From: Marinifilaceae bacterium
Lineage (GTDB): Bacteria > Bacteroidota > Bacteroidia > Bacteroidales > Marinifilaceae
Length of the DNA stretch: 64,000 nt
Direction: 5' to 3'
Assembly (NCBI GenBank): GCA_025210485.1
Contig: JAOARN010000003.1
Span: 62,001 to 126,000 of the forward strand
Shown here: one piece after another, positions 1-64,000 of the stretch
Position numbering within the stretch: position 1 is the first letter of the stretch
Layout of the letters: each line of letters opens with the position of its first letter
The notes under the pieces: model-generated
Databases searched by the model: none
The model's input: the letters and a program-made list of their open reading frames with translations, nothing else
Told to the model about the DNA's origin: nothing
Translations under genes and position numbers: made by a program

Positions 1-984
1 TATAATATAACCTCTGTATCATTTAATGATTCGTTTAGAAATTGTGAGGCAAATCCAGGGCCATCCTTGACTGCTAAATCGGTTAGCATCGAAAAGCTTA
101 AGCCTGTTGTGAATTGCCCATCAGCATTGATTAGGCGTTCGGCTAGTGGTTTGGCTTGCGATTATACTGTTGCTGGTGCAGAGCTTAATCCTACTTCTGT
201 TACTGATAATTGTAGTTTGGCTTCTGTTACTAATAATATTAATTCAACAAACAGTCTTGCAGGCGAATCATTCTCGATTGGAAATCATACTATTACATGG
301 ACAGCAACAGATGTTTCTGGAAATACATCTTCTTGTTCTTTTACTTTAATTGTAGAGGATAAAGCTGCTCCTTTGATTGTTGGTTGTCCTACATCTCCTA
401 TAGAAGAGGAAAAAACCAACTCTTGTAATTTTGCTATTAAAGATTATACAAAACTGATTACTGTTACAGATAATTGCGGAGGAGCTGTAAATATTGTACA
501 GTCACCTGCTCCGGGAACTTTAGTCACTGTTAACACTAATGTTCAAATTGTAGCTACCGATGGAGCAGGTAATTCGAGTAGCTGTAATTTCGAAGTTCGA
601 TTAGTTGACAAAATAAAACCTATTATATCCGATTTAAGCTCATTGAATGCTGATGAATGTGCTGATAGTGAACTTATTTCTCCACAGGTAAGTATGATTG
701 CAGGATTGAATTTAACAAATTCTATGATTTCTGATAATTGTACTGCTGATGTTAATTTAAGAATACAATATCGAATAAAACTTCCTGATAGTTCTTTTGC
801 TAATAATTGGGGTGTGAAGGCACCTGGTGCTAACTCAGCTTCGGATCCTTCGGCTTATGCATTTCCTCAGGGTAATAGTGAAATTTTATATAGAATTATC
901 GATGAAGCGGGTAATATAAGTAATGTGAAGGTTGTTACGATAAGAGTTCGACCTAAACCCAATCCTGGGGAGATAGAATTTTAA
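1..984 (+). CDS. HYR/Ig-like repeat surface protein, 5' end outside window
   Basis: The frame is open from base 1, so the start and signal peptide lie upstream; 327 residues are visible. They contain at least two hyalin-repeat (HYR) type modules, recognised by recurring Asp-Asn-Cys, an Ala-Thr-Asp-x-Ser/Ala-Gly-Asn core followed by a Ser-Cys-x-Phe strand, and a closing Val-x-Asp-Lys with a Pro-Ile or Pro-Leu start of the next module. HYR folds are Ig-like and typical of extracellular adhesins. The protein ends in VRPKPNPGEIEF, without the ~90-residue T9SS sorting domain seen in the 853-residue protein four genes downstream. The next gene begins 35 bases later on the same strand, so it is probably part of that operon. 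The ligand is unknown. Confidence 0.8.
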   Translation, partial: YNITSVSFNDSFRNCEANPGPSLTAKSVSIEKLKPVVNCPSALIRRSASGLACDYTVAGAELNPTSVTDNCSLASVTNNINSTNSLAGESFSIGNHTITWTATDVSGNTSSCSFTLIVEDKAAPLIVGCPTSPIEEEKTNSCNFAIKDYTKLITVTDNCGGAVNIVQSPAPGTLVTVNTNVQIVATDGAGNSSSCNFEVRLVDKIKPIISDLSSLNADECADSELISPQVSMIAGLNLTNSMISDNCTADVNLRIQYRIKLPDSSFANNWGVKAPGANSASDPSAYAFPQGNSEILYRIIDEAGNISNVKVVTIRVRPKPNPGEIEF

Positions 985-1019
985 TTAGTAAAATAAACAA
1001 AAAATTATACTACTTATTT

Positions 1020-1889
1020 ATGAGAACTACATTTAAATATTTTTTAGGACTAGCTGCTTGCCTGCTTATGGCTCAGGTGAGTATGGCTCAGTGGGTTGAT
1101 GCAACTACTGCTCCTCTTGGTGATGGAGACAACCCATATGTTGGAAATGAATATACTTATACTGTTACTACGGGTACTCCTGCCGGTACAGCAAAAGTAT
1201 GGGCTATTTTTACAGACAAAGGAACTACTGCTGCTTTAGCTGCAGATTATACTATGACTGGAATTAATACAGGTTCGGCAAAAATTACATGGAAAAAAGC
1301 AGGTACTTATTACCTTCGTTATGCTGAAACACTAAATGGATGTACTACTTATCGTGGTCAGAAGATTGTTGTTTCTGAAAATAATTTCTATATCACTCTT
1401 GCTGCTGATGGAGATAAGTGTAATGTGGAAGCTGGTAATGTTTTAGATTGGACAACTTATGAAACTAAGGCTGATAATAAAACTGATTTAGTGTATACAG
1501 TTACTAGACATACTGAGGCTGGATTCACCATAGACTCATGGAAGTTTGAAGCTACAATTGATTTACCAACAGGTATTAGTATTGATGCTGGTGAACTTAC
1601 AACAAATGATGCTGGTTGTACTGTTACCAATACTACTGGTTCGACATATACTTTTACTGGAATTACAAAAACGGACCTTGTGATAACTGTTAAAGCAAAA
1701 GGAAAAGTTACAGATGGAGGAAATCTTAAACTTACTTTATCTAAAGGTATTGCGATGAAAGGTGCTCTTGAGCTTAAAGATAACGAATTAAGACCTAGTA
1801 ATGTAGAAGAAACAAATGCTGCCCTTCGTGACAGAATTCAGACAATGGTTCTTAAACCACTTCCTGCAGCTAGTAATATTCAATTTTAA
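1020..1889 (+). CDS. Secreted PKD/Ig-like modular protein (289 aa)
   Basis: No named family recognised. The first 23 residues form a Sec signal peptide (hydrophobic core, then SMA before Gln24). Residues ~40-120 form a PKD-like module with the pattern Tyr-x-Val, Trp-x-Ile, Lys-Ile-Thr-Trp-x-x-Ala-Gly-x-Tyr-Tyr-Leu and Asn-Gly-Cys. The rest looks like an Ig/DUF11-like beta domain rich in Thr, Gly and Asp. It ends in LKPLPAASNIQF, similar to the ends of the neighbouring proteins. There is no T9SS sorting domain and no lipobox. It sits 13 bases before the next gene in an apparent operon that ends with PorP/SprF genes, so a cell-surface structural role is inferred. Confidence 0.8.
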   Translation: MRTTFKYFLGLAACLLMAQVSMAQWVDATTAPLGDGDNPYVGNEYTYTVTTGTPAGTAKVWAIFTDKGTTAALAADYTMTGINTGSAKITWKKAGTYYLRYAETLNGCTTYRGQKIVVSENNFYITLAADGDKCNVEAGNVLDWTTYETKADNKTDLVYTVTRHTEAGFTIDSWKFEATIDLPTGISIDAGELTTNDAGCTVTNTTGSTYTFTGITKTDLVITVKAKGKVTDGGNLKLTLSKGIAMKGALELKDNELRPSNVEETNAALRDRIQTMVLKPLPAASNIQF

Positions 1890-1902
1890 TAATATTTGAA
1901 TT

Positions 1903-2754
1903 ATGAATTATATGAAAAATATTTTTGTGGTACTAATAATGTTTGTTGCAATTAGTGCCACGGCTCAAACAGGTAAAACTCCATTTTTGAATTCAACCCA
2001 CAATTATAATGTCAACAATATTGCTGGTAGTACTTATTTATGGGAAGTTTTTCTTGGAGATGAAGGCACCGCAGCTACTGCAGGAACTCATTATTCTATT
2101 AAAAATGAAGGAACCAACTCATCTGACATCACTTGGTTAAAAGCCAATAATCCAGCTTCTGCTGATACTAAAGAACAGAAGTATTTTGTTGTGATTACCG
2201 AAACAGGTGCAAATGGCTGTATAACTAAAAGAGCTATTGATGTAGTTGTTGAAGCTAACGAATTTGATGTTACTATTGAAGATCCAGGAACAGCTTTATG
2301 TTCTAGTGCAGATGGTAAAATTATTAATACTGCTAAAGATAACTTAGGTAATTCTACTCGTTCTTTCAAGGTGAAAATGACTACAGATGGAGCATATCCA
2401 ACTGCTGGTTTCAAACCAGAATGGGAGTTTGAATATGAATTGACATCTACTATTGGTGACTTTACAAAATTACCAGTATGCGTAGGTGGTACAATTTCAG
2501 CTCCGTCGCATACAAGTATTGTCGCTGGTATTAAAAAATTAACAGGTAAGATAACAGTTCCTGCTGGTACTGCAGAAGTTACTATTACTACTGAGTCTGC
2601 TAATATTTGGGGAACAGCTGACGAAACAATAGTATTGAAACTTAAGGCTGTTAAAGAGAATAAATACTCTACTCCTGAAGCTGATAATACTAATAATACT
2701 GAAGATATCATTATTAAACCAATTCCAACAACAACGGATATTGCAACAGATTAA
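1903..2754 (+). CDS. Secreted PKD/Ig-like modular protein (283 aa)
   Basis: Same architecture as the preceding gene. The signal peptide ends in ATA before Gln22. A PKD-like module follows (Tyr-x-Trp-x-Val, Ser-Asp-Ile-Thr-Trp, Tyr-Phe-Val-Val-Ile-Thr-Glu, Asn-Gly-Cys), then an Ig-like beta domain. It ends in IKPIPTTTDIATD. There is no sorting domain. A second in-frame ATG lies at 1912; the upstream ATG was kept because it gives a normal n-region. An 83-base gap with a strong hairpin separates it from the next gene. The function is unknown; position and composition suggest a surface-fibre or adhesin subunit. Confidence 0.8.
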   Translation: MNYMKNIFVVLIMFVAISATAQTGKTPFLNSTHNYNVNNIAGSTYLWEVFLGDEGTAATAGTHYSIKNEGTNSSDITWLKANNPASADTKEQKYFVVITETGANGCITKRAIDVVVEANEFDVTIEDPGTALCSSADGKIINTAKDNLGNSTRSFKVKMTTDGAYPTAGFKPEWEFEYELTSTIGDFTKLPVCVGGTISAPSHTSIVAGIKKLTGKITVPAGTAEVTITTESANIWGTADETIVLKLKAVKENKYSTPEADNTNNTEDIIIKPIPTTTDIATD

Positions 2755-2785
2755 TTCAGCTTAATAAAATAAAAAAAATAAAACT

Positions 2786-2821
2786 CAATCTACTTCTTGA
2801 ATATGCTTAAGAAGTAGATTG
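2786..2821 (+). promoter_or_regulatory. Perfect 13-bp hairpin inside the secreted-protein operon
   Basis: Bases 2786-2798 (CAATCTACTTCTT) pair perfectly with 2809-2821, with a 10-base loop. No T-tract follows on the + strand, so it is not a standard intrinsic terminator. It lies in the only sizeable gap (83 bases) between otherwise tightly packed genes, 16 bases before the next ATG. It could be an mRNA-stabilising or processing hairpin, or could limit translation of the next gene. Confidence 0.6.
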
Positions 2822-2837
2822 GTAAAAAATATTAGAT

Positions 2838-3842
2838 ATGAAAAGATTTTTTTATTCAATATTTGCTTTAGTAGCTTTTGTTAGTTTTTCTAATATTGCT
2901 GCAGCACAAACTAATTCAGGTACAACTCCTGCAATTGGTACATCCCATAGCTATTGGGTTAATTCTAGTGATGGAACTACAGGTAAATTTGACACTGAAG
3001 GCCATAAAGGAAATGATTTCCAATGGTATATTACAAAATCAGATCTAGTAGGTGCTGTTCCTGCAGGTGACTTAAGTATAACATCTCCAGTAAAAACTTA
3101 TGTAAATGGTGCTACAGCTGTTACTGATATGTTTAAGGTTGATATTGATTGGCATGCTCCTTCTGTAAAAGGGGTTTACTACTTACATATTATTGAAACT
3201 GCTACTAATGGCTGTACCAATCATAAGGTAGAAAGAATTCAACCATTTAGTGATTTCAAATTACTTGTAAACAATATCAATAATCTTACAACTGAGGCTG
3301 ATGAAGCTGATAATATGACTGTTTGTGCAAATGATGTAACTCCTGTTTTAATTGATACTAAAGGAACGGCAGGCGATTTATCAGATGATGAAATCAGATA
3401 TAATTACGGTGTTAAGAAATTATATTATAAGATTACAGCACAGAATTTTGATAAAACACAAGCAAACTTCAAGTTCGATTATAATATTGATATTACTGAT
3501 GGTCCTACTACATTCTCAGCTTCATGGGGTACAATTGCAGGCGGAACATATACTAAAGTTGCTGATTTGACATTTACTGATGGAACTGATGCAACAGTAA
3601 ACATCGATGGTATTGCTGCAGCTGTAAATAAAACATTCTATGTGGTGGTAACACTTGATTACAACCAGGGAGATGCTACATTCAATGCTCCATTTGAAGG
3701 AACTGCTGTTCACGATTGTGTGTTCACATTAAAAGGCGCTAGTCAGGCTGCTGGAAATGCTATAGCTGCTCTACCTGCTGATGCTGACAGAAAACAAATT
3801 GTTAATCCAAGACCTAGTACTTCAGTTATTAGTTCAAACTAA
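2838..3842 (+). CDS. Secreted PKD/Ig-like modular protein (334 aa)
   Basis: Third complete member of the local series. The signal peptide is about 23 residues, ending AAA before Gln24. The N-terminal PKD-like module carries Phe-Gln-Trp-Tyr-Ile, Val-Asp-Ile-Asp-Trp, Gly-Val-Tyr-Tyr-Leu-His-Ile-Ile-Glu-Thr and Asn-Gly-Cys. A second beta-rich domain contains three spaced Asp clusters. It ends in NPRPSTSVISSN, again the Pro-x-Pro tail seen in its neighbours. There is no T9SS sorting domain. It is 24 bases upstream of the next gene. Role inferred as a cell-surface structural or adhesive subunit. Confidence 0.8.
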   Translation: MKRFFYSIFALVAFVSFSNIAAAQTNSGTTPAIGTSHSYWVNSSDGTTGKFDTEGHKGNDFQWYITKSDLVGAVPAGDLSITSPVKTYVNGATAVTDMFKVDIDWHAPSVKGVYYLHIIETATNGCTNHKVERIQPFSDFKLLVNNINNLTTEADEADNMTVCANDVTPVLIDTKGTAGDLSDDEIRYNYGVKKLYYKITAQNFDKTQANFKFDYNIDITDGPTTFSASWGTIAGGTYTKVADLTFTDGTDATVNIDGIAAAVNKTFYVVVTLDYNQGDATFNAPFEGTAVHDCVFTLKGASQAAGNAIAALPADADRKQIVNPRPSTSVISSN

Positions 3843-3866
3843 TTGTTAACAAAAAAAAATAAGTAA

Positions 3867-5228
3867 TTGAGAAATCAAATACATAAAACTATTCTAATCA
3901 TGACATTCATGATACTGGCCGTAGCACATAAAGCTACGGCCCAGGGTAGTTTTGTCGTGTTTGAAGAGGCTACTAGAATATATTCCGTCGATAATCATCC
4001 TGGGAATACATACGAATGGGCTGTATATAATCTTGCTGATATAAATAATGAAATCACAGATCTTAATATTGTTGAGATACTTGATGGAAAGACAGACCAT
4101 CAGGCTGAAATAAAGTGGAAAAAAGCAGGAGATTATCTATTAATTATTAGAGAGCAAGGTATTTGCCAAAATCTTAAGGCAACAAAGATTAAAGTGGTTG
4201 ATAATGCTAGCATAGCGCTTACTGTTTTTAATTCAATAGATTGTTATGACGGTTTAAACCCATACTCTACACCAGTGGAACTAAAATTAGGAGCTGCTGA
4301 TATTGATGCGGCTATGTACCCTATAACAGTAGAATACTCTATAGCAGGTAATGGCGCAGGAAATCCAAGCAATGGTACAGCAACAATTGTAAATAAAGGA
4401 GAGTTACTTCAAATAAGTGAATTAATTGAAGATGCTGATCTAACAAAGGAATTTACAATTAGGCTTACTGCTGCTAAAAATAAATATGGCGGTAGAATTA
4501 ATATCACTGCAGGTAAAGAGGAACATATAAGAAAAGTATTTGAACAGCCTGATATCAATGATATTGTCGCTGATTATATGACTGCTAGAATGCAAACAGT
4601 CACAGTAACTGCTTCTTGTAATTATGAAATAAGTGGTGATGCAGGACTCAAATATACTTGGGCTGTAAAGGGCCATCCAGAAATCGATTTAACAGGATAT
4701 ACTAATACTCTTGCCCATATTGATTGGAGATTGCCAGGAACATATACCCTACAGGTTTATGGTACAGCTCCAGCAGTATTAAATAATTGTAATACCGAAC
4801 TTAAAGAAATTACTGTACAAGTATTACCAATGGGAACATTGAAATTTAAAGATGATACGGATCATGTAATTACTTGTTCTCGATTAGCTGCAAACAAGAA
4901 TGGTGGGCCATTAGATAATAGTGAATTTATTATTGATATAAATGGAGGTGCTGGACCATATACTGTTTACTATACTATTAGAAGACCAGATGGAACTTTA
5001 TACACTGTGGCTCCTGTAAAAACAAAAAATTTAACTAAAAATGGACTAATATCTATTTTAAATAAATTTGAAAATACTACAGCAACAATGGAATCTTTCG
5101 AGGTGGAGCTGACAAAAGCGGTTACTCGTGATGGAGTTGAGCTTCGACTAGGAACAAAAGACGAAAGAACTAGATATATCAGAGTTAGAAATAAACCAAG
5201 CTTAGGCGGTGTAATAACTGCAAATTAA
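3867..5228 (+). CDS. Secreted protein with two PKD/Ig-like module pairs (453 aa)
   Basis: It starts with TTG at 3867. This start is preferred over the in-frame ATG at 3900 because it supplies the charged n-region (MRNQIHK) that a signal peptide needs; cleavage is expected after ATA at residue 25. The protein holds the local module twice. Residues ~30-115 (Ala-Glu-Ile-Lys-Trp-x-x-Ala-Gly-Asp-Tyr-Leu) are followed by an Ig-like domain. A linker with Gln-Pro-Asp-Ile-Asn-Asp-Ile then leads to a second PKD-like module (His-Ile-Asp-Trp, Gly-Thr-Tyr-Thr-Leu, Asn-Asn-Cys) and a second Ig-like domain. It ends in RNKPSLGGVITAN. It shows that the shorter neighbours correspond to single repeating units. 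No sorting domain. Confidence 0.8.
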   Translation: MRNQIHKTILIMTFMILAVAHKATAQGSFVVFEEATRIYSVDNHPGNTYEWAVYNLADINNEITDLNIVEILDGKTDHQAEIKWKKAGDYLLIIREQGICQNLKATKIKVVDNASIALTVFNSIDCYDGLNPYSTPVELKLGAADIDAAMYPITVEYSIAGNGAGNPSNGTATIVNKGELLQISELIEDADLTKEFTIRLTAAKNKYGGRINITAGKEEHIRKVFEQPDINDIVADYMTARMQTVTVTASCNYEISGDAGLKYTWAVKGHPEIDLTGYTNTLAHIDWRLPGTYTLQVYGTAPAVLNNCNTELKEITVQVLPMGTLKFKDDTDHVITCSRLAANKNGGPLDNSEFIIDINGGAGPYTVYYTIRRPDGTLYTVAPVKTKNLTKNGLISILNKFENTTATMESFEVELTKAVTRDGVELRLGTKDERTRYIRVRNKPSLGGVITAN

Positions 5229-5237
5229 TAATCGAAT

Positions 5238-7799
5238 ATGCTAAGAAAATTAATATATATAATTTACTTGATTGCAGGGCTAATAATCCTTTCTGGGAAT
5301 ATTGTATCTGCTCAGCATATTGATATTATGGTTGGAGAATCTAGAGAATTCGAAATTCCTGATAATCCTAATTTTACATTTCATTGGGAATTGGAAGATC
5401 CAGCAGGAACGATTATTAAATTGCCTTCAAATACTAATAAAACGGCTAAGCGAATATTCAATACTCCTGGTAATCATATCGTAAGAGTGCAGGCTGAGGA
5501 TAGAATTACGGCTTGTTTGTCCGAAAAACTTGAAATAACTGTTAATGTTATTGATGCAGCTCCTACGGCTATTTGGAAAAATACGCCAACTATAGTTTGT
5601 GCTGCCAATGACAATCTTAGCTCTGGTAGATTTGAGCTTGAGGTTGAATATAATGGTCCTCGACCTTGGACTTTTAAATATAAACTTGATGGTTCGGTTG
5701 CTAAAACGCCTCATGGCGCTGAGCAAATAATGGGCAATACATTCAAATTTGAAACTTTCTACAGAAATAATACTAAAGCGCCTAAGGATATTAAACTAGA
5801 ATTAGTGGAAGCTAAAACTCTTACTGGTATTCCTGTAACAGTGGATGCCGCTGAGCAGATAAAAACAATTACAGTTAGGGCATTACCTAATCCTCAGTTC
5901 TTAAGATATACTAATGATGCAATGATTAATTCAATACAGCATTTTACTGTATTGGTTGGAAAATTGAGAAGATATACTGTGGATGTTCCTTACGGTGCTA
6001 CAAAACTTAATGAGAAGATTACTAATTACGATGCAGTCAATGACTTACTTGAATTTGATATCCAATGGGGCGATATTGAAGGGGATTATGAAATAGGTGT
6101 AAGGGATGAAAATGCTGAAGGTTGTGAATCTGATAATGTTAAGGCATATGTCGAATTATTTAAGGAAAAACTTGTTTATTTAGGTCCTGATAGAACATTA
6201 TGTGTTGGATCGAGCTTAACCCTAGTTCCTGAACATCCTGATCCTAGCAGAGAATATGAGTATACTTGGTTTGATAGTAATAATGACAAAGTTAAGCAAA
6301 TAAATGCAGGCGGAGTATATTGGATTAAGGCTGTTGATAAGAAATCAGGAGCATATGATAGTGACTATGTTGTTATAACTGAAATTCCTTTGCCTGATGT
6401 TAATCTAGGTGCAGATATATTATTGACTGTGGGTGAAACTAGAGAACTTGATGCAGGTAATTTCACAGGTGCTTCTTATTTGTGGTCAACTGGTGAAACT
6501 ACCAGATATATTGACGTAAACAAAGCCGATACCTATAATGTTACTGTTACAAGTGCTGAGGGATGTATTGGTAAAGATGAAATCAATGTTACAAGCATGG
6601 AAGATGTATTTGTGATAAATCTTGGATCTGATATTACTAGATGTGCTGGCGAGACAGTAACTCTTGATCCTCGTCCAAATTACCCTCAGGCATATACTTA
6701 CTCATGGTCAAATGGTGCGACTAGCCCAACTATTGATGTAACTACAGAAGGAGAATATACCGTATCGGTTATAGATCCAAAAGGAAACAAAAAAGAGGAT
6801 AAAATATATGTCACTTTTAATGAATCACCTATAGTAGACCTAGGCGATGATTTATCATTATTTGCTGGCGAAACAATTGATCTTGATGCTGGTAATGCCA
6901 AACTTGGAGAAGTATATGAGTGGAGCACAGGAGACACTGATCAATCAATAAAAGTAAATATTGCAGGTTTATATTCTGTTAAAGTAACCAACAAGTATAA
7001 TTGTTCAAACACTGATGATGTTAATATTATCTTCAGAAATGGAGAACGCTTTACAGTCGACGTTGGTGCTGATAAGGCTATCTGTGAGGGCGAAAGTGTT
7101 AGAATAAATGCTATACTTGATGTAGATTTAGTTGGAGAAATATATAAATGGAAACATGTTTCAAGGAGCAAAGCTGTAAATAATCTTAAGGATGTAAGTA
7201 ATACTATTACTATTGACCAAACAGGTCAGTATTGCGTTACCGTAACCGACCAATATGGAAATACAGAAGAAGACTGTATGGACCTAATTGTTTCGCCACG
7301 ACCAATAGTTGATTTAGGTGGTACAATCAAAGCTGCTATTGGAACAAATGTTACTTTAGATGCTAAGAATCCAGGAGCTTTCTATACATGGAATGATGAT
7401 GCAAATTCTGTTAGTCAGAAAATAGAAGTAGACAAATCTGGCGAATATATGGTTACTGTTACTAATGAAGAGGGTTGTTCAACCACAGATTTAGTATCTG
7501 TTGAAATAAGTGGAAATATCAAATATTATGTGGAATTCCCTTCAGCATTTAGACCAACAGGAGATAAACAAAATATAAAAACTTTTGGTCCTCGCCACAA
7601 TGGTGTTAAGACCTACAAATTGCTTATCTATGATAGAACAGGTCATTTGATGTTTAAGTCAACTGATGTGAACGATAGATGGGACGGACGCTATAATGGT
7701 AAGCTCCAAGTTATGGATGCTTATGTGTACTTTGTTAAAGTAGAATTCCTAAACGGAACTAAGAAAGAAAAACACGGAAATGTGAGTTTGATATATTAA
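5238..7799 (+). CDS. Ig-like repeat protein with T9SS type B (gliding-associated) C-terminal domain
   Basis: 853 residues, starting 9 bases after the previous gene. The signal peptide ends VSA before Gln26. The N-terminal third resembles the upstream proteins: a PKD-like module, then an Ig-like domain, then a Val-Arg-Ala-Leu-Pro-Asn-Pro linker. Six repeats of ~75 residues follow, beginning near residues 313, 388, 459, 533, 607 and 691. Their theme is Val-x-Leu-Gly-x-Asp, Gly-Glu-Thr, Tyr-x-Trp-Ser-x-Gly, Gly-x-Tyr-x-Val-x-Val-Thr and a Cys. Residues ~763-853 match the gliding-motility-associated (CHU_C, type B) sorting domain: Phe-Pro-Ser-Ala-Phe-x-Pro-x-Gly-Asp, Tyr-Asp-Arg-x-Gly, Trp-Asp-Gly and a final Gly-Asn-Val-Ser-Leu-Ile. 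In this phylum such proteins are exported by T9SS with a PorP/SprF partner, here encoded directly downstream. It is the likely surface-attached member of the cluster. Confidence 0.92.
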   Translation: MLRKLIYIIYLIAGLIILSGNIVSAQHIDIMVGESREFEIPDNPNFTFHWELEDPAGTIIKLPSNTNKTAKRIFNTPGNHIVRVQAEDRITACLSEKLEITVNVIDAAPTAIWKNTPTIVCAANDNLSSGRFELEVEYNGPRPWTFKYKLDGSVAKTPHGAEQIMGNTFKFETFYRNNTKAPKDIKLELVEAKTLTGIPVTVDAAEQIKTITVRALPNPQFLRYTNDAMINSIQHFTVLVGKLRRYTVDVPYGATKLNEKITNYDAVNDLLEFDIQWGDIEGDYEIGVRDENAEGCESDNVKAYVELFKEKLVYLGPDRTLCVGSSLTLVPEHPDPSREYEYTWFDSNNDKVKQINAGGVYWIKAVDKKSGAYDSDYVVITEIPLPDVNLGADILLTVGETRELDAGNFTGASYLWSTGETTRYIDVNKADTYNVTVTSAEGCIGKDEINVTSMEDVFVINLGSDITRCAGETVTLDPRPNYPQAYTYSWSNGATSPTIDVTTEGEYTVSVIDPKGNKKEDKIYVTFNESPIVDLGDDLSLFAGETIDLDAGNAKLGEVYEWSTGDTDQSIKVNIAGLYSVKVTNKYNCSNTDDVNIIFRNGERFTVDVGADKAICEGESVRINAILDVDLVGEIYKWKHVSRSKAVNNLKDVSNTITIDQTGQYCVTVTDQYGNTEEDCMDLIVSPRPIVDLGGTIKAAIGTNVTLDAKNPGAFYTWNDDANSVSQKIEVDKSGEYMVTVTNEEGCSTTDLVSVEISGNIKYYVEFPSAFRPTGDKQNIKTFGPRHNGVKTYKLLIYDRTGHLMFKSTDVNDRWDGRYNGKLQVMDAYVYFVKVEFLNGTKKEKHGNVSLIY

Positions 7800-7824
7800 G
7801 AATAAATTTTATTGCAAATTTAGT

Positions 7825-8886
7825 ATGAGAAAGAGTATATTGTTTACGGTTCTAGTATTGGTGCTTTGTATTAGCAATGCACTGGGCCAGCGTGTACACT
7901 CTTCTCAATTCTATTCAAATCCAATGTTGTTAAACCCTGCCCTAACAGGTAATTCCGATTATCAATTAAGAGCAGGTATTAACTACCGTAATCAATGGAA
8001 TAGTGTTACAGTTCCATTTGTTTCGCAAAATGCATTTGTAGATGGAAAGTTGAATTCAACCTTCTTGGTTGAAAAATCGTGGATAGGGATTGGAGGAATG
8101 CTGTTCTCTGATAAAGCAGGTAGTGGAGGATTAAAAACTAACCAACTTACTTTATCGAGTTCATTTAATAAAAGTTTGAACCGACGTAATTCTATGTTAC
8201 TTAGTTTTGGACTTACTGCAGAAATTACAAATAAAGCTATTGATTATCATAAACTTGTTTTTGACGATCAATGGAATGAAAACTTTTTTGACCCAGGGCA
8301 AACAACTCAGGAAGATATTAATTCACGATCATTATTTTATGTCGATTTATCTTTTGGTACAATGTTTTCATATTATCAGGACAAAAGACATAGGTATTAT
8401 ATGGGTGTGGCTGTTGGACATATCAACCAACCTAATGAATCATTCTATAATGTGACTAATAATCTTAAAACTAGATTTATAGCACATGCAGGAGCTGATA
8501 TTAAATTTTCTCAGCGAATGTCAATTACTCCTGACTTTATACATATTACAGAGAAAGGAGCCAGCGAATGGGTTCTAGGTAGTAATATGCAGCTCAGAGT
8601 TGGTCGTAATGGCGTTGTTATGCATTATGGTATGAGATATCGTTTTACTCAAGATATTATTCCTAATTTTGGTGTTGAGAAGGATAAGTATAAATTTATG
8701 ATCAGTTATGATGTAAATGTATCCCAACTATCTCGTGCATCATCATACCGTGGTGGTTTCGAATTAAGTTTTATATTCCAAAATAAGTATTCTGACAGAA
8801 GAAAACTTAGACATGTAAGAAGAAACAGAAATGTCAAAAAACTTGGAAATAAAGCCCTTTCTTGTCCAAAATTCACTAATAAATAA
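7825..8886 (+). CDS. PorP/SprF family type IX secretion protein (first copy)
   Basis: 353 residues with a signal peptide (ALG before Gln22) and the PorP/SprF opening: Phe-Tyr-Ser-Asn-Pro-Met-Leu-Leu-Asn-Pro-Ala-Leu-Thr-Gly, then Tyr-Arg-Asn-Gln-Trp-Asn. Alternating amphipathic strands throughout fit an outer-membrane beta-barrel. Family members such as SprF are needed for secretion or surface attachment of a cognate type B-sorted protein and are usually encoded next to it. Here the gene follows 25 bases after the 853-residue sorting-domain protein, so the pair is probably functional. The Arg/Lys-rich C-terminus (~residues 318-353) probably faces the periplasm. Confidence 0.93.
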   Translation: MRKSILFTVLVLVLCISNALGQRVHSSQFYSNPMLLNPALTGNSDYQLRAGINYRNQWNSVTVPFVSQNAFVDGKLNSTFLVEKSWIGIGGMLFSDKAGSGGLKTNQLTLSSSFNKSLNRRNSMLLSFGLTAEITNKAIDYHKLVFDDQWNENFFDPGQTTQEDINSRSLFYVDLSFGTMFSYYQDKRHRYYMGVAVGHINQPNESFYNVTNNLKTRFIAHAGADIKFSQRMSITPDFIHITEKGASEWVLGSNMQLRVGRNGVVMHYGMRYRFTQDIIPNFGVEKDKYKFMISYDVNVSQLSRASSYRGGFELSFIFQNKYSDRRKLRHVRRNRNVKKLGNKALSCPKFTNK

Positions 8887-9028
8887 AAAATTTAGGGTAG
8901 TTTTTAATTTCAATGGATATACTATATATGCATGGTATTCATATTTAAACCATAAGCATCCATATATTTAGATAGTTGATAATATATTATGGAAATTATT
9001 GTTATTTAAGTAGTAAAAAAATTATACT

Positions 9029-9069
9029 ATATTACAAATTCCCAAATCAATTATGTAAATTTGTAATAT
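9029..9069. promoter_or_regulatory. 12-bp inverted repeat upstream of second porP/sprF gene
   Basis: Bases 9029-9040 (ATATTACAAATT) and 9058-9069 are perfect inverted copies with a 17-base spacer. The right arm overlaps TAAATTTG at 9056-9063, which fits the Bacteroidota -7 consensus TAnnTTTG; no convincing -33 element was seen. The gap of 226 bases before the next gene and this arrangement suggest a separate, possibly repressor-controlled promoter. Confidence 0.45.
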
Positions 9070-9112
9070 TATAGCCTTGGCTAAATTTAATATCCAAATC
9101 ATCTGAATTTAA

Positions 9113-10171
9113 ATGAGACTATTCTTCAATAAGATTCTAATTAGTTGTATACTATTATTATTATGTTGTTGTTTAGCTACCTACAATAATACTGTAAGTG
9201 CTCAACAAACGGATATTTCTCAAATAAAATCTATACCTATACTACTTAATCCTGCACAAACAGGAGGTTCTATGAATTTGATTAGAGCTGCAGCTCTATA
9301 TAAAAATCAATGGAATACAGTATCTACTCCATTTTCAACACAAATCGCTTATGCCGATATGAAAAGAGGATTGAAGAACAGACAAAGTTCAAATTTAGGA
9401 ATAGGTGCGCTTTTAATGTCTGAGAAAGAAGGTGTACTAAATACTACATGTTTTGGTTTAGCATCCTCATTATACACTTCCTTAGGCAATAGAAATCATA
9501 CTTTCGTTCATATTGGAGCTAGGCTTGATTTATATAATAAAGCTGTAAAAAAAAATGATCTAATCTTTGGAGATCAATGGGATGGCGCCATCTTTAATAA
9601 AGACAAACAGAGTCATGAAGATTTAAGTACAGAATCCATTTTTTATATGGATGTATCACTTGGTGGGCTTTTTTCTTTTCATTACAATCAAACAACTTAT
9701 GAAATTGGTATTTCTGCCAGTAAACTTAATAGTCCAAATGTTAGTTTTTTTGATGCTGACAATAAGATGAAACCTGAGTTTCTGATACATGCAAATGCTA
9801 AAATAAATAAGGGGCTTAGGCAAATAATACCATCTGTTATTATTTTTAATGATTCAGGCTCAAATCTTATAGCTGCTGGTGTAGACGTCTTTAAATCTAT
9901 TAAAGCTTATGGGTTAATGTATGGTTTATGGTATAAATCAAACAAATCTCTTGTTCCAATGATTGGCTTCTCTTATAATAGTCGATATTCATTTAAACTA
10001 AGTTATGATTATAGTCTTGAATCTAATCCCGAATTAGTAAAACGAAATAGTCTAGAAGTATCTATAAGTTATGAGTTCCGTCCACGAACTGGTAATATTA
10101 TTAGCACAAGAAAGAAAAAGAGAAAATCAAATAAAGATAAAGCACTTGATTGTCCTAAAAGTAATTATTAA
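9113..10171 (+). CDS. PorP/SprF family type IX secretion protein (second copy)
   Basis: 352 residues, with a long signal peptide ending VSA before Gln31. The PorP/SprF signature is present but diverged: Ile-Pro-Ile-Leu-Leu-Asn-Pro-Ala-Gln-Thr-Gly and Tyr-Lys-Asn-Gln-Trp-Asn. The central Asp-Gln-Trp and the Lys/Arg-rich C-terminus are shared with the first copy, so the two are paralogs of equal length, though clearly different in sequence. It is separated from the first copy by 226 bases that contain an inverted repeat and a promoter-like element, so it may be expressed independently. It may serve a different substrate or form a second outer-membrane component. Confidence 0.9.
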   Translation: MRLFFNKILISCILLLLCCCLATYNNTVSAQQTDISQIKSIPILLNPAQTGGSMNLIRAAALYKNQWNTVSTPFSTQIAYADMKRGLKNRQSSNLGIGALLMSEKEGVLNTTCFGLASSLYTSLGNRNHTFVHIGARLDLYNKAVKKNDLIFGDQWDGAIFNKDKQSHEDLSTESIFYMDVSLGGLFSFHYNQTTYEIGISASKLNSPNVSFFDADNKMKPEFLIHANAKINKGLRQIIPSVIIFNDSGSNLIAAGVDVFKSIKAYGLMYGLWYKSNKSLVPMIGFSYNSRYSFKLSYDYSLESNPELVKRNSLEVSISYEFRPRTGNIISTRKKKRKSNKDKALDCPKSNY

Positions 10172-10587
10172 TTAGCCTCTTAAGTTTTTTTCTGAATAGC
10201 TGTTACTGTTTAATTATTACTTTGCTAAGTCTTAAAATAGTACTTCTTTCCTAATATCTATATCACTATAAATAGTTGTTTTAAATAGTTGTCTGTAAAA
10301 ATTGTGAATTTTTTTACAATTTAATATTTAAGTATTATTAATATTGTGAAAAAATATAACGGAGCTTATTATATATAAAGAAATAATAATAGTGGGTCTC
10401 CAAATCGAGTGCTAAGTAATATATTATCATCCCTTTACATCTGTAATGTCTGTCATTGTTGTAATAATAATTCTGATATAAATTATGAATCTATTGATAA
10501 TATATGTTATTTTTAATTTGAACTATTGAGACTAAAGATTTTTATTCAAATTAAAGACTACAGGGAAAAATTAATTTTAAGAAGGAT
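10172..10587. other. 416-bp noncoding stretch between the T9SS cluster and the metal transporter
   Basis: Very AT-rich with no sizeable reading frame. No strong terminator follows the second PorP/SprF gene. The tail of the gap carries GAAGGAT directly before the ATG at 10588, an unusually close purine-rich ribosome-binding-like sequence. I see no metal-regulator operator I can name. Confidence 0.4.
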
Positions 10588-11469
10588 ATGAGAAGGATAT
10601 TTCGATTAGTTATTATAAGTTTTATGTTTTTAGCATGTATATCTTGTAATAATTCTAAAAAAACTAAAAAAAAATCAGGTAAAAAGATAATTTCTGTAAG
10701 TATTATTCCTCAAAAATACTTTATAGAACAAATAGCTGGTGATGATTTTCAAATAAATGTGCTAGTTCCACCAAGTGAAAGTCCAGCGACCTACGAGCCA
10801 CTTCCAAATCAAATGAAAGATATGTTGAATTCAAGTGCATATTTTTTAATCGGTCATATTCCATTCGAACATGCTTGGATAAAAAATATACTATCGAATA
10901 ATAAAGAAATTAAAGTTTTTGATAATTCAGAAGGGGTTAAGTTAATTAGAGGGGAAGCTATTCAGCACGGAGATCACATGCATCCAGGAGGAATAGACCC
11001 TCATATATGGGTGTCGCCTAAAACATGCCGCAAATTAGCTCATAATATATATAAAGCCTTGATTAAGTTAAACCCATCAGGTCTTAATAGATATAATGAA
11101 AATTTACAGAAATTTATTACCAAAATTGATAATCTTAGTACACAGCTTAGTGCAGTGAGTTTAAGAAAAAATATCAGTTTTATGATATATCATCCAGCAT
11201 TATCATACCTAGCACGAGATTATAATTTTGAACAAATACCTATAGAAGCTGATGGAAAAGAACCTTCGGCTAAATATGTAAAGGATATTTGCGATATAGC
11301 CAAGGATAGAAATATTCAATATATATTTATCCAAAAACAGTTTAATCGCGAAAGTGCAATGGCAATAGCCAAGGAAATTGGCGCTGAAATAAAGCAAATA
11401 AATCCACTAGGCGAAAATTGGGAACAGGAAATAAAAAAAATAATTACTTATCTTAAAGATTTAAAATAA
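10588..11469 (+). CDS. Metal ABC transporter substrate-binding lipoprotein (ZnuA/TroA type)
   Basis: 293 residues of the cluster A-I (ZnuA/TroA) family, which binds Zn or Mn outside the inner membrane and delivers it to an ABC permease. The hydrophobic start ends in a Cys-rich LACISC, so it is probably a lipoprotein. Metal-related features are Gly-His90, a short His-rich loop (His127, 130, 132), Asp-Pro-His139-Ile-Trp, Tyr-His-Pro-Ala and Ile-Glu-Ala-Asp-Gly-Lys-Glu-Pro-Ser. The usual first ligand motif Pro-His-x-Tyr-Glu-Pro reads Pro-Ala-Thr-Tyr-Glu-Pro, so that histidine is absent. The His-rich loop favours zinc. ATPase and permease genes follow directly. Confidence 0.9.
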   Translation: MRRIFRLVIISFMFLACISCNNSKKTKKKSGKKIISVSIIPQKYFIEQIAGDDFQINVLVPPSESPATYEPLPNQMKDMLNSSAYFLIGHIPFEHAWIKNILSNNKEIKVFDNSEGVKLIRGEAIQHGDHMHPGGIDPHIWVSPKTCRKLAHNIYKALIKLNPSGLNRYNENLQKFITKIDNLSTQLSAVSLRKNISFMIYHPALSYLARDYNFEQIPIEADGKEPSAKYVKDICDIAKDRNIQYIFIQKQFNRESAMAIAKEIGAEIKQINPLGENWEQEIKKIITYLKDLK

Positions 11470-11482
11470 TATTAATCAATAA

Positions 11483-12238
11483 TTGAAAAGTAGTAAATTG
11501 GAAAAATCTACATTAATAGAATTAACTGATATCTGTGCTGGGTATAAAGAAAATATTGTTCTCGAAAATGTTAATTTAAGTATTAAAGAGAATGATTTTC
11601 TTGGTATTATTGGGCCTAATGGTGGAGGAAAAACTACTCTTCTTAAGATTATTTTAGGCATTATAAAACCATTTTCGGGGCAAATAAACTATTCCAATAA
11701 ATCTAAAATTATAGGATATCTACCTCAGGTAAATATGATTGATAAGAATTTTCCTATCAATGTTAATCAGGTGGTCTTATCTGGTTTAATGTCAAAGAAA
11801 AAATTATGGAGTAGATATTCAAAAGATGATAAGGAAAAGGCTTTGGAACTACTTGCAGATATGGGAATATACGAATTAAAAGATAAACCCATAGGGCAGC
11901 TTTCGGGTGGACAATTGCAAAGAGTTTATTTATGTCGATCTCTTATATCAAAGCCAAAACTTCTTATCCTAGATGAGCCTGAAACATATGTTGATAGTAA
12001 TTTTGAAAATGAATTGTATGATAAGTTAGATGCTCTGAATAAAGAGATGGCAATAGTAGTTGTTTCGCACGATATTGGAACTATTTGTAGCCATGTAAAA
12101 ACTGTCGCATGTGTAAACAAGGCATTATGTTACCATAATTCAAATGAAATAACCGAACAAATGCTAAAGGTTTACAATTGTCCTTTGGAAATTATCACAC
12201 ACGGAAAAATACCGCATAGAGTACTTAAAAATCATTAA
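11483..12238 (+). CDS. Metal ABC transporter ATP-binding protein (ZnuC type)
   Basis: A complete ABC ATPase of about 250 residues. It has Walker A GPNGGGKT (residues 44-51), a Q-loop (Leu-Pro-Gln), signature LSGGQ, Walker B LLILDEPE and the H-loop His in VVVSHD. It powers metal uptake with the neighbouring binding protein and permease. No ATG fits the N-terminus: the frame begins with TTG at 11483 or TTG at 11498, before Ile-Glu-Leu-Thr. It starts 13 bases after the binding-protein gene and ends 2 bases before the permease, so the three are one operon. Zinc versus manganese cannot be settled from the ATPase. Confidence 0.93.
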   Translation: MKSSKLEKSTLIELTDICAGYKENIVLENVNLSIKENDFLGIIGPNGGGKTTLLKIILGIIKPFSGQINYSNKSKIIGYLPQVNMIDKNFPINVNQVVLSGLMSKKKLWSRYSKDDKEKALELLADMGIYELKDKPIGQLSGGQLQRVYLCRSLISKPKLLILDEPETYVDSNFENELYDKLDALNKEMAIVVVSHDIGTICSHVKTVACVNKALCYHNSNEITEQMLKVYNCPLEIITHGKIPHRVLKNH

Positions 12239-12240
12239 CT

Positions 12241-13083
12241 ATGACAAGTTTTATTTCAGATATATTTCAGTATAATTTCTTAATGAATGCTATTATTACA
12301 GCCATATTAGCAAGTATTTGTTGCGGAATTATTGGTTCGTATATAATAATCAGGAAAATGGTATTCATAAGTGGAGGTATCACACATGCTTCTTTTGGAG
12401 GTATCGGTATAGCATGGTTTCTGGGAATAAATCCACTTATTGGAGCCTCTGTGTTTGCTATACTCTCTTCTGTTGTAGTGGAAACATTCTCAAAACGATC
12501 AAAAATAAATAATGATGCCATTATCGGTATGATGTGGGCACTTGGAATGGCAATAGGAATAATTTTTATATATCTGACTCCTGGTTATACACCAAACTTA
12601 ATGAGTTATCTCTTTGGTAATATTCTATCCGTAACATTAAATGATAATATATTGTTATTATTGTTTTTAATAATACTTGCAATTGTATTTGTGTTGTTTA
12701 ATAAACCGATTTTATACCTAGCATTTGATAAAAACTATGCAGAAACTCAACAAAAGAAATGGTTTATAATTGACTATATTCTAATGATAATGGTATCGAT
12801 ATGTATTGTTATGAATATTAGAGTTATAGGAATAGTTTTACTGATATCTTTCCTAACTATACCCCAAATCACAGCAAGTGTTATAACAAGTAAATTTAAT
12901 TTACTGATTCTTTATTCATGTATCATCGGAATTATAGGTTCCTTTTTAGGATTATTCGTTTCGTACAAATATAATATACCCTCAGGAGCAACTATAATTT
13001 TCTGTTTTATACTTATATTTTTAATAGTTAAATTAATAAGTATAATAATTAGTAGCATTACAAAAAAGAGGCAAATGGTTTAG
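12241..13083 (+). CDS. Metal ABC transporter permease (ZnuB type)
   Basis: 280 residues with about eight hydrophobic helices. It has the ABC-3 family core: Gly-Ser-Tyr-Ile-Ile-Ile-Arg-Lys-Met-Val-Phe-Ile-Ser-Gly-Gly-Ile-Thr-His-Ala-Ser-Phe-Gly-Gly near residues 30-55, and a Val-Gly-Ile-Val-Leu-like helix near residue 200. This family forms the inner-membrane channel for Zn or Mn import with the ATPase encoded just upstream (2-base gap). The C-terminus ends in a Lys/Arg-rich cytoplasmic tail. Confidence 0.93.
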   Translation: MTSFISDIFQYNFLMNAIITAILASICCGIIGSYIIIRKMVFISGGITHASFGGIGIAWFLGINPLIGASVFAILSSVVVETFSKRSKINNDAIIGMMWALGMAIGIIFIYLTPGYTPNLMSYLFGNILSVTLNDNILLLLFLIILAIVFVLFNKPILYLAFDKNYAETQQKKWFIIDYILMIMVSICIVMNIRVIGIVLLISFLTIPQITASVITSKFNLLILYSCIIGIIGSFLGLFVSYKYNIPSGATIIFCFILIFLIVKLISIIISSITKKRQMV

Positions 13084-13471
13084 CACAAACTATGACTTAT
13101 TAACAATAATAATAGAAGGTTTTTATTACTATTAATAATCAGATAAAAAAAGAGTATAAATTTTATAATTCATCATTTATGGATATAAAACACAAAAAAT
13201 AAGCCCTTTTTTATAATAATATTGGAATAAATAAAAAACAAATTCAAAAATATAGATATGTAAATAAAATACTATATTTGTCATAATTGTATTTCTGCAA
13301 TATTATTTTTTTCTCAAATAAATAAGTATTTGCAACATTAAAATTTATACATACTTTTGAACAGAAATATAAACTAATATTAAAATTTATTATAATTTTA
13401 ATTAGTTTAAAGAAGGGCATAAAAAGCCGAAATTAAATTAGTTATCCAAAATTTCAAAAACTATAGTTAAT
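13084..13471. other. 388-bp noncoding stretch with a probable lpd promoter
   Basis: AT-rich with no coding frame. TATATTTG at 13273-13280 matches the Bacteroidota -7 consensus; a clear TTTG -33 element is not seen at the usual distance. If used, it gives lpd a 5' leader of about 185 bases. No recognised riboswitch. Confidence 0.4.
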
Positions 13472-14866
13472 ATGAATTACGATTTAATAGTTATAGGTAG
13501 TGGTCCTGGTGGCTATGTAGCTGGGATACGTGCAGCTCAATTAAATATGAAAGTGGCAGTAGTGGAACGTGCAGAACTAGGTGGGATATGCCTTAACTGG
13601 GGTTGTATACCTACAAAATCACTTTTAAAGTCGGCGCAGGTTTATGATTATATGAAACATGCAAATGATTATGGAATTGATATAGAAGGCGAAGCAAAAC
13701 CAAACTTCGAAAATATAGTTCAAAGAAGTAGAGGTGTTGCACAAAAAATGAGCACAGGTATTAGCTATCTATTTAAAAAGAATAAAATAGACGTTATTGA
13801 AGGTTTTGGAAAATTAAAATCAGAAGGTCTTATTGAAGTTGTTGATAATAACGGGGAAAAGAAAGAATATACCGCTAAAAATATCATACTAGCTACTGGT
13901 GCAAGATCAAGAGAATTACCTAATCTTCCACAAGATGGGAAAAGAATAATAGGATACCGTAAGGCACTTACATTGGAAAAATTACCTAAGAGTATGATCG
14001 TTGTTGGTTCTGGTGCTATTGGTTCTGAATTTGCATATTTTTATTCAAGTATGGGTACAAAAGTAACTCTTGTTGAATTTATGCCTAATATTCTTCCAAT
14101 TGAAGACGAGGAAGTATCAAAACAAATTGGACGTAGCTTTAAAAAGTCAAAAATTAAAGTTATGACTAATTCTAGCGTTGAATCTGTTGAAGGTGAAGAG
14201 GGAGACTTAAAAGTAAATATTAAGAACAAAAAAGGACAAATAGAGGTACACGAGGCTGAGATAGTTCTTTCTGCTGTAGGTATCACTCCTAATATTGAAA
14301 ATATCGGACTTGAAGAAGTTGGTGTTGAAATGGAAAATGGACGCGTGAAAGTTGACGATTTCTACAAAACAAATATCAATGGAGTATATGCAATTGGAGA
14401 TATAGTAAAAGGTCCAGCATTAGCTCACGTAGCATCTGCTGAGGCAATTTGTTGTATAGAGAAAATTGCTGGAATGGATGTAAAACCTATCGACTATACT
14501 ACTATACCTGGATGTACATACACCACTCCTGAGGTAGCTTCAATGGGATTAACTGAAAAAGCAGCTAAAGAGGCTGGTCATGAGATTAAAGTTGGTAAAT
14601 TCCCTTTCACTGCTTCGGGTAAAGCTAGTGCAGCTGGTGCTAACGAAGGTTTTGTGAAATTAATCTTCGATGCTAAATATGGCGAACTTTTAGGTGCTCA
14701 TATGATTGGCGCAAATGTAACAGAAATGATAGCTGAGTTAATAGTGGCTAGAAAATTAGAAACAACAGGTCACGAATTAATTAAAGCAATACACCCTCAC
14801 CCAACAATGTCTGAAGCCATTATGGAGGCAGCAGCAGCAGCTTACGATGAGGTGATTCACTTATAG
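13472..14866 (+). CDS. lpdA: Dihydrolipoyl dehydrogenase (E3)
   Basis: 464 residues, the normal E3 length. It reoxidises dihydrolipoamide in 2-oxoacid dehydrogenase or glycine-cleavage complexes using FAD and NAD. It shows the FAD-binding GSGPGG (residues 9-14), the redox disulfide Cys40/Cys45 in GGICLNWGCIPTK, an NAD-binding GSGAIGSEF, a central FAD motif ending Ala-Ile-Gly-Asp, and the C-terminal catalytic HPHPTMSE. It is a single-gene unit with its own probable promoter and a strong downstream terminator. No lipoyl or E1/E2 gene is nearby, so the partner complex cannot be named from context. Confidence 0.97.
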   Translation: MNYDLIVIGSGPGGYVAGIRAAQLNMKVAVVERAELGGICLNWGCIPTKSLLKSAQVYDYMKHANDYGIDIEGEAKPNFENIVQRSRGVAQKMSTGISYLFKKNKIDVIEGFGKLKSEGLIEVVDNNGEKKEYTAKNIILATGARSRELPNLPQDGKRIIGYRKALTLEKLPKSMIVVGSGAIGSEFAYFYSSMGTKVTLVEFMPNILPIEDEEVSKQIGRSFKKSKIKVMTNSSVESVEGEEGDLKVNIKNKKGQIEVHEAEIVLSAVGITPNIENIGLEEVGVEMENGRVKVDDFYKTNINGVYAIGDIVKGPALAHVASAEAICCIEKIAGMDVKPIDYTTIPGCTYTTPEVASMGLTEKAAKEAGHEIKVGKFPFTASGKASAAGANEGFVKLIFDAKYGELLGAHMIGANVTEMIAELIVARKLETTGHELIKAIHPHPTMSEAIMEAAAAAYDEVIHL

Positions 14867-14892
14867 TCTTTATATTAGTATATAAAAGATAA

Positions 14893-14938
14893 TCAAAAAA
14901 GCGATTAAGAATAACATAATTCTTAATCGCTTTTTTGA
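14893..14938. terminator. Strong intrinsic terminator after lpd
   Basis: A perfect 20-bp stem (14893-14912 with 14919-14938) around a 6-base loop, with A-run and T-run flanks in the stem, so it can act in both directions. It lies 26 bases after the lpd stop codon. Confidence 0.93.
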
Positions 14939-15548
14939 TATTTTATGAAAATTAGAAAAAAACTTGCCGCATATAAACCCCAATACTCGATTTGCATTAT
15001 CTTGATTCTTGTATATTATGATATTTATCCAAACTATTAGCTTGTTTTTATGTATTGCTTAGTATAATTAGTGTTTAGAATTATTAATATGACATAAATA
15101 TATTAGCTAAACAGAAATATCAAATCTATTCTTTTTTTATTACACGAACTATTAATTCCCTTGTCTAGCCCATTTGTATATTAGAGTTTGACAAAGTAAA
15201 ATAAGAGAACAAAAAAAAGAGATTTTTTGTAAACCTTAAATAGAATACTTCGTATGATAAATTGACACCAGCAGTTTTAAGTTCTGAAATTATGCTGCCA
15301 TATTAGGTTCAAAAAGTTAGCAAAATAAAATTTCATTACTATATTTACATATCGAATAGGCAGACATAATAGCCTATAAAACCTGGCTGTATTTTATTGG
15401 TGAGATCTTATAGATTTAGAATATTATCTAACCATATAAATATTAAATTAAGAGATTTGATATGGCAATATTATAAACGCTTAGTTTTTGGCATATCTTT
15501 TGATAAAATGCGGTTTCAAAAATATTAATTATCTATCATTCATTGCTT
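14939..15548. other. About 610-bp noncoding region upstream of rpoN
   Basis: This is the longest gene-free stretch in the window. It has no convincing reading frame, no tRNA, no rRNA, and no conserved RNA that I recognise. The part from about 15280 to 15430 is slightly less AT-rich and contains short self-complementary stretches, but no clear hairpin with a T-tract. It probably carries the rpoN promoter. Confidence 0.4.
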
Positions 15549-17018
15549 ATGTTAAAACAGGGTTTACAACAAAAATTGCTTCAAAAGTTATCACCACAAC
15601 AAATTATGGTGATAAAGCTGTTGGAACTTCCAGGTTTGCAGCTCGAAGAAAGGATAAAGAAAGAATTAGAGGAGAATCCTGTTTTGGATCAGGGAGGAAA
15701 AGAAGAATATAGTGAAGAAGCACCTACAGAAAATAAAGACGACAATCTTGTTGAAGATAGAGATAAAGATAAGGAAGAATTTTCGGTAGAAGACTATATG
15801 AATGAAGAAGATGTCCCTTCCTATAAGCTACTTACAAATAATCATTCGAAAGATGATAAATATGAAGAAATCCCATTTTCAGGAGGAACTAGTTTTCACG
15901 AATTTCTTATCTCTCAGTTAGGCTTAAGAATATTAGATGCCGAAAAAGCTGCTCTTACCGAATATATGATTGGAAATATTGATGATGACGGTTATCTTCG
16001 ACGTGATATTGATAATATAATTGATGATCTAGCATTTGCTACAGGAATCGAAACCAGTTATGAAGAACTAATTGAAAGTTTAAGAATTATTCAAGATTTT
16101 GATCCAGCTGGAGTAGGTGCAAGAGACTTGCAAGAATGTTTGTTATTGCAAATTGAAAGAAAGGCAAGATTTAATCCTGATGTAAAAAATGCTAAACTTA
16201 TTCTAAAAAAATACTTTACTGAATTTACAAGAAAGCATTATGATAAAATTCAAGCACGACTTAATTTAAGTGAAGAGGATTTGAAAGCAGCTATGGACGA
16301 GATTTTAAAATTAAATCCTAAGCCAGGTAGTATGTTTAATAGTCCAATGACTCAGGAATCTCCAGCAATAATGCCTGATTTTATTCTAGAGGAAGAGGAT
16401 GGTGAATTAAAGCTTAGTTTAAGTTCAAAAAATTCGCCCGAACTGTATATAAATAGTTCATATTCAAATATGTTATTACAGTATAGTTCTGATAAAGGAA
16501 AGAAAAACAAAGAACATACAGAGGCTGCCAATTTTGTAAAACAAAAAATGGATTCAGCCAAATGGTTCATTGATGCTGTTAAGCAAAGACAAACTACTAT
16601 GTTGCTTACAATGAATTCGATTATTCATTTTCAACATGATTATTTCCTCGATGGAGATGAGAAAAAATTAAAACCAATGATACTTAAAGATATAGCCGAA
16701 AGAACAAACTTGGATATATCAACTATTTCTAGGGTGTCAAATTCAAAATACATTCAAACTCATTTTGGGATATTTCCTCTTAAATATTTCTTCTCTGAAG
16801 CTATGCAAACACAAACTGGAGAAGAGGTGTCAACTCGTGAAATAAAAACAATATTACAGGAATGTATTGATGCAGAGAATAAGACAAAACCTTTGACTGA
16901 TGACAAACTTGCTGCTATATTGAAAGAAAAAGGATATAAAATCGCTAGACGAACAGTTGCAAAATATAGAGAACAACTTAATATTCCTGTTGCACGTCTT
17001 AGAAAAGAATTGAAATAA
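15549..17018 (+). CDS. rpoN: RNA polymerase sigma-54 factor
   Basis: 489 residues from the ATG at 15549; a TTG two codons upstream is possible but unnecessary. The Gln/Leu-rich region I (LKQGLQQKL..., Leu-Glu-Leu-Pro, Glu-Glu-Asn-Pro-Val-Leu) is followed by an acidic linker (~residues 60-100). Next come the core-binding domain, a helix-turn-helix (Asp-Ile-Ser-Thr-Ile-Ser-Arg-Val, Tyr-Phe-Phe-Ser-Glu) and the C-terminal RpoN box ARRTVAKYRE, which reads the -24 element. Sigma-54 directs transcription that depends on AAA+ activators; no activator gene lies in the window. It is monocistronic, with tRNA-Val downstream. Confidence 0.96.
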   Translation: MLKQGLQQKLLQKLSPQQIMVIKLLELPGLQLEERIKKELEENPVLDQGGKEEYSEEAPTENKDDNLVEDRDKDKEEFSVEDYMNEEDVPSYKLLTNNHSKDDKYEEIPFSGGTSFHEFLISQLGLRILDAEKAALTEYMIGNIDDDGYLRRDIDNIIDDLAFATGIETSYEELIESLRIIQDFDPAGVGARDLQECLLLQIERKARFNPDVKNAKLILKKYFTEFTRKHYDKIQARLNLSEEDLKAAMDEILKLNPKPGSMFNSPMTQESPAIMPDFILEEEDGELKLSLSSKNSPELYINSSYSNMLLQYSSDKGKKNKEHTEAANFVKQKMDSAKWFIDAVKQRQTTMLLTMNSIIHFQHDYFLDGDEKKLKPMILKDIAERTNLDISTISRVSNSKYIQTHFGIFPLKYFFSEAMQTQTGEEVSTREIKTILQECIDAENKTKPLTDDKLAAILKEKGYKIARRTVAKYREQLNIPVARLRKELK

Positions 17019-17060
17019 AGGATAATTTCTATATTAATTTTAAAAAAACAATATAATTTT

Positions 17061-17091
17061 TTTGGACTTAAAAATTATTCATTTATATTTG
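17061..17091 (+). promoter_or_regulatory. Bacteroidota-type promoter of tRNA-Val
   Basis: TTTG at 17061-17064 and TATATTTG at 17084-17091 are separated by 19 bases. This is an excellent match to the Bacteroidota consensus TTTG-N19-21-TAnnTTTG. The tRNA begins 12 bases downstream. Confidence 0.8.
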
Positions 17092-17102
17092 CAGTCTCTT
17101 TA

Positions 17103-17177
17103 GGGCGGTTAGCTCAGTTGGTTCAGAGCACTTGGTTTACACCCAAGGGGTCATAGGTTCGAATCCTATACCGCCCA
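17103..17177 (+). tRNA. tRNA-Val (anticodon UAC)
   Basis: A 75-base cloverleaf: acceptor GGGCGGT with ACCGCCC, D-stem GCTC/GAGC, anticodon stem CTTGG/CCAAG around TTTACAC (anticodon TAC, valine), T-stem ATAGG/CCTAT with loop TTCGAAT, and discriminator A. The CCA end is not encoded. All stems pair perfectly. It lies alone between rpoN and rex. Confidence 0.97.
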
Positions 17178-17511
17178 CTTCGTATTTAAATTCCCTAACT
17201 TTTCCTCACTCAAAATAATAAAGAATTTTTTCTTTAATATATTTGTTTATTTTTGTAGCTTGTTTTTATGCTTTTTCGTTACTATGCATAGAAGAAATTC
17301 CTGCATGTTTGAAAATAAACGCAAATATAAATAGAGGTATATTTTATTCCTTTGTTTTACTAATATTAAATCATTCTATGTGAAGTTACATAGTTATGAA
17401 AGGGAGTATAAGTGCTTTAATATTTTGCAGGTGTTATGGTAGTAAAAATAAAATCATCCATTAATGATTAGATGATTTGATATTTTAGATCATTAGAAAA
17501 TTGAAATTTTT
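17178..17511. other. 334-bp noncoding stretch upstream of rex
   Basis: AT-rich. Two TAnnTTTG-like elements, at 17238-17245 and 17248-17255, could drive rex. No convincing Rex operator (a TTGTGA-type palindrome) is seen, and no tRNA 3'-end duplication that would mark an integration site. Confidence 0.35.
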
Positions 17512-18156
17512 ATGACGAAGAATGAGAAGATTAAAAAATTAGTTCCGGAGCCATCTATTCGAAGAATGCCTGCTTATCTCGCATATGCAGAAGGATTGTT
17601 AAGAAAAAAACAAATGTATGTCTCTTCTACTCAAATTGCTTCCTATATGAGTATTGATTCAACTCAGGTTACTAAAGATTTATCTTACACTTCTATCGTC
17701 GGAAAAACTAGAGTCGGATATGAGGTTAGTGCTTTGGTTAAGGTTCTATCCGAATTTCTAGGTTTTACTGTAATGGATGATGCTTTCCTTGTCGGTGCAG
17801 GATCTTTGGGCTCTGCTCTTCTTCACGATAGTGGTCTAAACAATTTTGGACTTAAGATAGTTGCTGCTTTTGATGTGAATCATAAAACTATTGGTAAGAA
17901 AATAAATGATGTGGAGGTTTTTCATATCGATCAATTCAGAGATTTAGCGCAGGATATGAATGTGCAAATGGGTATTTTAACAGTCCCTGCCGAAAATTCC
18001 CAAACCGTTGCTGATTTGATGGTTGCATGGGGTATCAAAGCTATATGGAATTTTACTCCCGCCAGAATCAAAGTTCCTGATGATATTATTGTACAGAATA
18101 CAACTCTATACTCTAACTTAGCTCTTTTGTTCAATAAACTTCATAATGAGGAATAA
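17512..18156 (+). CDS. rex: Redox-sensing transcriptional repressor Rex
   Basis: 214 residues, the normal Rex length. The N-terminal winged helix begins with Pro-x-Ile-Arg-Arg-x-Pro-x-Tyr-Leu. A Rossmann domain with GAGSLGSAL (residues 95-103) binds NADH/NAD, and the C-terminal helix mediates domain swapping. Rex represses fermentation and anaerobic-respiration genes when NADH is low. The gene is followed 14 bases later by a GSCFA-family gene, with which it probably forms an operon. In this protein, region 50-60 reads Ser-Thr-Gln-Val-Thr-Lys-Asp-Leu-Ser-Tyr, the expected recognition-helix stretch. Confidence 0.94.
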   Translation: MTKNEKIKKLVPEPSIRRMPAYLAYAEGLLRKKQMYVSSTQIASYMSIDSTQVTKDLSYTSIVGKTRVGYEVSALVKVLSEFLGFTVMDDAFLVGAGSLGSALLHDSGLNNFGLKIVAAFDVNHKTIGKKINDVEVFHIDQFRDLAQDMNVQMGILTVPAENSQTVADLMVAWGIKAIWNFTPARIKVPDDIIVQNTTLYSNLALLFNKLHNEE

Positions 18157-18170
18157 GATATTAAAACAAA

Positions 18171-19127
18171 ATGCATTTATTTAGAACTATTGTCGAACTT
18201 GAAGATTACAATCTATCAATATCCCATAAAAATAAAATTATAACAATGGGATCATGCTTTGCTGAAAATATTGGTGGTAGGTTAACCGACAATAGATTCG
18301 ATATTTGTATCAATCCGTTTGGAATTCTATATAATCCTGCAAGTATTGCAAAATCTATAGATTTTCTTATAGATAATAAAGAGTTTTCAAGCTCAGATTT
18401 TCAGTTTAATAATGGCATATACTCATGCTTCGATTTACATGGTAAATTTTCAGGAATAGATATAGATAAATGTATTGAAGTAGCCAATAATAGTATTGCT
18501 GAAGGGCGTGATTATCTTCAAAAATCAGATGTCTTTATTATTACATTTGGCACATCATGGGTTTATCAATTATCTGATAATAATCAGATAGTATCTAATT
18601 GCCATAAATTCCCATCAAAGATATTTAAAAGAATTCGATTAACTAAAGATCAAATTGTAAATACTTACAATCAATTAAACAAGAAAATAAGGCAGATTAA
18701 TCCAAACATACAAATCATATTTACTGTGAGTCCTATAAGACACTGGAAGGATGGTGCTAATGGAAATCAATTAAGTAAAGCAGAATTGTTATTGGCAATA
18801 GAACAAATTTGCAAGGAAAATGAAAATGCAGCTTATTTTCCTTCATATGAGATAATAATGGATGAACTCCGAGATTATAGGTTTTATAATGAAGATATGA
18901 TTCATGTATCTGATACTGCTGTAGATTATATTTGGCAACGATTTTCGGATGCCTTCTTCGGTAATGAAGCAAAAGAACTAAATAAAAGAATAAATAAAAT
19001 AGTAAAGGCCTTAAATCATAGACCTGTTAATCCAAATACTGAACAACATACTAAGTTCAAAATGAATTTAGAAAGAAAGATTATAGAATTTGAAAAGCAA
19101 TACCCATACATAAAGATGAATAAATAG
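18171..19127 (+). CDS. GSCFA domain-containing protein
   Basis: 318 residues with the defining Gly-Ser-Cys-Phe-Ala-Glu-Asn-Ile-Gly motif at 27-35. It also has Pro-Phe-Gly-Ile-Leu-Tyr-Asn-Pro, Thr-Phe-Gly-Thr-Ser-Trp-Val, Thr-Val-Ser-Pro-Ile-Arg-His, and Tyr-Phe-Pro-Ser-Tyr-Glu. GSCFA proteins are SGNH/GDSL-hydrolase-like and widespread in Bacteroidota; the substrate is not established. There is no signal peptide, so it is probably cytoplasmic. It is 14 bases behind rex, suggesting co-transcription. Confidence 0.9.
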   Translation: MHLFRTIVELEDYNLSISHKNKIITMGSCFAENIGGRLTDNRFDICINPFGILYNPASIAKSIDFLIDNKEFSSSDFQFNNGIYSCFDLHGKFSGIDIDKCIEVANNSIAEGRDYLQKSDVFIITFGTSWVYQLSDNNQIVSNCHKFPSKIFKRIRLTKDQIVNTYNQLNKKIRQINPNIQIIFTVSPIRHWKDGANGNQLSKAELLLAIEQICKENENAAYFPSYEIIMDELRDYRFYNEDMIHVSDTAVDYIWQRFSDAFFGNEAKELNKRINKIVKALNHRPVNPNTEQHTKFKMNLERKIIEFEKQYPYIKMNK

Positions 19128-19351
19128 AATTTCCTTATACGAATACAAAGAAATACATTACATATCCCCTATTCGCTGCTATAATAGCTCAAAATATCAA
19201 TAAAACACTAAATTATAATTGATATTTAAAGACTATCCTATAAAAAAAAATCAGAATATAAATTTTATTTTGACCTATATACTTTATAAATTTAATTGTA
19301 TATTAATTGATATCCAGTGGTAGTAGATTGGATAATCTAAATTAACGAAAA

Positions 19352-21475
19352 ATGAAAAAGAAGAAAGATACAAAATATAAAAAATCCCAACTAGAGAAAT
19401 TAATTTTAGAAATATTCAGGGAAAACCCTAATAGAATATATAATTACAAACAAATTTCGGGAGCTTTAGATATAAAAAATGCCGCCATAAAACACTCTAT
19501 AAATAAAGCACTTGCCAAACTTGCTAATAATAATAAGCTCTGCGAAGAGTCAACTGGAAGATACAGATATAACGATGAGCAGATATTGGTGGAAGGAATA
19601 ATAGATATGACAAGCTCGGGTAAGGGATTTCTTGTTTGTGAAAATACTATTGAGGATATCTTTATCAAAAAGAAAAACCTGAAAACTGCTCTGGATGGAG
19701 ATCGTGTTAAAGTTAATGTATTCCATAGACGAAAAGGAAGATCACCTGAAGGAGAAGTGGTTGAAATATTGAAACGCAAGAAAACAAAATTTGTCGGAAT
19801 TATTGAACGAAGTAAATCATATGCCTTTCTTATTCCTGCTGATAAGAATATGCCTTACGATATTTTTATTTCTGAACGTAAACTTAAATCTGCTCAAGAT
19901 GGGGATAAGGCAATTGTGCAAATTACTGAGTGGACCGAAGATATGAAAAATCCTAAAGGTCGGGTAGTTGAATTGTTAGGTAAAGCTGGTGAGCATGAAA
20001 CTGAAATGCATGCTATTCTTGCTGAATTCAACCTGCCTGATGGTTTTCCTAAAGACTTGGATATAGAAGCCGAAAAAATTCCTGATCAAATAAGCAAGCA
20101 AGATATAAATGAGAGAAGAGATTATCGTCAATATACTACCTTTACTATTGACCCAGATGATGCCAAGGATTTTGATGATGCGCTTTCTGTAACTCAAGTA
20201 GATGATGACTCATATGAGATAGGTGTCCACATTGCTGATGTTACACACTATGTTGACGAGGAATCCGTTCTTAATGAAGAAGCATACAAAAGAGCTACAT
20301 CTGTGTATTTGGTTGATAGAGTTGTTCCTATGTTGCCCGAAAGGCTCTCAAATCAATTATGTTCTTTGGTTCCAAATCAGGATAAGTTAACCTATTCTAT
20401 AATTTTTAAAATAAGTAAAAAAGCAGAGATTCAAGATTTTTGGATTGGAAGAACAATTATTCATTCAGATAAAAGATTTACATATAATCAGGCTCAGGAA
20501 ATTATTGATAATAATGAAGGCGAATTTGTTAAAGAATTATGCATACTAAATGATTTGGCAAAGAAATTTAGAGGAAAAAGAATGAATAATGGCAGTATAG
20601 ATTTCGATAGATTTGAGGTAAAATTTGAATTAGACGAAAATGGTAAGCCTATACGGACTTATTTTAAGGAATCACAAGATTCAAATAAACTTATAGAAGA
20701 GTTTATGTTATTAGCTAACAAATATATTGCAAAGTTTATTGGATCGAATAATAAGAAAAAGAGAACATTTGTATATAGAACACATGATTTGCCAAACCCT
20801 GAAAAACTAGACGGTTTTAACAAGTTTATTAACAAGTTTGGTTATAATATTAACATTAGTACAGGGCGAAATATATCAAAATCCATTAATAGTTTATTAA
20901 GTGAAGTAAAGGATACTGCACATAAAAATATATTTGATACTCTCGCTATCAGATCTATGGCAAAAGCTGAATATACAACAGATAATATAGGTCACTATGG
21001 GCTAGGTTTTGATCACTATACACACTTCACCTCCCCTATCCGTAGATATCCTGATATGATGGTTCATAGGCTTCTTACGGAGTATTTGAAAAACAAAAAT
21101 CATGAGGCAGATAAGTATAGCTACGAAGAGATGTGTAAACACTGTAGTGATATGGAACAAAGGGCTACCAATGCCGAACGAATGTCAATAAAGTATAAGC
21201 AGGTAGAATTTATGCAAGATAAAATCGGAAATGAATATGAAGGTACTATTTCTGGAGTTTCTCAATGGGGTTTTTATGTAGAATTGGATGAAAGTAAATG
21301 TGAAGGGATGGTTCCAATGCGATGCTTGAATGATGATTATTATGAATTTGATTCGGAGAATTACTGCGTTGTAGGTTTACACTATGGTAATAAATTTCAG
21401 TTGGGAGATAAACTAAAAGTAAAAGTAAAAAGTACTAATCTTATAAGTAAGCAATTGGATTTTGAATTGGCATAA
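19352..21475 (+). CDS. rnr: Ribonuclease R
   Basis: 707 residues with the RNase II/R layout: N-terminal helix-turn-helix-like region, two cold-shock OB folds (Gly-Lys-Gly-Phe near residue 90), and the RNB catalytic domain with the magnesium-binding Asp cluster IDPDDAKDFDDA near residues 266-277. The RNB signature His-Phe-Thr-Ser-Pro-Ile-Arg-Arg-Tyr-Pro-Asp follows, then a C-terminal S1 domain (Gly-Thr-Ile-Ser-Gly-Val-x-x-Trp-Gly-Phe-Tyr-Val). It degrades structured RNA processively 3' to 5'. The N-terminus is strongly basic. Monocistronic; a bidirectional terminator lies about 200 bases downstream. Confidence 0.96.
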   Translation: MKKKKDTKYKKSQLEKLILEIFRENPNRIYNYKQISGALDIKNAAIKHSINKALAKLANNNKLCEESTGRYRYNDEQILVEGIIDMTSSGKGFLVCENTIEDIFIKKKNLKTALDGDRVKVNVFHRRKGRSPEGEVVEILKRKKTKFVGIIERSKSYAFLIPADKNMPYDIFISERKLKSAQDGDKAIVQITEWTEDMKNPKGRVVELLGKAGEHETEMHAILAEFNLPDGFPKDLDIEAEKIPDQISKQDINERRDYRQYTTFTIDPDDAKDFDDALSVTQVDDDSYEIGVHIADVTHYVDEESVLNEEAYKRATSVYLVDRVVPMLPERLSNQLCSLVPNQDKLTYSIIFKISKKAEIQDFWIGRTIIHSDKRFTYNQAQEIIDNNEGEFVKELCILNDLAKKFRGKRMNNGSIDFDRFEVKFELDENGKPIRTYFKESQDSNKLIEEFMLLANKYIAKFIGSNNKKKRTFVYRTHDLPNPEKLDGFNKFINKFGYNINISTGRNISKSINSLLSEVKDTAHKNIFDTLAIRSMAKAEYTTDNIGHYGLGFDHYTHFTSPIRRYPDMMVHRLLTEYLKNKNHEADKYSYEEMCKHCSDMEQRATNAERMSIKYKQVEFMQDKIGNEYEGTISGVSQWGFYVELDESKCEGMVPMRCLNDDYYEFDSENYCVVGLHYGNKFQLGDKLKVKVKSTNLISKQLDFELA

Positions 21476-21672
21476 AAAAAGAAAAAGGGCTTCGTTGTCC
21501 GAACCCTTAATCAAAGAAAACCAATTAATTATGCTAATACACCATTATAAGGACACCACCCCCTAAAATGGATAATTTTTAATTACTTTGATTGATACAA
21601 TTGATATGCCAATAATGGTAATGGACTGATAAGCAGAAGTGTAAGTTTTAACCTTTTGAAGTCACATATAAG

Positions 21673-21724
21673 AAAAGTGTACGAATTCGAACCTTGTAGT
21701 AATGAATTCGTACACTTTTTTTTT
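21673..21724. terminator. Bidirectional terminator between rnr and the DUF4097 gene
   Basis: A 16-bp perfect stem (21673-21688 with 21704-21719), a 15-base loop and a T-run to 21724 on the + strand. It directly abuts the stop codon of the convergent minus-strand gene. A weaker bulged hairpin nearer the rnr stop (21485-21508) has no T-tract. Confidence 0.88.
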
Positions 21725-22694
21725 ATCTATATTTTTTAAATACTTGATCGCCTGATGTTGTAGAGGATTTGATTAAGATACTTCCTTCACCTACAGTTAA
21801 ATAATCGTCAGAATATTTATTATCAACCTTTAAACTTCCAGATGTAGAATTAAGTGTGAATCTTAAATCTTCGGTTCTATTACTATATTTCATTTCAATA
21901 TCTCCTGATGTTGAGCTAAATCTTGATTCATCTGTGAAATTTATATTTTTTGCAACTATATCTCCAGATGTAGAGCTAGCATGAAATTCACCTTGGCAAT
22001 CGTTTAACTCTAATTCGCCAGATGTTGAAGTAAGTCTCATTTTTCCAATGCAGTGAATTATATCTGAATCTCCAGATGTGCTGACTAAATTAATTTTACC
22101 ATTAACATTTTCTAATTTTGCAGATCCTGAACTTGATATGCTATTAACATTGCCTTTTATAGTCCTTAAATATTGTTCACCAGATGATGTTTTCACATTT
22201 ATGTCTCCATTGCATTCTATTAATTTAATATCACCTGAGCTAGTTTTAAGATTAAATTTACTATTAAAGTTTATTAAAGATATGTCGCCAGAGCTTGCAG
22301 CAATATTGGTTGAGTTATTTCGCATTTCAATGCAAGATAAATCGCCAGAACTTGATTTGTAGTCAATATCTACATCCTTAGGTATGCTAAGTTTTATTTT
22401 ACCTTCAAAATTATTAACATATCTTAATGGGGTTTCAACCTCGATAATTAGAGTATTACCTACTTTTTTATGATTAACATGTATTTTCTTGTGGTTTTTA
22501 AATGAGTCATTTATGGTATATGAAAAGATAGTTTTATTACCTGAACTTCCATAAATATTTGTGTCGAAGAATCGGGCGCTTACTACAATTTTATTAATGC
22601 CAGAAAATTCCATCGTTTTAGTTGTTGAGAATCCTATCAATGCATTTGAGATTAGAATAATGCAAAGGAATAGCTTTGATACTAAAAGTTTCAT
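21723..22694 (-). CDS. DUF4097-type beta-solenoid protein with 18-residue repeats
   Basis: 323 residues with a Sec signal peptide (~24 residues). From residue 114 on, an (S/T)SG(D/E/S) motif recurs 11 times. Gly positions are 117, 136, 154, 172, 190, 208, 226, 244, 264, 286 and 315, i.e. exactly 18 residues apart through the centre and looser at the C-terminus. Such repeats are characteristic of DUF4097/YvlB-like beta-solenoids, whose role is poorly known; in Bacillus relatives they are linked to envelope stress. The location is probably periplasmic or surface. The gene is divergent from the large sensor kinase. Confidence 0.88.
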   Translation of the reverse strand: MKLLVSKLFLCIILISNALIGFSTTKTMEFSGINKIVVSARFFDTNIYGSSGNKTIFSYTINDSFKNHKKIHVNHKKVGNTLIIEVETPLRYVNNFEGKIKLSIPKDVDIDYKSSSGDLSCIEMRNNSTNIAASSGDISLINFNSKFNLKTSSGDIKLIECNGDINVKTSSGEQYLRTIKGNVNSISSSGSAKLENVNGKINLVSTSGDSDIIHCIGKMRLTSTSGELELNDCQGEFHASSTSGDIVAKNINFTDESRFSSTSGDIEMKYSNRTEDLRFTLNSTSGSLKVDNKYSDDYLTVGEGSILIKSSTTSGDQVFKKYR

Positions 22695-22784
22695 CTTAGT
22701 TAAATTTTATATTAATAATATGATTAATCAATAGACCATGAATCTATTGTCGATGGTGAGATAAATGTATTAGCAGCAATTATA

Positions 22785-22822
22785 ATTAGAATAAAAGTCT
22801 TAGTATTTTGAATTATTCTAAT
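22785..22822. promoter_or_regulatory. 10-bp inverted repeat in divergent regulatory region
   Basis: ATTAGAATAA (22785-22794) and its reverse complement (22813-22822) are separated by 18 bases, in the 357-bp gap between the divergent DUF4097 and sensor-kinase genes. It could be a regulator site. The rest of the gap (22695-23051) is AT-rich with nothing else recognised. Confidence 0.3.
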
Positions 22823-23051
22823 GGCTCTAATATAAACATAATAACTTAAACTAGCATTGTTTTTTCATAGAATTTAAATTTTGATTTTAATTTATTAAAA
22901 TTGATAATGGAAATCTAAATATTTATTTTTGAATATAGAATCTATCATTTTTTTTAAAATATATTTTCTACAACTATAGAAAAGAGAAAGATTTTAAAAA
23001 TTATTTACATATTTGATTGTTGTTAGCATAATATTTGTCTGATTGACATTC

Positions 23052-26000
23052 ATGGCAAATTTTAAAAGAACAATACTTCTCTTGAATTATCAAAATATTT
23101 TAAATGTGAAGAAAAATATATTTACAAACTCTTATAGTTATCTTTTTATATCAATAATATTATTATTAGTATCGGTTTTTATAAGTTACTATAATACTAA
23201 TGTTGATGTTCAGTATAAGTATACAAAGCATTGTCAGGAAACAATAAATCGTTACGAGGAAGAGATTGATAATGTGATATCTGACTTTGAGAAGGATTTC
23301 ATTGGATCAAAGGATTCTCTTAATAATTTACTTCACACTGTCGAATCCAGACTTGAACGACACAATACCTATATTCAGGTTTACAAAGAATCAGAGATTA
23401 TATATTGGTCCAATTATGGTTTTGAATTTAGACGAGAGCATATCTCAAGTCCTGTTCATAAAATAGCAAGTGGAATATATATATTAAAAAAATACATGAT
23501 TAATGATCTGGAACTGTGGACTTTTCATTTAGTAGCTAAGCAGTATTCTATTGTTAATAAGTTTTTTAAAGACGAGATATCTGAAGAGTTTGATGTTCCA
23601 ACTAATTTTTCATTTATATATGATAGCCCTGAAAAAAACGCAATTTATAATTCAAGTGGTGATTATTTATTTTCATTGGCAAGAATTAAAATAGCCCCTG
23701 GAGAAAATATAAGTTTCAATTATATTACATACTTATATCTTTTTGGTATCATGTTTTTTATGTTGTTTGGTTTGCTAAAGTTCACGAAAGCTAGTCCAGG
23801 CAAGATGACTTATCTTTTTTTTATAGCATTTGCTTTTGCTTTTATTGCCTTTCGGTATATAATGTTAGCTTATAATTTCCCTAAACAATTATATAGTTAC
23901 GAATTATTTTCGCCTCAGTTATTTGCATCTTCTAATTTTATTCCTTCGTTGGGAGATTTGCTATTGAATTCGCTATGTGTTATTTATTTGATGTTTTTGT
24001 ATTCATCTGTACTCAATAATTATATAGATCGGGCTAATACTAGGATAAGATTGATTTTACTTGGTTTGAATCTACTTTTCTTATTTATTATTGGAAATTT
24101 AGCTATTGATTTAATTGAAAATATTATAAATGATTCTAGTTTAGATTTATTGATGTATACATCTTATGATAATAAGGTTTTTATTTTTGTAGCCTATTTA
24201 ATTATTTCGATTATCTTATTTACAGCTACCATACAAGCAAAATTGGTCTCGAAAATTATTTTTGTTTCAAAAGATTTTATTCTGAAGTATAAAAAATTCT
24301 TGATAGTTGCAGCTATATTTTTTATTGTTGGTTTAATCTATTTTGAGCCCAATGTATATAAGCTATTATTAATGTTTATACTCTCGTTTTCATATTTGCC
24401 ACAGCTTTTTAAAAAAGAGGATACATTTTATATTGCACGAATATTACTTATGCTTTTATTGGCTGTTTTTGCCTCTTTCTTGATTAATCAATTATCTACC
24501 AAGAATGAAAAACTAGAGAGATATATTACTGCAAGTAATTTGAGTACAGAAATTGATTTTAAGGCAGAAAGTTTGCTCAATAAATTGAGCGATAGATTGA
24601 TTCAGGATAAAACTTTAGGTTTTCTTTGTAATAGTGATAATCTTAATGAACAGAGAATTACTTCATATTTAAGGAATAAATATTTTTCAGGATATTGGGA
24701 GAATTATGACCTTAGCATAACATGTTGTAGCTATGTGGATGAGCTTAAGCTTAATGCCACTGATTCAATTCAGAATTGTTATGAATTTTTCATCGATATT
24801 ATAAATCAGGATGGAGAGGAAACTAATGATCCAAATTTCTTTCTGATAAATGATTTCGATGGTTTGGTTAGTTATATTGGGATAATTCCTTTTGAGAATA
24901 GAAATCTATACGTGGAACTCATATCTAGAATAGAATACCGAGGAATAGGATATCCCGACTTGTTAAATGATGACTCTAATAGCAGATCGGGAGCTAATAG
25001 GAAATATTCATACGCCAAATACAAGAAAGGTCAGCTATTGATGTCTTCGGGGAGGTATAATTATAATTTCAATATTAATGCTTATACTAGAGCTGAAAAT
25101 CAGCACTATTATATAGAGAAGGATAATTATACACATCTAATATATGAACTGGGAGATGAAAATGTGGTAATCGTCAGTAAGAAAAAAATCAATTGGAGTC
25201 GGCGCACAGTTGCTATTCCATTTATTTTCATATTTTTATTTATTTTATCAACTCTGGTTAATTTTTCGTCATCTAAAATTCTAAAGAAAAAAACAGATTT
25301 AAGTTTTAGATATAGAATTCAGATTCCATATATCATTTTATTAATGTTGTTTTTTTGCATCATTAGTGGAGGAACAATCTATTATAGCCTTGAAAAAGAA
25401 TATAATAGAAATGAGTTTGAACTCCGAGAGAAAGTGAATTACGTTAAATCTGTGTTTGTTGATAATCCTGATTTGCTTAACTCATATTATGAATTGAATA
25501 ATAAGCTAATAGATTTATCAAACCAACTATATGCTGATATTCATCTATATAATAATAAGGCTGAACTAATGGCAACTTCGAGATCCGAGATTTTTATAAA
25601 AGAATTGCAGTCACGACGTATGAATTATAAGGCTTATACCGCTTTAAAAAATCACAAAAAATCGAATTATATTCATAATGAAAGTATAGGAGAGGCAAAA
25701 TATATATCGCTATATGAGCCAATAACAAGTAGAGGTAGTGAAATTATTGCATATGTCAATATCCCTTATTTTACAAGAAGTTCGGAAATAAAAATGGAAT
25801 TATTTGATTTTGTTTTAGCAGGTGTAAATCTTAATATTATCATTATTATAATTGCTATATCTACATCAGTATTTATATCTAATAGGATTACCCAACCACT
25901 ACGATTAATACAGAAACGAATAAAAGAAACAAAGCTTGGTGCCAAATCTGAAACAATGGTTTATCACAGGAATGACGAAATCGGAAGTCTTGTTAATGAA

Positions 26001-26723
26001 TATAATCAAATGCTATTAAAATTGGAAGAAAGTGCCAAATTATTAGCAAAATCAGAAAGAGAATCGGCTTGGAGAGAAATGGCAAGACAAATTGCTCATG
26101 AAATAAAAAATCCGCTTACTCCGATGAAACTTAGTATTCAATTTATGCAAAGACAGATAAATAGCGGTGGTGACGATTGGAAAGAAAAAATAGAGAGTTT
26201 AAGTCAAAGTTTAATCAACCAAATAAATAATTTAGCAGATATAGCATCGGCTTTTTCTGATTTTGCTAAACTTACAGAATCAAACTTGGAGGAATCTGAT
26301 ATTGTTGATATTGTTAAGAATAGTATTCAAATATACAGTAACGAAACCTGGGATGTTAGTTATGAAACTAATGTTGATACTGCAATTTGTATGGTTGATA
26401 AATCTCAAATACATAGAGCATTTGTAAATTTAATTACCAATGGAATACAGGCAACTCCAAAGGATAAAAACGTAGTTATCAAAATTAAGATTAATAAAAC
26501 AGATAAAAATACTCAAATTAGTTTTATTGATAATGGAACTGGTATTGAAGAAAGTTTAATGCCTAAATTATTTGTTCCAAACTTTACTACCAAGAATTCA
26601 GGAACTGGGCTAGGTCTTGCTATTGTGAAGAGTATTATTGAAAATTGTAATGGTGAAATAGAAGTTGAAACTGAAATTGGAAAAGGCTCTGTTTTTCATG
26701 TTTATCTTCCTAATCTTATATAA
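23052..26723 (+). CDS. Large membrane sensor histidine kinase (NtrY-like)
   Basis: 1223 residues from the ATG at 23052; the TTG three codons earlier is less likely. The N-terminal half has a membrane helix at ~25-45, an extracytoplasmic region, a block of about eight helices (~230-500), a second sensor region, helices near 740 and 775, another periplasmic loop and a helix near 940. A HAMP domain follows (Thr-Gln-Pro-Leu-Arg, then Asn-Asp-Glu-Ile-Gly). The H-box is Ala-His-Glu-Ile-Lys-Asn-Pro-Leu-Thr-Pro (His ~1015), with an N-box (Asn-Gly-Ile-Gln-Ala), a G-box and Gly-Thr-Gly-Leu-Gly-Leu-Ala-Ile-Val. It autophosphorylates and passes phosphate to a response regulator. None is adjacent; PorX is 3 kb away in a different unit. 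Confidence 0.9.
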   Translation: MANFKRTILLLNYQNILNVKKNIFTNSYSYLFISIILLLVSVFISYYNTNVDVQYKYTKHCQETINRYEEEIDNVISDFEKDFIGSKDSLNNLLHTVESRLERHNTYIQVYKESEIIYWSNYGFEFRREHISSPVHKIASGIYILKKYMINDLELWTFHLVAKQYSIVNKFFKDEISEEFDVPTNFSFIYDSPEKNAIYNSSGDYLFSLARIKIAPGENISFNYITYLYLFGIMFFMLFGLLKFTKASPGKMTYLFFIAFAFAFIAFRYIMLAYNFPKQLYSYELFSPQLFASSNFIPSLGDLLLNSLCVIYLMFLYSSVLNNYIDRANTRIRLILLGLNLLFLFIIGNLAIDLIENIINDSSLDLLMYTSYDNKVFIFVAYLIISIILFTATIQAKLVSKIIFVSKDFILKYKKFLIVAAIFFIVGLIYFEPNVYKLLLMFILSFSYLPQLFKKEDTFYIARILLMLLLAVFASFLINQLSTKNEKLERYITASNLSTEIDFKAESLLNKLSDRLIQDKTLGFLCNSDNLNEQRITSYLRNKYFSGYWENYDLSITCCSYVDELKLNATDSIQNCYEFFIDIINQDGEETNDPNFFLINDFDGLVSYIGIIPFENRNLYVELISRIEYRGIGYPDLLNDDSNSRSGANRKYSYAKYKKGQLLMSSGRYNYNFNINAYTRAENQHYYIEKDNYTHLIYELGDENVVIVSKKKINWSRRTVAIPFIFIFLFILSTLVNFSSSKILKKKTDLSFRYRIQIPYIILLMLFFCIISGGTIYYSLEKEYNRNEFELREKVNYVKSVFVDNPDLLNSYYELNNKLIDLSNQLYADIHLYNNKAELMATSRSEIFIKELQSRRMNYKAYTALKNHKKSNYIHNESIGEAKYISLYEPITSRGSEIIAYVNIPYFTRSSEIKMELFDFVLAGVNLNIIIIIIAISTSVFISNRITQPLRLIQKRIKETKLGAKSETMVYHRNDEIGSLVNEYNQMLLKLEESAKLLAKSERESAWREMARQIAHEIKNPLTPMKLSIQFMQRQINSGGDDWKEKIESLSQSLINQINNLADIASAFSDFAKLTESNLEESDIVDIVKNSIQIYSNETWDVSYETNVDTAICMVDKSQIHRAFVNLITNGIQATPKDKNVVIKIKINKTDKNTQISFIDNGTGIEESLMPKLFVPNFTTKNSGTGLGLAIVKSIIENCNGEIEVETEIGKGSVFHVYLPNLI

Positions 26724-26792
26724 TAAAAAGTTTATGTTGTATAATATCATATACATTTATATTCATTTTAGTAAACTTAAAAAAACTGTATA

Positions 26793-26800
26793 TATTTTTG
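26793..26800 (+). promoter_or_regulatory. Probable -7 element for the cobalamin-riboswitch transcript
   Basis: TATTTTTG matches TAnnTTTG and lies 33 bases before the riboswitch. The -33 region is only weakly matched. Confidence 0.45.
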
Positions 26801-26832
26801 TAGCAGAGTAAACTTAATTAATTAATTTAGTT

Positions 26833-27005
26833 TTTGGTAAATCTGAGTTGAATTATTCTTAGATTGAAAAGGGAATCTGGTGAAATTCCAGGACTATACC
26901 CGTAGCTGTAATCTTTTATTAATATTCTACTCTCCTCTTTTGTCACTGTTCTATTTGAATGGGAAGGCATGAGTAAGAAAAAAGAAAGTCAGAAGACCTG
27001 CCAAA
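26833..27005 (+). ncRNA. Cobalamin (B12) riboswitch
   Basis: The conserved elements appear in order: TTTGG at 26833-26837 (P1 5' strand), AAAAGGGAA, a Gly-rich hairpin TCTGG-TGAAA-TTCCAG, GGACTATACCCGTAGCTGTAA, a variable arm with GGGAAGGC, and the B12 box AAGTCAGAAGACCTGCC at 26986-27002. The element closes with CCAAA, pairing with TTTGG. Such elements bind adenosylcobalamin or a related cobalamin and usually switch off uptake genes when B12 is plentiful. It lies 104 bases before the BtuG-like gene. Confidence 0.95.
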
Positions 27006-27109
27006 GATTGAAGTATTGTTATTAATTGCTTTCGGGAGTTAGAGCAAAATGCATATCTTAAAACTTGATTGTTTCACTATCTCCATCGAAATCTTAAAAC
27101 TAATTTAAA

Positions 27110-28564
27110 ATGAAAAACAAATTTTTATTCGCTATTATTGTTTTAGTGAGTTTTGCTTCTGTTTTTACTTCGTGTAAAGATGATGATGATAACCCACCTG
27201 TGGTTGATTTTAAAATTGATAAATACGCTATTCTTCTTGGTGATAGTTTCAATTTACAATCGAATGTTACAAACAAAGATGGTGCAAGTTTTCAATGGAC
27301 AGTAAATGGCGAAATTTTATCAAATGAGGAGAATTTCACCTTTACCCCAACCGAGGGAGGTTTATATACTGTTAATCTTAAGGTAACCAACGGTGATGGA
27401 CAAGATTCTAAAGAATATAAACTTACTGTTGATGATTATTCTTTTGGGACATATTTTGTTGTAGAAGGTGCTTTTTCAGGAGGAAATGGTCAATTAGCTT
27501 TTATTTCACGTAATGGTATTTTTGCAGATTCTGTTTACTATAAAGTAAATAAAAAGCATATGGGAAACATCCTTCAGGATATGGATATCTATAACGGAAA
27601 GATTTACCTTGTTTCGCAAAATGGAGCAAAAGAAGGAGGACAAGGAAAAATAGTAGTTGCTGATTCAAAAACATTAGCTTTTGATAAAGTGATATCTAGC
27701 CCAGAGCTTGATGATGCTAGTTTTTGGGCTCAACATATTGTGGTAGTTAACGAAAATAAAGCATATGTTCAGTATACTGATACTTATGAACAAAATTCAG
27801 GAATTAAGGTATTAGATTTATCTACGGGTAGTTTAGCTTCCGATCCTATAGCTGGAACATTTGGGAAATTTGGAGTAGAAGGAGCATCCAAATTAAGAAT
27901 GTTGGATACAGATGATTTCGTATACGCTGCTTGTGGTGAGAAATTGGTTAAGATTAATAAATCAACAGACGAACTTGAAGCAAGCTTAAATTTTGGAAAT
28001 CAGATTAAGGGAGTCACAAAAGATAAAGATGGTAAAATAAAACTTATTTTAGCGGGTGAATATACTGGTTCAATAACAGATTTTAATACTCCTGCAACTC
28101 TTATCTCTAATCCAGGTGTTGTGTTTGTAAATGAGAATTTATCAGTATCTAAAGATTTAGACTTAGGAAATGATATTGATTTTAGTGTAATGGCATGGAA
28201 TCCAAGTATCGGATTGACATACTCTCCTAGTCTTACAAATCTATATTTTTGGAATGAAGGTTCTGTATATTCTTATGATTATTCAGCAGAAAGATTGGAT
28301 AAGATTGTTAATATTGCCGATGAGGAAGATTTGGATGGATATGTGTTAAGCGGTTATTTAGGAGCAACTGAGGATGTATTGTATATTGGTGCAGTTGGAG
28401 ATGCTTATAGTAAGACTAAAATATTTGGATACAATATCAAAGAAGGTGGTCGATTAAGTCTTGCTAATCTTGGATACGATAGAGATAAGGACGGAAAAAT
28501 TGACAATTACTATTATTTAGGAACAGGACCATTGTCAGGTGTATACTTTACCAGAGATTTCTAA
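27110..28564 (+). CDS. BtuG-like cobalamin-binding surface lipoprotein (PKD + DUF5074 propeller)
   Basis: 484 residues. The signal peptide ends with lipobox Phe-Thr-Ser-Cys followed by Lys-Asp-Asp-Asp-Asp, an acidic stretch resembling a surface-export signal of Bacteroidota lipoproteins. Residues ~30-110 form a PKD-like domain (Phe-Gln-Trp-Thr-Val-Asn-Gly, Gly-Gly-Leu-Tyr-Thr-Val). Residues ~115-484 look like the YncE/DUF5074 beta-propeller of BtuG, which captures B12 at the surface with very high affinity for a BtuB receptor. The upstream cobalamin riboswitch supports this role. Unusually, no BtuB TonB receptor or other B12 gene is next to it. A terminator follows. Confidence 0.85.
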   Translation: MKNKFLFAIIVLVSFASVFTSCKDDDDNPPVVDFKIDKYAILLGDSFNLQSNVTNKDGASFQWTVNGEILSNEENFTFTPTEGGLYTVNLKVTNGDGQDSKEYKLTVDDYSFGTYFVVEGAFSGGNGQLAFISRNGIFADSVYYKVNKKHMGNILQDMDIYNGKIYLVSQNGAKEGGQGKIVVADSKTLAFDKVISSPELDDASFWAQHIVVVNENKAYVQYTDTYEQNSGIKVLDLSTGSLASDPIAGTFGKFGVEGASKLRMLDTDDFVYAACGEKLVKINKSTDELEASLNFGNQIKGVTKDKDGKIKLILAGEYTGSITDFNTPATLISNPGVVFVNENLSVSKDLDLGNDIDFSVMAWNPSIGLTYSPSLTNLYFWNEGSVYSYDYSAERLDKIVNIADEEDLDGYVLSGYLGATEDVLYIGAVGDAYSKTKIFGYNIKEGGRLSLANLGYDRDKDGKIDNYYYLGTGPLSGVYFTRDF

Positions 28565-28587
28565 TATTTTTAAACAGTTATGTTTTT

Positions 28588-28628
28588 AAAAAGCGATATT
28601 TTCAAATTTTGAAAATATCGCTTTTTTT
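28588..28628 (+). terminator. Terminator after the BtuG-like gene
   Basis: A 16-bp perfect stem (28588-28603 with 28611-28626), a 7-base loop and a terminal T-run, 23 bases after the stop codon. It isolates the riboswitch-BtuG unit as a single-gene transcript. Confidence 0.92.
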
Positions 28629-28826
28629 ATTTGAAATTTTCTAAATATAACTTACTATGTTGAATTAATTGATTTGTAGATTCATGCTAAATTCTAGCAA
28701 AATAATGGCAATATTTTTGTAAAATCGAATAAACAAATACAACCTTAGAGCTAGATTTTACGTATATTTTAAAAAGCGGTTCGCTGTTAAAGGTCAAAAT
28801 ATCCATCATATAAAACTAAACCCCAT

Positions 28827-29552
28827 ATGAATATCTTTGCTACATTACTTTTATTTTTAAATATTTCTTGTCTGTTCCCTAATACTAATGATAATGGTAT
28901 TCAAAAAACCGAAAAATTCAAATATATAATACATTATGGTCTTATAAATGGAGGGACTGCATGTCTTGAGTTGACAAAAACAAACTATAAGTCAAGACCT
29001 GTTTATCATATGAAAGCTACAGGTAATACAGTAGGAATGTTTAATACATTGTATTCAGTGCATGATGTGTATGAATCATATTTTTGCATAAATACGGCAA
29101 AACCGTATTTAGCAATAAGAGATATTCGTGAAGGAAGCTATCGCAGATATAATGAACTAGAGTTTGATAGAACAAAAAAATTGGCAACAAGCATGCGCTC
29201 AGGACTGCATGAGATATGTGATAGTACCTTTGATATACTTTCTGCATTCCAATTTGCAAGAATTAATCTTTTTAATGACGATTTAAAAAAAGGTCAAATT
29301 ATAAAACTTAAAACATTATTTGCGGACAAACCTTTTGTTCTCAGATTTAAGTATTATGGCAAAGAAAAAATACGAAGCAAAATAGGAAAAATAGACTGCT
29401 ATAAATTTGTTCCATACGTCCAGACAGGAAGACTATTTAAAGAAGAAAATGATATGATAATATGGATAAGTGCAGATGAAAGAAAAATCCCAATACGAAT
29501 TCAATTCGATTTGTTTTTAGGTTCATTGAGATGTGATCTGGTTGAGGATTGA
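28827..29552 (+). CDS. DUF3108 domain-containing protein
   Basis: 241 residues with a short hydrophobic N-terminus (probable signal peptide, ~18 residues). The body fits DUF3108: Tyr-Ile-Ile-His-Tyr-Gly-Leu-Ile-Asn-Gly-Gly, His-Met-Lys-Ala-Thr-Gly, a central Asp-Ile-Leu-Ser-Ala-Phe, and the C-terminal Trp-Ile-Ser-Ala-Asp-Glu-Arg-Lys-Ile-Pro-Ile-Arg-Ile. These are periplasmic or envelope proteins of unknown function. A TATTTTTG element at 28712-28719 may drive it. It lies 147 bases upstream of porX on the same strand; coupling with porX is possible but not shown. Confidence 0.85.
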   Translation: MNIFATLLLFLNISCLFPNTNDNGIQKTEKFKYIIHYGLINGGTACLELTKTNYKSRPVYHMKATGNTVGMFNTLYSVHDVYESYFCINTAKPYLAIRDIREGSYRRYNELEFDRTKKLATSMRSGLHEICDSTFDILSAFQFARINLFNDDLKKGQIIKLKTLFADKPFVLRFKYYGKEKIRSKIGKIDCYKFVPYVQTGRLFKEENDMIIWISADERKIPIRIQFDLFLGSLRCDLVED

Positions 29553-29699
29553 TAATAAATAGAGTTTTAATAAATATTTAATTACGGAATGTCGTTTTTC
29601 TGTATTTTTTTTAGATAAAAGCTCAATTCAAATAATTTTTTTCTTTTTTTTATGTTTATATTAAAGAATTGAAATTAATATAAAATTAATAAACAGGCA

Positions 29700-31244
29700 A
29701 TGATACTTTGGGTTGATGATGAAATAGAACTACTAAAACCTCATATTATTTTTATTGAAGATAAAGGTTATGAGGTAGAAGAATGTACTAATGCCTTAGA
29801 GGCTATCGAATTAGTAAAATCTAATGATTATGAAATGATATTATTAGATGAAAATATGCCAGGAATGAGTGGATTAGAGGCTTTAAGTGAATTTAAATCC
29901 ATAGATCCGGCATTGCCTGTGGTAATGGTAACTAAGAGTGAAGAAGAAAATATAATGGAGGAAGCAATAGGTAATCACATATCAGATTATCTTATCAAAC
30001 CTTTAAATCCCAATCAGATTCTACTAACAATAAAGAAGCATATTGATAAGACTAGAATTGTATCCGAGAAGACAACATTAGAGTATCAAACTAATTTTAC
30101 TAAGCTCGCATTCGAGATAAATGAGTGTAATACTTATGATCAATGGAAGGATATATATAGAAAACTGACAGACTGGGAATTGCGATTAGCTCGAATTGAT
30201 GATAGTAGTATGGATGAAATACTTCAGACACAGAAATTAGAGGCTAATAATTTATTCTCAAGATTTATAAAACGAAATTATATAGACTGGATACAATCAG
30301 AGGAAGATAGACCTGTGATGTCAAATAATTTATTGTCAAAAAAATTATTACCAGAATTGGAAAAAGATAAAAATGTAGTTTTTATCCTTATTGATAATTT
30401 GCGATTTGATCAATGGAAAATGATATATCCGACTATTTCGAAATATTTGAGCATGGTGGAAGAGGATATTTATACATCGATTCTTCCTACAACTACTCAA
30501 TATGCTAGAAATTCTCTATTTTCAGGATTGTTTCCTTCAGAAATAAAAAATATAAGTCCAGAACTATGGGTGGATGAGGACGAAGAAGGAGGAAAAAATA
30601 GAAATGAAACAGAATTAATAGAGGATTTTATTTCACGAAGAAGATTAGGGATTAATTTTAGTTACCATAAAATAAGTGATGAGAAATCTGGATTTAAATT
30701 ATCAAAAGATATTTCACAAATAACGGATTGTAAATTAAATGTATTAATATTTAATTTTATTGATATGCTGTCACATGCAAGGACAGATAATAAAATGATT
30801 AGGGAGATAGCTTTTGATGAATCAGCTTATCGATCATTAGTTAGTTCTTGGTTTGAACATTCCTCTCTCATCGAAATTATAAAACAACTGTCAAGTAAAG
30901 ATTTAACAGTAATTATAACTACTGATCATGGATCTATACGAGTAAAAAATCCCATAAAGGTAATAGGAGATAAGAATACAAATACAAATTTGAGATATAA
31001 GCAAGGTAAAAACCTTAATTATAATCCAAAAGATGTATTTGAGGTCAAAGATCCAAGTCAGATAAAACTGCCAAAACAGGATTTAAGCTCTAAAAATATT
31101 TTTTGCTGCTCTCATGATTATTTTGCATACCCAAATAATTTTAACTACTACAGTTCCTATTATAGGGACACCTTTCAGCATGGAGGTATATCATTGGAAG
31201 AAATGCTGATACCTTATATTACTTTGAAAACAAAAAATGATTAA
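29700..31244 (+). CDS. porX: T9SS response regulator PorX (receiver + PglZ phosphatase domain)
   Basis: 514 residues. Residues 1-120 are a CheY-like receiver with Asp6-Asp7, phospho-acceptor Asp50 in LLDENMPG, Thr78 and Lys100. A helical linker leads to a PglZ/alkaline-phosphatase-fold domain from ~225. Its probable metal and catalytic residues are Asp232 in IDNLRFDQW, the Thr cluster at 264-266, Asp-His in TTDHGS, and the last His in QHGG. PorX with the kinase PorY controls type IX secretion genes in Porphyromonas and Flavobacterium, and its phosphatase domain acts on cyclic oligonucleotides. The T9SS cargo cluster at the left end could be among its targets. No porY is adjacent. Confidence 0.95.
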   Translation: MILWVDDEIELLKPHIIFIEDKGYEVEECTNALEAIELVKSNDYEMILLDENMPGMSGLEALSEFKSIDPALPVVMVTKSEEENIMEEAIGNHISDYLIKPLNPNQILLTIKKHIDKTRIVSEKTTLEYQTNFTKLAFEINECNTYDQWKDIYRKLTDWELRLARIDDSSMDEILQTQKLEANNLFSRFIKRNYIDWIQSEEDRPVMSNNLLSKKLLPELEKDKNVVFILIDNLRFDQWKMIYPTISKYLSMVEEDIYTSILPTTTQYARNSLFSGLFPSEIKNISPELWVDEDEEGGKNRNETELIEDFISRRRLGINFSYHKISDEKSGFKLSKDISQITDCKLNVLIFNFIDMLSHARTDNKMIREIAFDESAYRSLVSSWFEHSSLIEIIKQLSSKDLTVIITTDHGSIRVKNPIKVIGDKNTNTNLRYKQGKNLNYNPKDVFEVKDPSQIKLPKQDLSSKNIFCCSHDYFAYPNNFNYYSSYYRDTFQHGGISLEEMLIPYITLKTKND

Positions 31245-31254
31245 AAGATACAGA

Positions 31255-31290
31255 TTGGCTTAAGTAGTAATTCTACTTAGGCTAATTTGA
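31255..31290 (+). terminator. Probable porX terminator
   Basis: A stem of about 13-15 bp with two G-U pairs (31257-31269 with 31275-31287, extendable outward), a 5-base loop and a short T-tail, 13 bases after the stop. Confidence 0.65.
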
Positions 31291-31570
31291 AGAATTATTA
31301 TTCCTATTTAATATATTATTAAACAGTGCTTTTGTTTTAAATTTGAATTTAAAACATTATGTATATTTGTGTTTTGATTTAATAATAATTGAATATCGTA
31401 AAATTATCCTCTATTTTGTTATAAATCCAAGTTTTGTAAAAAAAAATTACTTAATTTTGTTCAAATTAAAGTATTGATGGTATATATGTAAAAGTAAACT
31501 CATTGCTTTTTATTACATTATAGTTAGTAGTTTTTAGTATTATTATTTAACAAGAAAAATTAAATCAAAC
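31291..31570. other. 280-bp gap with promoter-like elements before the DUF3098 operon
   Basis: AT-rich. TATATTTG at 31362-31369 has a TTTG at 31342-31345 (16-base spacing, shorter than ideal), and TAATTTTG at 31452-31459 is a second candidate. No coding frame seen. Confidence 0.4.
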
Positions 31571-31810
31571 ATGAAAGATAATAAAACAGGTTTTGCACTT
31601 TCAAAAGAAAATTACAAGTTAATGTTAATTGGTTTTGCGATTATTATTATCGGCTTTGCTCTAATGACAGGTGGGGGATCTGATGATCCAAATGTGTTTG
31701 ATGAAAGTATTTTTAGTACTCGAAGAGTAGTAATTGCTCCTATAGTTGTTCTTGCTGGATTTGTATTTGAGATTTATGCAATAATGAAAAAACCAAAAAA
31801 ATCAAATTAG
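31571..31810 (+). CDS. DUF3098 small membrane protein
   Basis: 79 residues. Residues ~8-13 carry Phe-Ala-Leu-Ser-Lys-Glu-Asn-Tyr, then a membrane helix (~18-36), Met-Thr-Gly-Gly-Gly-Ser-Asp-Asp-Pro-Asn-x-Phe, and a second helix (~50-70) with a basic tail. This is the DUF3098 pattern. In many Bacteroidota the gene precedes uppP and truB, often behind ftsX, suggesting an envelope or division role; the function is unknown. uppP follows 98 bases later. Confidence 0.9.
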   Translation: MKDNKTGFALSKENYKLMLIGFAIIIIGFALMTGGGSDDPNVFDESIFSTRRVVIAPIVVLAGFVFEIYAIMKKPKKSN

Positions 31811-31908
31811 AATCTACTCTTTAGTTGTTAATGGTTTGATAAACACTAGCTTTATTTTTATGATCATTAATATAAACTTAATTATAATTAAATATATTAT
31901 ATTCATAA

Positions 31909-32706
31909 ATGAATTATATTGAAGCATTAATCCTTGGAATACTTCAAGGACTAACAGAATTTTTACCCGTTAGTAGCAGTGGGCATTTAGAGATAGGAAA
32001 AGCACTATTAGGTGTATGCACACATGATAACTTGAAATTTACCATAGTAGTTCATGGAGCAACAGTCTTGAGTACATTAGTAGTTTTTCGAAAAGATATA
32101 TTAGATTTAATAAGAGGAGTATTTGATTCTAAATTTAATGATTCACACAAGTATTGTTTGAGTTTAATAATCTCAATGATTCCGATTGCGATAGTGGGGG
32201 TGTTTTTCAAGGATAGTATTGAAAGTGTATTCAATCTTGAAAAGATATTGCTTTTGGTTGGGTGTATGTTAATATTTACTGCCTGTCTGTTAAGTTTTAC
32301 ATATTTTAGTAAGAATAGAGAAAAATCGATAAATTATAAAAATGCACTACTTATTGGGATAGCTCAGGTGTTTGCCATACTTCCTGGTATATCCCGTTCA
32401 GGTACAACAATTGCCGCAGGTTTGCTATTTGGAGTAAAGAAGGAGGAAGTGACAAAATTCTCATTTTTGATGGTTTTAGTTCCTATTATTGGAGAGAATA
32501 TATTGTCGATATTATCTTCTGAGACATGTGTGACTTCTGCTAATTCGATTGGAGCAGGTATATTGTTAGTAGGTTTTGTTTCTGCCTTTTTATCAGGGCT
32601 TTTGGCATGCAGTTGGATGATAAAAATGGTGAAATCAGGCAAGCTTATCTATTTTGCAATTTATTGTTTAATAATTGGTTTAATTACTATATTTGTTTCT
32701 TGGTAA
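31909..32706 (+). CDS. uppP: Undecaprenyl-diphosphatase UppP (BacA)
   Basis: 265 residues, about eight membrane helices. Both family signatures are present: the N-terminal Gln-Gly-Leu-Thr-Glu-Phe-Leu-Pro-Val-Ser-Ser-Ser-Gly-His (with the catalytic Glu and His) and the central Pro-Gly-Ile-Ser-Arg-Ser-Gly-Thr-Thr. The enzyme recycles undecaprenyl diphosphate to the monophosphate lipid carrier for peptidoglycan and surface glycans. It lies between DUF3098 and truB with short gaps, as in many relatives, so is probably co-transcribed. Confidence 0.96.
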   Translation: MNYIEALILGILQGLTEFLPVSSSGHLEIGKALLGVCTHDNLKFTIVVHGATVLSTLVVFRKDILDLIRGVFDSKFNDSHKYCLSLIISMIPIAIVGVFFKDSIESVFNLEKILLLVGCMLIFTACLLSFTYFSKNREKSINYKNALLIGIAQVFAILPGISRSGTTIAAGLLFGVKKEEVTKFSFLMVLVPIIGENILSILSSETCVTSANSIGAGILLVGFVSAFLSGLLACSWMIKMVKSGKLIYFAIYCLIIGLITIFVSW

Positions 32707-32733
32707 GTAAATTAAATTTATAATTATTATTTT

Positions 32734-33438
32734 ATGATAAAGTTCGAAACCGAAAATGATTTTCAACAGGGGGCGCTAATTGTTTTGAACAAACCATATG
32801 AATGGACATCCTTTGATTTAGTAAATAAGATAAAGTTTAAGTTAAAACATAAATATAGAGTAAAGAAAATAAAAGTTGGACATGCAGGAACTCTCGATCC
32901 TTTGGCAACTGGGCTGATGTTAGTTTGTGTGGGTAAGTACACAAAAAAGATAGAAAGTCTTCAAAGTACCACAAAAGAGTATATAGCAGATATAAAATTA
33001 GGCGAATCAACTCCATCCTTTGATTTGGAAACAGAAGTTGATCATACATTTCCTACCGATCATATTACAATTGAAAAAATACAGGAATCATTAACTGAAT
33101 TTGTAGGTGATATCATGCAAAGACCACCGACATTTTCGGCGGTGAAAGTCGATGGAAAAAGAGCATACTCATATGCTCGAGCAGGTAAGGAAGTTGAAAT
33201 AAAAGAAAAACCGATAAGAATTAATAGTATTGAAATATTAAGTTACGAAAATAATATCTTAAGACTAAGAATCGATTGTGGAAAAGGAACATATATCAGG
33301 TCATTAGCAAGAGATATTGGTCAAAAACTTGATAGTGGAGCACATTTAACTGCATTGCAAAGAACAAAAGTCGGTGAGTATAATATTGAGAATGCTCTTG
33401 AAATTGAAGATTTTATATCGATTTTAGAAAAATTATAA
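32734..33438 (+). CDS. truB: tRNA pseudouridine(55) synthase TruB
   Basis: 234 residues. It has the opening Leu-Asn-Lys-Pro-x-x-Trp-Thr-Ser-Phe-Asp, the catalytic Asp55 within GHAGTLDPLATG, Arg-Pro-Pro-x-Phe-Ser-Ala-Val-Lys-Val-Asp-Gly-Lys-Arg-Ala-Tyr, and Cys-Gly-Lys-Gly-Thr-Tyr-Ile-Arg-Ser-Leu-Ala-Arg-Asp. It makes pseudouridine 55 in the T-loop of tRNAs. The protein is short at the C-terminus, without a PUA domain, as common in this phylum. It starts 27 bases after uppP. Confidence 0.96.
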   Translation: MIKFETENDFQQGALIVLNKPYEWTSFDLVNKIKFKLKHKYRVKKIKVGHAGTLDPLATGLMLVCVGKYTKKIESLQSTTKEYIADIKLGESTPSFDLETEVDHTFPTDHITIEKIQESLTEFVGDIMQRPPTFSAVKVDGKRAYSYARAGKEVEIKEKPIRINSIEILSYENNILRLRIDCGKGTYIRSLARDIGQKLDSGAHLTALQRTKVGEYNIENALEIEDFISILEKL

Positions 33439-33686
33439 CTATCTTGCGAACCTTTAACGTCTTATATTAAAAGTAAAATTCTCGTTATAAGATTTGATTC
33501 GAAAATACTAGAAAGATGTATGTAATACATAATAAGCTGATATCGTTTAACCATGATGTTGGCTATTTCTGTATAATGTGAGATTTAAATTGGTATTCTA
33601 TTTTTTTATTTCGAGAATTGCATAATATTATTTTATGCGGACGAGTTGATAAATATATAATTGATTAATTATAAACTAACAGCACT

Positions 33687-34736
33687 ATGAAGTTATCTAA
33701 GTTTAAGTTTAAACTGCCTACAGAACTTATTGCTTTACATCCGACCTATAACAGAGATGAGTCGAGACTTATGGTTCTTCACAAAGACTCAGGAAAAATT
33801 GAACATAAACTTTTTAAAGATTTAATCGATTATTTCGATGATAAAGATGTTATGGTATTTAATAATACCAAAGTTTTTCCAGCACGCTTATATGGTAATA
33901 AAGAGAAGACAGGTGCTGATATAGAGGTTTTTCTTTTACGCGAATTGAATAGAGAACAGCGTTTGTGGGATGTATTAGTAGACCCTGCTCGTAAAATTAG
34001 AATTGGTAACAAATTATATTTTGGCGATGACGATTTATTAGTTGCTGAGGTAATTGATAATACTACATCACGAGGAAGAACTTTGAGATTTTTATATGAA
34101 GGATCATATGAAGATTTTAAATCAACATTGTATGGTTTAGGACAAACTCCTCTTCCTAAATTTATAAATAGACCTGTTGAGCCTGAGGATGCTGATAGAT
34201 ACCAGACAATTTTTGCAAAACACGAAGGAGCTGTTGCTGCACCTACTGCAGGTATGCACTTTAGTCGTGAATTGATGAAACGATTAGAGATTAAAGGTAT
34301 TGACTTTGCTGAAGTGACTTTGCATGTTGGTTTAGGAAATTTCAGAACTGTTGATGTTGAGGATTTAACTAAGCATAAAATGGATTCTGAGCAGATATTT
34401 ATAAATGACGATGCTGTTGATATTGTAAATAAAGCTAAATCGAAGAAAAGAAATGTTTGTGCTGTAGGTACTACTGTTGTAAGAACACTCGAAAGTTCGG
34501 TTTCTACGATGGGAACTCTTAAGCCATATGAGGGATGGACTAATAAGTTTATCTTCCCTCCATACGATTTCCATATACCTAATAGTATGATTACTAATTT
34601 CCACTTACCTTTGTCTACATTATTGATGATGGTAACTGCATTTGGAGGATATGATTTTGTTATGGAAGCATATGCTGAAGCAATTAAAGAAAAATACAGA
34701 TTTGGAACATACGGTGATGCTATGTTAATAATATAA
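33687..34736 (+). CDS. queA: S-adenosylmethionine:tRNA ribosyltransferase-isomerase QueA
   Basis: 349 residues, standard QueA length. Motifs include Asp-Glu-Ser-Arg-Leu-Met-Val-Leu, [11 protein letters not shown], Ala-Ala-Pro-Thr-Ala-Gly-Met-His-Phe, [10 protein letters not shown] and Thr-Asn-Phe-His-Leu-Pro-x-Ser-Thr-Leu. It transfers and rearranges the ribosyl part of SAM onto preQ1 in tRNA, forming epoxyqueuosine. It is 248 bases after truB, in the conserved uppP-truB-queA order, and is closed by a strong terminator. Confidence 0.97.
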
Positions 34737-34752
34737 TCTGAAGATAATATAA

Positions 34753-34784
34753 AAAAAAACCAAGTCAATCGACTTGGTTTTTTT
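34753..34784. terminator. Bidirectional terminator between queA and the DUF5723 gene
   Basis: A perfect 14-bp stem (34753-34766 with 34771-34784), a 4-base loop, and A-run/T-run arms. It sits between the convergent queA and minus-strand gene ends, only 5 bases from the latter. Confidence 0.93.
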
Positions 34785-34789
34785 ATGCT

Positions 34790-36238
34790 TTATTGAAATC
34801 TGCCATACGAGTCTTTACCCCACTCTTCAAAGAATGAGAATTTCCCCTTTTTATTCTTACAGCCAAATAAGAAATTAAAGCCAAATCTTGCGTTTAATGT
34901 TCTAGCTGTTTTTGGTTTTACTGCTGCCATAAAGTTATCACTGACAACATAGAATTGTAGAGGTCCTAGCTTAGTAGCAAGTCCAAATCCTAAATTATTA
35001 AAACTACCGTTTACAATTGAATAACTAACACTAGTGCTTATGTTTTTTATGAATTGTGAGTTTGCAGATAAAGTAAGAGATGATGCAGCTCTACCATCAT
35101 ATATTTCAGTTCTCGAAATAGCTCCAAGATTTAGTTTTTTACTAAGGTCGTATGTTCCCCCAAGATATATTTTCATCGGTAGGTTCGCTCTGTAGTTGAT
35201 TTTTTTATCAGCCATTTTAAATTTAGCCTTTAAAGAGTCAACCAAATCTTCCATAACGTCTTCAACATCTTTATAATTAGGTTCATTATCATTTACAGAA
35301 TTTGACCAATCGCCACCTTCCCATTTAAACGTACCGTCTTGGTAGATTTCTGTTGTATTTTTCCAATTGATACTACCAATATCCAATATACTTACATAGA
35401 ATTTTGCCTTTTCGATAGGTCTATATACTGCACCTAAATCAATTGCAAATCCTTTATTATCTTTAAATGTATCGGCATCAACATCATCGTCAAATTCAAT
35501 ATCTTTAACAAATCCATCTTCATCGTAGCTTACCTCCTCAATTGGAGCAGAAATGTATATTTTTTGTTTTGATCTAACAGTTATACTTGATCCATCTTCA
35601 GAAGTTTGGACAGATAGATTTGAGTTATCTGTTCGTATTCCAGCCAAACCTAATAAAGCTTTTGCTCTAATACCAAAAGACCAATTTTTATTTACTTTTT
35701 TTGAAACCCCTAAACCAACTTCTGTGTATGCAGAACCATTAATTCCAAGTGATCCCCAATTCGAAGGTGCTCCTCTTTGTTCGTAGTTACCATTTTTCAG
35801 AAATCCGATCATGTCTTTGTCAAAAGAGAATCTTGCATCCTCCTTAATATTTACATCAAGGGTGAAGAACATTCGTTTAGCTCTGATACCTAATGTAAAT
35901 ATATTAGCACTAATAGCTTCCGAGATAGTGTTGGTGGAGCTTAATGCACTATGAAATTTATTTATATCAACAACCAAGGAATCTTTTCTTTCGCCTGTTC
36001 CTTTGCGAATGATATCGCTATATGCGAATCCTGAATTTGCATAATTAAGATAAATAGAACTCAATCCTGGAAATCCGAACCAAACTTTACATTCAGGCTG
36101 TATGGCAGGATTTAAACTAGATGATTGAGGTGTGTTTTTCATTAAGTAAAGAGTGTTGTTCATTTCCTGAGCACCTAGATTCGTACTAAATAATGCAAGG
36201 AAGAACAAGCATATATATATATTATAATAATTTTTCAT
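34790..36238 (-). CDS. DUF5723-like outer-membrane beta-barrel protein
   Basis: 482 residues with a signal peptide (LGA before Gln24). Near the N-terminus, Ser-Ser-Ser-Leu-Asn-Pro-Ala-Ile-Gln-Pro resembles the Leu-Asn-Pro-Ala motif of the DUF5723 and PorP-type barrel proteins. Many amphipathic strands follow, with an acidic loop near residues 235-255. It ends in Phe-Gly-Phe-Asn-Phe-Leu-Phe-Gly-Cys and a basic tail. It is probably an outer-membrane porin-like protein of unknown role. It lies 44 bases downstream of a lipoprotein gene on the same strand, an apparent two-gene operon. Confidence 0.75.
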   Translation of the reverse strand: MKNYYNIYICLFFLALFSTNLGAQEMNNTLYLMKNTPQSSSLNPAIQPECKVWFGFPGLSSIYLNYANSGFAYSDIIRKGTGERKDSLVVDINKFHSALSSTNTISEAISANIFTLGIRAKRMFFTLDVNIKEDARFSFDKDMIGFLKNGNYEQRGAPSNWGSLGINGSAYTEVGLGVSKKVNKNWSFGIRAKALLGLAGIRTDNSNLSVQTSEDGSSITVRSKQKIYISAPIEEVSYDEDGFVKDIEFDDDVDADTFKDNKGFAIDLGAVYRPIEKAKFYVSILDIGSINWKNTTEIYQDGTFKWEGGDWSNSVNDNEPNYKDVEDVMEDLVDSLKAKFKMADKKINYRANLPMKIYLGGTYDLSKKLNLGAISRTEIYDGRAASSLTLSANSQFIKNISTSVSYSIVNGSFNNLGFGLATKLGPLQFYVVSDNFMAAVKPKTARTLNARFGFNFLFGCKNKKGKFSFFEEWGKDSYGRFQ

Positions 36239-36282
36239 AGTAATTTATAGTTTCTTATAATAAGCTTAGAAATAGTGAGTGA

Positions 36283-37923
36283 TTATTCGTTCATATCCAT
36301 TTTTGCTTGTACGGCTATCCTGAATTTTAGTTTTGTGTTATTTGTAACAGTGGCAAAACTATTTGGATCTTCACTATTAGTAGTTGATATTCCAGCATTG
36401 ATTAATGCATAATCAGTATCCTCTAGGCTTTTAATTTGTTCTTGGCTTAGCTTTATATTGGCTTCAAATTTTGTGATTTTTGACTCATCCACATATCCTT
36501 TATTGTCTCCATCAGTGAAAACTGGAGCTGCTTCAAGAATAGTATTAGTTTCTATAGTACTAAGCAGTTGATTGCTTGCACTCATTAGTTTAATATTATT
36601 TATTTTAACAGTCAAAGGAAGACCATTTTCACTTATAATAACTAATGAAGCTTCAATTATCTTTTCTGTCTCTTCTACATCAATATCTTTAATAGTATCT
36701 GTAAGGCTAAGTTCATGAGCGTTTAATGTCATTGGAACATCTAGCATCATACCTAAGTTTATTTTCGACTTATTAGTTAGGATATTCTTTACTGGATTTC
36801 CATCTTTGTCGACATTACCATTAGGATTTAATTTGACACTTCCTTCGTATGTTATTTTTTCAGAAGGAGGAAGAGCAATTAAATCTACAATATCAGATGT
36901 GGTTTTATCTATTGTTAGAGTTTGTTTTATTCCACCATTATTAATTTCAGTTTCTGATTTTGGGTAGTCAGTTACCAAAGATTTTGCATTTAAAGGCACA
37001 GGAGTTGGGTTGTCTTTTTTATATCCGTTAAGTACAGGATTAAAGGCAACAGGAATACCAACACCTGAAACAAGGTAGAAATCAATTTTAGGATCTGCAA
37101 ATTTAAAAGTTCCATCAACATTATCCCACATATCTAAATCCATTTCAAAATCACCCTTATTAAAGTCTATATCTTTTTGGCCCAGATAGCCTTCAACTAA
37201 AAGTAGACTATTGTTATTAAAAGCAACTTCAAAGGCTATTTGCGTTGCATTTGTGCTTATAATACCAGTTCCCATTACTTCGAATTTGAAATCCAAACTA
37301 ATCTGATCTCCCGAAGTAAATGCGAGACTAAGTTCACTAATATCAATGTTTTGAGTTGATTCAGTTATAGCAGGGAATATAATATCAGTAGAAAATTCAT
37401 TTCCTGATGCATCTTTACTGTTTATTATTTTAAGATTTAATTTAAGTTGTTTGTCAAATGGATTCAAAAGTCGGACATCCAATCTGGTTGTAAATTTTAG
37501 AAGATCTAATTTTATATCTGCATCATCGTAACTATAGTTGAAGGATGTAGGAGGAACATCTATAATCTGTGGAGCATTCAATGGTGTTACTCCATTTGGC
37601 ATACCCGTTGGGAATGAGAAATTTTGATTTTGATTTTCTAGAGTAAAGAAATCATCAAGATTATTCAATTTGAATAATTCGTCATCTTTGTGTTGTATAT
37701 GAATAAGACCCTTGTCGTCAATTACAATATTTTCATCGCTTTCGTCTTGTTGTATAAGGTCCCAAAGAGTAAATTCACCATGGCTTATAGGAATAATCAT
37801 ATTCGGAGTCCAGTCTATTTTATCTGAGACTTTATCAAAATCGAAGTCATCACTTTCAATACAAGAATGAACTAAAAGTCCAAAAAGAAAGAAACAGATA
37901 ATAAAAATAAAAGAGTTTTTCAT
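36283..37923 (-). CDS. Large beta-rich lipoprotein, function unknown (546 aa)
   Basis: Not assigned to a named family. The N-terminus is a lipoprotein signal ending Leu-Val-His-Ser-Cys, followed by an acidic segment (Ile-Glu-Ser-Asp-Asp-Phe-Asp), consistent with an outer-membrane lipoprotein. Then comes Ile-Asp-Trp-Thr-Pro-Asn-Met-Ile-Ile-Pro-Ile. The remainder alternates short beta strands, suggesting several Ig/sandwich domains; no enzyme motif is visible. The DUF5723-like barrel gene follows 44 bases downstream, so they probably work together in the outer membrane. Confidence 0.8.
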   Translation of the reverse strand: MKNSFIFIICFFLFGLLVHSCIESDDFDFDKVSDKIDWTPNMIIPISHGEFTLWDLIQQDESDENIVIDDKGLIHIQHKDDELFKLNNLDDFFTLENQNQNFSFPTGMPNGVTPLNAPQIIDVPPTSFNYSYDDADIKLDLLKFTTRLDVRLLNPFDKQLKLNLKIINSKDASGNEFSTDIIFPAITESTQNIDISELSLAFTSGDQISLDFKFEVMGTGIISTNATQIAFEVAFNNNSLLLVEGYLGQKDIDFNKGDFEMDLDMWDNVDGTFKFADPKIDFYLVSGVGIPVAFNPVLNGYKKDNPTPVPLNAKSLVTDYPKSETEINNGGIKQTLTIDKTTSDIVDLIALPPSEKITYEGSVKLNPNGNVDKDGNPVKNILTNKSKINLGMMLDVPMTLNAHELSLTDTIKDIDVEETEKIIEASLVIISENGLPLTVKINNIKLMSASNQLLSTIETNTILEAAPVFTDGDNKGYVDESKITKFEANIKLSQEQIKSLEDTDYALINAGISTTNSEDPNSFATVTNNTKLKFRIAVQAKMDMNE

Positions 37924-38150
37924 AATAAGCTTTTTTTAATAGTCATTTCTGATTATTAAATAGATAATAGGATTAAATTAATAACAATACTTGTATTTAT
38001 GATAAGTATTTAAAAAACTAGATTTGGTTTTTATATTTGCAAAGATAGTATAAACAAAATAAAATCAATGTTTAACTACAAAAACTTAGATTGAAAGTTT
38101 TCGAATGTTAGTGCAGTTTTGTATACGGAAATAATTATATTATTGTTACA

Positions 38151-40913
38151 TTAATTTAAAGAATAATTTAAGAGGAAATTATCTTCGCTACCAACGTACA
38201 TTTGGAAAGGTGTAATTTTATTTTTTTCGTAACATATTGAAAAGTTAGTGTTTCCTTTCATAGGGAAGTTAGTACGAGTATTGCCCAGTTTATCAATAAG
38301 GTATACTTTATTCTCATCTTCTATAGTAACTCCTATTTGTTTATTGTTATAAGAAAAACTATAAAGTTTTAGATCCTGACTTATTGTGGATTCAAATTCT
38401 CTTTCGAGTATTAAGTTTCCATTATGATCGAATATTTTAAGATATTCTCCATCTCCAAATATAAATTCATTTATTCCGTCCGAGTTATAATCAGCTACAA
38501 GTAGACGGTGATTACTTTCATCTATATCTGTTTCTATGGTGTTTACATCTCCATTAAATTTACACTCTCGAATGTATCCATTTTCATCGGAGCAGACAAG
38601 AACATCATTTTCTCTAGAAGCATCTTTTGATATATAAAATCTACTATTTATTGCTTTAGCATACTGAATTTTTGGTCTAACTCTCTCCTTGCCCTTTCTA
38701 TTCATTATATATATTCGAAACTCATCTGAGTATACAATATAATCCCGGGATTTCACACTAAAGAAGTAAATTTTGGAATTTATTTCATTTTCAGCTTTGG
38801 GTTTTGACCAACCTACTACGTCTTTTCCTCTTTTATCATATAGGTATACTTTGTTGTCGATGCAGGGTACGAATATTCTATAGTCTTTGGTATTTGAATA
38901 GTCGTACATAGATATCCCAATTTTTGTACTTGCAGGTAATTGAATAGGATAGTTTTCTACAAAATTTCCATTTCTATCTATCAGGAATAAGTAATTTTCA
39001 GTTGCAAAAATGTATTGGAGTTTGTCATTTTTGTAATAATCAATTTGATATATATCCCCTATTATATTCTCTTTTATTCTCTTTTTCCACAATAAATGAC
39101 CATTATTAGTAATCAGATATAGATTTCTATTTTCATCATGAATTAAAATTTCGTTCTCTTTAGTATTGTGATTTTTCACAATAATTGGTTTATGCTCAAA
39201 TTTACTGTCAATTTTTAGTTCCCAGTTTGTTTGTATAGGGTTGTAAGCCACTGAATCGTATGTGAGGAATAAATTATTATAATTCATGAAGTTTGATGAA
39301 TTTACTTGTACTCCAAAGGATCTAAATTTATCTATTTGACTTCTAAAGAGCTTTAAATCTCTTATGTCCTTATTTCTTAAATATTTTGAAAAGTAGCTAA
39401 ATATCCTTGGTGCTTTTGCATATAATAGGAAGTTTCCTTTATCTGAAAGATATTCTAAATCTTTTTCATATACATCATCATTCTCGATTGTATTTCCTCT
39501 TGCCGACTCATTCATAAATTTAGCCATCTCTTTATAGTTGTCACCAAATAAGATATAATTTCCTATGAATGACATATATTTTGAGCTTGATTCAGCAAAA
39601 GCATTTCCAAACATATGGCTAATAATACGATCATCGGGTAAGGTGTAAAATCGATAATTTGTATTTATATCTGGATTGTAAATATGAGTGTAGTAATCAG
39701 CAGTTTTTTTATGTTCTTTTGCATAAGATTCTATAAAATCGAGTATGAAATCTTCTGAATAAGCCTTACTTCGGGTTCTCATTAGAGTGAAACTATTATT
39801 TGGAGATTTAGCAGTATAAATCATTACTAATTCTTTATAAAGTAATTTGAATATCAGCTTCTCTATATTTTTATTTGATCTTTTTTGAATATTATTTATA
39901 TATGAATTGTAATAATTTAAGGAATTATGTTTTGATAAATATTCTTTACGTGTTTTTATATATTCTTCATTATCACTAATTCCAAGCATAGCAATTAGGT
40001 TTGCACTTCGAGGAATTATCTCCATTGCATCGAATTTTATCGGTGATTGCGATTGTAGTAACTGCATTATATTTGAATTCACAGCGTCCGAAAAGCTAAA
40101 ACCATTCAACAGAATAACTTTGTCTCTTATATTTAAATCTAATTCAATCCAATCTGCAAAATTTTTCAAATTATTATTCAAGCCCCGATATCTTCTATCT
40201 AGGTGAATATTGGTTAGTTTCTGGGCTTGTTTTACGTTTATGAATATATTAGCATCTACATTTTTACCTCTTGTTTTATTTACTTTTTTGAATCCTCTAA
40301 TATCTGTAAGACTTTTATTAGAGGAACTTTGTCTTATAGAACTCTCAATTAATATGGTTGATTTACTTACTAAAAGTAAACCTTTGTTGAAGGCAAAGAA
40401 AAATGCATTATTTAGTTTGTTTTTTGGTCTAAGTGTATAGATGTATTCATCGTTATATTTTTTCTTTGCTACAGAATGTGATTTTTTTGTCCAATCTAAA
40501 ATTGAATTTAGAATCTTTTTTTGTTCGATATAATCATTTATTGGTAGAACGTAAAGATATTGTATTGAATTCCTTCCTTGTAAGTGACTTGAAATTGTTA
40601 AAGCTCTATCCAGTGATAGTTCGGTGTCAATAGAATAGTCTGTAGTCAAAAATTTAATCTCACGAAGGAAATCATCTATATCAGCGAAAAAATCAAAGCA
40701 TTTTAACTCTTCAAGTACTTCTGGTTTTGTCCTGAATTTTCTTACTATTGATTCTATATTATCAATCTGTACAATTAATTCTGAACTTATCGGAATAGCA
40801 GATAGCATGTTAACGTTCTTATACTCTTTTTGCTTCCTTAAATAAAAGGTCACAATGATTATAACAACAGCTAAAAACAGTGCAAAAACTAATCCGATAA
40901 TTTTTTTGTACAT
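38151..40913 (-). CDS. Membrane-anchored protein with C-terminal propeller-like repeats, function unknown (920 aa)
   Basis: No family recognised. A single N-terminal membrane helix (~residues 4-24) anchors a long extracytoplasmic part. Residues ~35-560 are a Lys/Asn-rich alpha/beta region (Ile-Pro-Ile-Ser-Ser-Glu-Leu-Ile-Val-Gln-Ile-Asp near the start). From ~580 on, repeated strands such as Leu-Tyr-Leu-Ile-Thr-Asn-Asn-Gly, Leu-Phe-Leu-Ile-Asp-Arg-Asn-Gly, Val-Tyr-Leu-Tyr-Asp-Lys-Arg-Gly and Ile-Tyr-Ile-Met-Asn-Arg-Lys-Gly look like blades of a PQQ/VCBS-type beta-propeller. One carries Asp-Tyr-Asn-Ser-Asp-Gly-Ile-Asn-Glu, a calcium-loop-like motif. It is a stand-alone gene. Confidence 0.75.
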   Translation of the reverse strand: MYKKIIGLVFALFLAVVIIIVTFYLRKQKEYKNVNMLSAIPISSELIVQIDNIESIVRKFRTKPEVLEELKCFDFFADIDDFLREIKFLTTDYSIDTELSLDRALTISSHLQGRNSIQYLYVLPINDYIEQKKILNSILDWTKKSHSVAKKKYNDEYIYTLRPKNKLNNAFFFAFNKGLLLVSKSTILIESSIRQSSSNKSLTDIRGFKKVNKTRGKNVDANIFINVKQAQKLTNIHLDRRYRGLNNNLKNFADWIELDLNIRDKVILLNGFSFSDAVNSNIMQLLQSQSPIKFDAMEIIPRSANLIAMLGISDNEEYIKTRKEYLSKHNSLNYYNSYINNIQKRSNKNIEKLIFKLLYKELVMIYTAKSPNNSFTLMRTRSKAYSEDFILDFIESYAKEHKKTADYYTHIYNPDINTNYRFYTLPDDRIISHMFGNAFAESSSKYMSFIGNYILFGDNYKEMAKFMNESARGNTIENDDVYEKDLEYLSDKGNFLLYAKAPRIFSYFSKYLRNKDIRDLKLFRSQIDKFRSFGVQVNSSNFMNYNNLFLTYDSVAYNPIQTNWELKIDSKFEHKPIIVKNHNTKENEILIHDENRNLYLITNNGHLLWKKRIKENIIGDIYQIDYYKNDKLQYIFATENYLFLIDRNGNFVENYPIQLPASTKIGISMYDYSNTKDYRIFVPCIDNKVYLYDKRGKDVVGWSKPKAENEINSKIYFFSVKSRDYIVYSDEFRIYIMNRKGKERVRPKIQYAKAINSRFYISKDASRENDVLVCSDENGYIRECKFNGDVNTIETDIDESNHRLLVADYNSDGINEFIFGDGEYLKIFDHNGNLILEREFESTISQDLKLYSFSYNNKQIGVTIEDENKVYLIDKLGNTRTNFPMKGNTNFSICYEKNKITPFQMYVGSEDNFLLNYSLN

Positions 40914-41218
40914 GTTTAACTAATTTGAACTCGAATTTTTTAAAATTATTATTTAATCTTATTTCTGGCTATAGTAATAGAGTAGTTTATAGTATAATAA
41001 CAGCATTTAGAATGCTTTATTATCTAACATACATCATAAATTTATGATAAAAAAATAAGTATACAATCTATTCAAATTCAATAATGGTTTTTTTTATATG
41101 AATAGATTCAATTTTATGATAAAATACGCTAATGATATTATTAACTAAACGGCTAATGTATAATTTTATAATGTATTTTCTGTTAGTACTATTTTGAGAG
41201 TTGATTTATCATTTGTAA
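40914..41218. other. 305-bp noncoding stretch between two minus-strand genes
   Basis: AT-rich with no coding frame. It should contain the promoter of the 920-residue protein and the end of the hemN-deoD transcript, but I see no strong terminator hairpin or clear promoter. Confidence 0.3.
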
Positions 41219-41932
41219 TTATAGACAGAAACTATTAAGGCTTAATTCCATCATATCATTGAAACTTTTTTCTCTTTCTTCGGCACTAGTCTGTTCCCCT
41301 GTTAAGATATGATCACTTACTGTCAAAATTGATAATGCTTTCGCTCCATAACGATTTGCAAGGCTGTATAAAGCAGAGGTTTCCATTTCTACTGCTAGAA
41401 CTCCATATTTCTGCCATATGTCAAATACATTGCTTTCTAATTCGGGGTCGTGGTAAAATACATCAGATGTTAAAACATTACCCACCTTCATATTTAGTTT
41501 TAATTCTTTTCCTGTATTATAAGCTCTTAAAAGCAAATCAAAATCAGCACAGGGAGCAAAGCTTTTTGAATTAAATATATTAGTATTTATTGCTGAGTCT
41601 GTACATGCTGTCTGTGCTATTATAATATCACGGACTTTAACTTCTGAATTGAAACTTCCGCATGATCCTATGCGAATGAGGTTTTTAACTCCATAAATAT
41701 TGATCAGCTCATTTGCATATATGGATATTGAAGGTATACCCATTCCTGTTCCCTGCACCGATATCCTATTACCTTTATATAATCCTGTATAACCATACAT
41801 ATTTCTTACCGTATTATAGCAAGTGGCATCTGTGAGGTAATTATCAGCTATATATTTCGCTCTTAGTGGATCTCCTGGGAGTAATATGGTTTCTGCTATT
41901 TGTCCTTTTTGTGCATTATTGTGAGCTGTCAT
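41219..41932 (-). CDS. deoD: Purine-nucleoside phosphorylase (DeoD type)
   Basis: 237 residues, standard for the hexameric DeoD family. Motifs: [11 protein letters not shown] (phosphate binding), Gly-Thr-Gly-Met-Gly-Ile-Pro-Ser, Arg-Ile-Gly-Ser-Cys-Gly, Val-Glu-Met-Glu-Thr-Ser-Ala-Leu, and the catalytic Ser-Asp-His. It cleaves purine (deoxy)nucleosides with phosphate for salvage. It follows hemN by 18 bases on the same strand. Confidence 0.96.
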
Positions 41933-41950
41933 AGTTCTTATTTTAGAAAA

Positions 41951-43306
41951 TTAAATTGATTTGGAAAATTTGTCACCTGTATTAGAGTCTCTTAGTTTTT
42001 TATCAAAAATAGATGCAATATTTCGTAAAAAAACCATTCCTAAGTCTGTTATGGTCAATCTCTTATTTTCTATTTTAATTAATCCTTCTCTTTCCATATC
42101 TACCAAATCTGTACTCAAAAGATCTGGGAAAATATGAAGTATTTTTTCATCCAAGTTTAGTTCTCGTTTACATGTTATATCTTTTATTGCTTGTCGTAAT
42201 ACTTGGTCTTCTTCATCAAGCATATAGGTTCTTATCAATGGTAGCTTACCATTATCAAGGCTTTCATAGTATTCTTTTGTCGTTTTAGCGTTCTGTGCAT
42301 AGGCCGTTAATGAATCTGATATTGATGATACTCCTAAACCTATAAGAAGTATTGTGTTTGAACTATTGTAACCCATAAAGTTACGATGTAGTTTTTTATT
42401 GAGCTGTGATTCATATAATTTGTCATCTTTGAGCGAAAAATGATCCATTCCTATGTCTGAGTATGATAGTTCTAATAGGCGTTTTTTACCATATTCATAT
42501 AGTTCTCTTTTGAAGATATTGGATGGTAAATCTTCTTCTGAAAATAAGCGTTGACCTTTTGTTTTCCATGGCACATGAGCATATGAGTAATAGGCAATTC
42601 TATCTGGTTTTATTTCTGAAATAATATCAAATGTCTGCTCTATTGAACTTAACTTTTGTTTTGGGAGTCCATATATTAAGTCAAAATTAATGGAATCATA
42701 ACCGATCTCTCTTGCAATTTCTGTTAGTTCTATAACTTGCTCCTTAGTCTGAATCCTGTTTATAATTTGTTGAACTTCAATATCAAAATCTTGTACGCCA
42801 AAACTAACTCGGGTAAACCCCTTTTTATATAGTGATTCAAGATGCTCTCTTGTCGTATTTCCTGGATGTGCTTCAAAACTAAATTCGTGTTCTGCATGAA
42901 CTTCACAATATTCAAGCAATCTGTCAATTAATATTTCAAGATTCTTAGGACTAAAGAAACTAGGGGTTCCACCTCCTAAATGAATCTGTCTGATTATTGG
43001 TTTTTCTTCTATAATTTCTAAATATAAAAGCCACTCTTTTATTAGGTAATCAATATATCTTTCTTCGACATGATGATTGCGAGTAATTATTTTATTACAA
43101 GCGCAATAAGTGCATAATGATTCACAAAATGGTAAATGAAGATACAAACTGATACCTTCACTATTATTTGATTTTATAAAAGAATCTTTAAGTCTGTTTT
43201 TCCAAGATTCCACATCAGGATTGTACTCCCCCCAATATGGCACTGTAGGATAACTAGTATATCGTGGAACTGGAATATTATATTTTTTTATTAATTTTTC
43301 TAACAT
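41951..43306 (-). CDS. hemN: Oxygen-independent coproporphyrinogen III oxidase
   Basis: 451 residues from the ATG at 43306. An upstream TTG (43345) would add 13 residues, but the family starts close to Lys-Tyr-Asn-x-Pro-x-Pro-Arg-Tyr-Thr-Ser-Tyr-Pro, which favours the ATG. The radical-SAM cluster motif is C-x3-C-x2-C (Phe-Cys-Glu-Ser-Leu-Cys-Thr-Tyr-Cys-Ala-Cys-Asn), followed by Gly-Gly-Gly-Thr-Pro and a Tyr-Gly-Leu-Pro barrel strand. The N-terminal YTSYP and the C-terminal winged-helix-like HemN domain distinguish true HemN from HemW. It performs the anaerobic decarboxylation step of heme synthesis, supporting an anaerobic lifestyle. Confidence 0.95.
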   Translation of the reverse strand: MLEKLIKKYNIPVPRYTSYPTVPYWGEYNPDVESWKNRLKDSFIKSNNSEGISLYLHLPFCESLCTYCACNKIITRNHHVEERYIDYLIKEWLLYLEIIEEKPIIRQIHLGGGTPSFFSPKNLEILIDRLLEYCEVHAEHEFSFEAHPGNTTREHLESLYKKGFTRVSFGVQDFDIEVQQIINRIQTKEQVIELTEIAREIGYDSINFDLIYGLPKQKLSSIEQTFDIISEIKPDRIAYYSYAHVPWKTKGQRLFSEEDLPSNIFKRELYEYGKKRLLELSYSDIGMDHFSLKDDKLYESQLNKKLHRNFMGYNSSNTILLIGLGVSSISDSLTAYAQNAKTTKEYYESLDNGKLPLIRTYMLDEEDQVLRQAIKDITCKRELNLDEKILHIFPDLLSTDLVDMEREGLIKIENKRLTITDLGMVFLRNIASIFDKKLRDSNTGDKFSKSI

Positions 43307-43605
43307 GATATTGCTGTGTAATTTGTTTTTAATATTGAAAAGCAATATATGAAGTATGAGATTGCCTAATATTATTTAAAAATTAAAGGAACTCTACTCC
43401 TCAATAAGCTATAAAAGTAATGGTAAAATATTAAATAGTAAATATGGAATTTGATAATAAATTTATAAAATCTGTTAATCTTCTATATACTAAGGTGAAA
43501 ATGTCAATTGTAGAATAATATGACAAGACTAAAATGATTAAGATTTTTAAATTAAAAAAAGCATTAATAAAAAGTAATACAGATAGTTGTTAGTTTGAAA
43601 TAGGA

Positions 43606-44550
43606 TTATATAAATCTTGTCACCTTTAAGGGTTGGTGACGGTATTTCTCCACAGACTTAGCCCTATATAAAATCGTTAAGGGCTTTATTCCAGACTTAA
43701 ATTCATTTAGATATCTATACCATGAAACATAATTTTCTAAATATTTTGTTGCTACTGATCGAAAATGATTAAAAATCCAATTATTAAATCTTTCTTTATA
43801 TTTGATTATATTTCCTGAATATGAGAGTTTTTTTGAGATATTTGTTAAAAAACTATGTTTATGTCCAGTTTTTCTCCAAAATTGAGCATAGATATTATCT
43901 TTTTCTGAAAAAATCAAAGAATTTTTTAATATTAACTTCGAAAACTCACATGTTAATCTTTCTGATGTGAAAGGTTTATCCGTAATATCAAAAATATTAT
44001 TATTTCTGTCTATACCGTAAACTACATATACGTTTCTACGTTCTTCCTTTTTTATGATTTCATCTATTTTACTGCCTTTAAAGGATTCCTTCAGTTTTAG
44101 ATGTCCATTTTCTATAATACCTCCAATTTTTTTTGCTTTTATATTTTTTGAGTTTTCTAGAAATCTATGTCTCCATCTAAAAGACGTATTTTTATGAATT
44201 CGACAAAACTTTGCAGCTTTCCTTACTGTTAGTCCTAATTTTATGCAATTAGCATAATCTAACCAGTGACCTTTTCGTCTCAGACGTGCTAAAGGTGTGT
44301 TTGTTAGGCTATTAAAAGTCTTAAGACAAGAGTGGCATTTATATCTTTGCATATCATTTCTCTTGCCCCATCGTATAAAATTATCAGAATTGCAAAAAGG
44401 ACAATTCATCTCTCTAACATCGGTTTCGAGAATATTAGAAACCTTTTTTTTGCGAATTCTTTTTTCTATCTCTTCTTTTAATAGTCTGAACTGTAGATTA
44501 TTGAATTCATGTACATTATTTAGCAATTTTTTAAAATCTGATTTTTCCAT
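43606..44550 (-). CDS. IS1595-like transposase, catalytic residues apparently lost
   Basis: 314 residues, uninterrupted. A zinc ribbon (Cys-Pro-Phe-Cys ... Tyr-Lys-Cys-His-Ser-Cys) is followed by Leu-Thr-Asn-Thr-Pro-Leu-Ala-Arg-Leu-Arg, a helix-turn-helix (Val-Arg-Lys-Ala-Ala-Lys-Phe-Cys) and Asn-Thr-Ser-Phe-Arg-Trp-Arg-His-Arg-Phe-Leu, as in IS1595/ISSod11-type transposases. By my alignment from memory, the first catalytic Asp (usually Glu-Ala-Asp-Glu before Glu-Ser-Phe-Lys-Gly) is Gly here. The Ser-Asp-Gly motif reads Ser-Glu-Lys, and the conserved Asn before the Arg-Leu-Lys-x-Trp helix is Ile. Arg-Ser-Val-Ala-Thr-Lys-Tyr-Leu-Glu-Asn-Tyr remains. The last three codons and the stop lie outside the left inverted repeat. 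Confidence 0.85.
   Translation of the reverse strand: MEKSDFKKLLNNVHEFNNLQFRLLKEEIEKRIRKKKVSNILETDVREMNCPFCNSDNFIRWGKRNDMQRYKCHSCLKTFNSLTNTPLARLRRKGHWLDYANCIKLGLTVRKAAKFCRIHKNTSFRWRHRFLENSKNIKAKKIGGIIENGHLKLKESFKGSKIDEIIKKEERRNVYVVYGIDRNNNIFDITDKPFTSERLTCEFSKLILKNSLIFSEKDNIYAQFWRKTGHKHSFLTNISKKLSYSGNIIKYKERFNNWIFNHFRSVATKYLENYVSWYRYLNEFKSGIKPLTILYRAKSVEKYRHQPLKVTRFI
43618..43639 (+). repeat. Left terminal inverted repeat of the IS element
   Basis: 22 bases, matching the right end at 20 of 22 positions. It overlaps the 3' part of the transposase reading frame. Confidence 0.8.
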
Positions 44551-44604
44551 AGTAAATTTGATTAAATAAAATGATTTATATTATCATAATTTTATTAGCG
44601 ATTA

Positions 44605-44626
44605 TCACCAACCATTAACGGTGACA
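44605..44626 (-). repeat. Right terminal inverted repeat of the IS element
   Basis: 22 bases. It lies 55 bases upstream of the transposase start and is the inverted partner of 43618-43639. Confidence 0.8.
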
Positions 44627-44865
44627 GACCCGACCTTTGTAAGACTCAATAGATAGATAAAGGTTTTACAGTTTCTAGTTTCTTATGACTTATTTTTGAT
44701 TATAAGTAATCAGCAACTTTGTGTACGTATTTGTTTGATTTTTGTTTCACATTTTTATATAAGTATATACTTTATATACTAAGTGTCTATATACCAATTA
44801 TTAGGTATTGTGATCTCAATTTTTAAATATTTACTTTGAATTATTAATTAAATCTAAATAAGCAT
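44627..44865. other. Noncoding gap between the IS element and the DUF6686-like gene
   Basis: About 240 bases, AT-rich. An 8-bp AT hairpin (44762-44769 with 44773-44780) is present, but no clear promoter consensus. Confidence 0.3.
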
Positions 44866-45219
44866 ATGAAGATTTTATCACAAACAAAAAAAGGAAAGGT
44901 TTTCAATTGTTCTAAGTGTGATGCTTTACATGTTGAATATTTAAATCTGAATTTTAATTTAACAGCAGAGGAGTATTTTGATTTCGCTAAATATATTGAT
45001 GATATCGATGGTAAGAAATGGGAAAAGACTAATGGTAAATCTTGTTTTAAAAGAAAAATAATTATTCCTATAGGAAATAAGAAATTCAATTTACTGTTAA
45101 ATAATGAAGAGTTGATAGAATTGAAGTGTTTGTTGAGTTTTCGGTCTTATGAATCAGAAAAACAGCACTTCAAGGCTGTTTGTTTAGGAGAGTTTGATTT
45201 ACAAAATATTTTGAATTAA
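44866..45219 (+). CDS. Small DUF6686-like protein with N-terminal CxxC
   Basis: 117 residues, no signal peptide. An early Cys-Ser-Lys-Cys (residues 15-18) is followed by His-Val-Glu-Tyr-Leu-Asn-Leu-Asn-Phe, an aromatic/acidic helix, Arg-Lys-Ile-Ile-Ile-Pro, and a Leu-rich stretch with Asn-Glu-Glu-Leu. This resembles the small DUF6686-type proteins of Bacteroidota, though I am only moderately sure. The single Cys pair could bind a metal or be redox active. The flavodoxin gene follows 65 bases later, suggesting co-expression. Function unknown. Confidence 0.7.
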   Translation: MKILSQTKKGKVFNCSKCDALHVEYLNLNFNLTAEEYFDFAKYIDDIDGKKWEKTNGKSCFKRKIIIPIGNKKFNLLLNNEELIELKCLLSFRSYESEKQHFKAVCLGEFDLQNILN

Positions 45220-45284
45220 AAGATTATTTATAATAATCAATGATATAATAAGGTATTTAAGATAATATTATAAAAATTGTAATT

Positions 45285-45779
45285 ATGGGAAGAACAGCAG
45301 TTTTTTATGGATCTACCATGGGTAATACAGAATCCGTAGCAAATAGAATATCAGCTAAATTAGGAGCAGAATGTTTTAATATATCTGATATTACGATTGA
45401 AAAATTGATAGAGTATGATAATTTAGTATTAGGCTCTTCTACATGGGGAATAGGTGATTTGCAAGATGATTGGGAGTCTTTTCTACCAGAATTAGATGGA
45501 GCTGATTTATCAGGAAAGAAGATTGCAATCTTTGGATGTGGTGATGGATCTGCTTATTCCGATAGTTTTGTTGATGCCATAGGGAAAATTCATGCAGTAG
45601 TATCTGGTAAAAATTGTGAGGTATTGGGATCCGTTGATAGCTCCGACTATGAATTTGATGCTTCCGAAGCAGAAGAAGATGGTAAATTTTACGGTTTAGC
45701 TATAGATGAGGATAATCAGTCAGATATGACAGAAGAAAGAATAACTAATTGGGTAAAAGTATTGGAAGAGTCATTTTAG
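45285..45779 (+). CDS. fldA: Flavodoxin
   Basis: 164 residues, a long-chain flavodoxin. It shows the FMN phosphate loop Gly-Ser-Thr-Met-Gly-Asn-Thr-Glu (9-16), the Ser-Ser-Thr-Trp-Gly-Ile-Gly-Asp loop, and the Gly-Cys-Gly-Asp-Gly-Ser-Ala-Tyr-Ser-Asp loop that stacks the isoalloxazine. It carries single electrons in place of ferredoxin, often under iron limitation, and fits an organism relying on low-potential redox chemistry. A terminator follows. Confidence 0.96.
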   Translation: MGRTAVFYGSTMGNTESVANRISAKLGAECFNISDITIEKLIEYDNLVLGSSTWGIGDLQDDWESFLPELDGADLSGKKIAIFGCGDGSAYSDSFVDAIGKIHAVVSGKNCEVLGSVDSSDYEFDASEAEEDGKFYGLAIDEDNQSDMTEERITNWVKVLEESF

Positions 45780-45859
45780 GTATAATATTGTTGAACATTT
45801 TATTATGTAATTGCAGAAAGTTCTAATTGAATATTTCTGAAATATAAATACGATTCGAT

Positions 45860-45885
45860 AAGGCAAGAGTTTTCTTGCCTTTTTT
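45860..45885 (+). terminator. Flavodoxin terminator
   Basis: An 8-bp stem AAGGCAAG/CTTGCCTT (45860-45867 with 45874-45881), a 6-base loop and a T-run, about 80 bases after the stop. Confidence 0.85.
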
Positions 45886-45943
45886 TATAGAAAAATAGCC
45901 CCAATAATAAAGGAGCTATTTATGATTATATTGATTTGTTTTT

Positions 45944-48421
45944 TTATTTTTCAGTTTTCTTAGCTGCTGTTTTTTTCGTTGTTACTTTCTTCGCAGTTGT
46001 CTTTTTTGTAGTTGTTTTTTTCGTTGCTGCCTTTTTTGTTGTTGCTTTCTTTGCAGTAGTTTTCTTGGCAGTAGTTTTTTTTGCTACAGTTTTTTTTGTT
46101 GTTTTCTTCTTGGAGCCTGATTCTTTAATTATTTTCAGGCAATCTTCGTATGATAAAGCTTTAGGGTCTTCTATATCCTTTGCTAATCTATAATTTTCTT
46201 TATTGTATGAAATATAAGGTCCCCATCTTCCATTTAAGATTTGCATTGCTTCATCTTCTTCGAAAGCTTTAATGAATTTTTGTCTATCTTTTTCTCTTTT
46301 CTCCTCAATTAATACGATAGCTCTACCCAGTTCAATAGTCATAGGGTCATCAACATCTTTTTTAAGAGAAGCGAATTTACCATCATGTCTAACGTAAGGT
46401 CCAAATCTACCAATAGCAACCACTACCTTTTTATCTTCATAAAGACCTAAGTCACGAGGAAGTTTGAATAGTTCTAATGCTTCTTCAAGACTTATAGATT
46501 CAATATGTTGACCTTTTCTTAAACCTGCAAATTTAGGTTTTTCAGCCTCTTCGTTATCCGATGTTTCACCAAGTTGAGCCATAGGTCCATATCTTCCGAT
46601 TCTAACAAGTACAACTTTTCCAGTTTTTGGATCATTACCAAGAATTCTTTCTCCTGTTTCCCTTTCCGAGTTTTCTATTGTTTCTTCAACGTTTTGATGA
46701 AAAGGATTATAGAATTCACCAATCATATTTTGCCAAATGACATTTCCGATTGCAATATCATCAAATTGTTTCTCAACGTCAGCAGTGAAATTGTAGTTCA
46801 TGATATCCTCAAAATGTTTATTCAAGAAATCAGTTACAACCATGCCTATATCAGTAGGGAAAAGTTTCTTATTTTCAGCACCTGTGTTTTGAGTTTTTAT
46901 TTCCTCAATTATTTCATCAGATTTAAGTCTTATTTCCTCGTAATTTCTTTTTACACCATCTCTGGATTCTTTAATAACATATCCCCTGTTTTGGACAGTT
47001 GTAATAGTTGGAGCATAGGTTGATGGTCTGCCGATTCCCAGATCTTCAAGTTTTTTTACCAAACTAGCTTCCGAAAAACGAGGTGGTTTGTTCGTAAAGC
47101 TTTGAACAGCTTTGATAAGATCTCTGTTAACAACTTGTCCCACATCAACTTTTGGCAGTAAACCTTGTTGTTCCGAATCATTTTCATCCTCTGTGGATTC
47201 GATATAAACTTTAAGGAATCCGTCAAATTTTACAATTTCACCACTTGCAATGAATTCTCTTTCCGATTCAGAGATAGATATTTTGATATTTGTTTTTTCC
47301 AGCTCTGCATCAGCCATTTGTGAAGCAAGAGTTCTTTTCCATATTAAAGAATAAAGTCTTCTTTCATTAGATTCTCCATCGACTTCATTTTTATTCATAT
47401 AGGTTGGCCTGATTGCCTCATGGGCCTCTTGAGCTCCTTTTTGCTTTGTTTGATATCTTCTTTCTTTTACATACTCTTCTCCATGAGCATCAATAATTGC
47501 TTTTTTAGCAGCAGCGATTGCCGATTCTGCAAGATTAACAGAGTCTGTTCTCATATATGTGATATGCCCTGCTTCGTATAGCCTTTGAGCTACGGCCATG
47601 GTTTGTGAAACCGAAAAGCCTAATTTTCTAGAGGCTTCCTGCTGTAAAGTTGAAGTAGTGAAAGGTGCAGCAGGTCTTCTTTTTAGAGGTTTTTTCTCAA
47701 CTTCCCTAATTTTAAATTTCGATTTTTTACATGCCTCAAGCAGTTCGATAGCTGATTTTTTATCTTCTATACGTTTATTTAATTCAGCATGAAGAACAGT
47801 TTTCTTTTTTGTTGAACTAAAAGAAAAATCACCAGTAAACCTGTAGTTATCGGTTGGAATAAATGACATTATTTCGCGTTCACGCTCAACTAGTAGGCGA
47901 ACAGCAACAGATTGAACTCTACCAGCAGAAAGCTGAGGTTTTACTTTTCTCCAAAGTACAGGAGATATTTCAAAGCCTACCAATCTATCAAGAATTCTTC
48001 TTGCTTGTTGTGCATTAACCAAATTGATGTCTATTTCCCTAGGATTTTCTATAGCTCTAAGAATAGCTTCTTTCGTAATTTCGTGGAAAACAATTCGTTT
48101 AGTATTGCCTGGGTTAAGTTTAAGCACTTCGTATAGATGCCATGCAATAGCTTCTCCTTCGCGGTCTTCATCGGATGCTAACCATACAGTTTTAGCTTGT
48201 TTAGCCAATTTTTTAAGCTCCGTGACTACTTTCTTTTTGTCTTCAGATACTATGTATTTTGGAGTGAAGTTATTTTTAATATCAATTCCAAAGTCCTTCT
48301 TTTCTAAATCACGTATATGACCAAAACTTGAAGTAACTATATAATCCTTTCCTAAAAACTTTTCTATAGTCTTGGCTTTGGCCGGTGACTCGACAATTAC
48401 TAAATTATCTATCATTTGCAT
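45944..48421 (-). CDS. topA: DNA topoisomerase I with Lys-rich pentad tail
   Basis: 825 residues. Toprim motif Val-Ile-Val-Glu-Ser-Pro-Ala-Lys-Ala-Lys and Asp-Glu-Asp-Arg-Glu-Gly-Glu-Ala-Ile-Ala-Trp-His are at the N-terminus. The catalytic Tyr is in Gly-His-Ile-Thr-Tyr-Met-Arg-Thr-Asp-Ser, and three C-terminal topoisomerase repeats have Gly-Arg-x-Gly-Pro-Tyr/Met. It relaxes negative supercoils through a 5'-phosphotyrosine intermediate. Instead of Cys4 zinc fingers it ends with residues ~771-825, a tail of nine five-residue units ending in Lys-Lys (Thr/Ala/Val-x-x-Lys-Lys), histone H1-like and likely DNA-binding. A second ATG two codons in (48415) is also possible. Confidence 0.96.
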   Translation of the reverse strand: MQMIDNLVIVESPAKAKTIEKFLGKDYIVTSSFGHIRDLEKKDFGIDIKNNFTPKYIVSEDKKKVVTELKKLAKQAKTVWLASDEDREGEAIAWHLYEVLKLNPGNTKRIVFHEITKEAILRAIENPREIDINLVNAQQARRILDRLVGFEISPVLWRKVKPQLSAGRVQSVAVRLLVEREREIMSFIPTDNYRFTGDFSFSSTKKKTVLHAELNKRIEDKKSAIELLEACKKSKFKIREVEKKPLKRRPAAPFTTSTLQQEASRKLGFSVSQTMAVAQRLYEAGHITYMRTDSVNLAESAIAAAKKAIIDAHGEEYVKERRYQTKQKGAQEAHEAIRPTYMNKNEVDGESNERRLYSLIWKRTLASQMADAELEKTNIKISISESEREFIASGEIVKFDGFLKVYIESTEDENDSEQQGLLPKVDVGQVVNRDLIKAVQSFTNKPPRFSEASLVKKLEDLGIGRPSTYAPTITTVQNRGYVIKESRDGVKRNYEEIRLKSDEIIEEIKTQNTGAENKKLFPTDIGMVVTDFLNKHFEDIMNYNFTADVEKQFDDIAIGNVIWQNMIGEFYNPFHQNVEETIENSERETGERILGNDPKTGKVVLVRIGRYGPMAQLGETSDNEEAEKPKFAGLRKGQHIESISLEEALELFKLPRDLGLYEDKKVVVAIGRFGPYVRHDGKFASLKKDVDDPMTIELGRAIVLIEEKREKDRQKFIKAFEEDEAMQILNGRWGPYISYNKENYRLAKDIEDPKALSYEDCLKIIKESGSKKKTTKKTVAKKTTAKKTTAKKATTKKAATKKTTTKKTTAKKVTTKKTAAKKTEK

Positions 48422-48742
48422 TCCATTAATTAGCCTGAAAAATTTAAAATAGTTTTGATAATAGATTAAAACTAATTATCAAAAAATACCTTTTAACTAA
48501 TCCAATATGTTTATAATTAATAAATTTGTTACATCTAGGTTCAGATGTTGAAAATAAAATATGGGATCTAATCTTTCTAAATTATTTACGAACCGTAAAT
48601 TTATAATAAAATTATTATAGAAAAAAAGCTTTTCTTGTTGATTCTCGAAATTATGATTTATTTTAGCCGATTATATCTATGATAAGCAATCAGTTAGAGT
48701 CTTGTAGTTTTTCTATCTTACAATATTGGATATTGTATATGA
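48422..48742. other. 321-bp noncoding stretch between topA and a membrane protein gene
   Basis: AT-rich without coding potential. A TAAATTTG at 48521-48528 on the + strand resembles a -7 element, but no + strand gene follows and no -33 is visible. The minus-strand topA promoter must lie here; it is not resolved. Confidence 0.3.
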
Positions 48743-49372
48743 TTAAAATCTAATAAAAATACTAATCAAGACCATTGTTGCTAACGCCCCATTAAGAAAA
48801 CCAAATCCAATTTGGAATAAATTGTGCTTCCCTTCATACATTATAATCGAACCAGTAACTCCTGATATTAAAAGTATTAAACAGATAAAACTAAAATTGT
48901 ATACTTCAAAAATAAAAGAGAAGAATAAGGTAAATCCAAAGAGTGCCCCAAGAGATATCATTCTGATGCTAATATTCCATATCTTTTTTAATAGTCCTGA
49001 GGACAAACAAATTATTGAACTCGATATCAGAAAGGATGAATATATCTTAATTACTGTTGGCAATCGCAGAGACAAGATAAAGCATATTATGAAAAAAATA
49101 GAACATATAAGTTGGATATAAATTTTCTTATTCGTATTCAGTTGAAATTTGATTTTATTGTTGTACTCATTGAATGAAATAAATAAAATAATAACAGCAA
49201 TTGGTAGAATTGTAGTACTTAAAAAGCTAATCAAATAAATAAAACTCTTGAATGCAGAGGGTAGAAAACTTAAGTAGGTGTTTGAATTAAAAATTATATA
49301 TGCAACATATGTTGTTATTAATAATGGACTTGTCAGTGTCTTAGCAAGCTTTCTAAGTATTGTTAGACTCAT
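48743..49372 (-). CDS. Multi-pass membrane protein of unknown function (209 aa)
   Basis: 209 residues, about six to seven hydrophobic helices filling nearly the whole protein, with a short cytoplasmic-like loop (Asn-Glu-Tyr-Asn-Asn-Lys-Ile-Lys) near residue 70. The opening Lys-Thr-Leu-Thr-Ser-Pro-Leu-Leu and the final Gly-Phe-Leu-Asn-Gly-Ala are the most distinctive segments. The layout recalls PAP2-like proteins lacking clear catalytic His/Arg motifs, but I cannot assign it. It stands alone, divergent from purD. Confidence 0.7.
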   Translation of the reverse strand: MSLTILRKLAKTLTSPLLITTYVAYIIFNSNTYLSFLPSAFKSFIYLISFLSTTILPIAVIILFISFNEYNNKIKFQLNTNKKIYIQLICSIFFIICFILSLRLPTVIKIYSSFLISSSIICLSSGLLKKIWNISIRMISLGALFGFTLFFSFIFEVYNFSFICLILLISGVTGSIIMYEGKHNLFQIGFGFLNGALATMVLISIFIRF

Positions 49373-49538
49373 TGTTATGGATTTTAAATTTTACGGTAGA
49401 TTACAAATTTAATCATTTCCAGAAATATACAAGACTATAACTAAATCTAGTGTATTTTCATAAAAATTGTATTTATTAAGATTATTGAAAATTAATCTCA
49501 AACTATTGCATTAATTAGATAAAAAGAATTAATCTTAA

Positions 49539-49546
49539 TAAATTTG
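49539..49546 (+). promoter_or_regulatory. Probable -7 element of purD
   Basis: TAAATTTG fits TAnnTTTG, 41 bases upstream of the purD ATG; a matching -33 is not seen. Confidence 0.4.
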
Positions 49547-49587
49547 TCATAAATTTATATTTAATTATTACACATAATCTTAAAGCA

Positions 49588-50859
49588 ATGAATATTCTTT
49601 TATTGGGATCGGGAGGAAGAGAGCACGCTTTCGCCTATAAAATTGCCCAAAGTGATAAAACAAGCAAATTATATATAGCACCAGGTAATGCTGGAACATC
49701 AAGCTGTGGCGAAAATGTATCAATAAATTCAAATGATTTTATTGAGGTGAAAAACTTCTCTTTATCAAACGATATTGATATGTTGGTTGTGGGTCCTGAA
49801 GATCCGCTTGTTAATGGTATTGCAGATTTCTTTGCTGAGGATAAAGACCTTAAGGATATTATGCTAGTAGGTCCTAAAAAATTAGGAGCAACTCTTGAGG
49901 GTAGTAAAGATTTTGCAAAGGATTTCTTGAACAAACACAATATTCCAACGGCTAGACATAAAAGTATTAGTATAGAAAATATTCAAGAGGGTTTTGACTT
50001 TTTAGATGATTTACAAGCGCCATATGTTCTTAAAGCTGACGGCTTAGCAGCAGGAAAAGGAGTGTTAATTATCGACAATGTCGATGAGGCTAAAACTTCG
50101 CTTAAGGATATGTTGAATGGTCAATTTGGAGATGCTGGTAATACTGTAGTTATCGAGGAATTTTTAAAAGGAATTGAACTTTCAGTTTTTGTTGTAACAG
50201 ATGGAAGAGATTATAAAATTCTTGGTGCAGCGAAAGATTATAAGCGTATTGGTGAAAATGATACTGGTCTAAATACTGGCGGAATGGGTGCTGTTTCTCC
50301 TGTACCATTTGCTGATAAGGACTTTATGGATAAGGTGGAAAAACAAGTGGTAATTCCTACTGTAAAGGGATTTGAAAAGGATGGTATCGATTATAAGGGC
50401 TTTGTGTTTATTGGATTGATGAACATGAATGGAAATCCATATGTTATTGAATATAATGTTAGAATGGGCGATCCTGAAACAGAGGTAATATTTCCTAGAA
50501 TAAAATCTGATGTAGTTGAATTATTTGAAGCTATTTCAACACAGAATTTATCAAACTATTCTATTGATATTGATGAAAGAACAGTGACTACAGTAATGCT
50601 TGTTTCTGGTGGATATCCTGAGGCATACCAAAAGGATAAGGAAATAACTGGGATAGAGGATTGCCAAGACTGTATTGTATTTCATGCTGGTACAAAGAAA
50701 AATGAATCAAAAATTGAAACAGCGGGAGGACGAGTGATTGCTGTTTCCGCTTTCGGTAAGGATATAAAAGAGGCTTTAAAATTATCTTATCTTAATGCTG
50801 ATAAAATTAATTTTGAAGGAAAATACTTACGAACAGATATAGGTTTAGATCTACTTTAA
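49588..50859 (+). CDS. purD: Phosphoribosylamine-glycine ligase PurD
   Basis: 423 residues, the normal length. It has Leu-Leu-Gly-Ser-Gly-Gly-Arg-Glu-His-Ala, Gly-Asn-Ala-Gly-Thr, an ATP-grasp core (Lys-Ala-Asp-Gly-Leu-Ala-Ala-Gly-Lys-Gly-Val), Asn-Thr-Gly-Gly-Met-Gly-Ala-x-Ser-Pro, and Asn-Val-Arg-Met-Gly-Asp-Pro-Glu-Thr-Glu. It catalyses the second step of de novo purine synthesis. purE lies about 6 kb away, so the pathway genes are scattered, as usual in this phylum. It ends with a strong terminator. Confidence 0.97.
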   Translation: MNILLLGSGGREHAFAYKIAQSDKTSKLYIAPGNAGTSSCGENVSINSNDFIEVKNFSLSNDIDMLVVGPEDPLVNGIADFFAEDKDLKDIMLVGPKKLGATLEGSKDFAKDFLNKHNIPTARHKSISIENIQEGFDFLDDLQAPYVLKADGLAAGKGVLIIDNVDEAKTSLKDMLNGQFGDAGNTVVIEEFLKGIELSVFVVTDGRDYKILGAAKDYKRIGENDTGLNTGGMGAVSPVPFADKDFMDKVEKQVVIPTVKGFEKDGIDYKGFVFIGLMNMNGNPYVIEYNVRMGDPETEVIFPRIKSDVVELFEAISTQNLSNYSIDIDERTVTTVMLVSGGYPEAYQKDKEITGIEDCQDCIVFHAGTKKNESKIETAGGRVIAVSAFGKDIKEALKLSYLNADKINFEGKYLRTDIGLDLL

Positions 50860-50865
50860 ATATAT

Positions 50866-50900
50866 CAAAAAAAGCTTGTCGATTAGACAAGCTTTTTTTG
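50866..50900. terminator. Bidirectional terminator between purD and the ArsR gene
   Basis: A 15-bp stem (50866-50880 with 50886-50900), a 5-base loop, and A and T runs on opposite arms. It serves the convergent purD and minus-strand regulator genes. Confidence 0.93.
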
Positions 50901-50924
50901 TGTTTTTTAAATAATGCTAAGATG

Positions 50925-51221
50925 TTAATCTGTGCAACTATTAATACATTCGATTATACTACTAAGTCTACAGTGTTTTAATGAGTAGTATGTATTTTTT
51001 CCATCTCTTTTGGATTGTAACACACCTTTATCTTTTAGTATTCCAAGATGATGTGAAGTTGTTGACTGCTCGATTTCTAATAGTTCGTGAATCTCGGTTA
51101 CAGTTAACTCTCTACCATCCTCCAGATATCCCAAAATCGCAATTCTCAAAGGGTGAGCAATTGCTTTTAGCATATTAGCCGCCATTTCTAATTTTTCTGG
51201 ATTTAAATCTTTGGTTTTCAT
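50925..51221 (-). CDS. ArsR-family winged-helix regulator
   Basis: 98 residues with the ArsR/SmtB fold: Leu-Lys-Ala-Ile-Ala-His-Pro-Leu-Arg-Ile-Ala-Ile-Leu, the recognition helix Gln-Ser-Thr-Thr-Ser-His-His-Leu-Gly-Ile-Leu-Lys-Asp-Lys-Gly-Val, and the wing Arg-Asp-Gly-Lys-Asn-Thr-Tyr-Tyr-Ser-Leu. It lacks the classical ArsR Cys-Val-Cys metal site. Cysteines occur only at the C-terminal end (Lys-His-Cys, Ile-Glu-Cys, Ser-Cys), so it may respond to thiol or redox signals, or to nothing metal-related. The target is unknown; no operator or resistance gene is adjacent. Confidence 0.9.
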   Translation of the reverse strand: MKTKDLNPEKLEMAANMLKAIAHPLRIAILGYLEDGRELTVTEIHELLEIEQSTTSHHLGILKDKGVLQSKRDGKNTYYSLKHCRLSSIIECINSCTD

Positions 51222-51507
51222 TGCTTTTTTAATTTTTAAAATCTACCATTTGACAAGAAGATGAAATTCCTGTAATTATAAAATGATAAATATTAATCCA
51301 ATTATTTATCTATAATAGTAATGAATTAATCTAAAGATACCCTAAAGAATTTTCTATAGTTAAGGCATATTAAATTATTCTAATATGTGTGTGTCCTATT
51401 TTATATGCTGTTAAAAGTATTGTACAGTTCGGTTTTTTTGATAAATCATAAAGAAGTCAAATTTAACAAAACAAGATATATATTCAAATATTTAGATATC
51501 CAATAGT

Positions 51508-52602
51508 CTAGTTAAATCTAGCATTAACATTATTTTTCTTAATATAATCTTTGATTTTTTTATTAAAATCTTTCTTCTCTTCGAAAAGAAACTCCACCTC
51601 GATAGGTAGAGAGTAAGTGGATTTTTTAACCTCTTCATCCGAAATTAGATTTAACAATCGAGTCTCATCTTTTTCGGTTGTGATAATTATCTTTTTCGGA
51701 TTGTCTATTGTATTAAACTTATTTGAAATCTCAGAAATTTCAGCTTTCGTAAAATTATGATGATCTCCATAGTCGAAGACATGCAGTTTGCGAGCATATC
51801 GAGAAACATATTCTACTATCGATTTATTATTTGCTATTCCTGTTACTAGAACAATTTCGTAATCACCTTTTTTCCAGAACTCTCTATCTTCAATTCTTGA
51901 ATTATTTATCTTTATTGGTTGTAACTCTCCATAACTCATCTTTGTAAAGAATAATTTCTGATACGGCATTATCTCTAACTCTTTTGAGATAAGTCTCCTT
52001 TCTATAGGAGGTATATTATCAGGACATTTGCTAATGATAATCATATTTGCTCTGTCCTTATTCTTCCATGATTCTCTAAGATTTCCATATGGCAGTATTT
52101 TGTCTTTAGTAATCATTCTATTGTAATCAACTAATAGTATCGAAATACCAGGTTTAACCCATCTGTGTTGGTATGCGTCATCCAAAACTATACAATCAAG
52201 TTGTGGGAATTGGTGTGTTAGCTTTTCAATACCTCTTACTCTTTTCTCATCAACTGCTAATTCTATATTCGTGAACTTGCTTCTAATTTGAGCTGGTTCA
52301 TCACCTATTTTTTCAGCTGTAGAATTCTCATCTGATAAAATATAACCTTTTGTGCTTCTTTTGTATCCTCTACTCAGGCATGCAATATAAAATTCATCTT
52401 TCAAACTATTGATAAGGTATTCTGTGTGTGGTGTTTTTCCTGTGCCCCCTACAGTTATATTACCTACTGAAATAATAGGCGTATTAAATGATTTAGATTT
52501 AAAAACGTTTATGTCAAATAAAAAATTTCTAAAACTTGTAGCCATCCTAAAAAGTAAAGATAAAGGATAGAATAGAATTCTAAATTTGTTAGTGTTTTTC
52601 AT
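51508..52602 (-). CDS. lpxK: Tetraacyldisaccharide 4'-kinase
   Basis: 364 residues, family length. Its P-loop is Ser-Val-Gly-Asn-Ile-Thr-Val-Gly-Gly-Thr-Gly-Lys-Thr-Pro, followed by Ser-Arg-Gly-Tyr-Lys-Arg and Ile-Val-Leu-Asp-Asp-Ala-Tyr-Gln-His-Arg, all LpxK signatures. It phosphorylates the lipid A disaccharide at the inner face of the inner membrane, confirming an LPS-type outer membrane. The N-terminal hydrophobic helix is present. It stands alone on the minus strand, with about 290 noncoding bases on each side. Confidence 0.96.
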   Translation of the reverse strand: MKNTNKFRILFYPLSLLFRMATSFRNFLFDINVFKSKSFNTPIISVGNITVGGTGKTPHTEYLINSLKDEFYIACLSRGYKRSTKGYILSDENSTAEKIGDEPAQIRSKFTNIELAVDEKRVRGIEKLTHQFPQLDCIVLDDAYQHRWVKPGISILLVDYNRMITKDKILPYGNLRESWKNKDRANMIIISKCPDNIPPIERRLISKELEIMPYQKLFFTKMSYGELQPIKINNSRIEDREFWKKGDYEIVLVTGIANNKSIVEYVSRYARKLHVFDYGDHHNFTKAEISEISNKFNTIDNPKKIIITTEKDETRLLNLISDEEVKKSTYSLPIEVEFLFEEKKDFNKKIKDYIKKNNVNARFN

Positions 52603-52888
52603 ATATAGTTTAGAATATTTGTATGTTTTTGATTATGAGACTATTATTTTAATTATAATTAAAATAGTGGCAAATGTAGTATTTATGCTTATTTTATCCT
52701 AAGCTATCAATGATTAAAGCCTTATTTTTTGGAGTAATTATCTATTATTAAATTTAAGCATTCTAATAAATTTGATAAATGGAATTTATAGCCCAATATC
52801 TGCTAAAAATGACTATTTATACACGGTATGATATCTTAATATCAAGCTTGAGTCTCAATTTAACCGTTCAGGATCGAAAAATATAGAC

Positions 52889-53653
52889 TTATTCTATTTT
52901 AATCAGTACGCTGATTCCAAGATTTTTGTGTGTCTTATTTCTTATTTGGATCCAATTGTTTTTTCTGAGCTGCTTTTGAATTGCTTTATTTAGCATGCCG
53001 TGAGCAACTAGAATAGATGTGCCATTTTTATTACTTTCTTCAATTAGAAATTCACTCGCTTTCTTTGCTCTCAAAACTGCAGATTTTCTGCATTCGATAC
53101 CTTTACAATTAGCTCCCATCATCCAACCAATTCTACTAATTCCTTTATAGACAATCAAAGGCATGGGTATCAGTAATCCTACATCTATTATTTTTAATTC
53201 AAATTCTCGAAACAAACTATCTTTTTTGATTCTATTTCCATCTCCAAATATCTTTTTTGCTGTTTGATATGACCTATTTAGTGTCGAGCAATTGATATCC
53301 GCATCTTTAATCTGAGTTTGAATCATATTTTTATCAAAGTCTTGTATGTCAACTGTATTATAATCATTTTGATATTTAATAGCTTTTTTACGTGTGTAAA
53401 AGCCAGATTTTTTGACATCTGGCTTTGCGTGCCTCATAAGTATTATTTGATATACTTTTTTACCTTCTGCCGTATATCTTGACACTATACTATCAGCTAA
53501 AAAATTACATTTACTAATATGTTTATCTGAATTGATAAAATCTGAATACTGGGATATGCTTTTATCTAATTTTCTTGTGCTTGAGCATGAATACAGACCA
53601 AGCATTGTGCTTATTAGTGTGATAATTAAATAATTATATTTGTTCGTTTTCAT
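52889..53653 (-). CDS. Histidine-phosphatase-superfamily lipoprotein
   Basis: 254 residues. The lipoprotein signal ends Leu-Tyr-Ser-Cys-Ser-Ser. The phosphatase core begins with Ile-Leu-Met-Arg-His-Ala-Lys-Pro (near residue 75, catalytic His). It continues with Leu-Asn-Arg-Ser-Tyr-Gln-Thr-Ala, a Phe-Arg-Glu-Phe motif, and Leu-Val-Ala-His-Gly-Met-Leu-Asn (second His). The essential residues are present, so activity is plausible. The substrate is unknown; a periplasmic or outer-membrane location is inferred. Monocistronic. Confidence 0.85.
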   Translation of the reverse strand: MKTNKYNYLIITLISTMLGLYSCSSTRKLDKSISQYSDFINSDKHISKCNFLADSIVSRYTAEGKKVYQIILMRHAKPDVKKSGFYTRKKAIKYQNDYNTVDIQDFDKNMIQTQIKDADINCSTLNRSYQTAKKIFGDGNRIKKDSLFREFELKIIDVGLLIPMPLIVYKGISRIGWMMGANCKGIECRKSAVLRAKKASEFLIEESNKNGTSILVAHGMLNKAIQKQLRKNNWIQIRNKTHKNLGISVLIKIE

Positions 53654-53789
53654 TTGATTACTTAATTCTTTGATTTGTCAATAAAATTAAGCTATTTATT
53701 TTAAACTATTGATTTCTATTTGAATTTATAAATATAAAGGCATAAATTTATATAAACAGTTTTTTATTTTAATCTAAAACCCTGACATT

Positions 53790-53972
53790 ATGTTTTATAT
53801 TTATCTTGCAGCAATTGGGATTAATGAGGCTTTAATTGTATTGTTGATTATACTTGTTTTGTTTGGAGGGCGTAAAATTCCTGAATTGATGAAAGGATTG
53901 GGGAAAGGAATGAAGGAATTTAAAAATGCTACTACTGATGATGAAAGTATTAATTCTGAAAAAGAATCTTAA
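53790..53972 (+). CDS. tatA: Sec-independent translocase subunit TatA/TatE
   Basis: 60 residues: one membrane helix (~residues 8-24), Leu-Phe-Gly-Gly-Arg-Lys-Ile-Pro-Glu-Leu at the hinge, then an amphipathic helix Gly-Leu-Gly-Lys-Gly-Met-Lys-Glu-Phe and an acidic tail. This is the TatA pattern; it polymerises with TatC to move folded proteins across the inner membrane. No tatC is next to it. It has its own terminator. Confidence 0.94.
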   Translation: MFYIYLAAIGINEALIVLLIILVLFGGRKIPELMKGLGKGMKEFKNATTDDESINSEKES

Positions 53973-53975
53973 AAT

Positions 53976-54014
53976 AAAAAAGCGAGTAATTATCAAATAA
54001 TTCCTCGCTTTTTT
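53976..54014. terminator. Terminator shared by tatA and obg
   Basis: AAAAAAGCGAG pairs with CTCGCTTTTTT (53976-53986 with 54004-54014). The stem continues inward across one mismatch (AATTAT with ATAATT). It sits between the convergent gene ends. Confidence 0.88.
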
Positions 54015-54019
54015 ATTTT

Positions 54020-55009
54020 TTATGAATTTAGAGCATTCCAAATCATATCTTTTAGTTCCATTAGTCCTTTTTGAACGACTGATGAAATAAAAACATAAGG
54101 AACATCGGGTAAATCCATTTTAATTTCATCCATCAATTCTTCGTCTAGCATGTCCGACTTAGTGATGGCCAAAAGTCTTCTTTTGTCAAGAAGTTCTGGA
54201 TTATATTCCTTCAATTCATTTAGTAATATCTTGTATTCTTCATGTATATCTTTACTGTCAGCAGCTACCATAAAAAGTAATACTGAATTTCGCTCGATAT
54301 GTCTTAGAAATCTAAGTCCTAAACCTCTTCCAGTATGAGCACCTTCAATTATACCTGGAATATCAGCCATTACAAATGAGCGCTCATCTCTATAGGCAAC
54401 AATACCAAGATTAGGAACCAAGGTTGTGAAGTGATATTCTGCAATTTTTGGCTTAGCAGCCGAAACAACAGATAGTAAAGTAGATTTACCTACACTAGGG
54501 AATCCAACTAATCCAACATCTGCCAATACTTTAAGTTCAAGAATTACTGCTCTTTCTACTCTATCTCCACCAGGCTGAGCGTATCTTGGAGTCTGGTTTG
54601 TAGCTGTTTTGAAATTCCAATTTCCTAAGCCTCCTTGTCCTCCTTTTACTAGTACTTTTGACTCGTCATCTTGTGTGATATCAAAAATAACTTCTCCTGT
54701 TTCAGCATCTCTAGCAACTGTACCTACTGGCACTTCAATTACTCTATCCTCTCCGTCAAAACCTGTACTTCTACTTTTCGAACCATCTCCTCCGTCACCG
54801 GCAAAAACGTGTCTACTAAATTTAAGGTGAATCAAAGTCCAAAGTTGTGGATTTGCTTTTATGATGATATGTCCACCTCTACCGCCGTCACCACCATCGG
54901 GACCTCCTTTTGAGGTGAGTTTATCTCTATGTAAGTGTGTAGAACCTTTCCCTCCTGCTCCTGAACGGCAGAATATTTTTACATAATCTACAAAATTTGA
55001 TCCCGACAT
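54020..55009 (-). CDS. obg: GTPase Obg
   Basis: 329 residues. The Gly-rich Obg fold opens with [15 protein letters not shown], followed by [12 protein letters not shown]. The G domain has [10 protein letters not shown] (G1), Asp-Ile-Pro-Gly (G3) and Thr-Lys-Ser-Asp (G4). It has no long C-terminal extension. It is a ribosome-associated (50S assembly and stress) GTPase. It is third in an hpt-adk-obg operon, 15 bases after adk. Confidence 0.97.
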
Positions 55010-55024
55010 AGTTTTATTTTTTAT

Positions 55025-55615
55025 TTAAACAGCTTTTTTACAAGTCAAATCAGATATTAACTCTAGGATTTGGTTGTTTATATCTTCAATTTCAGCATTT
55101 GTATCAATTTTGTGATATATTCCACGTTTTTGATACTCTTCTGCTATTGGAGCCGTTACTTCATTATATATTTTTAATCTTTTTGTGATGATATCTTTAC
55201 TACTATCATCTGCTCTTCCTGATAGTTTTCCTCTGTTTAGCAATCTTTCAATTAGAAAATTGTCTTCACAGCTAAGTTCTATCACTAAATCCAAATTCTG
55301 ATTTATAGATTCAAGGAATTTATCAAATGGTTCAACTTGTCCTAGATGTCGAGGTATGCCGTCAAATATATATCCTTTTTCGGAAGGATTTTGATTTATA
55401 AATTTAGACATAATACTGAAAGCCAATTCGTCTGGAAAGAAATTGCCTCCATCGATAAGTCTTTTTGCCTCAAGACCTTCTTTGGTTTTCTTTTTGATTT
55501 CCTCTCTGCAAATATCCCCAGTTGAAACTTGAATTATTCCAATTTTATCTTCTATCAATTTAGATTGGGTTCCTTTTCCGGAACCCGGAGGTCCAAAAAT
55601 TATGATATTTGCCAT
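55025..55615 (-). CDS. adk: Adenylate kinase
   Basis: 196 residues with P-loop Gly-Pro-Pro-Gly-Ser-Gly-Lys-Gly-Thr, Gln-Val-Ser-Thr-Gly-Asp-Ile-Cys-Arg, a central Gly-Ile-Pro-Arg-His-Leu-Gly-Gln (typically Gly-Phe-Pro-Arg), and a short lid (Gly-Arg-Ala-Asp-Asp). It interconverts ATP+AMP and two ADP. The short lid without Cys4 zinc matches the short Bacteroidota type. Middle gene of hpt-adk-obg, 5 bases after hpt. Confidence 0.96.
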   Translation of the reverse strand: MANIIIFGPPGSGKGTQSKLIEDKIGIIQVSTGDICREEIKKKTKEGLEAKRLIDGGNFFPDELAFSIMSKFINQNPSEKGYIFDGIPRHLGQVEPFDKFLESINQNLDLVIELSCEDNFLIERLLNRGKLSGRADDSSKDIITKRLKIYNEVTAPIAEEYQKRGIYHKIDTNAEIEDINNQILELISDLTCKKAV

Positions 55616-55620
55616 TGAAA

Positions 55621-56160
55621 TTAATCTACAACAGTATATATATTTGGATAGTTTCTTCCTAATCCGTTATAATCAAGACCTCTACCAACTATAAAGTCAT
55701 TAGGGATTTCCATACCGATATAGTCAATTTTTACATCTCTCTTAAGAGCATCTGGTTTAAATAACATTGTTGCAACTAGAACTTCTCTACAGTTGTAATC
55801 TTTGATTTGTTGAAGTGTATTTGAGATGGTTACACCTGTATCAACGATATCTTCAAGAAGAATAATTGTTCTGTCTTCGATATCCTCAGTGAATCCCATT
55901 AATTTTTTTACTTTTCCTGTAGTACTCATTCCATCATAAGATGATAATCTCATAAAGGTGATTTCTGCATTCTCTACAGTAATATGTTTCATTAAATCGG
56001 ATGCAAACATAAAAGAACCATTTAAAATGCAGATAAATAATGGGTTTTTCCCTGCTAGATCTTTATTCATCTTTTCTGCCATTTCGGCAATTACTTTATC
56101 CAACTTCTCTGAAGGAATTGAAACCTCAAATTCTCTATCAATTAATTTAATTCTATCCAT
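55621..56160 (-). CDS. hpt: Hypoxanthine phosphoribosyltransferase
   Basis: 179 residues. The PRPP-binding motif is Ile-Ile-Leu-Leu-Glu-Asp-Ile-Val-Asp-Thr-Gly-Val-Thr, and the flexible loop with Ser-Ser-Tyr-Asp-Gly precedes it. Tyr-Ile-Gly-Met-Glu-Ile-Pro-Asn-Asp-Phe-Ile-Val-Gly-Arg-Gly-Leu-Asp-Tyr follows, typical of HPRT. It salvages hypoxanthine and guanine. It is the first gene of the operon with adk and obg, divergent from purE. Confidence 0.97.
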   Translation of the reverse strand: MDRIKLIDREFEVSIPSEKLDKVIAEMAEKMNKDLAGKNPLFICILNGSFMFASDLMKHITVENAEITFMRLSSYDGMSTTGKVKKLMGFTEDIEDRTIILLEDIVDTGVTISNTLQQIKDYNCREVLVATMLFKPDALKRDVKIDYIGMEIPNDFIVGRGLDYNGLGRNYPNIYTVVD

Positions 56161-56230
56161 TAATATAGTTTTTTAAATGATTCTAAAATTACGAATCATG
56201 AATTTAATGCTGTATGCTGTAATTTATATG

Positions 56231-56297
56231 AGCTAAAAATTCCATAGTTTCTATTTATGGTGGACTGTTAAGGAGGAAAATCTCCTTTATTTTAGCT
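56231..56297. other. Possible structured RNA/three-way junction in the hpt-purE intergenic region
   Basis: AGCTAAAA (56231-56238) pairs with 56290-56297 and encloses two small hairpins: CCATA/TATGG (56242-56246 with 56256-56260) and AAGGAG/CTCCTT (56270-56275 with 56282-56287). It is 70 bases before the hpt start and about 260 bases before purE. No purine-riboswitch core sequence is recognised. The rest of the 395-base gap (56161-56555) is AT-rich and carries the divergent promoters, which I cannot pinpoint. Confidence 0.35.
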
Positions 56298-56555
56298 ATT
56301 ATTTATGTAAAACCATAAAATAATCGAATCATCTAAATTATAAATTTCAGATTTTTACGTATTTATGTGTTTTACTTTCGAAAAATAAAAATTGCTGCAA
56401 ATGTACAATTTTTTATAAAAAATATTAATATTTGTAAGGCATTTAATATATAGAATGCTCAAAATAATTTAGTGTATAGCCAATTGTTTTTAGGCACGAG
56501 CTTTTATTATTGATACATAAATAGTTTTTTAATTTACAATAAAATATAATATACA

Positions 56556-57062
56556 ATGAAACCTATTGTTAGTATTATTATGGGAAGTACTTCTGATTTA
56601 CCTGTGATGGAAAAAGCAGCGAAAGTACTTAATGATTTTAAAATCCCATTTGAAATTAATGCTTTATCTGCTCATAGAACGCCTGAAGCAGTTGAAAAAT
56701 TTGCTAAATCAGCTCTTGATAATGGTATTAAAGTTATTATAGCTGGTGCTGGTATGGCTGCTCACCTTCCTGGTGTAATTGCTGCCATGACTCCAATCCC
56801 TGTTATTGGTGTACCAATTAATGCTTCTTTGGACGGAATGGATGCTCTACTTGCAATTGCTCAAATGCCTCCTGGAATCCCTGTAGCTACTGTTGCTATT
56901 AATGGTGCTATGAATGCAGGAATTTTAGCTAGTCAAATTATTGCTTCTGGTGATACTGAGCTTCAAACTAGAGTTATTGAATTCAAAGAAGGACTAAAGG
57001 AAAAGATAGTTAAGGCAAACAAGGAATTAGCAACTGTTAGTTACGAGTTTAAAACAAACTAA
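56556..57062 (+). CDS. purE: 5-(carboxyamino)imidazole ribonucleotide mutase PurE
   Basis: 168 residues, class I PurE. Motifs: Met-Gly-Ser-Thr-Ser-Asp-Leu-Pro-Val-Met, Ser-Ala-His-Arg-Thr-Pro (catalytic His), Gly-Ala-Gly-Met-Ala-Ala-His-Leu-Pro-Gly-Val, and Gln-Met-Pro-Pro-Gly-Ile-Pro-Val. It converts N5-CAIR to CAIR in purine synthesis. Being class I suggests a PurK partner elsewhere in the genome. Confidence 0.97.
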   Translation: MKPIVSIIMGSTSDLPVMEKAAKVLNDFKIPFEINALSAHRTPEAVEKFAKSALDNGIKVIIAGAGMAAHLPGVIAAMTPIPVIGVPINASLDGMDALLAIAQMPPGIPVATVAINGAMNAGILASQIIASGDTELQTRVIEFKEGLKEKIVKANKELATVSYEFKTN

Positions 57063-57076
57063 GCTTTTATCTTTTA

Positions 57077-57128
57077 ATACCAATTCTATATGATTAATAA
57101 ATTTGATATAGAATTGGTATATTTTTTT
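57077..57128 (+). terminator. purE terminator
   Basis: A perfect 15-bp stem (57077-57091 with 57106-57120), a 14-base loop, then a T-rich tail to 57128. Confidence 0.85.
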
Positions 57129-57186
57129 GAACATTTGATATTAAAATCTAATTATGACACAGATATTTTTTTATTTATGGAGATGT

Positions 57187-57807
57187 ATGAAAGATTTTAT
57201 TATCATTAAACCTCCGCTATTTATCCGCAGATTGTTTCCTAGTTTTATATGGAAAATAAATTCTGAAAAATCAATTTATTTAACTTTTGATGACGGACCA
57301 ATTCCTGAATCTACTCCATGGACACTCGACACTTTAAAATATTATAATGCCAAAGCAAGTTTTTTTTGCGTTGGCGATAATGTCCGGAAGTATCCAATAA
57401 TTTATCAGCGAATTTTGTCTGAAGGTCATTCTGTAGGCAATCATACTTTTAATCATCTCAATGGTTTGAAGTCTCCTAACTATATCGAGAATGTTAACAA
57501 AGCTAGTTTGTACATTGATTCAAAATTATTTAGACCTCCTTATGGTTTGATGAGAAAAAATCAGATTAAAGAAATATCCAAGAAATATAAAATAATTATG
57601 TGGGATGTTTTAACTGCGGACTATAAAAAATATAATAATCCTAAATTTGTTTTAAAGAAGATACTTTCAAAGTCAAAGCCAGGTAGCGTTATTTTGCTAC
57701 ATAATCATATCAAAGCCCAAAAAAACCTTGAATATATGCTGCCTCTGATGTTGCGGTTTTTTAGACAAAAAGCATGGATCTGTGAGGCTATTGATATGAA
57801 AGTGTAA
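57187..57807 (+). CDS. Polysaccharide deacetylase (NodB homology)
   Basis: 206 residues from the ATG at 57187. An upstream in-frame ATG at 57154 would add 11 residues, but relatives usually start just before the Leu-Phe-Pro-Ser-Phe-Ile-Trp-type stretch. NodB motifs: Leu-Thr-Phe-Asp-Asp-Gly-Pro (metal Asp), His-Thr-Phe-Asn-His, Phe-Arg-Pro-Pro-Tyr-Gly, Trp-Asp-Val...Asp-Tyr, and Leu-Leu-His-Asn-His. It removes acetyl groups from N-acetylated glycans such as peptidoglycan or surface polysaccharide. It has no classical signal peptide. Its stop lies next to the end of the convergent nuclease gene. Confidence 0.93.
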   Translation: MKDFIIIKPPLFIRRLFPSFIWKINSEKSIYLTFDDGPIPESTPWTLDTLKYYNAKASFFCVGDNVRKYPIIYQRILSEGHSVGNHTFNHLNGLKSPNYIENVNKASLYIDSKLFRPPYGLMRKNQIKEISKKYKIIMWDVLTADYKKYNNPKFVLKKILSKSKPGSVILLHNHIKAQKNLEYMLPLMLRFFRQKAWICEAIDMKV

Positions 57808-57808
57808 T

Positions 57809-58276
57809 CTATAGCATATTTAATGCTTCTTTGTAATTGGGAATTTCTTTTAAATACTTGTAGCTATTTTCTGCATAGTTATAATGACAGCAATAATGGT
57901 TCAATCCATTACTTACAAATAATAAAGGTACTCTAAGAATCATATTGTATCTTGTAATCTGATTAAAACTTTGCTGGGTAATTTTTACTTCAGGCGCCTT
58001 ACATTCAACTATCATTAAAGGTTTAAGATTGTTTGAGTATAGTACTATATCGCTTCTTTGAGGAAGTTTGTTTACATCTACTTTTGTCTCTACTGCAATC
58101 AACGAAGCTGGATACTTTTTTTCATCTATTAAATATGAAATAATATTTTGCCTAACCCACTCTTCGGGGCTAAGCACATAGTATTTCTTTCTTATTTGGT
58201 CAAAGATCTTTTTACGCCCGTTCTCTTCTTTGAACCTAAACTTATATATTGGGAGGTTTAATTTAACAATACACAT
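57809..58276 (-). CDS. Stand-alone HsdR-N-type PD-(D/E)XK nuclease
   Basis: 155 residues. It resembles the N-terminal nuclease domain of type I restriction HsdR but lacks the helicase part, so it is a single-domain protein. Catalytic residues are present: Glu-Thr-Lys-Val, Asp in Arg-Ser-Asp-Ile-Val-Leu-Tyr, the Glu-x-Lys of Ile-Val-Glu-Cys-Lys-Ala-Pro, and Gln-Ile-Thr-Arg-Tyr. Such proteins are common in Bacteroidota; the DNA target is unknown. Its start directly follows the rnhB stop (no gap), so it is co-translated with RNase HII and likely works in DNA maintenance. Confidence 0.9.
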   Translation of the reverse strand: MCIVKLNLPIYKFRFKEENGRKKIFDQIRKKYYVLSPEEWVRQNIISYLIDEKKYPASLIAVETKVDVNKLPQRSDIVLYSNNLKPLMIVECKAPEVKITQQSFNQITRYNMILRVPLLFVSNGLNHYCCHYNYAENSYKYLKEIPNYKEALNML

Positions 58277-58864
58277 CTATTCGTCTGCTAATAGTTTGAA
58301 ACTCATTCTGTGATGTTTTGATGGTCCATTTTCAGCTATAGCTTTTCTGTGTTGCTTTGTAGGATAGCCTTTATGTTTATTCCATGAATAATATGGAAAC
58401 TTATCATGAAGCTTTATCATAAAATCATCACGATATGTTTTTGCTAAAATAGATGCAGCTGCAATACTTGCTATTTTACCATCACCTTTGATTACACATG
58501 TGTGAGGAATTTTAGGATAGTCTTTGAATCTATTTCCATCAACTAATATATGTTCAGGTTTTATGTCTAATTTTTTTACAGCCTTATGCATTGCCAAAAT
58601 TGATGCGTTTAGAATATTGATTTCATCAATTTTTTTTGGATCCACCTTAGCAACAGCCCATGCTTCTGCCTTTTCTTCTATCAGTTTTCTTGCTTCGTAT
58701 CTTTTCTTATCCGACATCTTTTTTGAGTCATTTAAGATTTCGAAAGGAAAATCAGCTGGTAGAATTACTGCAGCCGCAAATACTGGACCTGCCAGACATC
58801 CTCTTCCCGCTTCGTCGCATCCTGCTTCAATGGTGTCTGGGTATAAAAATGATTCAAGTAACAT
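58277..58864 (-). CDS. rnhB: Ribonuclease HII
   Basis: 195 residues. Its core is Gly-Cys-Asp-Glu-Ala-Gly-Arg-Gly-Cys-Leu-Ala-Gly-Pro-Val with the metal-binding Asp-Glu. Leu-Asn-Asp-Ser-Lys-Lys-Met-Ser, Leu-Val-Asp-Gly-Asn, Ala-Ser-Ile-Ala-Ala-Ala-Ser-Ile-Leu-Ala-Lys and a final Tyr-x-x-x-Lys-His-Lys-Gly-Tyr complete the RNase HII signature. It nicks RNA in DNA and removes misincorporated ribonucleotides. It lies between lspA (50 bases upstream) and the nuclease gene, on the minus strand. Confidence 0.97.
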   Translation of the reverse strand: MLLESFLYPDTIEAGCDEAGRGCLAGPVFAAAVILPADFPFEILNDSKKMSDKKRYEARKLIEEKAEAWAVAKVDPKKIDEINILNASILAMHKAVKKLDIKPEHILVDGNRFKDYPKIPHTCVIKGDGKIASIAAASILAKTYRDDFMIKLHDKFPYYSWNKHKGYPTKQHRKAIAENGPSKHHRMSFKLLADE

Positions 58865-58914
58865 TGCTTATATTGTGATTTTATGCTTAGTCTTATTCTC
58901 GTTAGGAAAGAAAT

Positions 58915-59523
58915 CTATTTTTCTTTTACAAAGTATTTTCTATGGAATAATAATATATATATAACACCGATTGTAATATATGAATCGGCTATATTGAACA
59001 CTGGTCTGAAGAATACAACATGCTCTCCTCCCCAAAATGGAACCCATGATGGAAGATTAGTATCTACAATAGGGAAATATAACATATCTACAACTTTGCC
59101 ATGAAGAAAACTTGCATATCCCCCACCTTCTGGCATAAAGCTAGCTACTTGGTAATAACTGTCGTTAAATATTAGGCCATAAAAAGCACTATCAATTATA
59201 TTACCTAATGCACCTGCAAAAATAAGGGCAATGGAGAATATTATGCCAGGTTTCACCGATTTTATACAAAGATTTCTAAGATACCAGCCTATACCACATA
59301 CTGCTACTATTCTGAAAAGACTAAGGGCTATTTTTCCAAATTTACCTGCAAGTTCCATTCCGAATGCCATTCCATTATTCTCAATAAAATGTATGATAAA
59401 CCAGTTTCCAAATATTTTATATTCTTCACCTAGCATCATATTGGTTTTAATCCAAATTTTAACAACTTGATCAATAATTAAAAGTATAGTAATAAAAACA
59501 ATGGCTCTTTTAAATGTTTTCAT
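58915..59523 (-). CDS. lspA: Lipoprotein signal peptidase (SPase II)
   Basis: 202 residues, about 40 longer than Escherichia coli LspA owing to a Bacteroidota-type loop between helices. Four membrane helices. Catalytic-site motifs: Glu-Asn-Asn-Gly-Met-Ala-Phe-Gly, Gly-Asn-Ile-Ile-Asp-Ser-Ala (first Asp), and Phe-Asn-Ile-Ala-Asp-Ser-Tyr-Ile-Thr (second Asp). It cleaves lipoprotein signals, matching the several lipoproteins in this window. It leads an lspA-rnhB-nuclease operon. Confidence 0.96.
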   Translation of the reverse strand: MKTFKRAIVFITILLIIDQVVKIWIKTNMMLGEEYKIFGNWFIIHFIENNGMAFGMELAGKFGKIALSLFRIVAVCGIGWYLRNLCIKSVKPGIIFSIALIFAGALGNIIDSAFYGLIFNDSYYQVASFMPEGGGYASFLHGKVVDMLYFPIVDTNLPSWVPFWGGEHVVFFRPVFNIADSYITIGVIYILLFHRKYFVKEK

Positions 59524-59823
59524 AGCGATGTATTTAGTAGTCTTGGTTTTATTTTGAAATCTTATTATGATAAAAACGTTTATTTAAAATAGTAAGCAAA
59601 TTTCATGTTTTTTTTGGAAATAATAAGCATAAAAGTAGATAAAATGCTTATAAAATAATGCTTTTAGAACCTTTTTGCTTATTAATTTAAGAAAATTAAA
59701 ACAAAAAATGATTGAGAGCACTAAGCTCTCAATCATAAATATTCTAAAAAAAGATATGTAAATTAGTCAGAGTATATCTAACTAATCTAAATATCTAATC
59801 ATTATTCATGTTTGAAGGTTGGA
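59524..59823. other. 300-bp intergenic stretch with the dksA terminator
   Basis: It holds the terminator described below. The lspA promoter must lie in the 59524-59700 part, but no element is clear there. Confidence 0.4.
59703..59736 (-). terminator. Terminator of the ileS-dksA transcript
   Basis: A perfect 12-bp stem (59708-59719 with 59725-59736) with a 5-base loop. On the minus strand it is followed by a T-run (A-run at 59703-59708 on the + strand). Confidence 0.9.
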
Positions 59824-60198
59824 TTATTGTCTGCGTTTAGCATCTATTGAAAGAGTGGCATGCGGCACAGCACGTAGTCTCTCTTTTGAAATAAGATTGC
59901 CAGTTTCTCGACATACTCCATAGGTTTTGTTTGTAATTCTAATTAATGCTGCTTCAAGATGCGAAATAAATTTAGCTTGTCTTTGGGCTAATCTACCCGC
60001 CTCTTCTTTTGATAATACAGACGCTCCTTCTTCTAATACTTTGAATGTTGGAGATGTGTCTTGGATATCATTACCCGAACCATTCGAGATTGAAGCTTTT
60101 AAGGTGTCAAAATCTTTTCTCGCCTTTTCAAGTTTCTGTTCTATTAGCTCTTTGAATTCTGCCAATTCTTCGTCTGAATAACGTTTTTTATCTGTCAT
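59824..60198 (-). CDS. DksA/TraR-family protein with reduced zinc finger
   Basis: 124 residues. Two coiled-coil helices (~residues 8-35 and ~65-90, Glu/Lys-rich) and the C-terminal Thr-Tyr-Gly-Val-Cys-Arg-Glu-Thr-Gly-Asn-Leu-Ile-Ser-Lys-Glu-Arg-Leu-Arg-Ala-Val-Pro are those of DksA/TraR. Only the first Cys of the usual Cys4 set remains, so zinc binding is doubtful, as in many Bacteroidota members. It is probably an RNA-polymerase secondary-channel regulator of rRNA and stress genes. It starts 39 bases after ileS. Confidence 0.9.
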   Translation of the reverse strand: MTDKKRYSDEELAEFKELIEQKLEKARKDFDTLKASISNGSGNDIQDTSPTFKVLEEGASVLSKEEAGRLAQRQAKFISHLEAALIRITNKTYGVCRETGNLISKERLRAVPHATLSIDAKRRQ

Positions 60199-60237
60199 AA
60201 TTTAGAATTTTTTCTAAAGATAACAAAAAAACACCTA

Positions 60238-63200
60238 CTATCTAAGCTTTTCCACCTTGATAAGTGTCTCTACACCTGTCTCTATCTCAACAGATTTAGC
60301 ATTTTCATTATCAAGTTTATCCACCAAATTAACATTTGCTGCTAAAGTCTGAGAACCAATATATTCTTTATATTCTTCGACAGCTTGGTTAATATAATCG
60401 TGTTTTTGTATCTCTAAGTTAATTTTATCAGTTACTTCGAAATCACTTTCTTTTCTTAGGTTTTGAATACGGTTGATAAATTCTCTTGCTATACCTTCTT
60501 TTTTAAGATCTTCGGTTATGTTTACATCTAATGCCACTGTTAGGCGACCTTCGTTTGCAACCAACCATCCTGGTATATCTTCTGATATTATTTCAACATC
60601 TTCTAAACCTAGTTCAACAGGGTTATCGTTTACAATAATAGTATATTTTTGCTCTTGTTCAAATTTATGAATGTCATCTTGATTCAATTGGTTGATACAA
60701 GCAGCAATTTGTTTCATTATTTTTCCATGTTTTGGACCTAGAGTTTTGAAATTTGGTTTAATCTTTTTAACCAAAATTCCAGAGGTATCTGTTATAAACT
60801 CTATGTCTTTAACATTGATTTCTGAAAGAATAATATCTTTCACCGCTCTTAGTTGAGGCTCTGTTTTATTGTCAAGAATTGGAATCATTATACGACTAAG
60901 TGGTTGACGTACTCTAGTCTTCACTTTTCTTCGTAAACCAAGACACATTGATGAAATCTTTTGTGCCATTTCCATTCTTTCTTCTAAATCTGTATCTATA
61001 AGATCTGCATCATATTTAGGGAAATCTACTAAGTGTACTGATTTCTCTTCATATTTGTTTGTTACAGAATTTAAATCGTTGAATAATCTATCTGAATAGA
61101 AAGGTGCTATTGGTGATGATAAAATAGAAATGGTTTCCAAACATTTGTATAAGGTTTGATAAGCCGAAATTTTATCTGTAGAGTATTCTCCACCCCAATA
61201 TCTTTTTCTTGATAATCGAACATACCAGTTTGATAGATTCTCTGTAACAAAGTTCTGGATTGCTCTACCTGCACGTGTAGGTTCAAAAGCTTCGTAACAT
61301 TCTTCTACTTCTTTTATTAATGAGTTAAGAAGTGATAGAATCCAATTATCTAATTCTGGTCTTTCGTTTGCAGGAATATCTGCTTCGCTATAGTTAAAAC
61401 CATCAATATTTGCATATAATTGGAAGAAACTATATGTGTTATATAATGTTCCGAAGAATTTTCTTCTTACTTCTTCTACTCCTGAAATATCAAATTTAAG
61501 GTTATCCCATGGTTGTGCATTTGTTATCATATACCAACGCAATGGATCTGATCCATATTTGTCAATTGTTGTGAAAGGATCAACTGCATTGCCTAATCGC
61601 TTAGACATTTTGTTTCCTTTTGCATCAAGAACAAGTCCGTTTGAAATAATATTTTCAAAAGCAACACCATCAAAAATCATTGTTGCAATAGCATGCAATG
61701 TAAAGAACCATCCACGAGTTTGATCTACTCCTTCGGCAATGAATTGCGCTGGGAAAAGTTTCTCAAATTCTTCTTTATTTTCAAATGGATAGTGCTGTTG
61801 TGCATATGGCATAGCTCCTGAATCAAACCAAACATCAATTAGGTCTGGTTCGCGGAAAAGTTTTTCTCCATTGTCACCAACAAGAACAATATCATCTACA
61901 TATGGTCTGTGAAGATCAAATTGTTCGTAATTATCTTTTGTGTTGTCTCCTTCTTTATAATCAGCTAAGATATTTTCTGTCATAAATCCAGCAGCGATAG
62001 ATTTTTCTATTTCAGCTTTTAATTCAGAAACTGATCCTATACATTTTATTTGACCTCTATCTTCAGAAACCCAAATCGGAAGTGGTGTTCCCCAATATCT
62101 TGAACGAGACAGATTCCAATCAACTAGGTTTTCTAGCCATTTTCCAAATCTTCCTTCTCCTGTTGATTGAGGCTTCCAATTGATTGTTTTGTTTAGTTCA
62201 ATCATTCTTTCTCTAACAGAAGTGGTTTTGATAAACCAAGAATCAAGTGGATAGTATAAAACAGGCTTGTCAGTTCTCCAACAGTGAGGATAATTGTGAA
62301 CGTGTTTTTCTACTTTAAATGCTTGACTTCTTTTTTTAAGTTCAACAGAGATGTCAATGTCTAATGTCGCATCTTTATCAGTTAAATTGCTGTCATATGC
62401 ATTCTTAACATATCTTCCAGCAAATTTGTTGTATTCGTCGAGATTGATGTTTGTTTTTACAAATTCAGGGTCTAGATCTTCTATATTAAAGAATTTACCA
62501 GTTCTGTCAACCATCGGTTGTCTTTTCCCGTCCTTGTCGCGAAGAATTAATGGAGATATACCTGCCATTTTAGCTACTCTATCATCATCAGCACCAAATG
62601 TTGGGGCAATGTGAACTATACCTGTACCATCTTCGGTTGTTACAAAGTCACCTAATATTACTTTGAACGCTTCTCCTTCTGGTTTTACCATAGGCATAAG
62701 TTGCTCGTATGATATTCCTTCAAGATCTTTACCTGTGAATTTATCTAAGATTTTGTATGGTAGTACTTTACCTCCAATTTTGAAATCATCGAAAGATGCG
62801 TCTTTGTGTTTTTTGTTGAAGAAATTAGCAAATAAATCTTCAGCAAGTAATACCACGCATGGATTACCAGTATATGGATTGAAAGTGCGAACTTTCAGAT
62901 AATTAATTTTTGGACCTACAGCCAATGCAGTGTTTGAAGGAAGTGTCCAAGGAGTTGTTGTCCATGCAATGAAATATGCATCGCAATCAATTTCATTGTA
63001 TATCTTTTGACTCAAGTCATTTTTTTCAATCTTGAACATACCTACTGCAGTAGTATCCTTCACATCCTTGTAACATCCAGGTTGGTTCAATTCATGTGTT
63101 GAAAGTCCTGTTCCTGCTGCAGGAGAGAATGGCTGAATGGTGTATCCTTTGTAAAGCAATCCTTTTTCGAATAATTGCTTAAGTAACCACCAAAGTGTTT

Positions 63201-63675
63201 CGATATATCTGTTGTCATAGGTGATGTATGGATCTTCCATATTTACCCAATAACCCATTTTTGCAGTTAAATCTTCCCATTCACGGGTGTATTTCATCAC
63301 ATTTTTTCTACATGCATCATTATACCCGTCAACGCTAATTTTTTTTCCAATATCTTCTTTCGTAATACCTAATTCCTTCTCTACTCCTAATTCCACTGGC
63401 AAACCGTGAGTGTCCCAGCCTGCTTTACGATTAACTTGAAATCCTTTTAAAGTTTTGTATCTGCAAATAATATCTTTAAGTGCTCTTGCCATTACGTGGT
63501 GAATACCTGGCATACCATTAGCTGAAGGAGGTCCTTCGTAAAATACGAATGATGGTTTTCCCTCTCTAATTTTTAAACTTTGTTCAAAAGTGTTATTTTT
63601 CTCCCACTCTTGTTGGATGTCTTTGTTGATTTGTGATAAATCAAAATTTTTATATTCCGGAAATTTCGTACCCAT
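60238..63675 (-). CDS. ileS: Isoleucyl-tRNA synthetase
   Basis: 1145 residues, the longer Bacteroidota-type (IleS2-like) form. The class I signatures are Pro-Pro-Ser-Ala-Asn-Gly-Met-Pro-Gly-Ile-His-His (HIGH-like) near residue 50, and Lys-Met-Ser-Lys-Arg-Leu-Gly-Asn (KMSKS-like) near residue 690. The Trp-Thr-Thr-Thr-Pro-Trp-Thr-Leu-Pro-Ser-Asn-Thr-Ala editing-domain motif lies near residue 240. A C-terminal anticodon-binding and extra domain follows. It charges tRNA-Ile. dksA-like follows 39 bases downstream. Confidence 0.97.
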   Translation of the reverse strand: MGTKFPEYKNFDLSQINKDIQQEWEKNNTFEQSLKIREGKPSFVFYEGPPSANGMPGIHHVMARALKDIICRYKTLKGFQVNRKAGWDTHGLPVELGVEKELGITKEDIGKKISVDGYNDACRKNVMKYTREWEDLTAKMGYWVNMEDPYITYDNRYIETLWWLLKQLFEKGLLYKGYTIQPFSPAAGTGLSTHELNQPGCYKDVKDTTAVGMFKIEKNDLSQKIYNEIDCDAYFIAWTTTPWTLPSNTALAVGPKINYLKVRTFNPYTGNPCVVLLAEDLFANFFNKKHKDASFDDFKIGGKVLPYKILDKFTGKDLEGISYEQLMPMVKPEGEAFKVILGDFVTTEDGTGIVHIAPTFGADDDRVAKMAGISPLILRDKDGKRQPMVDRTGKFFNIEDLDPEFVKTNINLDEYNKFAGRYVKNAYDSNLTDKDATLDIDISVELKKRSQAFKVEKHVHNYPHCWRTDKPVLYYPLDSWFIKTTSVRERMIELNKTINWKPQSTGEGRFGKWLENLVDWNLSRSRYWGTPLPIWVSEDRGQIKCIGSVSELKAEIEKSIAAGFMTENILADYKEGDNTKDNYEQFDLHRPYVDDIVLVGDNGEKLFREPDLIDVWFDSGAMPYAQQHYPFENKEEFEKLFPAQFIAEGVDQTRGWFFTLHAIATMIFDGVAFENIISNGLVLDAKGNKMSKRLGNAVDPFTTIDKYGSDPLRWYMITNAQPWDNLKFDISGVEEVRRKFFGTLYNTYSFFQLYANIDGFNYSEADIPANERPELDNWILSLLNSLIKEVEECYEAFEPTRAGRAIQNFVTENLSNWYVRLSRKRYWGGEYSTDKISAYQTLYKCLETISILSSPIAPFYSDRLFNDLNSVTNKYEEKSVHLVDFPKYDADLIDTDLEERMEMAQKISSMCLGLRRKVKTRVRQPLSRIMIPILDNKTEPQLRAVKDIILSEINVKDIEFITDTSGILVKKIKPNFKTLGPKHGKIMKQIAACINQLNQDDIHKFEQEQKYTIIVNDNPVELGLEDVEIISEDIPGWLVANEGRLTVALDVNITEDLKKEGIAREFINRIQNLRKESDFEVTDKINLEIQKHDYINQAVEEYKEYIGSQTLAANVNLVDKLDNENAKSVEIETGVETLIKVEKLR

Positions 63676-63877
63676 TTATTTTTAGTATTAGTAATCTTGA
63701 TTTCGAAAAAGTTCACAAATATAGGAAAAATACTAATATAAAGTGCTATAATATTATATTGAATATTGGCTTATTGGTTTTCTATCAATTTATTATGCAT
63801 TGTTATTAAATTGTTATTTTTAGTTTCAAAAAGAAATCAATAATATTGTATTCGTAACAATTTATAAGTTAGAGATT

Positions 63878-64000
63878 ATGATTACAATTAAAACAAAATA
63901 TTTAGGTGATTTACGAACTGAAAGTGTTCATCTTCAGTCTGGCGAAAAGATCATAACTGATGCTCCTACGGATAATCAAGGTAAAGGGGAAGCTTTTTCT
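63878..64000 (+). CDS. OsmC-family protein, 3' end outside window
   Basis: Only the first 41 codons are present. It starts with ATG at 63878 and runs off the right edge. The visible part reads Tyr-Leu-Gly-Asp-Leu-Arg-Thr-Glu-Ser-Val-His-Leu-Gln-Ser-Gly and Ile-Thr-Asp-Ala-Pro-Thr-Asp-Asn-Gln-Gly-Lys-Gly-Glu-Ala-Phe-Ser, the usual beginning of OsmC/Ohr peroxide-stress proteins in this phylum. The catalytic Cys would lie beyond the window. It is divergent from ileS. Confidence 0.85.
   Translation, partial: MITIKTKYLGDLRTESVHLQSGEKIITDAPTDNQGKGEAFS

Follow-up and report, generated by a model that had tools for sequence, protein, structure and literature searches.

A conserved gene array of Marinifilaceae that appears to encode a split type B adhesin of the type IX secretion system

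In the current study, computational analysis of a cluster of eight genes in a Marinifilaceae genome revealed what appears, from comparison with related loci, to be a real, conserved and split type B adhesin of the type IX secretion system (T9SS), in which five proteins without a T9SS C-terminal domain (CTD; here g1 to g5) precede an anchor carrying the type B signal (g6) and two PorP/SprF proteins (p7 and p8). We hold with moderate confidence that g1 to g6 form one surface fibre, a head-to-tail chain of non-covalently joined subunits that would be exported and anchored by g6 and its PorP/SprF carrier. SprB and the other type B T9SS adhesins known to date each consist of one giant protein, and present models of the T9SS assume one C-terminal signal per exported protein; a chain held together by its tails would, if true, allow a single signal to export several polypeptides. 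A sequence-only reading of this DNA had suggested an adhesin made of several polypeptides and anchored by gene 6, and had left the exit of the signal-less subunits unexplained. The first suggestion fits all of the comparative evidence presented below, and a C-terminal tail common to the subunits is a candidate for the missing link in the second.

Organisation of the locus and its protein modules

The window, i.e. the whole stretch of 64,000 nucleotides that was analysed (C119:62001-126000), opens within g1, the start of which lies 597 bases before its first base. All eight same-strand genes of the sequence-only reading are present where it had placed them (Table 1), separated by spacers of 35, 13, 83, 24, 9, 25 and 226 bases. 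No Bacteroidota-type promoter patterns were found upstream of g1. The spacer between g3 and g4 contains a hairpin, and strong hairpins of different sequence occur in relatives at a comparable point of long spacers.

Table 1. Features of the array, with positions in the window; the C-terminal residues of g1 to g5 are followed directly by the stop codon.
Feature	Position	Strand	Description	C-terminal residues
g1, 3' part	1..984	+	full gene 526 aa, C119:61404-62984 (L009:16405-17985); predicted Sec signal peptide, PKD-like head, two HYR matches (2.8e-19)	RPKPNPGEIEF
g2	1020..1889	+	289 aa; signal peptide (..SMAQ), head, C-terminal Ig-like domain	KPLPAASNIQF
g3	1903..2754	+	283 aa; signal peptide (..ATAQ), head, Ig-like domain	KPIPTTTDIATD
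Hairpin, g3-g4 spacer	~2783..2825	+	13-bp stem, CAATCTACTTCTT-GAATATGCTT-AAGAAGTAGATTG	
g4	2838..3842	+	334 aa; signal peptide (..AAAQ), head, Ig-like domain	NPRPSTSVISSN
g5	3867..5228	+	453 aa from TTG; start uncertain, ATG at ~3900	RNKPSLGGVITAN
g6	5238..7799	+	853 aa anchor; signal peptide, head ~26-123, Ig/PKD repeats, CHU_C 766-849	
p7	7825..8886	+	PorP/SprF family carrier; one conserved Cys (C347)	KALSCPKF
p8	9113..10171	+	second PorP/SprF	KALDCPK

The type B domain of g6 is recognised by the Pfam model CHU_C (31.4 bits, cut-off 27) and scores just below the cut-off of TIGR04131 (34.7 bits against 35). Searches of g1 to g5 with Pfam and NCBIfam for hidden type A or B signals returned none, which bears out the proposal that g6 is the only type B protein of the cluster, and g2 to g5 matched no Pfam or NCBIfam family above its curated cut-off.

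A hidden Markov model of the N-terminal head, built from relatives only with the sequences of the window left out, matched g1 (residues 28-132, E 3.7e-10), g2 (35-134), g3 (20-137), g4 (24-146) and, twice, g5 (30-129 and 241-341), together with a weak match in g6 (26-123, 14.7 bits) the orthologues of which score 22-35 bits. The module that had been described as common to genes 2-6 is accordingly found in all five and extends to gene 1, so that the head sits at the mature N-terminus of all six chain proteins. Among 32 diverse short subunits a Gln at the mature start and two Cys are invariant, and two Trp and one Pro are nearly so.

Both p7 (TIGR03519, 183.9 bits) and p8 (149 bits, 33% identical to p7) clearly exceed the PorP/SprF cut-off of 90.6. 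As regards the claim that two such genes close the cluster, the family assignment stands for each of them and the pair is specific to this genome: p7, 25 bases 3' of g6, is conserved after g6 in related Marinifilaceae loci (51-56% identity), and no counterpart of p8 was seen in those loci. A single conserved Cys (CPK) is present in the C-terminal tails of p7, p8 and many relatives in place of Cys-x-Cys. The genome also encodes SprA, GldK and a total of nine PorP/SprF proteins, as well as three conventional type B proteins that are single giants (3200-3885 aa) and each have a PorP/SprF gene nearby; no convincing similar arrays were observed at its other type B loci.

Conservation and distribution of the array

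Judged by sequence comparison, the conservation of the locus excludes a chance arrangement, since full-length orthologues of g6 (39-42% identity, E<1e-169) are present in nine of the 23 genomes of the same family that were searched. In 21 Marinifilaceae loci, selected via their PorP/SprF gene, an array lies beside orthologues of g6 and of the PorP/SprF gene and comprises, where complete, four to eight reshuffled subunits; the relatives in which the PorP/SprF gene is conserved belong to Labilibaculum, Marinifilum and Ancylomarina. The order of these loci is a larger HYR-like protein (usually, if the locus extends far enough), four to eight short subunits, g6 and p7, with additional large tail-bearing proteins upstream in several species. 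The row of subunits is a mosaic in which relatives of g2, g3 and g4 are kept in some species and replaced in others, orthologues of g4 being found at L057:4080-5015 and L059:2177-3127. The subunits thus adjoin an anchor and PorP/SprF in the 21 loci wherever the contig is long enough, as a multi-subunit system would lead one to expect, and in the present genome none of the short proteins stands alone without an anchor, all six profile matches (6/6) lying in the array.

Beyond the family, the short-subunit profile matched 121 of the 344 genomes of the order, many of the matches lying inside large proteins. Among the loci retrieved, and by our own reading of the sequences, approximately eight other Bacteroidales families would seem to have convincing sets in which tail-bearing proteins precede a type B gene (exemplified by loci L125, L127, L129, L135, L139, L142, L143, L148 and L150), with upstream proteins of up to 3178 aa and tails that often resemble NPLPTTSPIWHN-stop. 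Two convincing split sets (L148 and L150) were present among 20 hand-picked type B anchors from across the Bacteroidales, a sample in which the association of head-bearing anchors with upstream tails is biased by the choice of loci and does not constitute proof. No subunits with head and tail were recognised beside PorP/SprF relatives outside the Marinifilaceae, where the type B gene, if found, encodes a single and usually large protein. The array is present in all three of the genera named above, of which Labilibaculum, with L. manganireducens and L. filiforme, glides and bears appendages of 30-40 nm, and Marinifilum and Ancylomarina are described as non-motile (PMC5760507).

This distribution bears on a reading that we regard as unlikely, namely that only g6 reaches the surface and that g1 to g5 remain in the periplasm, either forming a scaffold or acting as partners that guard the anchor as a substrate. 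It would agree with the presence of just a predicted Sec signal on g1 to g5, and no T9SS co-export of CTD-less subunits was found in the open-access literature. However, HYR, PKD and Ig modules are typical of surface adhesins, proteins as large as the tail-bearing ones of other families would be odd periplasmic parts, and the reshuffling of subunits between species is as expected of exposed proteins. The surface fibre remains our preferred reading.

The C-terminal tail and its putative docking partner

A short tail of the form P-x4-10-[IVLMF]-x1-4-stop, unreported in the sequence-only reading, closes each of g1 to g5, and g6 has none, its C-terminus being the type B domain. The pattern is present in all 123 of 123 chain subunits compared with 12% of 311 other signal-peptide-like ORFs of the same loci, values that describe the motif and are no test of it, as the pattern was chosen after the tails had been seen. 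Lysine and arginine are scarce in the last eight residues (0.23 against a background of 1.49), and related loci contain subunits with the same body that bear different tails where different genes come next. The tail probably docks on the next subunit: that of subunit n would provide the first beta strand missing from the head of subunit n+1, and docking by such strand complementation would follow the gene order g1-g2-g3-g4-g5-g6 with g1, the HYR protein, outermost. A distal tail partner for the head of g1 was sought elsewhere in this genome using a DNA pattern for tails of the type P-x-G-[ILVMF]-[FY]-x-x-stop, and its 20 matches, compared with 28 in a reversed control, correspond to chance.

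Docking of a tail into the next head is moderately supported by observations that relate to (i) a natural gene fusion and its structure models; (ii) the covariation of tails and heads; and (iii) the heads of anchors. Concerning the first, g5 is the fusion, its counterpart in relatives being two separate genes, and its product consists of a head, an Ig domain, the internal tail EQPDINDIVAD, a second head, another Ig domain and the terminal tail NKPSLGGVITAN. When the stop codons of the relatives are read through, KKPKISIINLN-stop aligns with the internal EQPDINDIVAD, directly after which g5 continues with the head of the second protein, the stop, spacer and signal peptide being gone; by this alignment, the tail of one subunit (n) and the head of its successor (n+1) have become parts of a single chain in the course of evolution.

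AlphaFold2 models were read as strand or coil assignments together with their confidence scores, pTM being only 0.55-0.59. In the model of g5, computed with 23 relatives (mean pLDDT 87.8, pTM 0.59), the internal tail is a strand (205-210) ahead of head strands 217-221 and 225-232, no comparable strand comes before the first head, and the free C-terminal tail (417-428) is coil. The second model joined g5 and g6 by read-through of two stop codons, placing the signal peptide and head of g6 after the tail of g5, which gains a short strand (227-229, block pLDDT only 73), the signal-peptide linker having a pLDDT of ~42; the covalent linker of g6 between Ig1 and PKD2 likewise forms a strand (453-456, block pLDDT 85). 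As predicted by AlphaFold2, with the pairing partner not visible, a tail is hence a strand before a head and coil when free, which fits a tail that would turn into a strand only where a head is available.

Covariation was assessed across 83 internal junctions by a regression with pairwise tail identity as the response and the identities of adjoining segments as predictors. Standardised coefficients were 0.26 for the subunit's own pre-tail body, 0.27 for its own head and 0.24 for the next mature head (jackknife SE 0.08), compared with -0.01 for the next signal peptide, -0.04 for the next Ig body and 0.13 for the next tail. Plain linkage would favour the signal peptide, since it lies between the tail and the next head on the DNA. 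The support that these sequence comparisons lend to docking is moderate because signal peptides are noisier measures and because the tails that precede a given type of head can be dissimilar, those before the QQNQTVTSGS-type head, for instance, ending ..GKPTIIF, ..TIVDIAF and ..MSGITIK; the specificity of tail for head would for the latter reason be loose.

The same covariation is also compatible with recombination breakpoints, and recombination alone could give the mosaic variation of the arrays. It is in this context that the subunits might be regarded as independent surface proteins, or as partners of g6 in one operon, whose tail is a linker left over from gene fission and docks on nothing. 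The tail is indeed linker sequence, as expected of the remnant of a split giant gene, but a useless remnant would not persist in every chain subunit nor track the next head, and the anchor keeps its head only where subunits are present, which renders this explanation improbable. The latter point derives from paralogues of g6, second copies in the same genomes as the orthologue, whose alignments begin only at residue 103-120 of g6. Three of these were examined and proved to align from residue 117-119, to be headless in their first 150 residues and to have neither subunits nor PorP/SprF adjoining, suggesting that the head is kept on an anchor where there is something to dock.

Similarly improbable is that the tail serves in its own right as a short signal for export or sorting, a new and minimal kind of T9SS signal through which each subunit would be secreted and displayed independently: it does occupy the extreme C-terminus of every CTD-less subunit, including the large upstream proteins of relatives, where sorting signals sit, but the same motif is also an inter-domain linker within g5 and g6 that is modelled as a strand there, tails vary with the next subunit, and the T9SS signals known so far consist of an entire C-terminal domain of approximately 80 residues or more (PMC10202324).

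Proposed export and comparison with known systems

Under the surface-fibre reading, the adhesin would be split into separately Sec-exported polypeptides that assemble on g6, either in the periplasm or once within the translocon, the chain leaving through SprA together with g6. We are less sure of this piggyback export, which we infer from the presence of the signal on g6 only. Structures of the substrate-bound translocon place a type A signal domain within the SprA pore (PMC10994853). It is proven that SprF and other PorP/SprF proteins act as carriers dedicated to type B substrates (PMC12635249, PMC12618676); each such substrate requires a carrier of its own, to which it remains attached (PMC12618676, PMC12635249, PMC9143113), and p7, perhaps with p8, would correspondingly extract g6 and retain it in the outer membrane. 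SprF is linked to GldK through its Cys-x-Cys tail (PMC12635249); by analogy, the single C-tail cysteine of p7 may serve for a link to GldK/PorK.

Differences in the fibre between species would then arise through exchange or fusion of its subunits, and such a system, if true, represents a new way to build surface fibres that is diversified by exchange of gene modules. It is possible, and we advance it only tentatively, that there is a general class of T9SS fibres made of Sec-exported subunits with C-terminal donor strands, pre-assembled and exported through the type B signal of the last subunit. Piggyback export, if true, would explain the CTD-less adhesin-like proteins of Bacteroidota, both large and small, that end in the tail, and a simple rule, a tail plus a downstream head-bearing type B anchor, would provide a secretion route for many unexplained adhesin-like genes. 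These proposals are testable in culturable marine bacteria.

The closest known system is SprB-SprF of Flavobacterium johnsoniae (operon sprC-sprD-sprB-sprF), which the present cluster resembles in the Sec signal and C-terminal type B signal of the anchor, in the dedicated PorP/SprF gene directly downstream and in the presence of T9SS machinery and GldK. SprC, encoded with SprB, moves on the gliding track too (PMC12635249). SprB is one giant polypeptide, whereas here the ectodomain is distributed over five CTD-less proteins with a common head and tail in addition to g6, and the Cys-x-Cys of the SprF C-tail contrasts with the single Cys of the carrier. In the type B substrate/PorP-SprF/PorE operons of F. 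johnsoniae and in PG1035-PorP-PorE of P. gingivalis a type B protein is likewise held on a PorP-like barrel (PMC12618676, PMC9143113); no PorE-like gene was recognised beside the array, and no description of an upstream row of CTD-less subunits in such systems was found in the open-access literature.

Among pili, the Type V pili of Bacteroidales (FimA/Mfa) are similar in being fibres of separate subunits for which a donor-strand mechanism is proposed (PMC4789730). They differ in that their precursors are transported as lipoproteins by the Lol pathway, with trimming by an arginine-specific protease, whereas those described here are predicted Sec-I precursors and the candidate donor is an unprocessed C-terminal tail. 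An actual Type V pilus was rejected in view of the lack of any fimbrillin Pfam match and of signal peptides that, by eye, are of Sec-I type, end in A-Q and contain no lipobox Cys; a chaperone-usher pilus was rejected in that no usher or chaperone gene lies in or just beside the cluster and the candidate donor is C-terminal rather than N-terminal. Foldseek retrieved tandem Ig-like proteins, and the closest solved folds from bacteria are those of fragments of GhpA, the grappling hook protein of Aureispira (9flw, 9flp, 9flu, 9fls and 9fly; E ~1e-9 to 1e-14, 11-15% identity). This likeness concerns the general Ig-like fold only, GhpA being one giant chain, with fragment numbering that reaches residue 5009, in contrast to the separate proteins encoded here. 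Set against these systems, a T9SS type B adhesin with its PorP/SprF protein is itself known, and the new elements, if shown, would be C-terminal donor-strand assembly and piggyback export.

Very large tail-bearing proteins in other families

In the loci L126 (3-9539), L129, L133 and L136, the gene for a short subunit or an anchor lies downstream of genes for very large proteins that end in the C-terminal tail motif of the chain subunits, and no type B signal was detected in these large proteins. In other families, they would form the outer parts of comparable fibres.

Spacer hairpins and an out-of-frame anchor gene

Strong hairpins such as CCTTCCCGG..CCGGGAAGG occur in the long spacers of related arrays (L043-L048, L050, L052, L056, L057, L060 and L061), at a position comparable to that of the hairpin between subunit genes g3 and g4 in the window, from which they differ in sequence. 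Such hairpins may set subunit stoichiometry via processing or attenuation. In the draft genome of Marinifilum fragile (L060:7359-9728), both the start and the C-terminus of the orthologue of g6, the type B anchor, are out of frame, which indicates a frameshift or an assembly error.

PorP/SprF proteins of the array

Features of the array in the window
Feature	Position
g3-g4 spacer, containing the 13-bp hairpin	2755-2837
PorP/SprF C-terminal ends	8863-8886; 10148-10171
p8, second PorP/SprF	9113-10171

No counterpart of p8 was seen in the related loci; one possible substrate of p8 is an orphan type B protein encoded in the same genome, such as that at C59:37049-39229. The array is followed directly (10588-13083) by what reads, from the gene calls, like an operon for zinc/manganese uptake with no relation to the adhesin: it encodes a periplasmic metal-binding protein, an ABC ATPase and a membrane permease.

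Both PorP/SprF proteins in the window, and many of those in L043-L069, L072 and L081, end in a single-cysteine CP[KR]F or similar sequence. This sequence may correspond to the track-link tail of SprF, which is Cys-x-Cys.

Follow-up and report, generated by a model that had tools for sequence, protein, structure and literature searches.

What does a lipoprotein under the control of a cobalamin riboswitch do when no gene for the BtuB importer lies beside it? This question is raised by a 484-codon gene in a 64,000 nt stretch of the genome of a Marinifilaceae bacterium (contig JAOARN010000003.1, positions 62,001 to 126,000; hereafter the window). The initial annotation had described a monocistronic BtuG-like lipoprotein, which might supply B12 to a distant BtuB or act as a scavenger independent of one.

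The riboswitch-led lipoprotein unit

The elements of the unit are as follows (positions in the window).

26818–27019, + strand: complete cobalamin riboswitch aptamer (RF00174; cmscan 104.9 bits, E 3.2e-25, model positions 1-189 of 189)
27026–27047, + strand: hairpin TTGCT..AGCAA with a CGGGA loop, recognized by eye just 3′ of the aptamer
27110–28564, + strand: open reading frame of the 484-aa lipoprotein, comprising a signal and lipobox (residues 1-22), an acidic tail, a PKD_3 domain and a DUF5074 propeller
27194–27391, + strand: PKD_3 domain, residues 29-94 (Pfam PF16820, E 3.7e-12)
27446–28450, + strand: DUF5074 propeller, residues 113-447 by Pfam (PF16819, E 1.1e-37), with the model continuing to residue 484
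28588–28626, + strand: Rho-independent terminator (18-bp stem, 3-nt loop, T-tail)

Control by a B12 riboswitch is confirmed by the complete aptamer ahead of the gene, which at 104.9 bits exceeds the gathering score of 31.5 bits. The start assigned to the unit earlier, 26833, falls within this match, and 90 bases lie between the end of the aptamer and the gene. The hairpin downstream of the aptamer is likely the regulatory (P13/L13-type) part of the riboswitch; the CGGGA motif is found at most 60 nt downstream of 8 of the 12 cobalamin riboswitches in this genome. Loop-loop pairing downstream of the aptamer was scored by a script on loci of which some were wrongly oriented; for the riboswitch of the window no signal emerged, the best pairing being 6 bp long and equalled by 60% of shuffles.

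The terminator is the sole terminator-like site within 26500–28900 (shuffle mean 0.5), and its predicted RNA fold of -19.6 kcal/mol (z -7.1) was reached by 0 of 200 shuffles. Both neighbors are unrelated to the lipoprotein gene: a large histidine kinase gene running in the same direction ends at 26723, and the gene for a DUF3108 protein starts at 28827. Because the scan of 26500–28900 found no terminator between the kinase gene and the riboswitch, transcription may read through into the lipoprotein unit. The single match resembling TAnnTTTG upstream of the riboswitch, which we take to be a Bacteroidota-type -7-like promoter motif, is located at 26793, and the + strand of the window holds 64 of this kind in all. 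Thus, the riboswitch, the one gene and the strong terminator stand as annotated, while a promoter of its own does not.

The N-terminus of the protein, MKNKFLFAIIVLVSFASVFTSC-KDDDD, reads as a lipobox followed by an acidic tail of the export type. The signal peptide, the lipobox Cys and the acidic residues past this Cys (SVFTSC-KDDDD), which are features of Bacteroidota surface lipoproteins, are all present, in agreement with the lipoprotein signal noted before. The lipobox Cys is found in 37 of 37 rows of an alignment of the class to which the protein belongs (A3), and all 37 members match PF16819. The window protein itself scores 130.3 bits with this family against the curated cut-off of 27.2, and a search of NCBIfam with it returned no informative name. 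The PKD domain is also real but cannot be called added, since PKD_3 occurs in 19 of the 37 class members in A3 and the same layout is seen in BT1487 (BtuK2). Near the C-terminus, an Asp-rich, calcium-binding-like loop, DRDKDGKIDNYY, is encoded at 28478–28513 (residues 457-468); the relative from strain JC040 has it as well (DKDQDNKIDNYY), and it is missing from the remaining nine rows of another alignment (A1).

A sister class to BtuG

An AlphaFold2 model built from the 37-row alignment (mean pLDDT 87.3, pTM 0.86) predicts the BtuG-type propeller fold that had been proposed. Compared by VIA-align, the model matches BtuG2 (8bmz) with Z 31.6 and rmsd 3.5 over 317 residues at 20% identity, BtuG3 (8okv) with Z 31.3 and BtuK1 (9s6c) with Z 29.5; the top solved matches of the predicted fold are thus B12-binding lipoproteins, and the first structure beyond the BtuG and BtuK families has Z 25.7. 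Foldseek ranked 4r5o (BT1487) first, with E 2.1e-19 and coverage of both the PKD domain and the propeller. In the available text of PMC12751083, BT1487 is BtuK2 and BT_1486 is BtuK1; BtuK2 is enriched in vesicles and bound no cobalamin in the test published there, whereas BtuK1, which has the same fold, binds cobalamin. A PKD-propeller layout is thus no guarantee of binding.

To place the protein, we used a tree of 96 propellers, consisting of 57 rows of its DUF5074 class and 39 BtuG-type rows, with BtuK sequences absent. The two groups were separated with SH-aLRT 100. The tree was made by a quick method and long branches are flagged; the window protein has such a branch (length 1.14) and pairs with support 99 with a propeller of Marinilabiliaceae bacterium JC040, its nearest relative at 40% identity. 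The Pfam DUF5074 model gave 178-296 bits for four other class members, 130 bits for the window protein and 68.7 bits for the BtuB-linked BtuG of the same genome, so that PF16819 is a broad family weakly taking in canonical BtuG too. A profile of the class scored BtuG2 with 77 bits and the BtuK2 and BtuK1 sequences, which are not in the tree, with 50 and 49 bits, respectively. To judge from its sequence, the window protein is no BtuG but a member of a sister DUF5074 class homologous to BtuG. The label BtuG-like, understood as BtuG, has to be given up in view of the tree split and of the genuine BtuG (phmmer to BtuG2, E 4.6e-119) that lies beside the BtuB gene of this genome.

The protein shares features with three known groups of B12 lipoproteins. 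BtuG1-3 of Bacteroides thetaiotaomicron are propeller lipoproteins of riboswitch-led B12 loci, with a like predicted fold and a profile-profile probability of 99.9 to the window protein; the latter, however, is about 20% identical to them, falls into a separate clade, carries a PKD domain before the propeller, is encoded away from btuB in a genome that also has a true BtuG, and does not conserve Trp194 and Tyr316 of BtuG2. BtuK1 and BtuK2 are likewise propeller lipoproteins of B12 loci, but score lower than BtuG2 with the class profile, and their genes share an operon with btuB1 as far as described in the available part of PMC12751083. In BtuH2 (7biz), PKD-type domains precede the B12-binding domain and are matched by the PKD region of the window protein, but the binding domain of BtuH is no propeller, and the BtuH-like gene of this genome is a separate one on another contig (C35).

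The pocket residues of BtuG2 named in the available text of PMC10404256 are W194, Y239, W272, Y316 and Y335. At the position of Tyr316, all 39 BtuG-type rows carry an aromatic residue, while 47 of 56 class rows carry Asn and the window protein carries Ser. At that of Tyr335, an aromatic residue is seen in 49 of 56 class rows, and the window protein has Ala with a Tyr adjacent. Residues are matched loosely over the C-terminal half of the propeller, where the profile and the multiple alignment differ by one or two residues. Tyr239 is kept, Trp194 is not, and the W272 position falls into a gap. These three residues vary even among BtuG-type rows, and Trp194 is missing from many BtuG-type proteins linked to BtuB. 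The check on BtuG binding residues proposed in the initial annotation therefore came out divided, with Tyr239 conserved and Trp194 and Tyr316 not, and does not settle the ligand because loss of Trp194 is common among BtuB-linked BtuG types. Within its own class, where Gly152, Asp157, Gln170 and an Arg at 221 are among the invariants, the window protein keeps most such residues (e.g. G152, Q156, D157, Q170 and H209) but departs at 221 (Gln, against Arg in 36 of 36 others), 207 (Ala, against Pro in 34 of 36) and 414 (Ser, against Tyr in 36 of 36). The predicted fold, the gene context and the regulation make a cobamide site plausible, although its residues would differ from those of BtuG.

B12 loci of the class and of the window's genome

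A scan of genome contigs with the single sequence found no relative of the window protein, whereas an alignment-based scan found 47 class loci from named genomes, mostly of Bacteroidales and Chitinophagaceae. A cobalamin riboswitch lies upstream on the same strand in 34 of the 47 loci; by comparison, the 4.5 Mb of the window's genome hold 12 in all. BtuB is present in 37 and a BtuG-type gene in 39 of the loci, as detected by profiles whose source loci came from the same genome family; in a small control of the BtuB profile, four other TonB-receptor genes in control loci (L014, L019, L023 and L056) gave no match as good as E 1e-5. Of the 13 loci without a visible riboswitch, 12 start at a contig end or inside the gene for BtuB or BtuG, which leaves L118 as the single real miss. 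In several loci, a PKD + BtuH gene lies between BtuG and the class gene: the PKD-BtuH copy of L109 matches the BtuH domain of BtuG1 (8blw) with E 2.4e-67 and BtuH2 (7biz) with E 5.2e-36, and the intervening genes of L083 and L089 match this copy. In strain JC040 (L073), a single riboswitch stands at the head of a run comprising two class propellers, PKD-BtuH, BtuB and BtuG. These contexts indicate that the DUF5074 class normally belongs to B12 uptake, its usual home being riboswitch-led operons with BtuB, BtuG and often BtuH. In a published survey, PF16819 propellers adjoin 40% of the DUF4465 genes of the larger cluster (PMC13398666, available text), and we found no functional study of the DUF5074 class among open PMC papers.

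A class gene directly under a riboswitch is not unique to the window. The riboswitch lies less than 200 bases ahead of the class gene in 7 of the 47 loci by script, or 8 with L075 included. In L081, L086 and L097, it directly precedes the class gene and no BtuB is found in the stretch, the contig of L097 ending soon after. Ten class loci have no BtuB; leaving out L111 and L114, whose stretches start inside a BtuG-type gene, we searched the genomes of the other eight, and BtuB was found elsewhere in 8 of 8, scoring 516-878 bits where the next match in those genomes reached no more than 72 bits. Among 198 sampled genomes of the order, 11 had the class at a cut of at least 130 bits, which was picked after viewing the list and leaves out G257 (122 bits). 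BtuB occurs in 11 of these 11, which is weak evidence because 175 of the 198 genomes have it; adjacency is the informative part, the class gene lying within 5 kb of BtuB in 8 of the 11 genomes and on a different contig in the window's genome (G000), G163 and G250.

In the window's genome, the search for BtuB and riboswitches that had been suggested yielded one match of BtuB grade, on contig C63, and the 12 cobalamin riboswitches. As the window belongs to contig C119, the lack of a BtuB neighbor is confirmed. The BtuB gene on C63 adjoins the true BtuG, led by a cobalamin riboswitch. On C35, a riboswitch is followed by an InlB-repeat lipoprotein gene and then by the gene for a BtuH-like lipoprotein of 309 aa (8blw, E 2.7e-34; 7biz, E 3.5e-31). 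DUF4465 domains, which are those of the BtuJ family reported to bind B12 (PMC13398666, available text), are encoded on C40 and C19, both riboswitch-led. Runs of cobalamin biosynthesis genes, named by reading, are located on C124 and C101. The parts that form a single run in JC040 are thus dispersed here, with the class propeller on C119, BtuH on C35 and BtuB-BtuG on C63, each led by a riboswitch.

Several other riboswitch-led genes were seen in this genome. The DUF4465 gene on C19 (L013, 7346–16819, - strand; riboswitch, L002) encodes a secreted protein of 3158 aa with CUB and BNR_assoc_N stretches, a clostripain-family peptidase C11, DUF4465 and a type IX secretion tail; one might speculate that this B12-controlled protease fused to DUF4465 frees B12 from protein carriers and catches it. 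A search for 'clostripain' together with 'DUF4465' found no paper among open PMC papers. The frame of the DUF4465 lipoprotein on C40 (L022, oriented 2501–3801; riboswitch, L011) is interrupted after the signal part and before the domain, indicating a pseudogene or an assembly error. On C34 and C146 (L015 and L023), cobalamin riboswitches precede an nrdD/nrdG pair (anaerobic ribonucleotide reductase) and a YidE/AspT-like transporter, again named by reading. The riboswitch on C91 (L014) is followed by genes for a second TonB receptor (844 aa, CarboxypepD_reg-like), a PepSY-like membrane protein and a methyltransferase-like protein; this receptor gave no match to the BtuB profile, and the set may represent a further uptake route for corrinoids or metals. 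Those on C89 and C152 (L018 and L019) have no clear gene directly after them; the nearest downstream frames on the same strand (198 and 185 aa) begin about 460 and 650 bases away.

A candidate role in cobamide capture

The window protein is probably a cobamide-repressed, surface-exposed accessory lipoprotein that captures cobamides for the distant BtuB-BtuG. This reading is supported by the riboswitch, the fold matches to B12-binding lipoproteins, the operon partners of the class and the single riboswitch-led BtuB, and is weakened by the change of pocket Tyr316 to Ser, the lost class invariants, the long branch and the failure of BtuK2 to bind. The sequence supports the regulation, the anchor, the fold and the partners, while surface exposure, binding and hand-over are what we infer. 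By analogy with known Bacteroides riboswitches, a low level of cobamide inside the cell would permit expression, and the lipid anchor and acidic tail would place the protein on the outer face of the outer membrane. The PKD domain may space the propeller away from the membrane, and a face of the propeller may capture cobamides, to be handed directly or via BtuH to the single BtuB-BtuG importer on C63, where the genome's true BtuG, and not the window protein, would form the lid of BtuB. Of the two alternatives left by the initial annotation, supply to a distant BtuB is probably right, the genome encoding exactly one, on C63; a scavenger independent of BtuB is not needed and finds no support.

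The Foldseek match over both domains to BT1487, described as non-binding and vesicle-enriched in PMC12751083 (available text), and the departures from the BtuG2 pocket and class invariants would also suit a cobamide-regulated accessory lipoprotein that, like BtuK2, does not bind and is perhaps sorted to vesicles or serves as a scaffold. We regard this as rather unlikely, given that the class profile favors BtuG2 over both BtuK proteins and that BtuK1 does bind with the same fold (PMC12751083, available text). The long branch and the lost invariants might instead mark a decaying, non-functional leftover of a dispersed B12 operon, but the intact 484-codon frame with its signal, the complete riboswitch, the terminator and the conserved residues that are kept (G152, Q156, D157, Q170 and H209) make this quite improbable. 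Beta-propellers in general bind many ligands, and with pocket residues unlike those of BtuG the propeller could have been adapted to a different scarce ligand, with control by B12 kept; this is improbable for a cobalamin-regulated protein whose class is mostly found in B12 uptake operons with BtuB, BtuG and often BtuH. A second BtuG forming a lid on the single BtuB would accord with a predicted fold the same as that of BtuG2 and BtuG3, yet a true BtuG already adjoins the BtuB on C63 and the tree separates the two groups with support 100. In addition, BtuG2 has a short linker running from its anchor along BtuB, which may serve as a hinge (PMC10404256, available text), and the intervening PKD domain is hard to fit with such an arrangement, making a second lid very improbable.

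Beyond accessory capture by the window protein, a broader proposal, which we put forward tentatively and hold to be somewhat doubtful, is that PKD-DUF5074 proteins, next to BtuG and BtuK, form a third class of propellers that capture cobamides. Such a class would have a pocket of its own, with Asn in place of the aromatic residue at 316 and the Arg that all 36 other members share, and would act as a free-standing first catcher or in a relay from BtuH to BtuB-BtuG; the operon of the nearest relative would here have been taken apart into riboswitch units.

BtuG, BtuH, BtuJ and BtuK have already been described, and PF16819 was linked to B12 loci in the published survey (PMC13398666, available text). 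The present analysis adds the division of PF16819 into BtuG-type proteins and a sister class, the usual place of this class in B12 operons, and a solo riboswitch-led class gene in a genome with dispersed B12 parts. B12 uptake counts in competition among gut Bacteroidota, and new capture proteins refine the picture of how cobamide is captured and passed on. The dispersed layout would permit the capture steps to be tested singly. If the class binds cobamides, DUF5074, a family of unknown function, would gain a role beyond BtuG, and its solo riboswitch-controlled copies would mean that capture proteins need no co-encoded importer.
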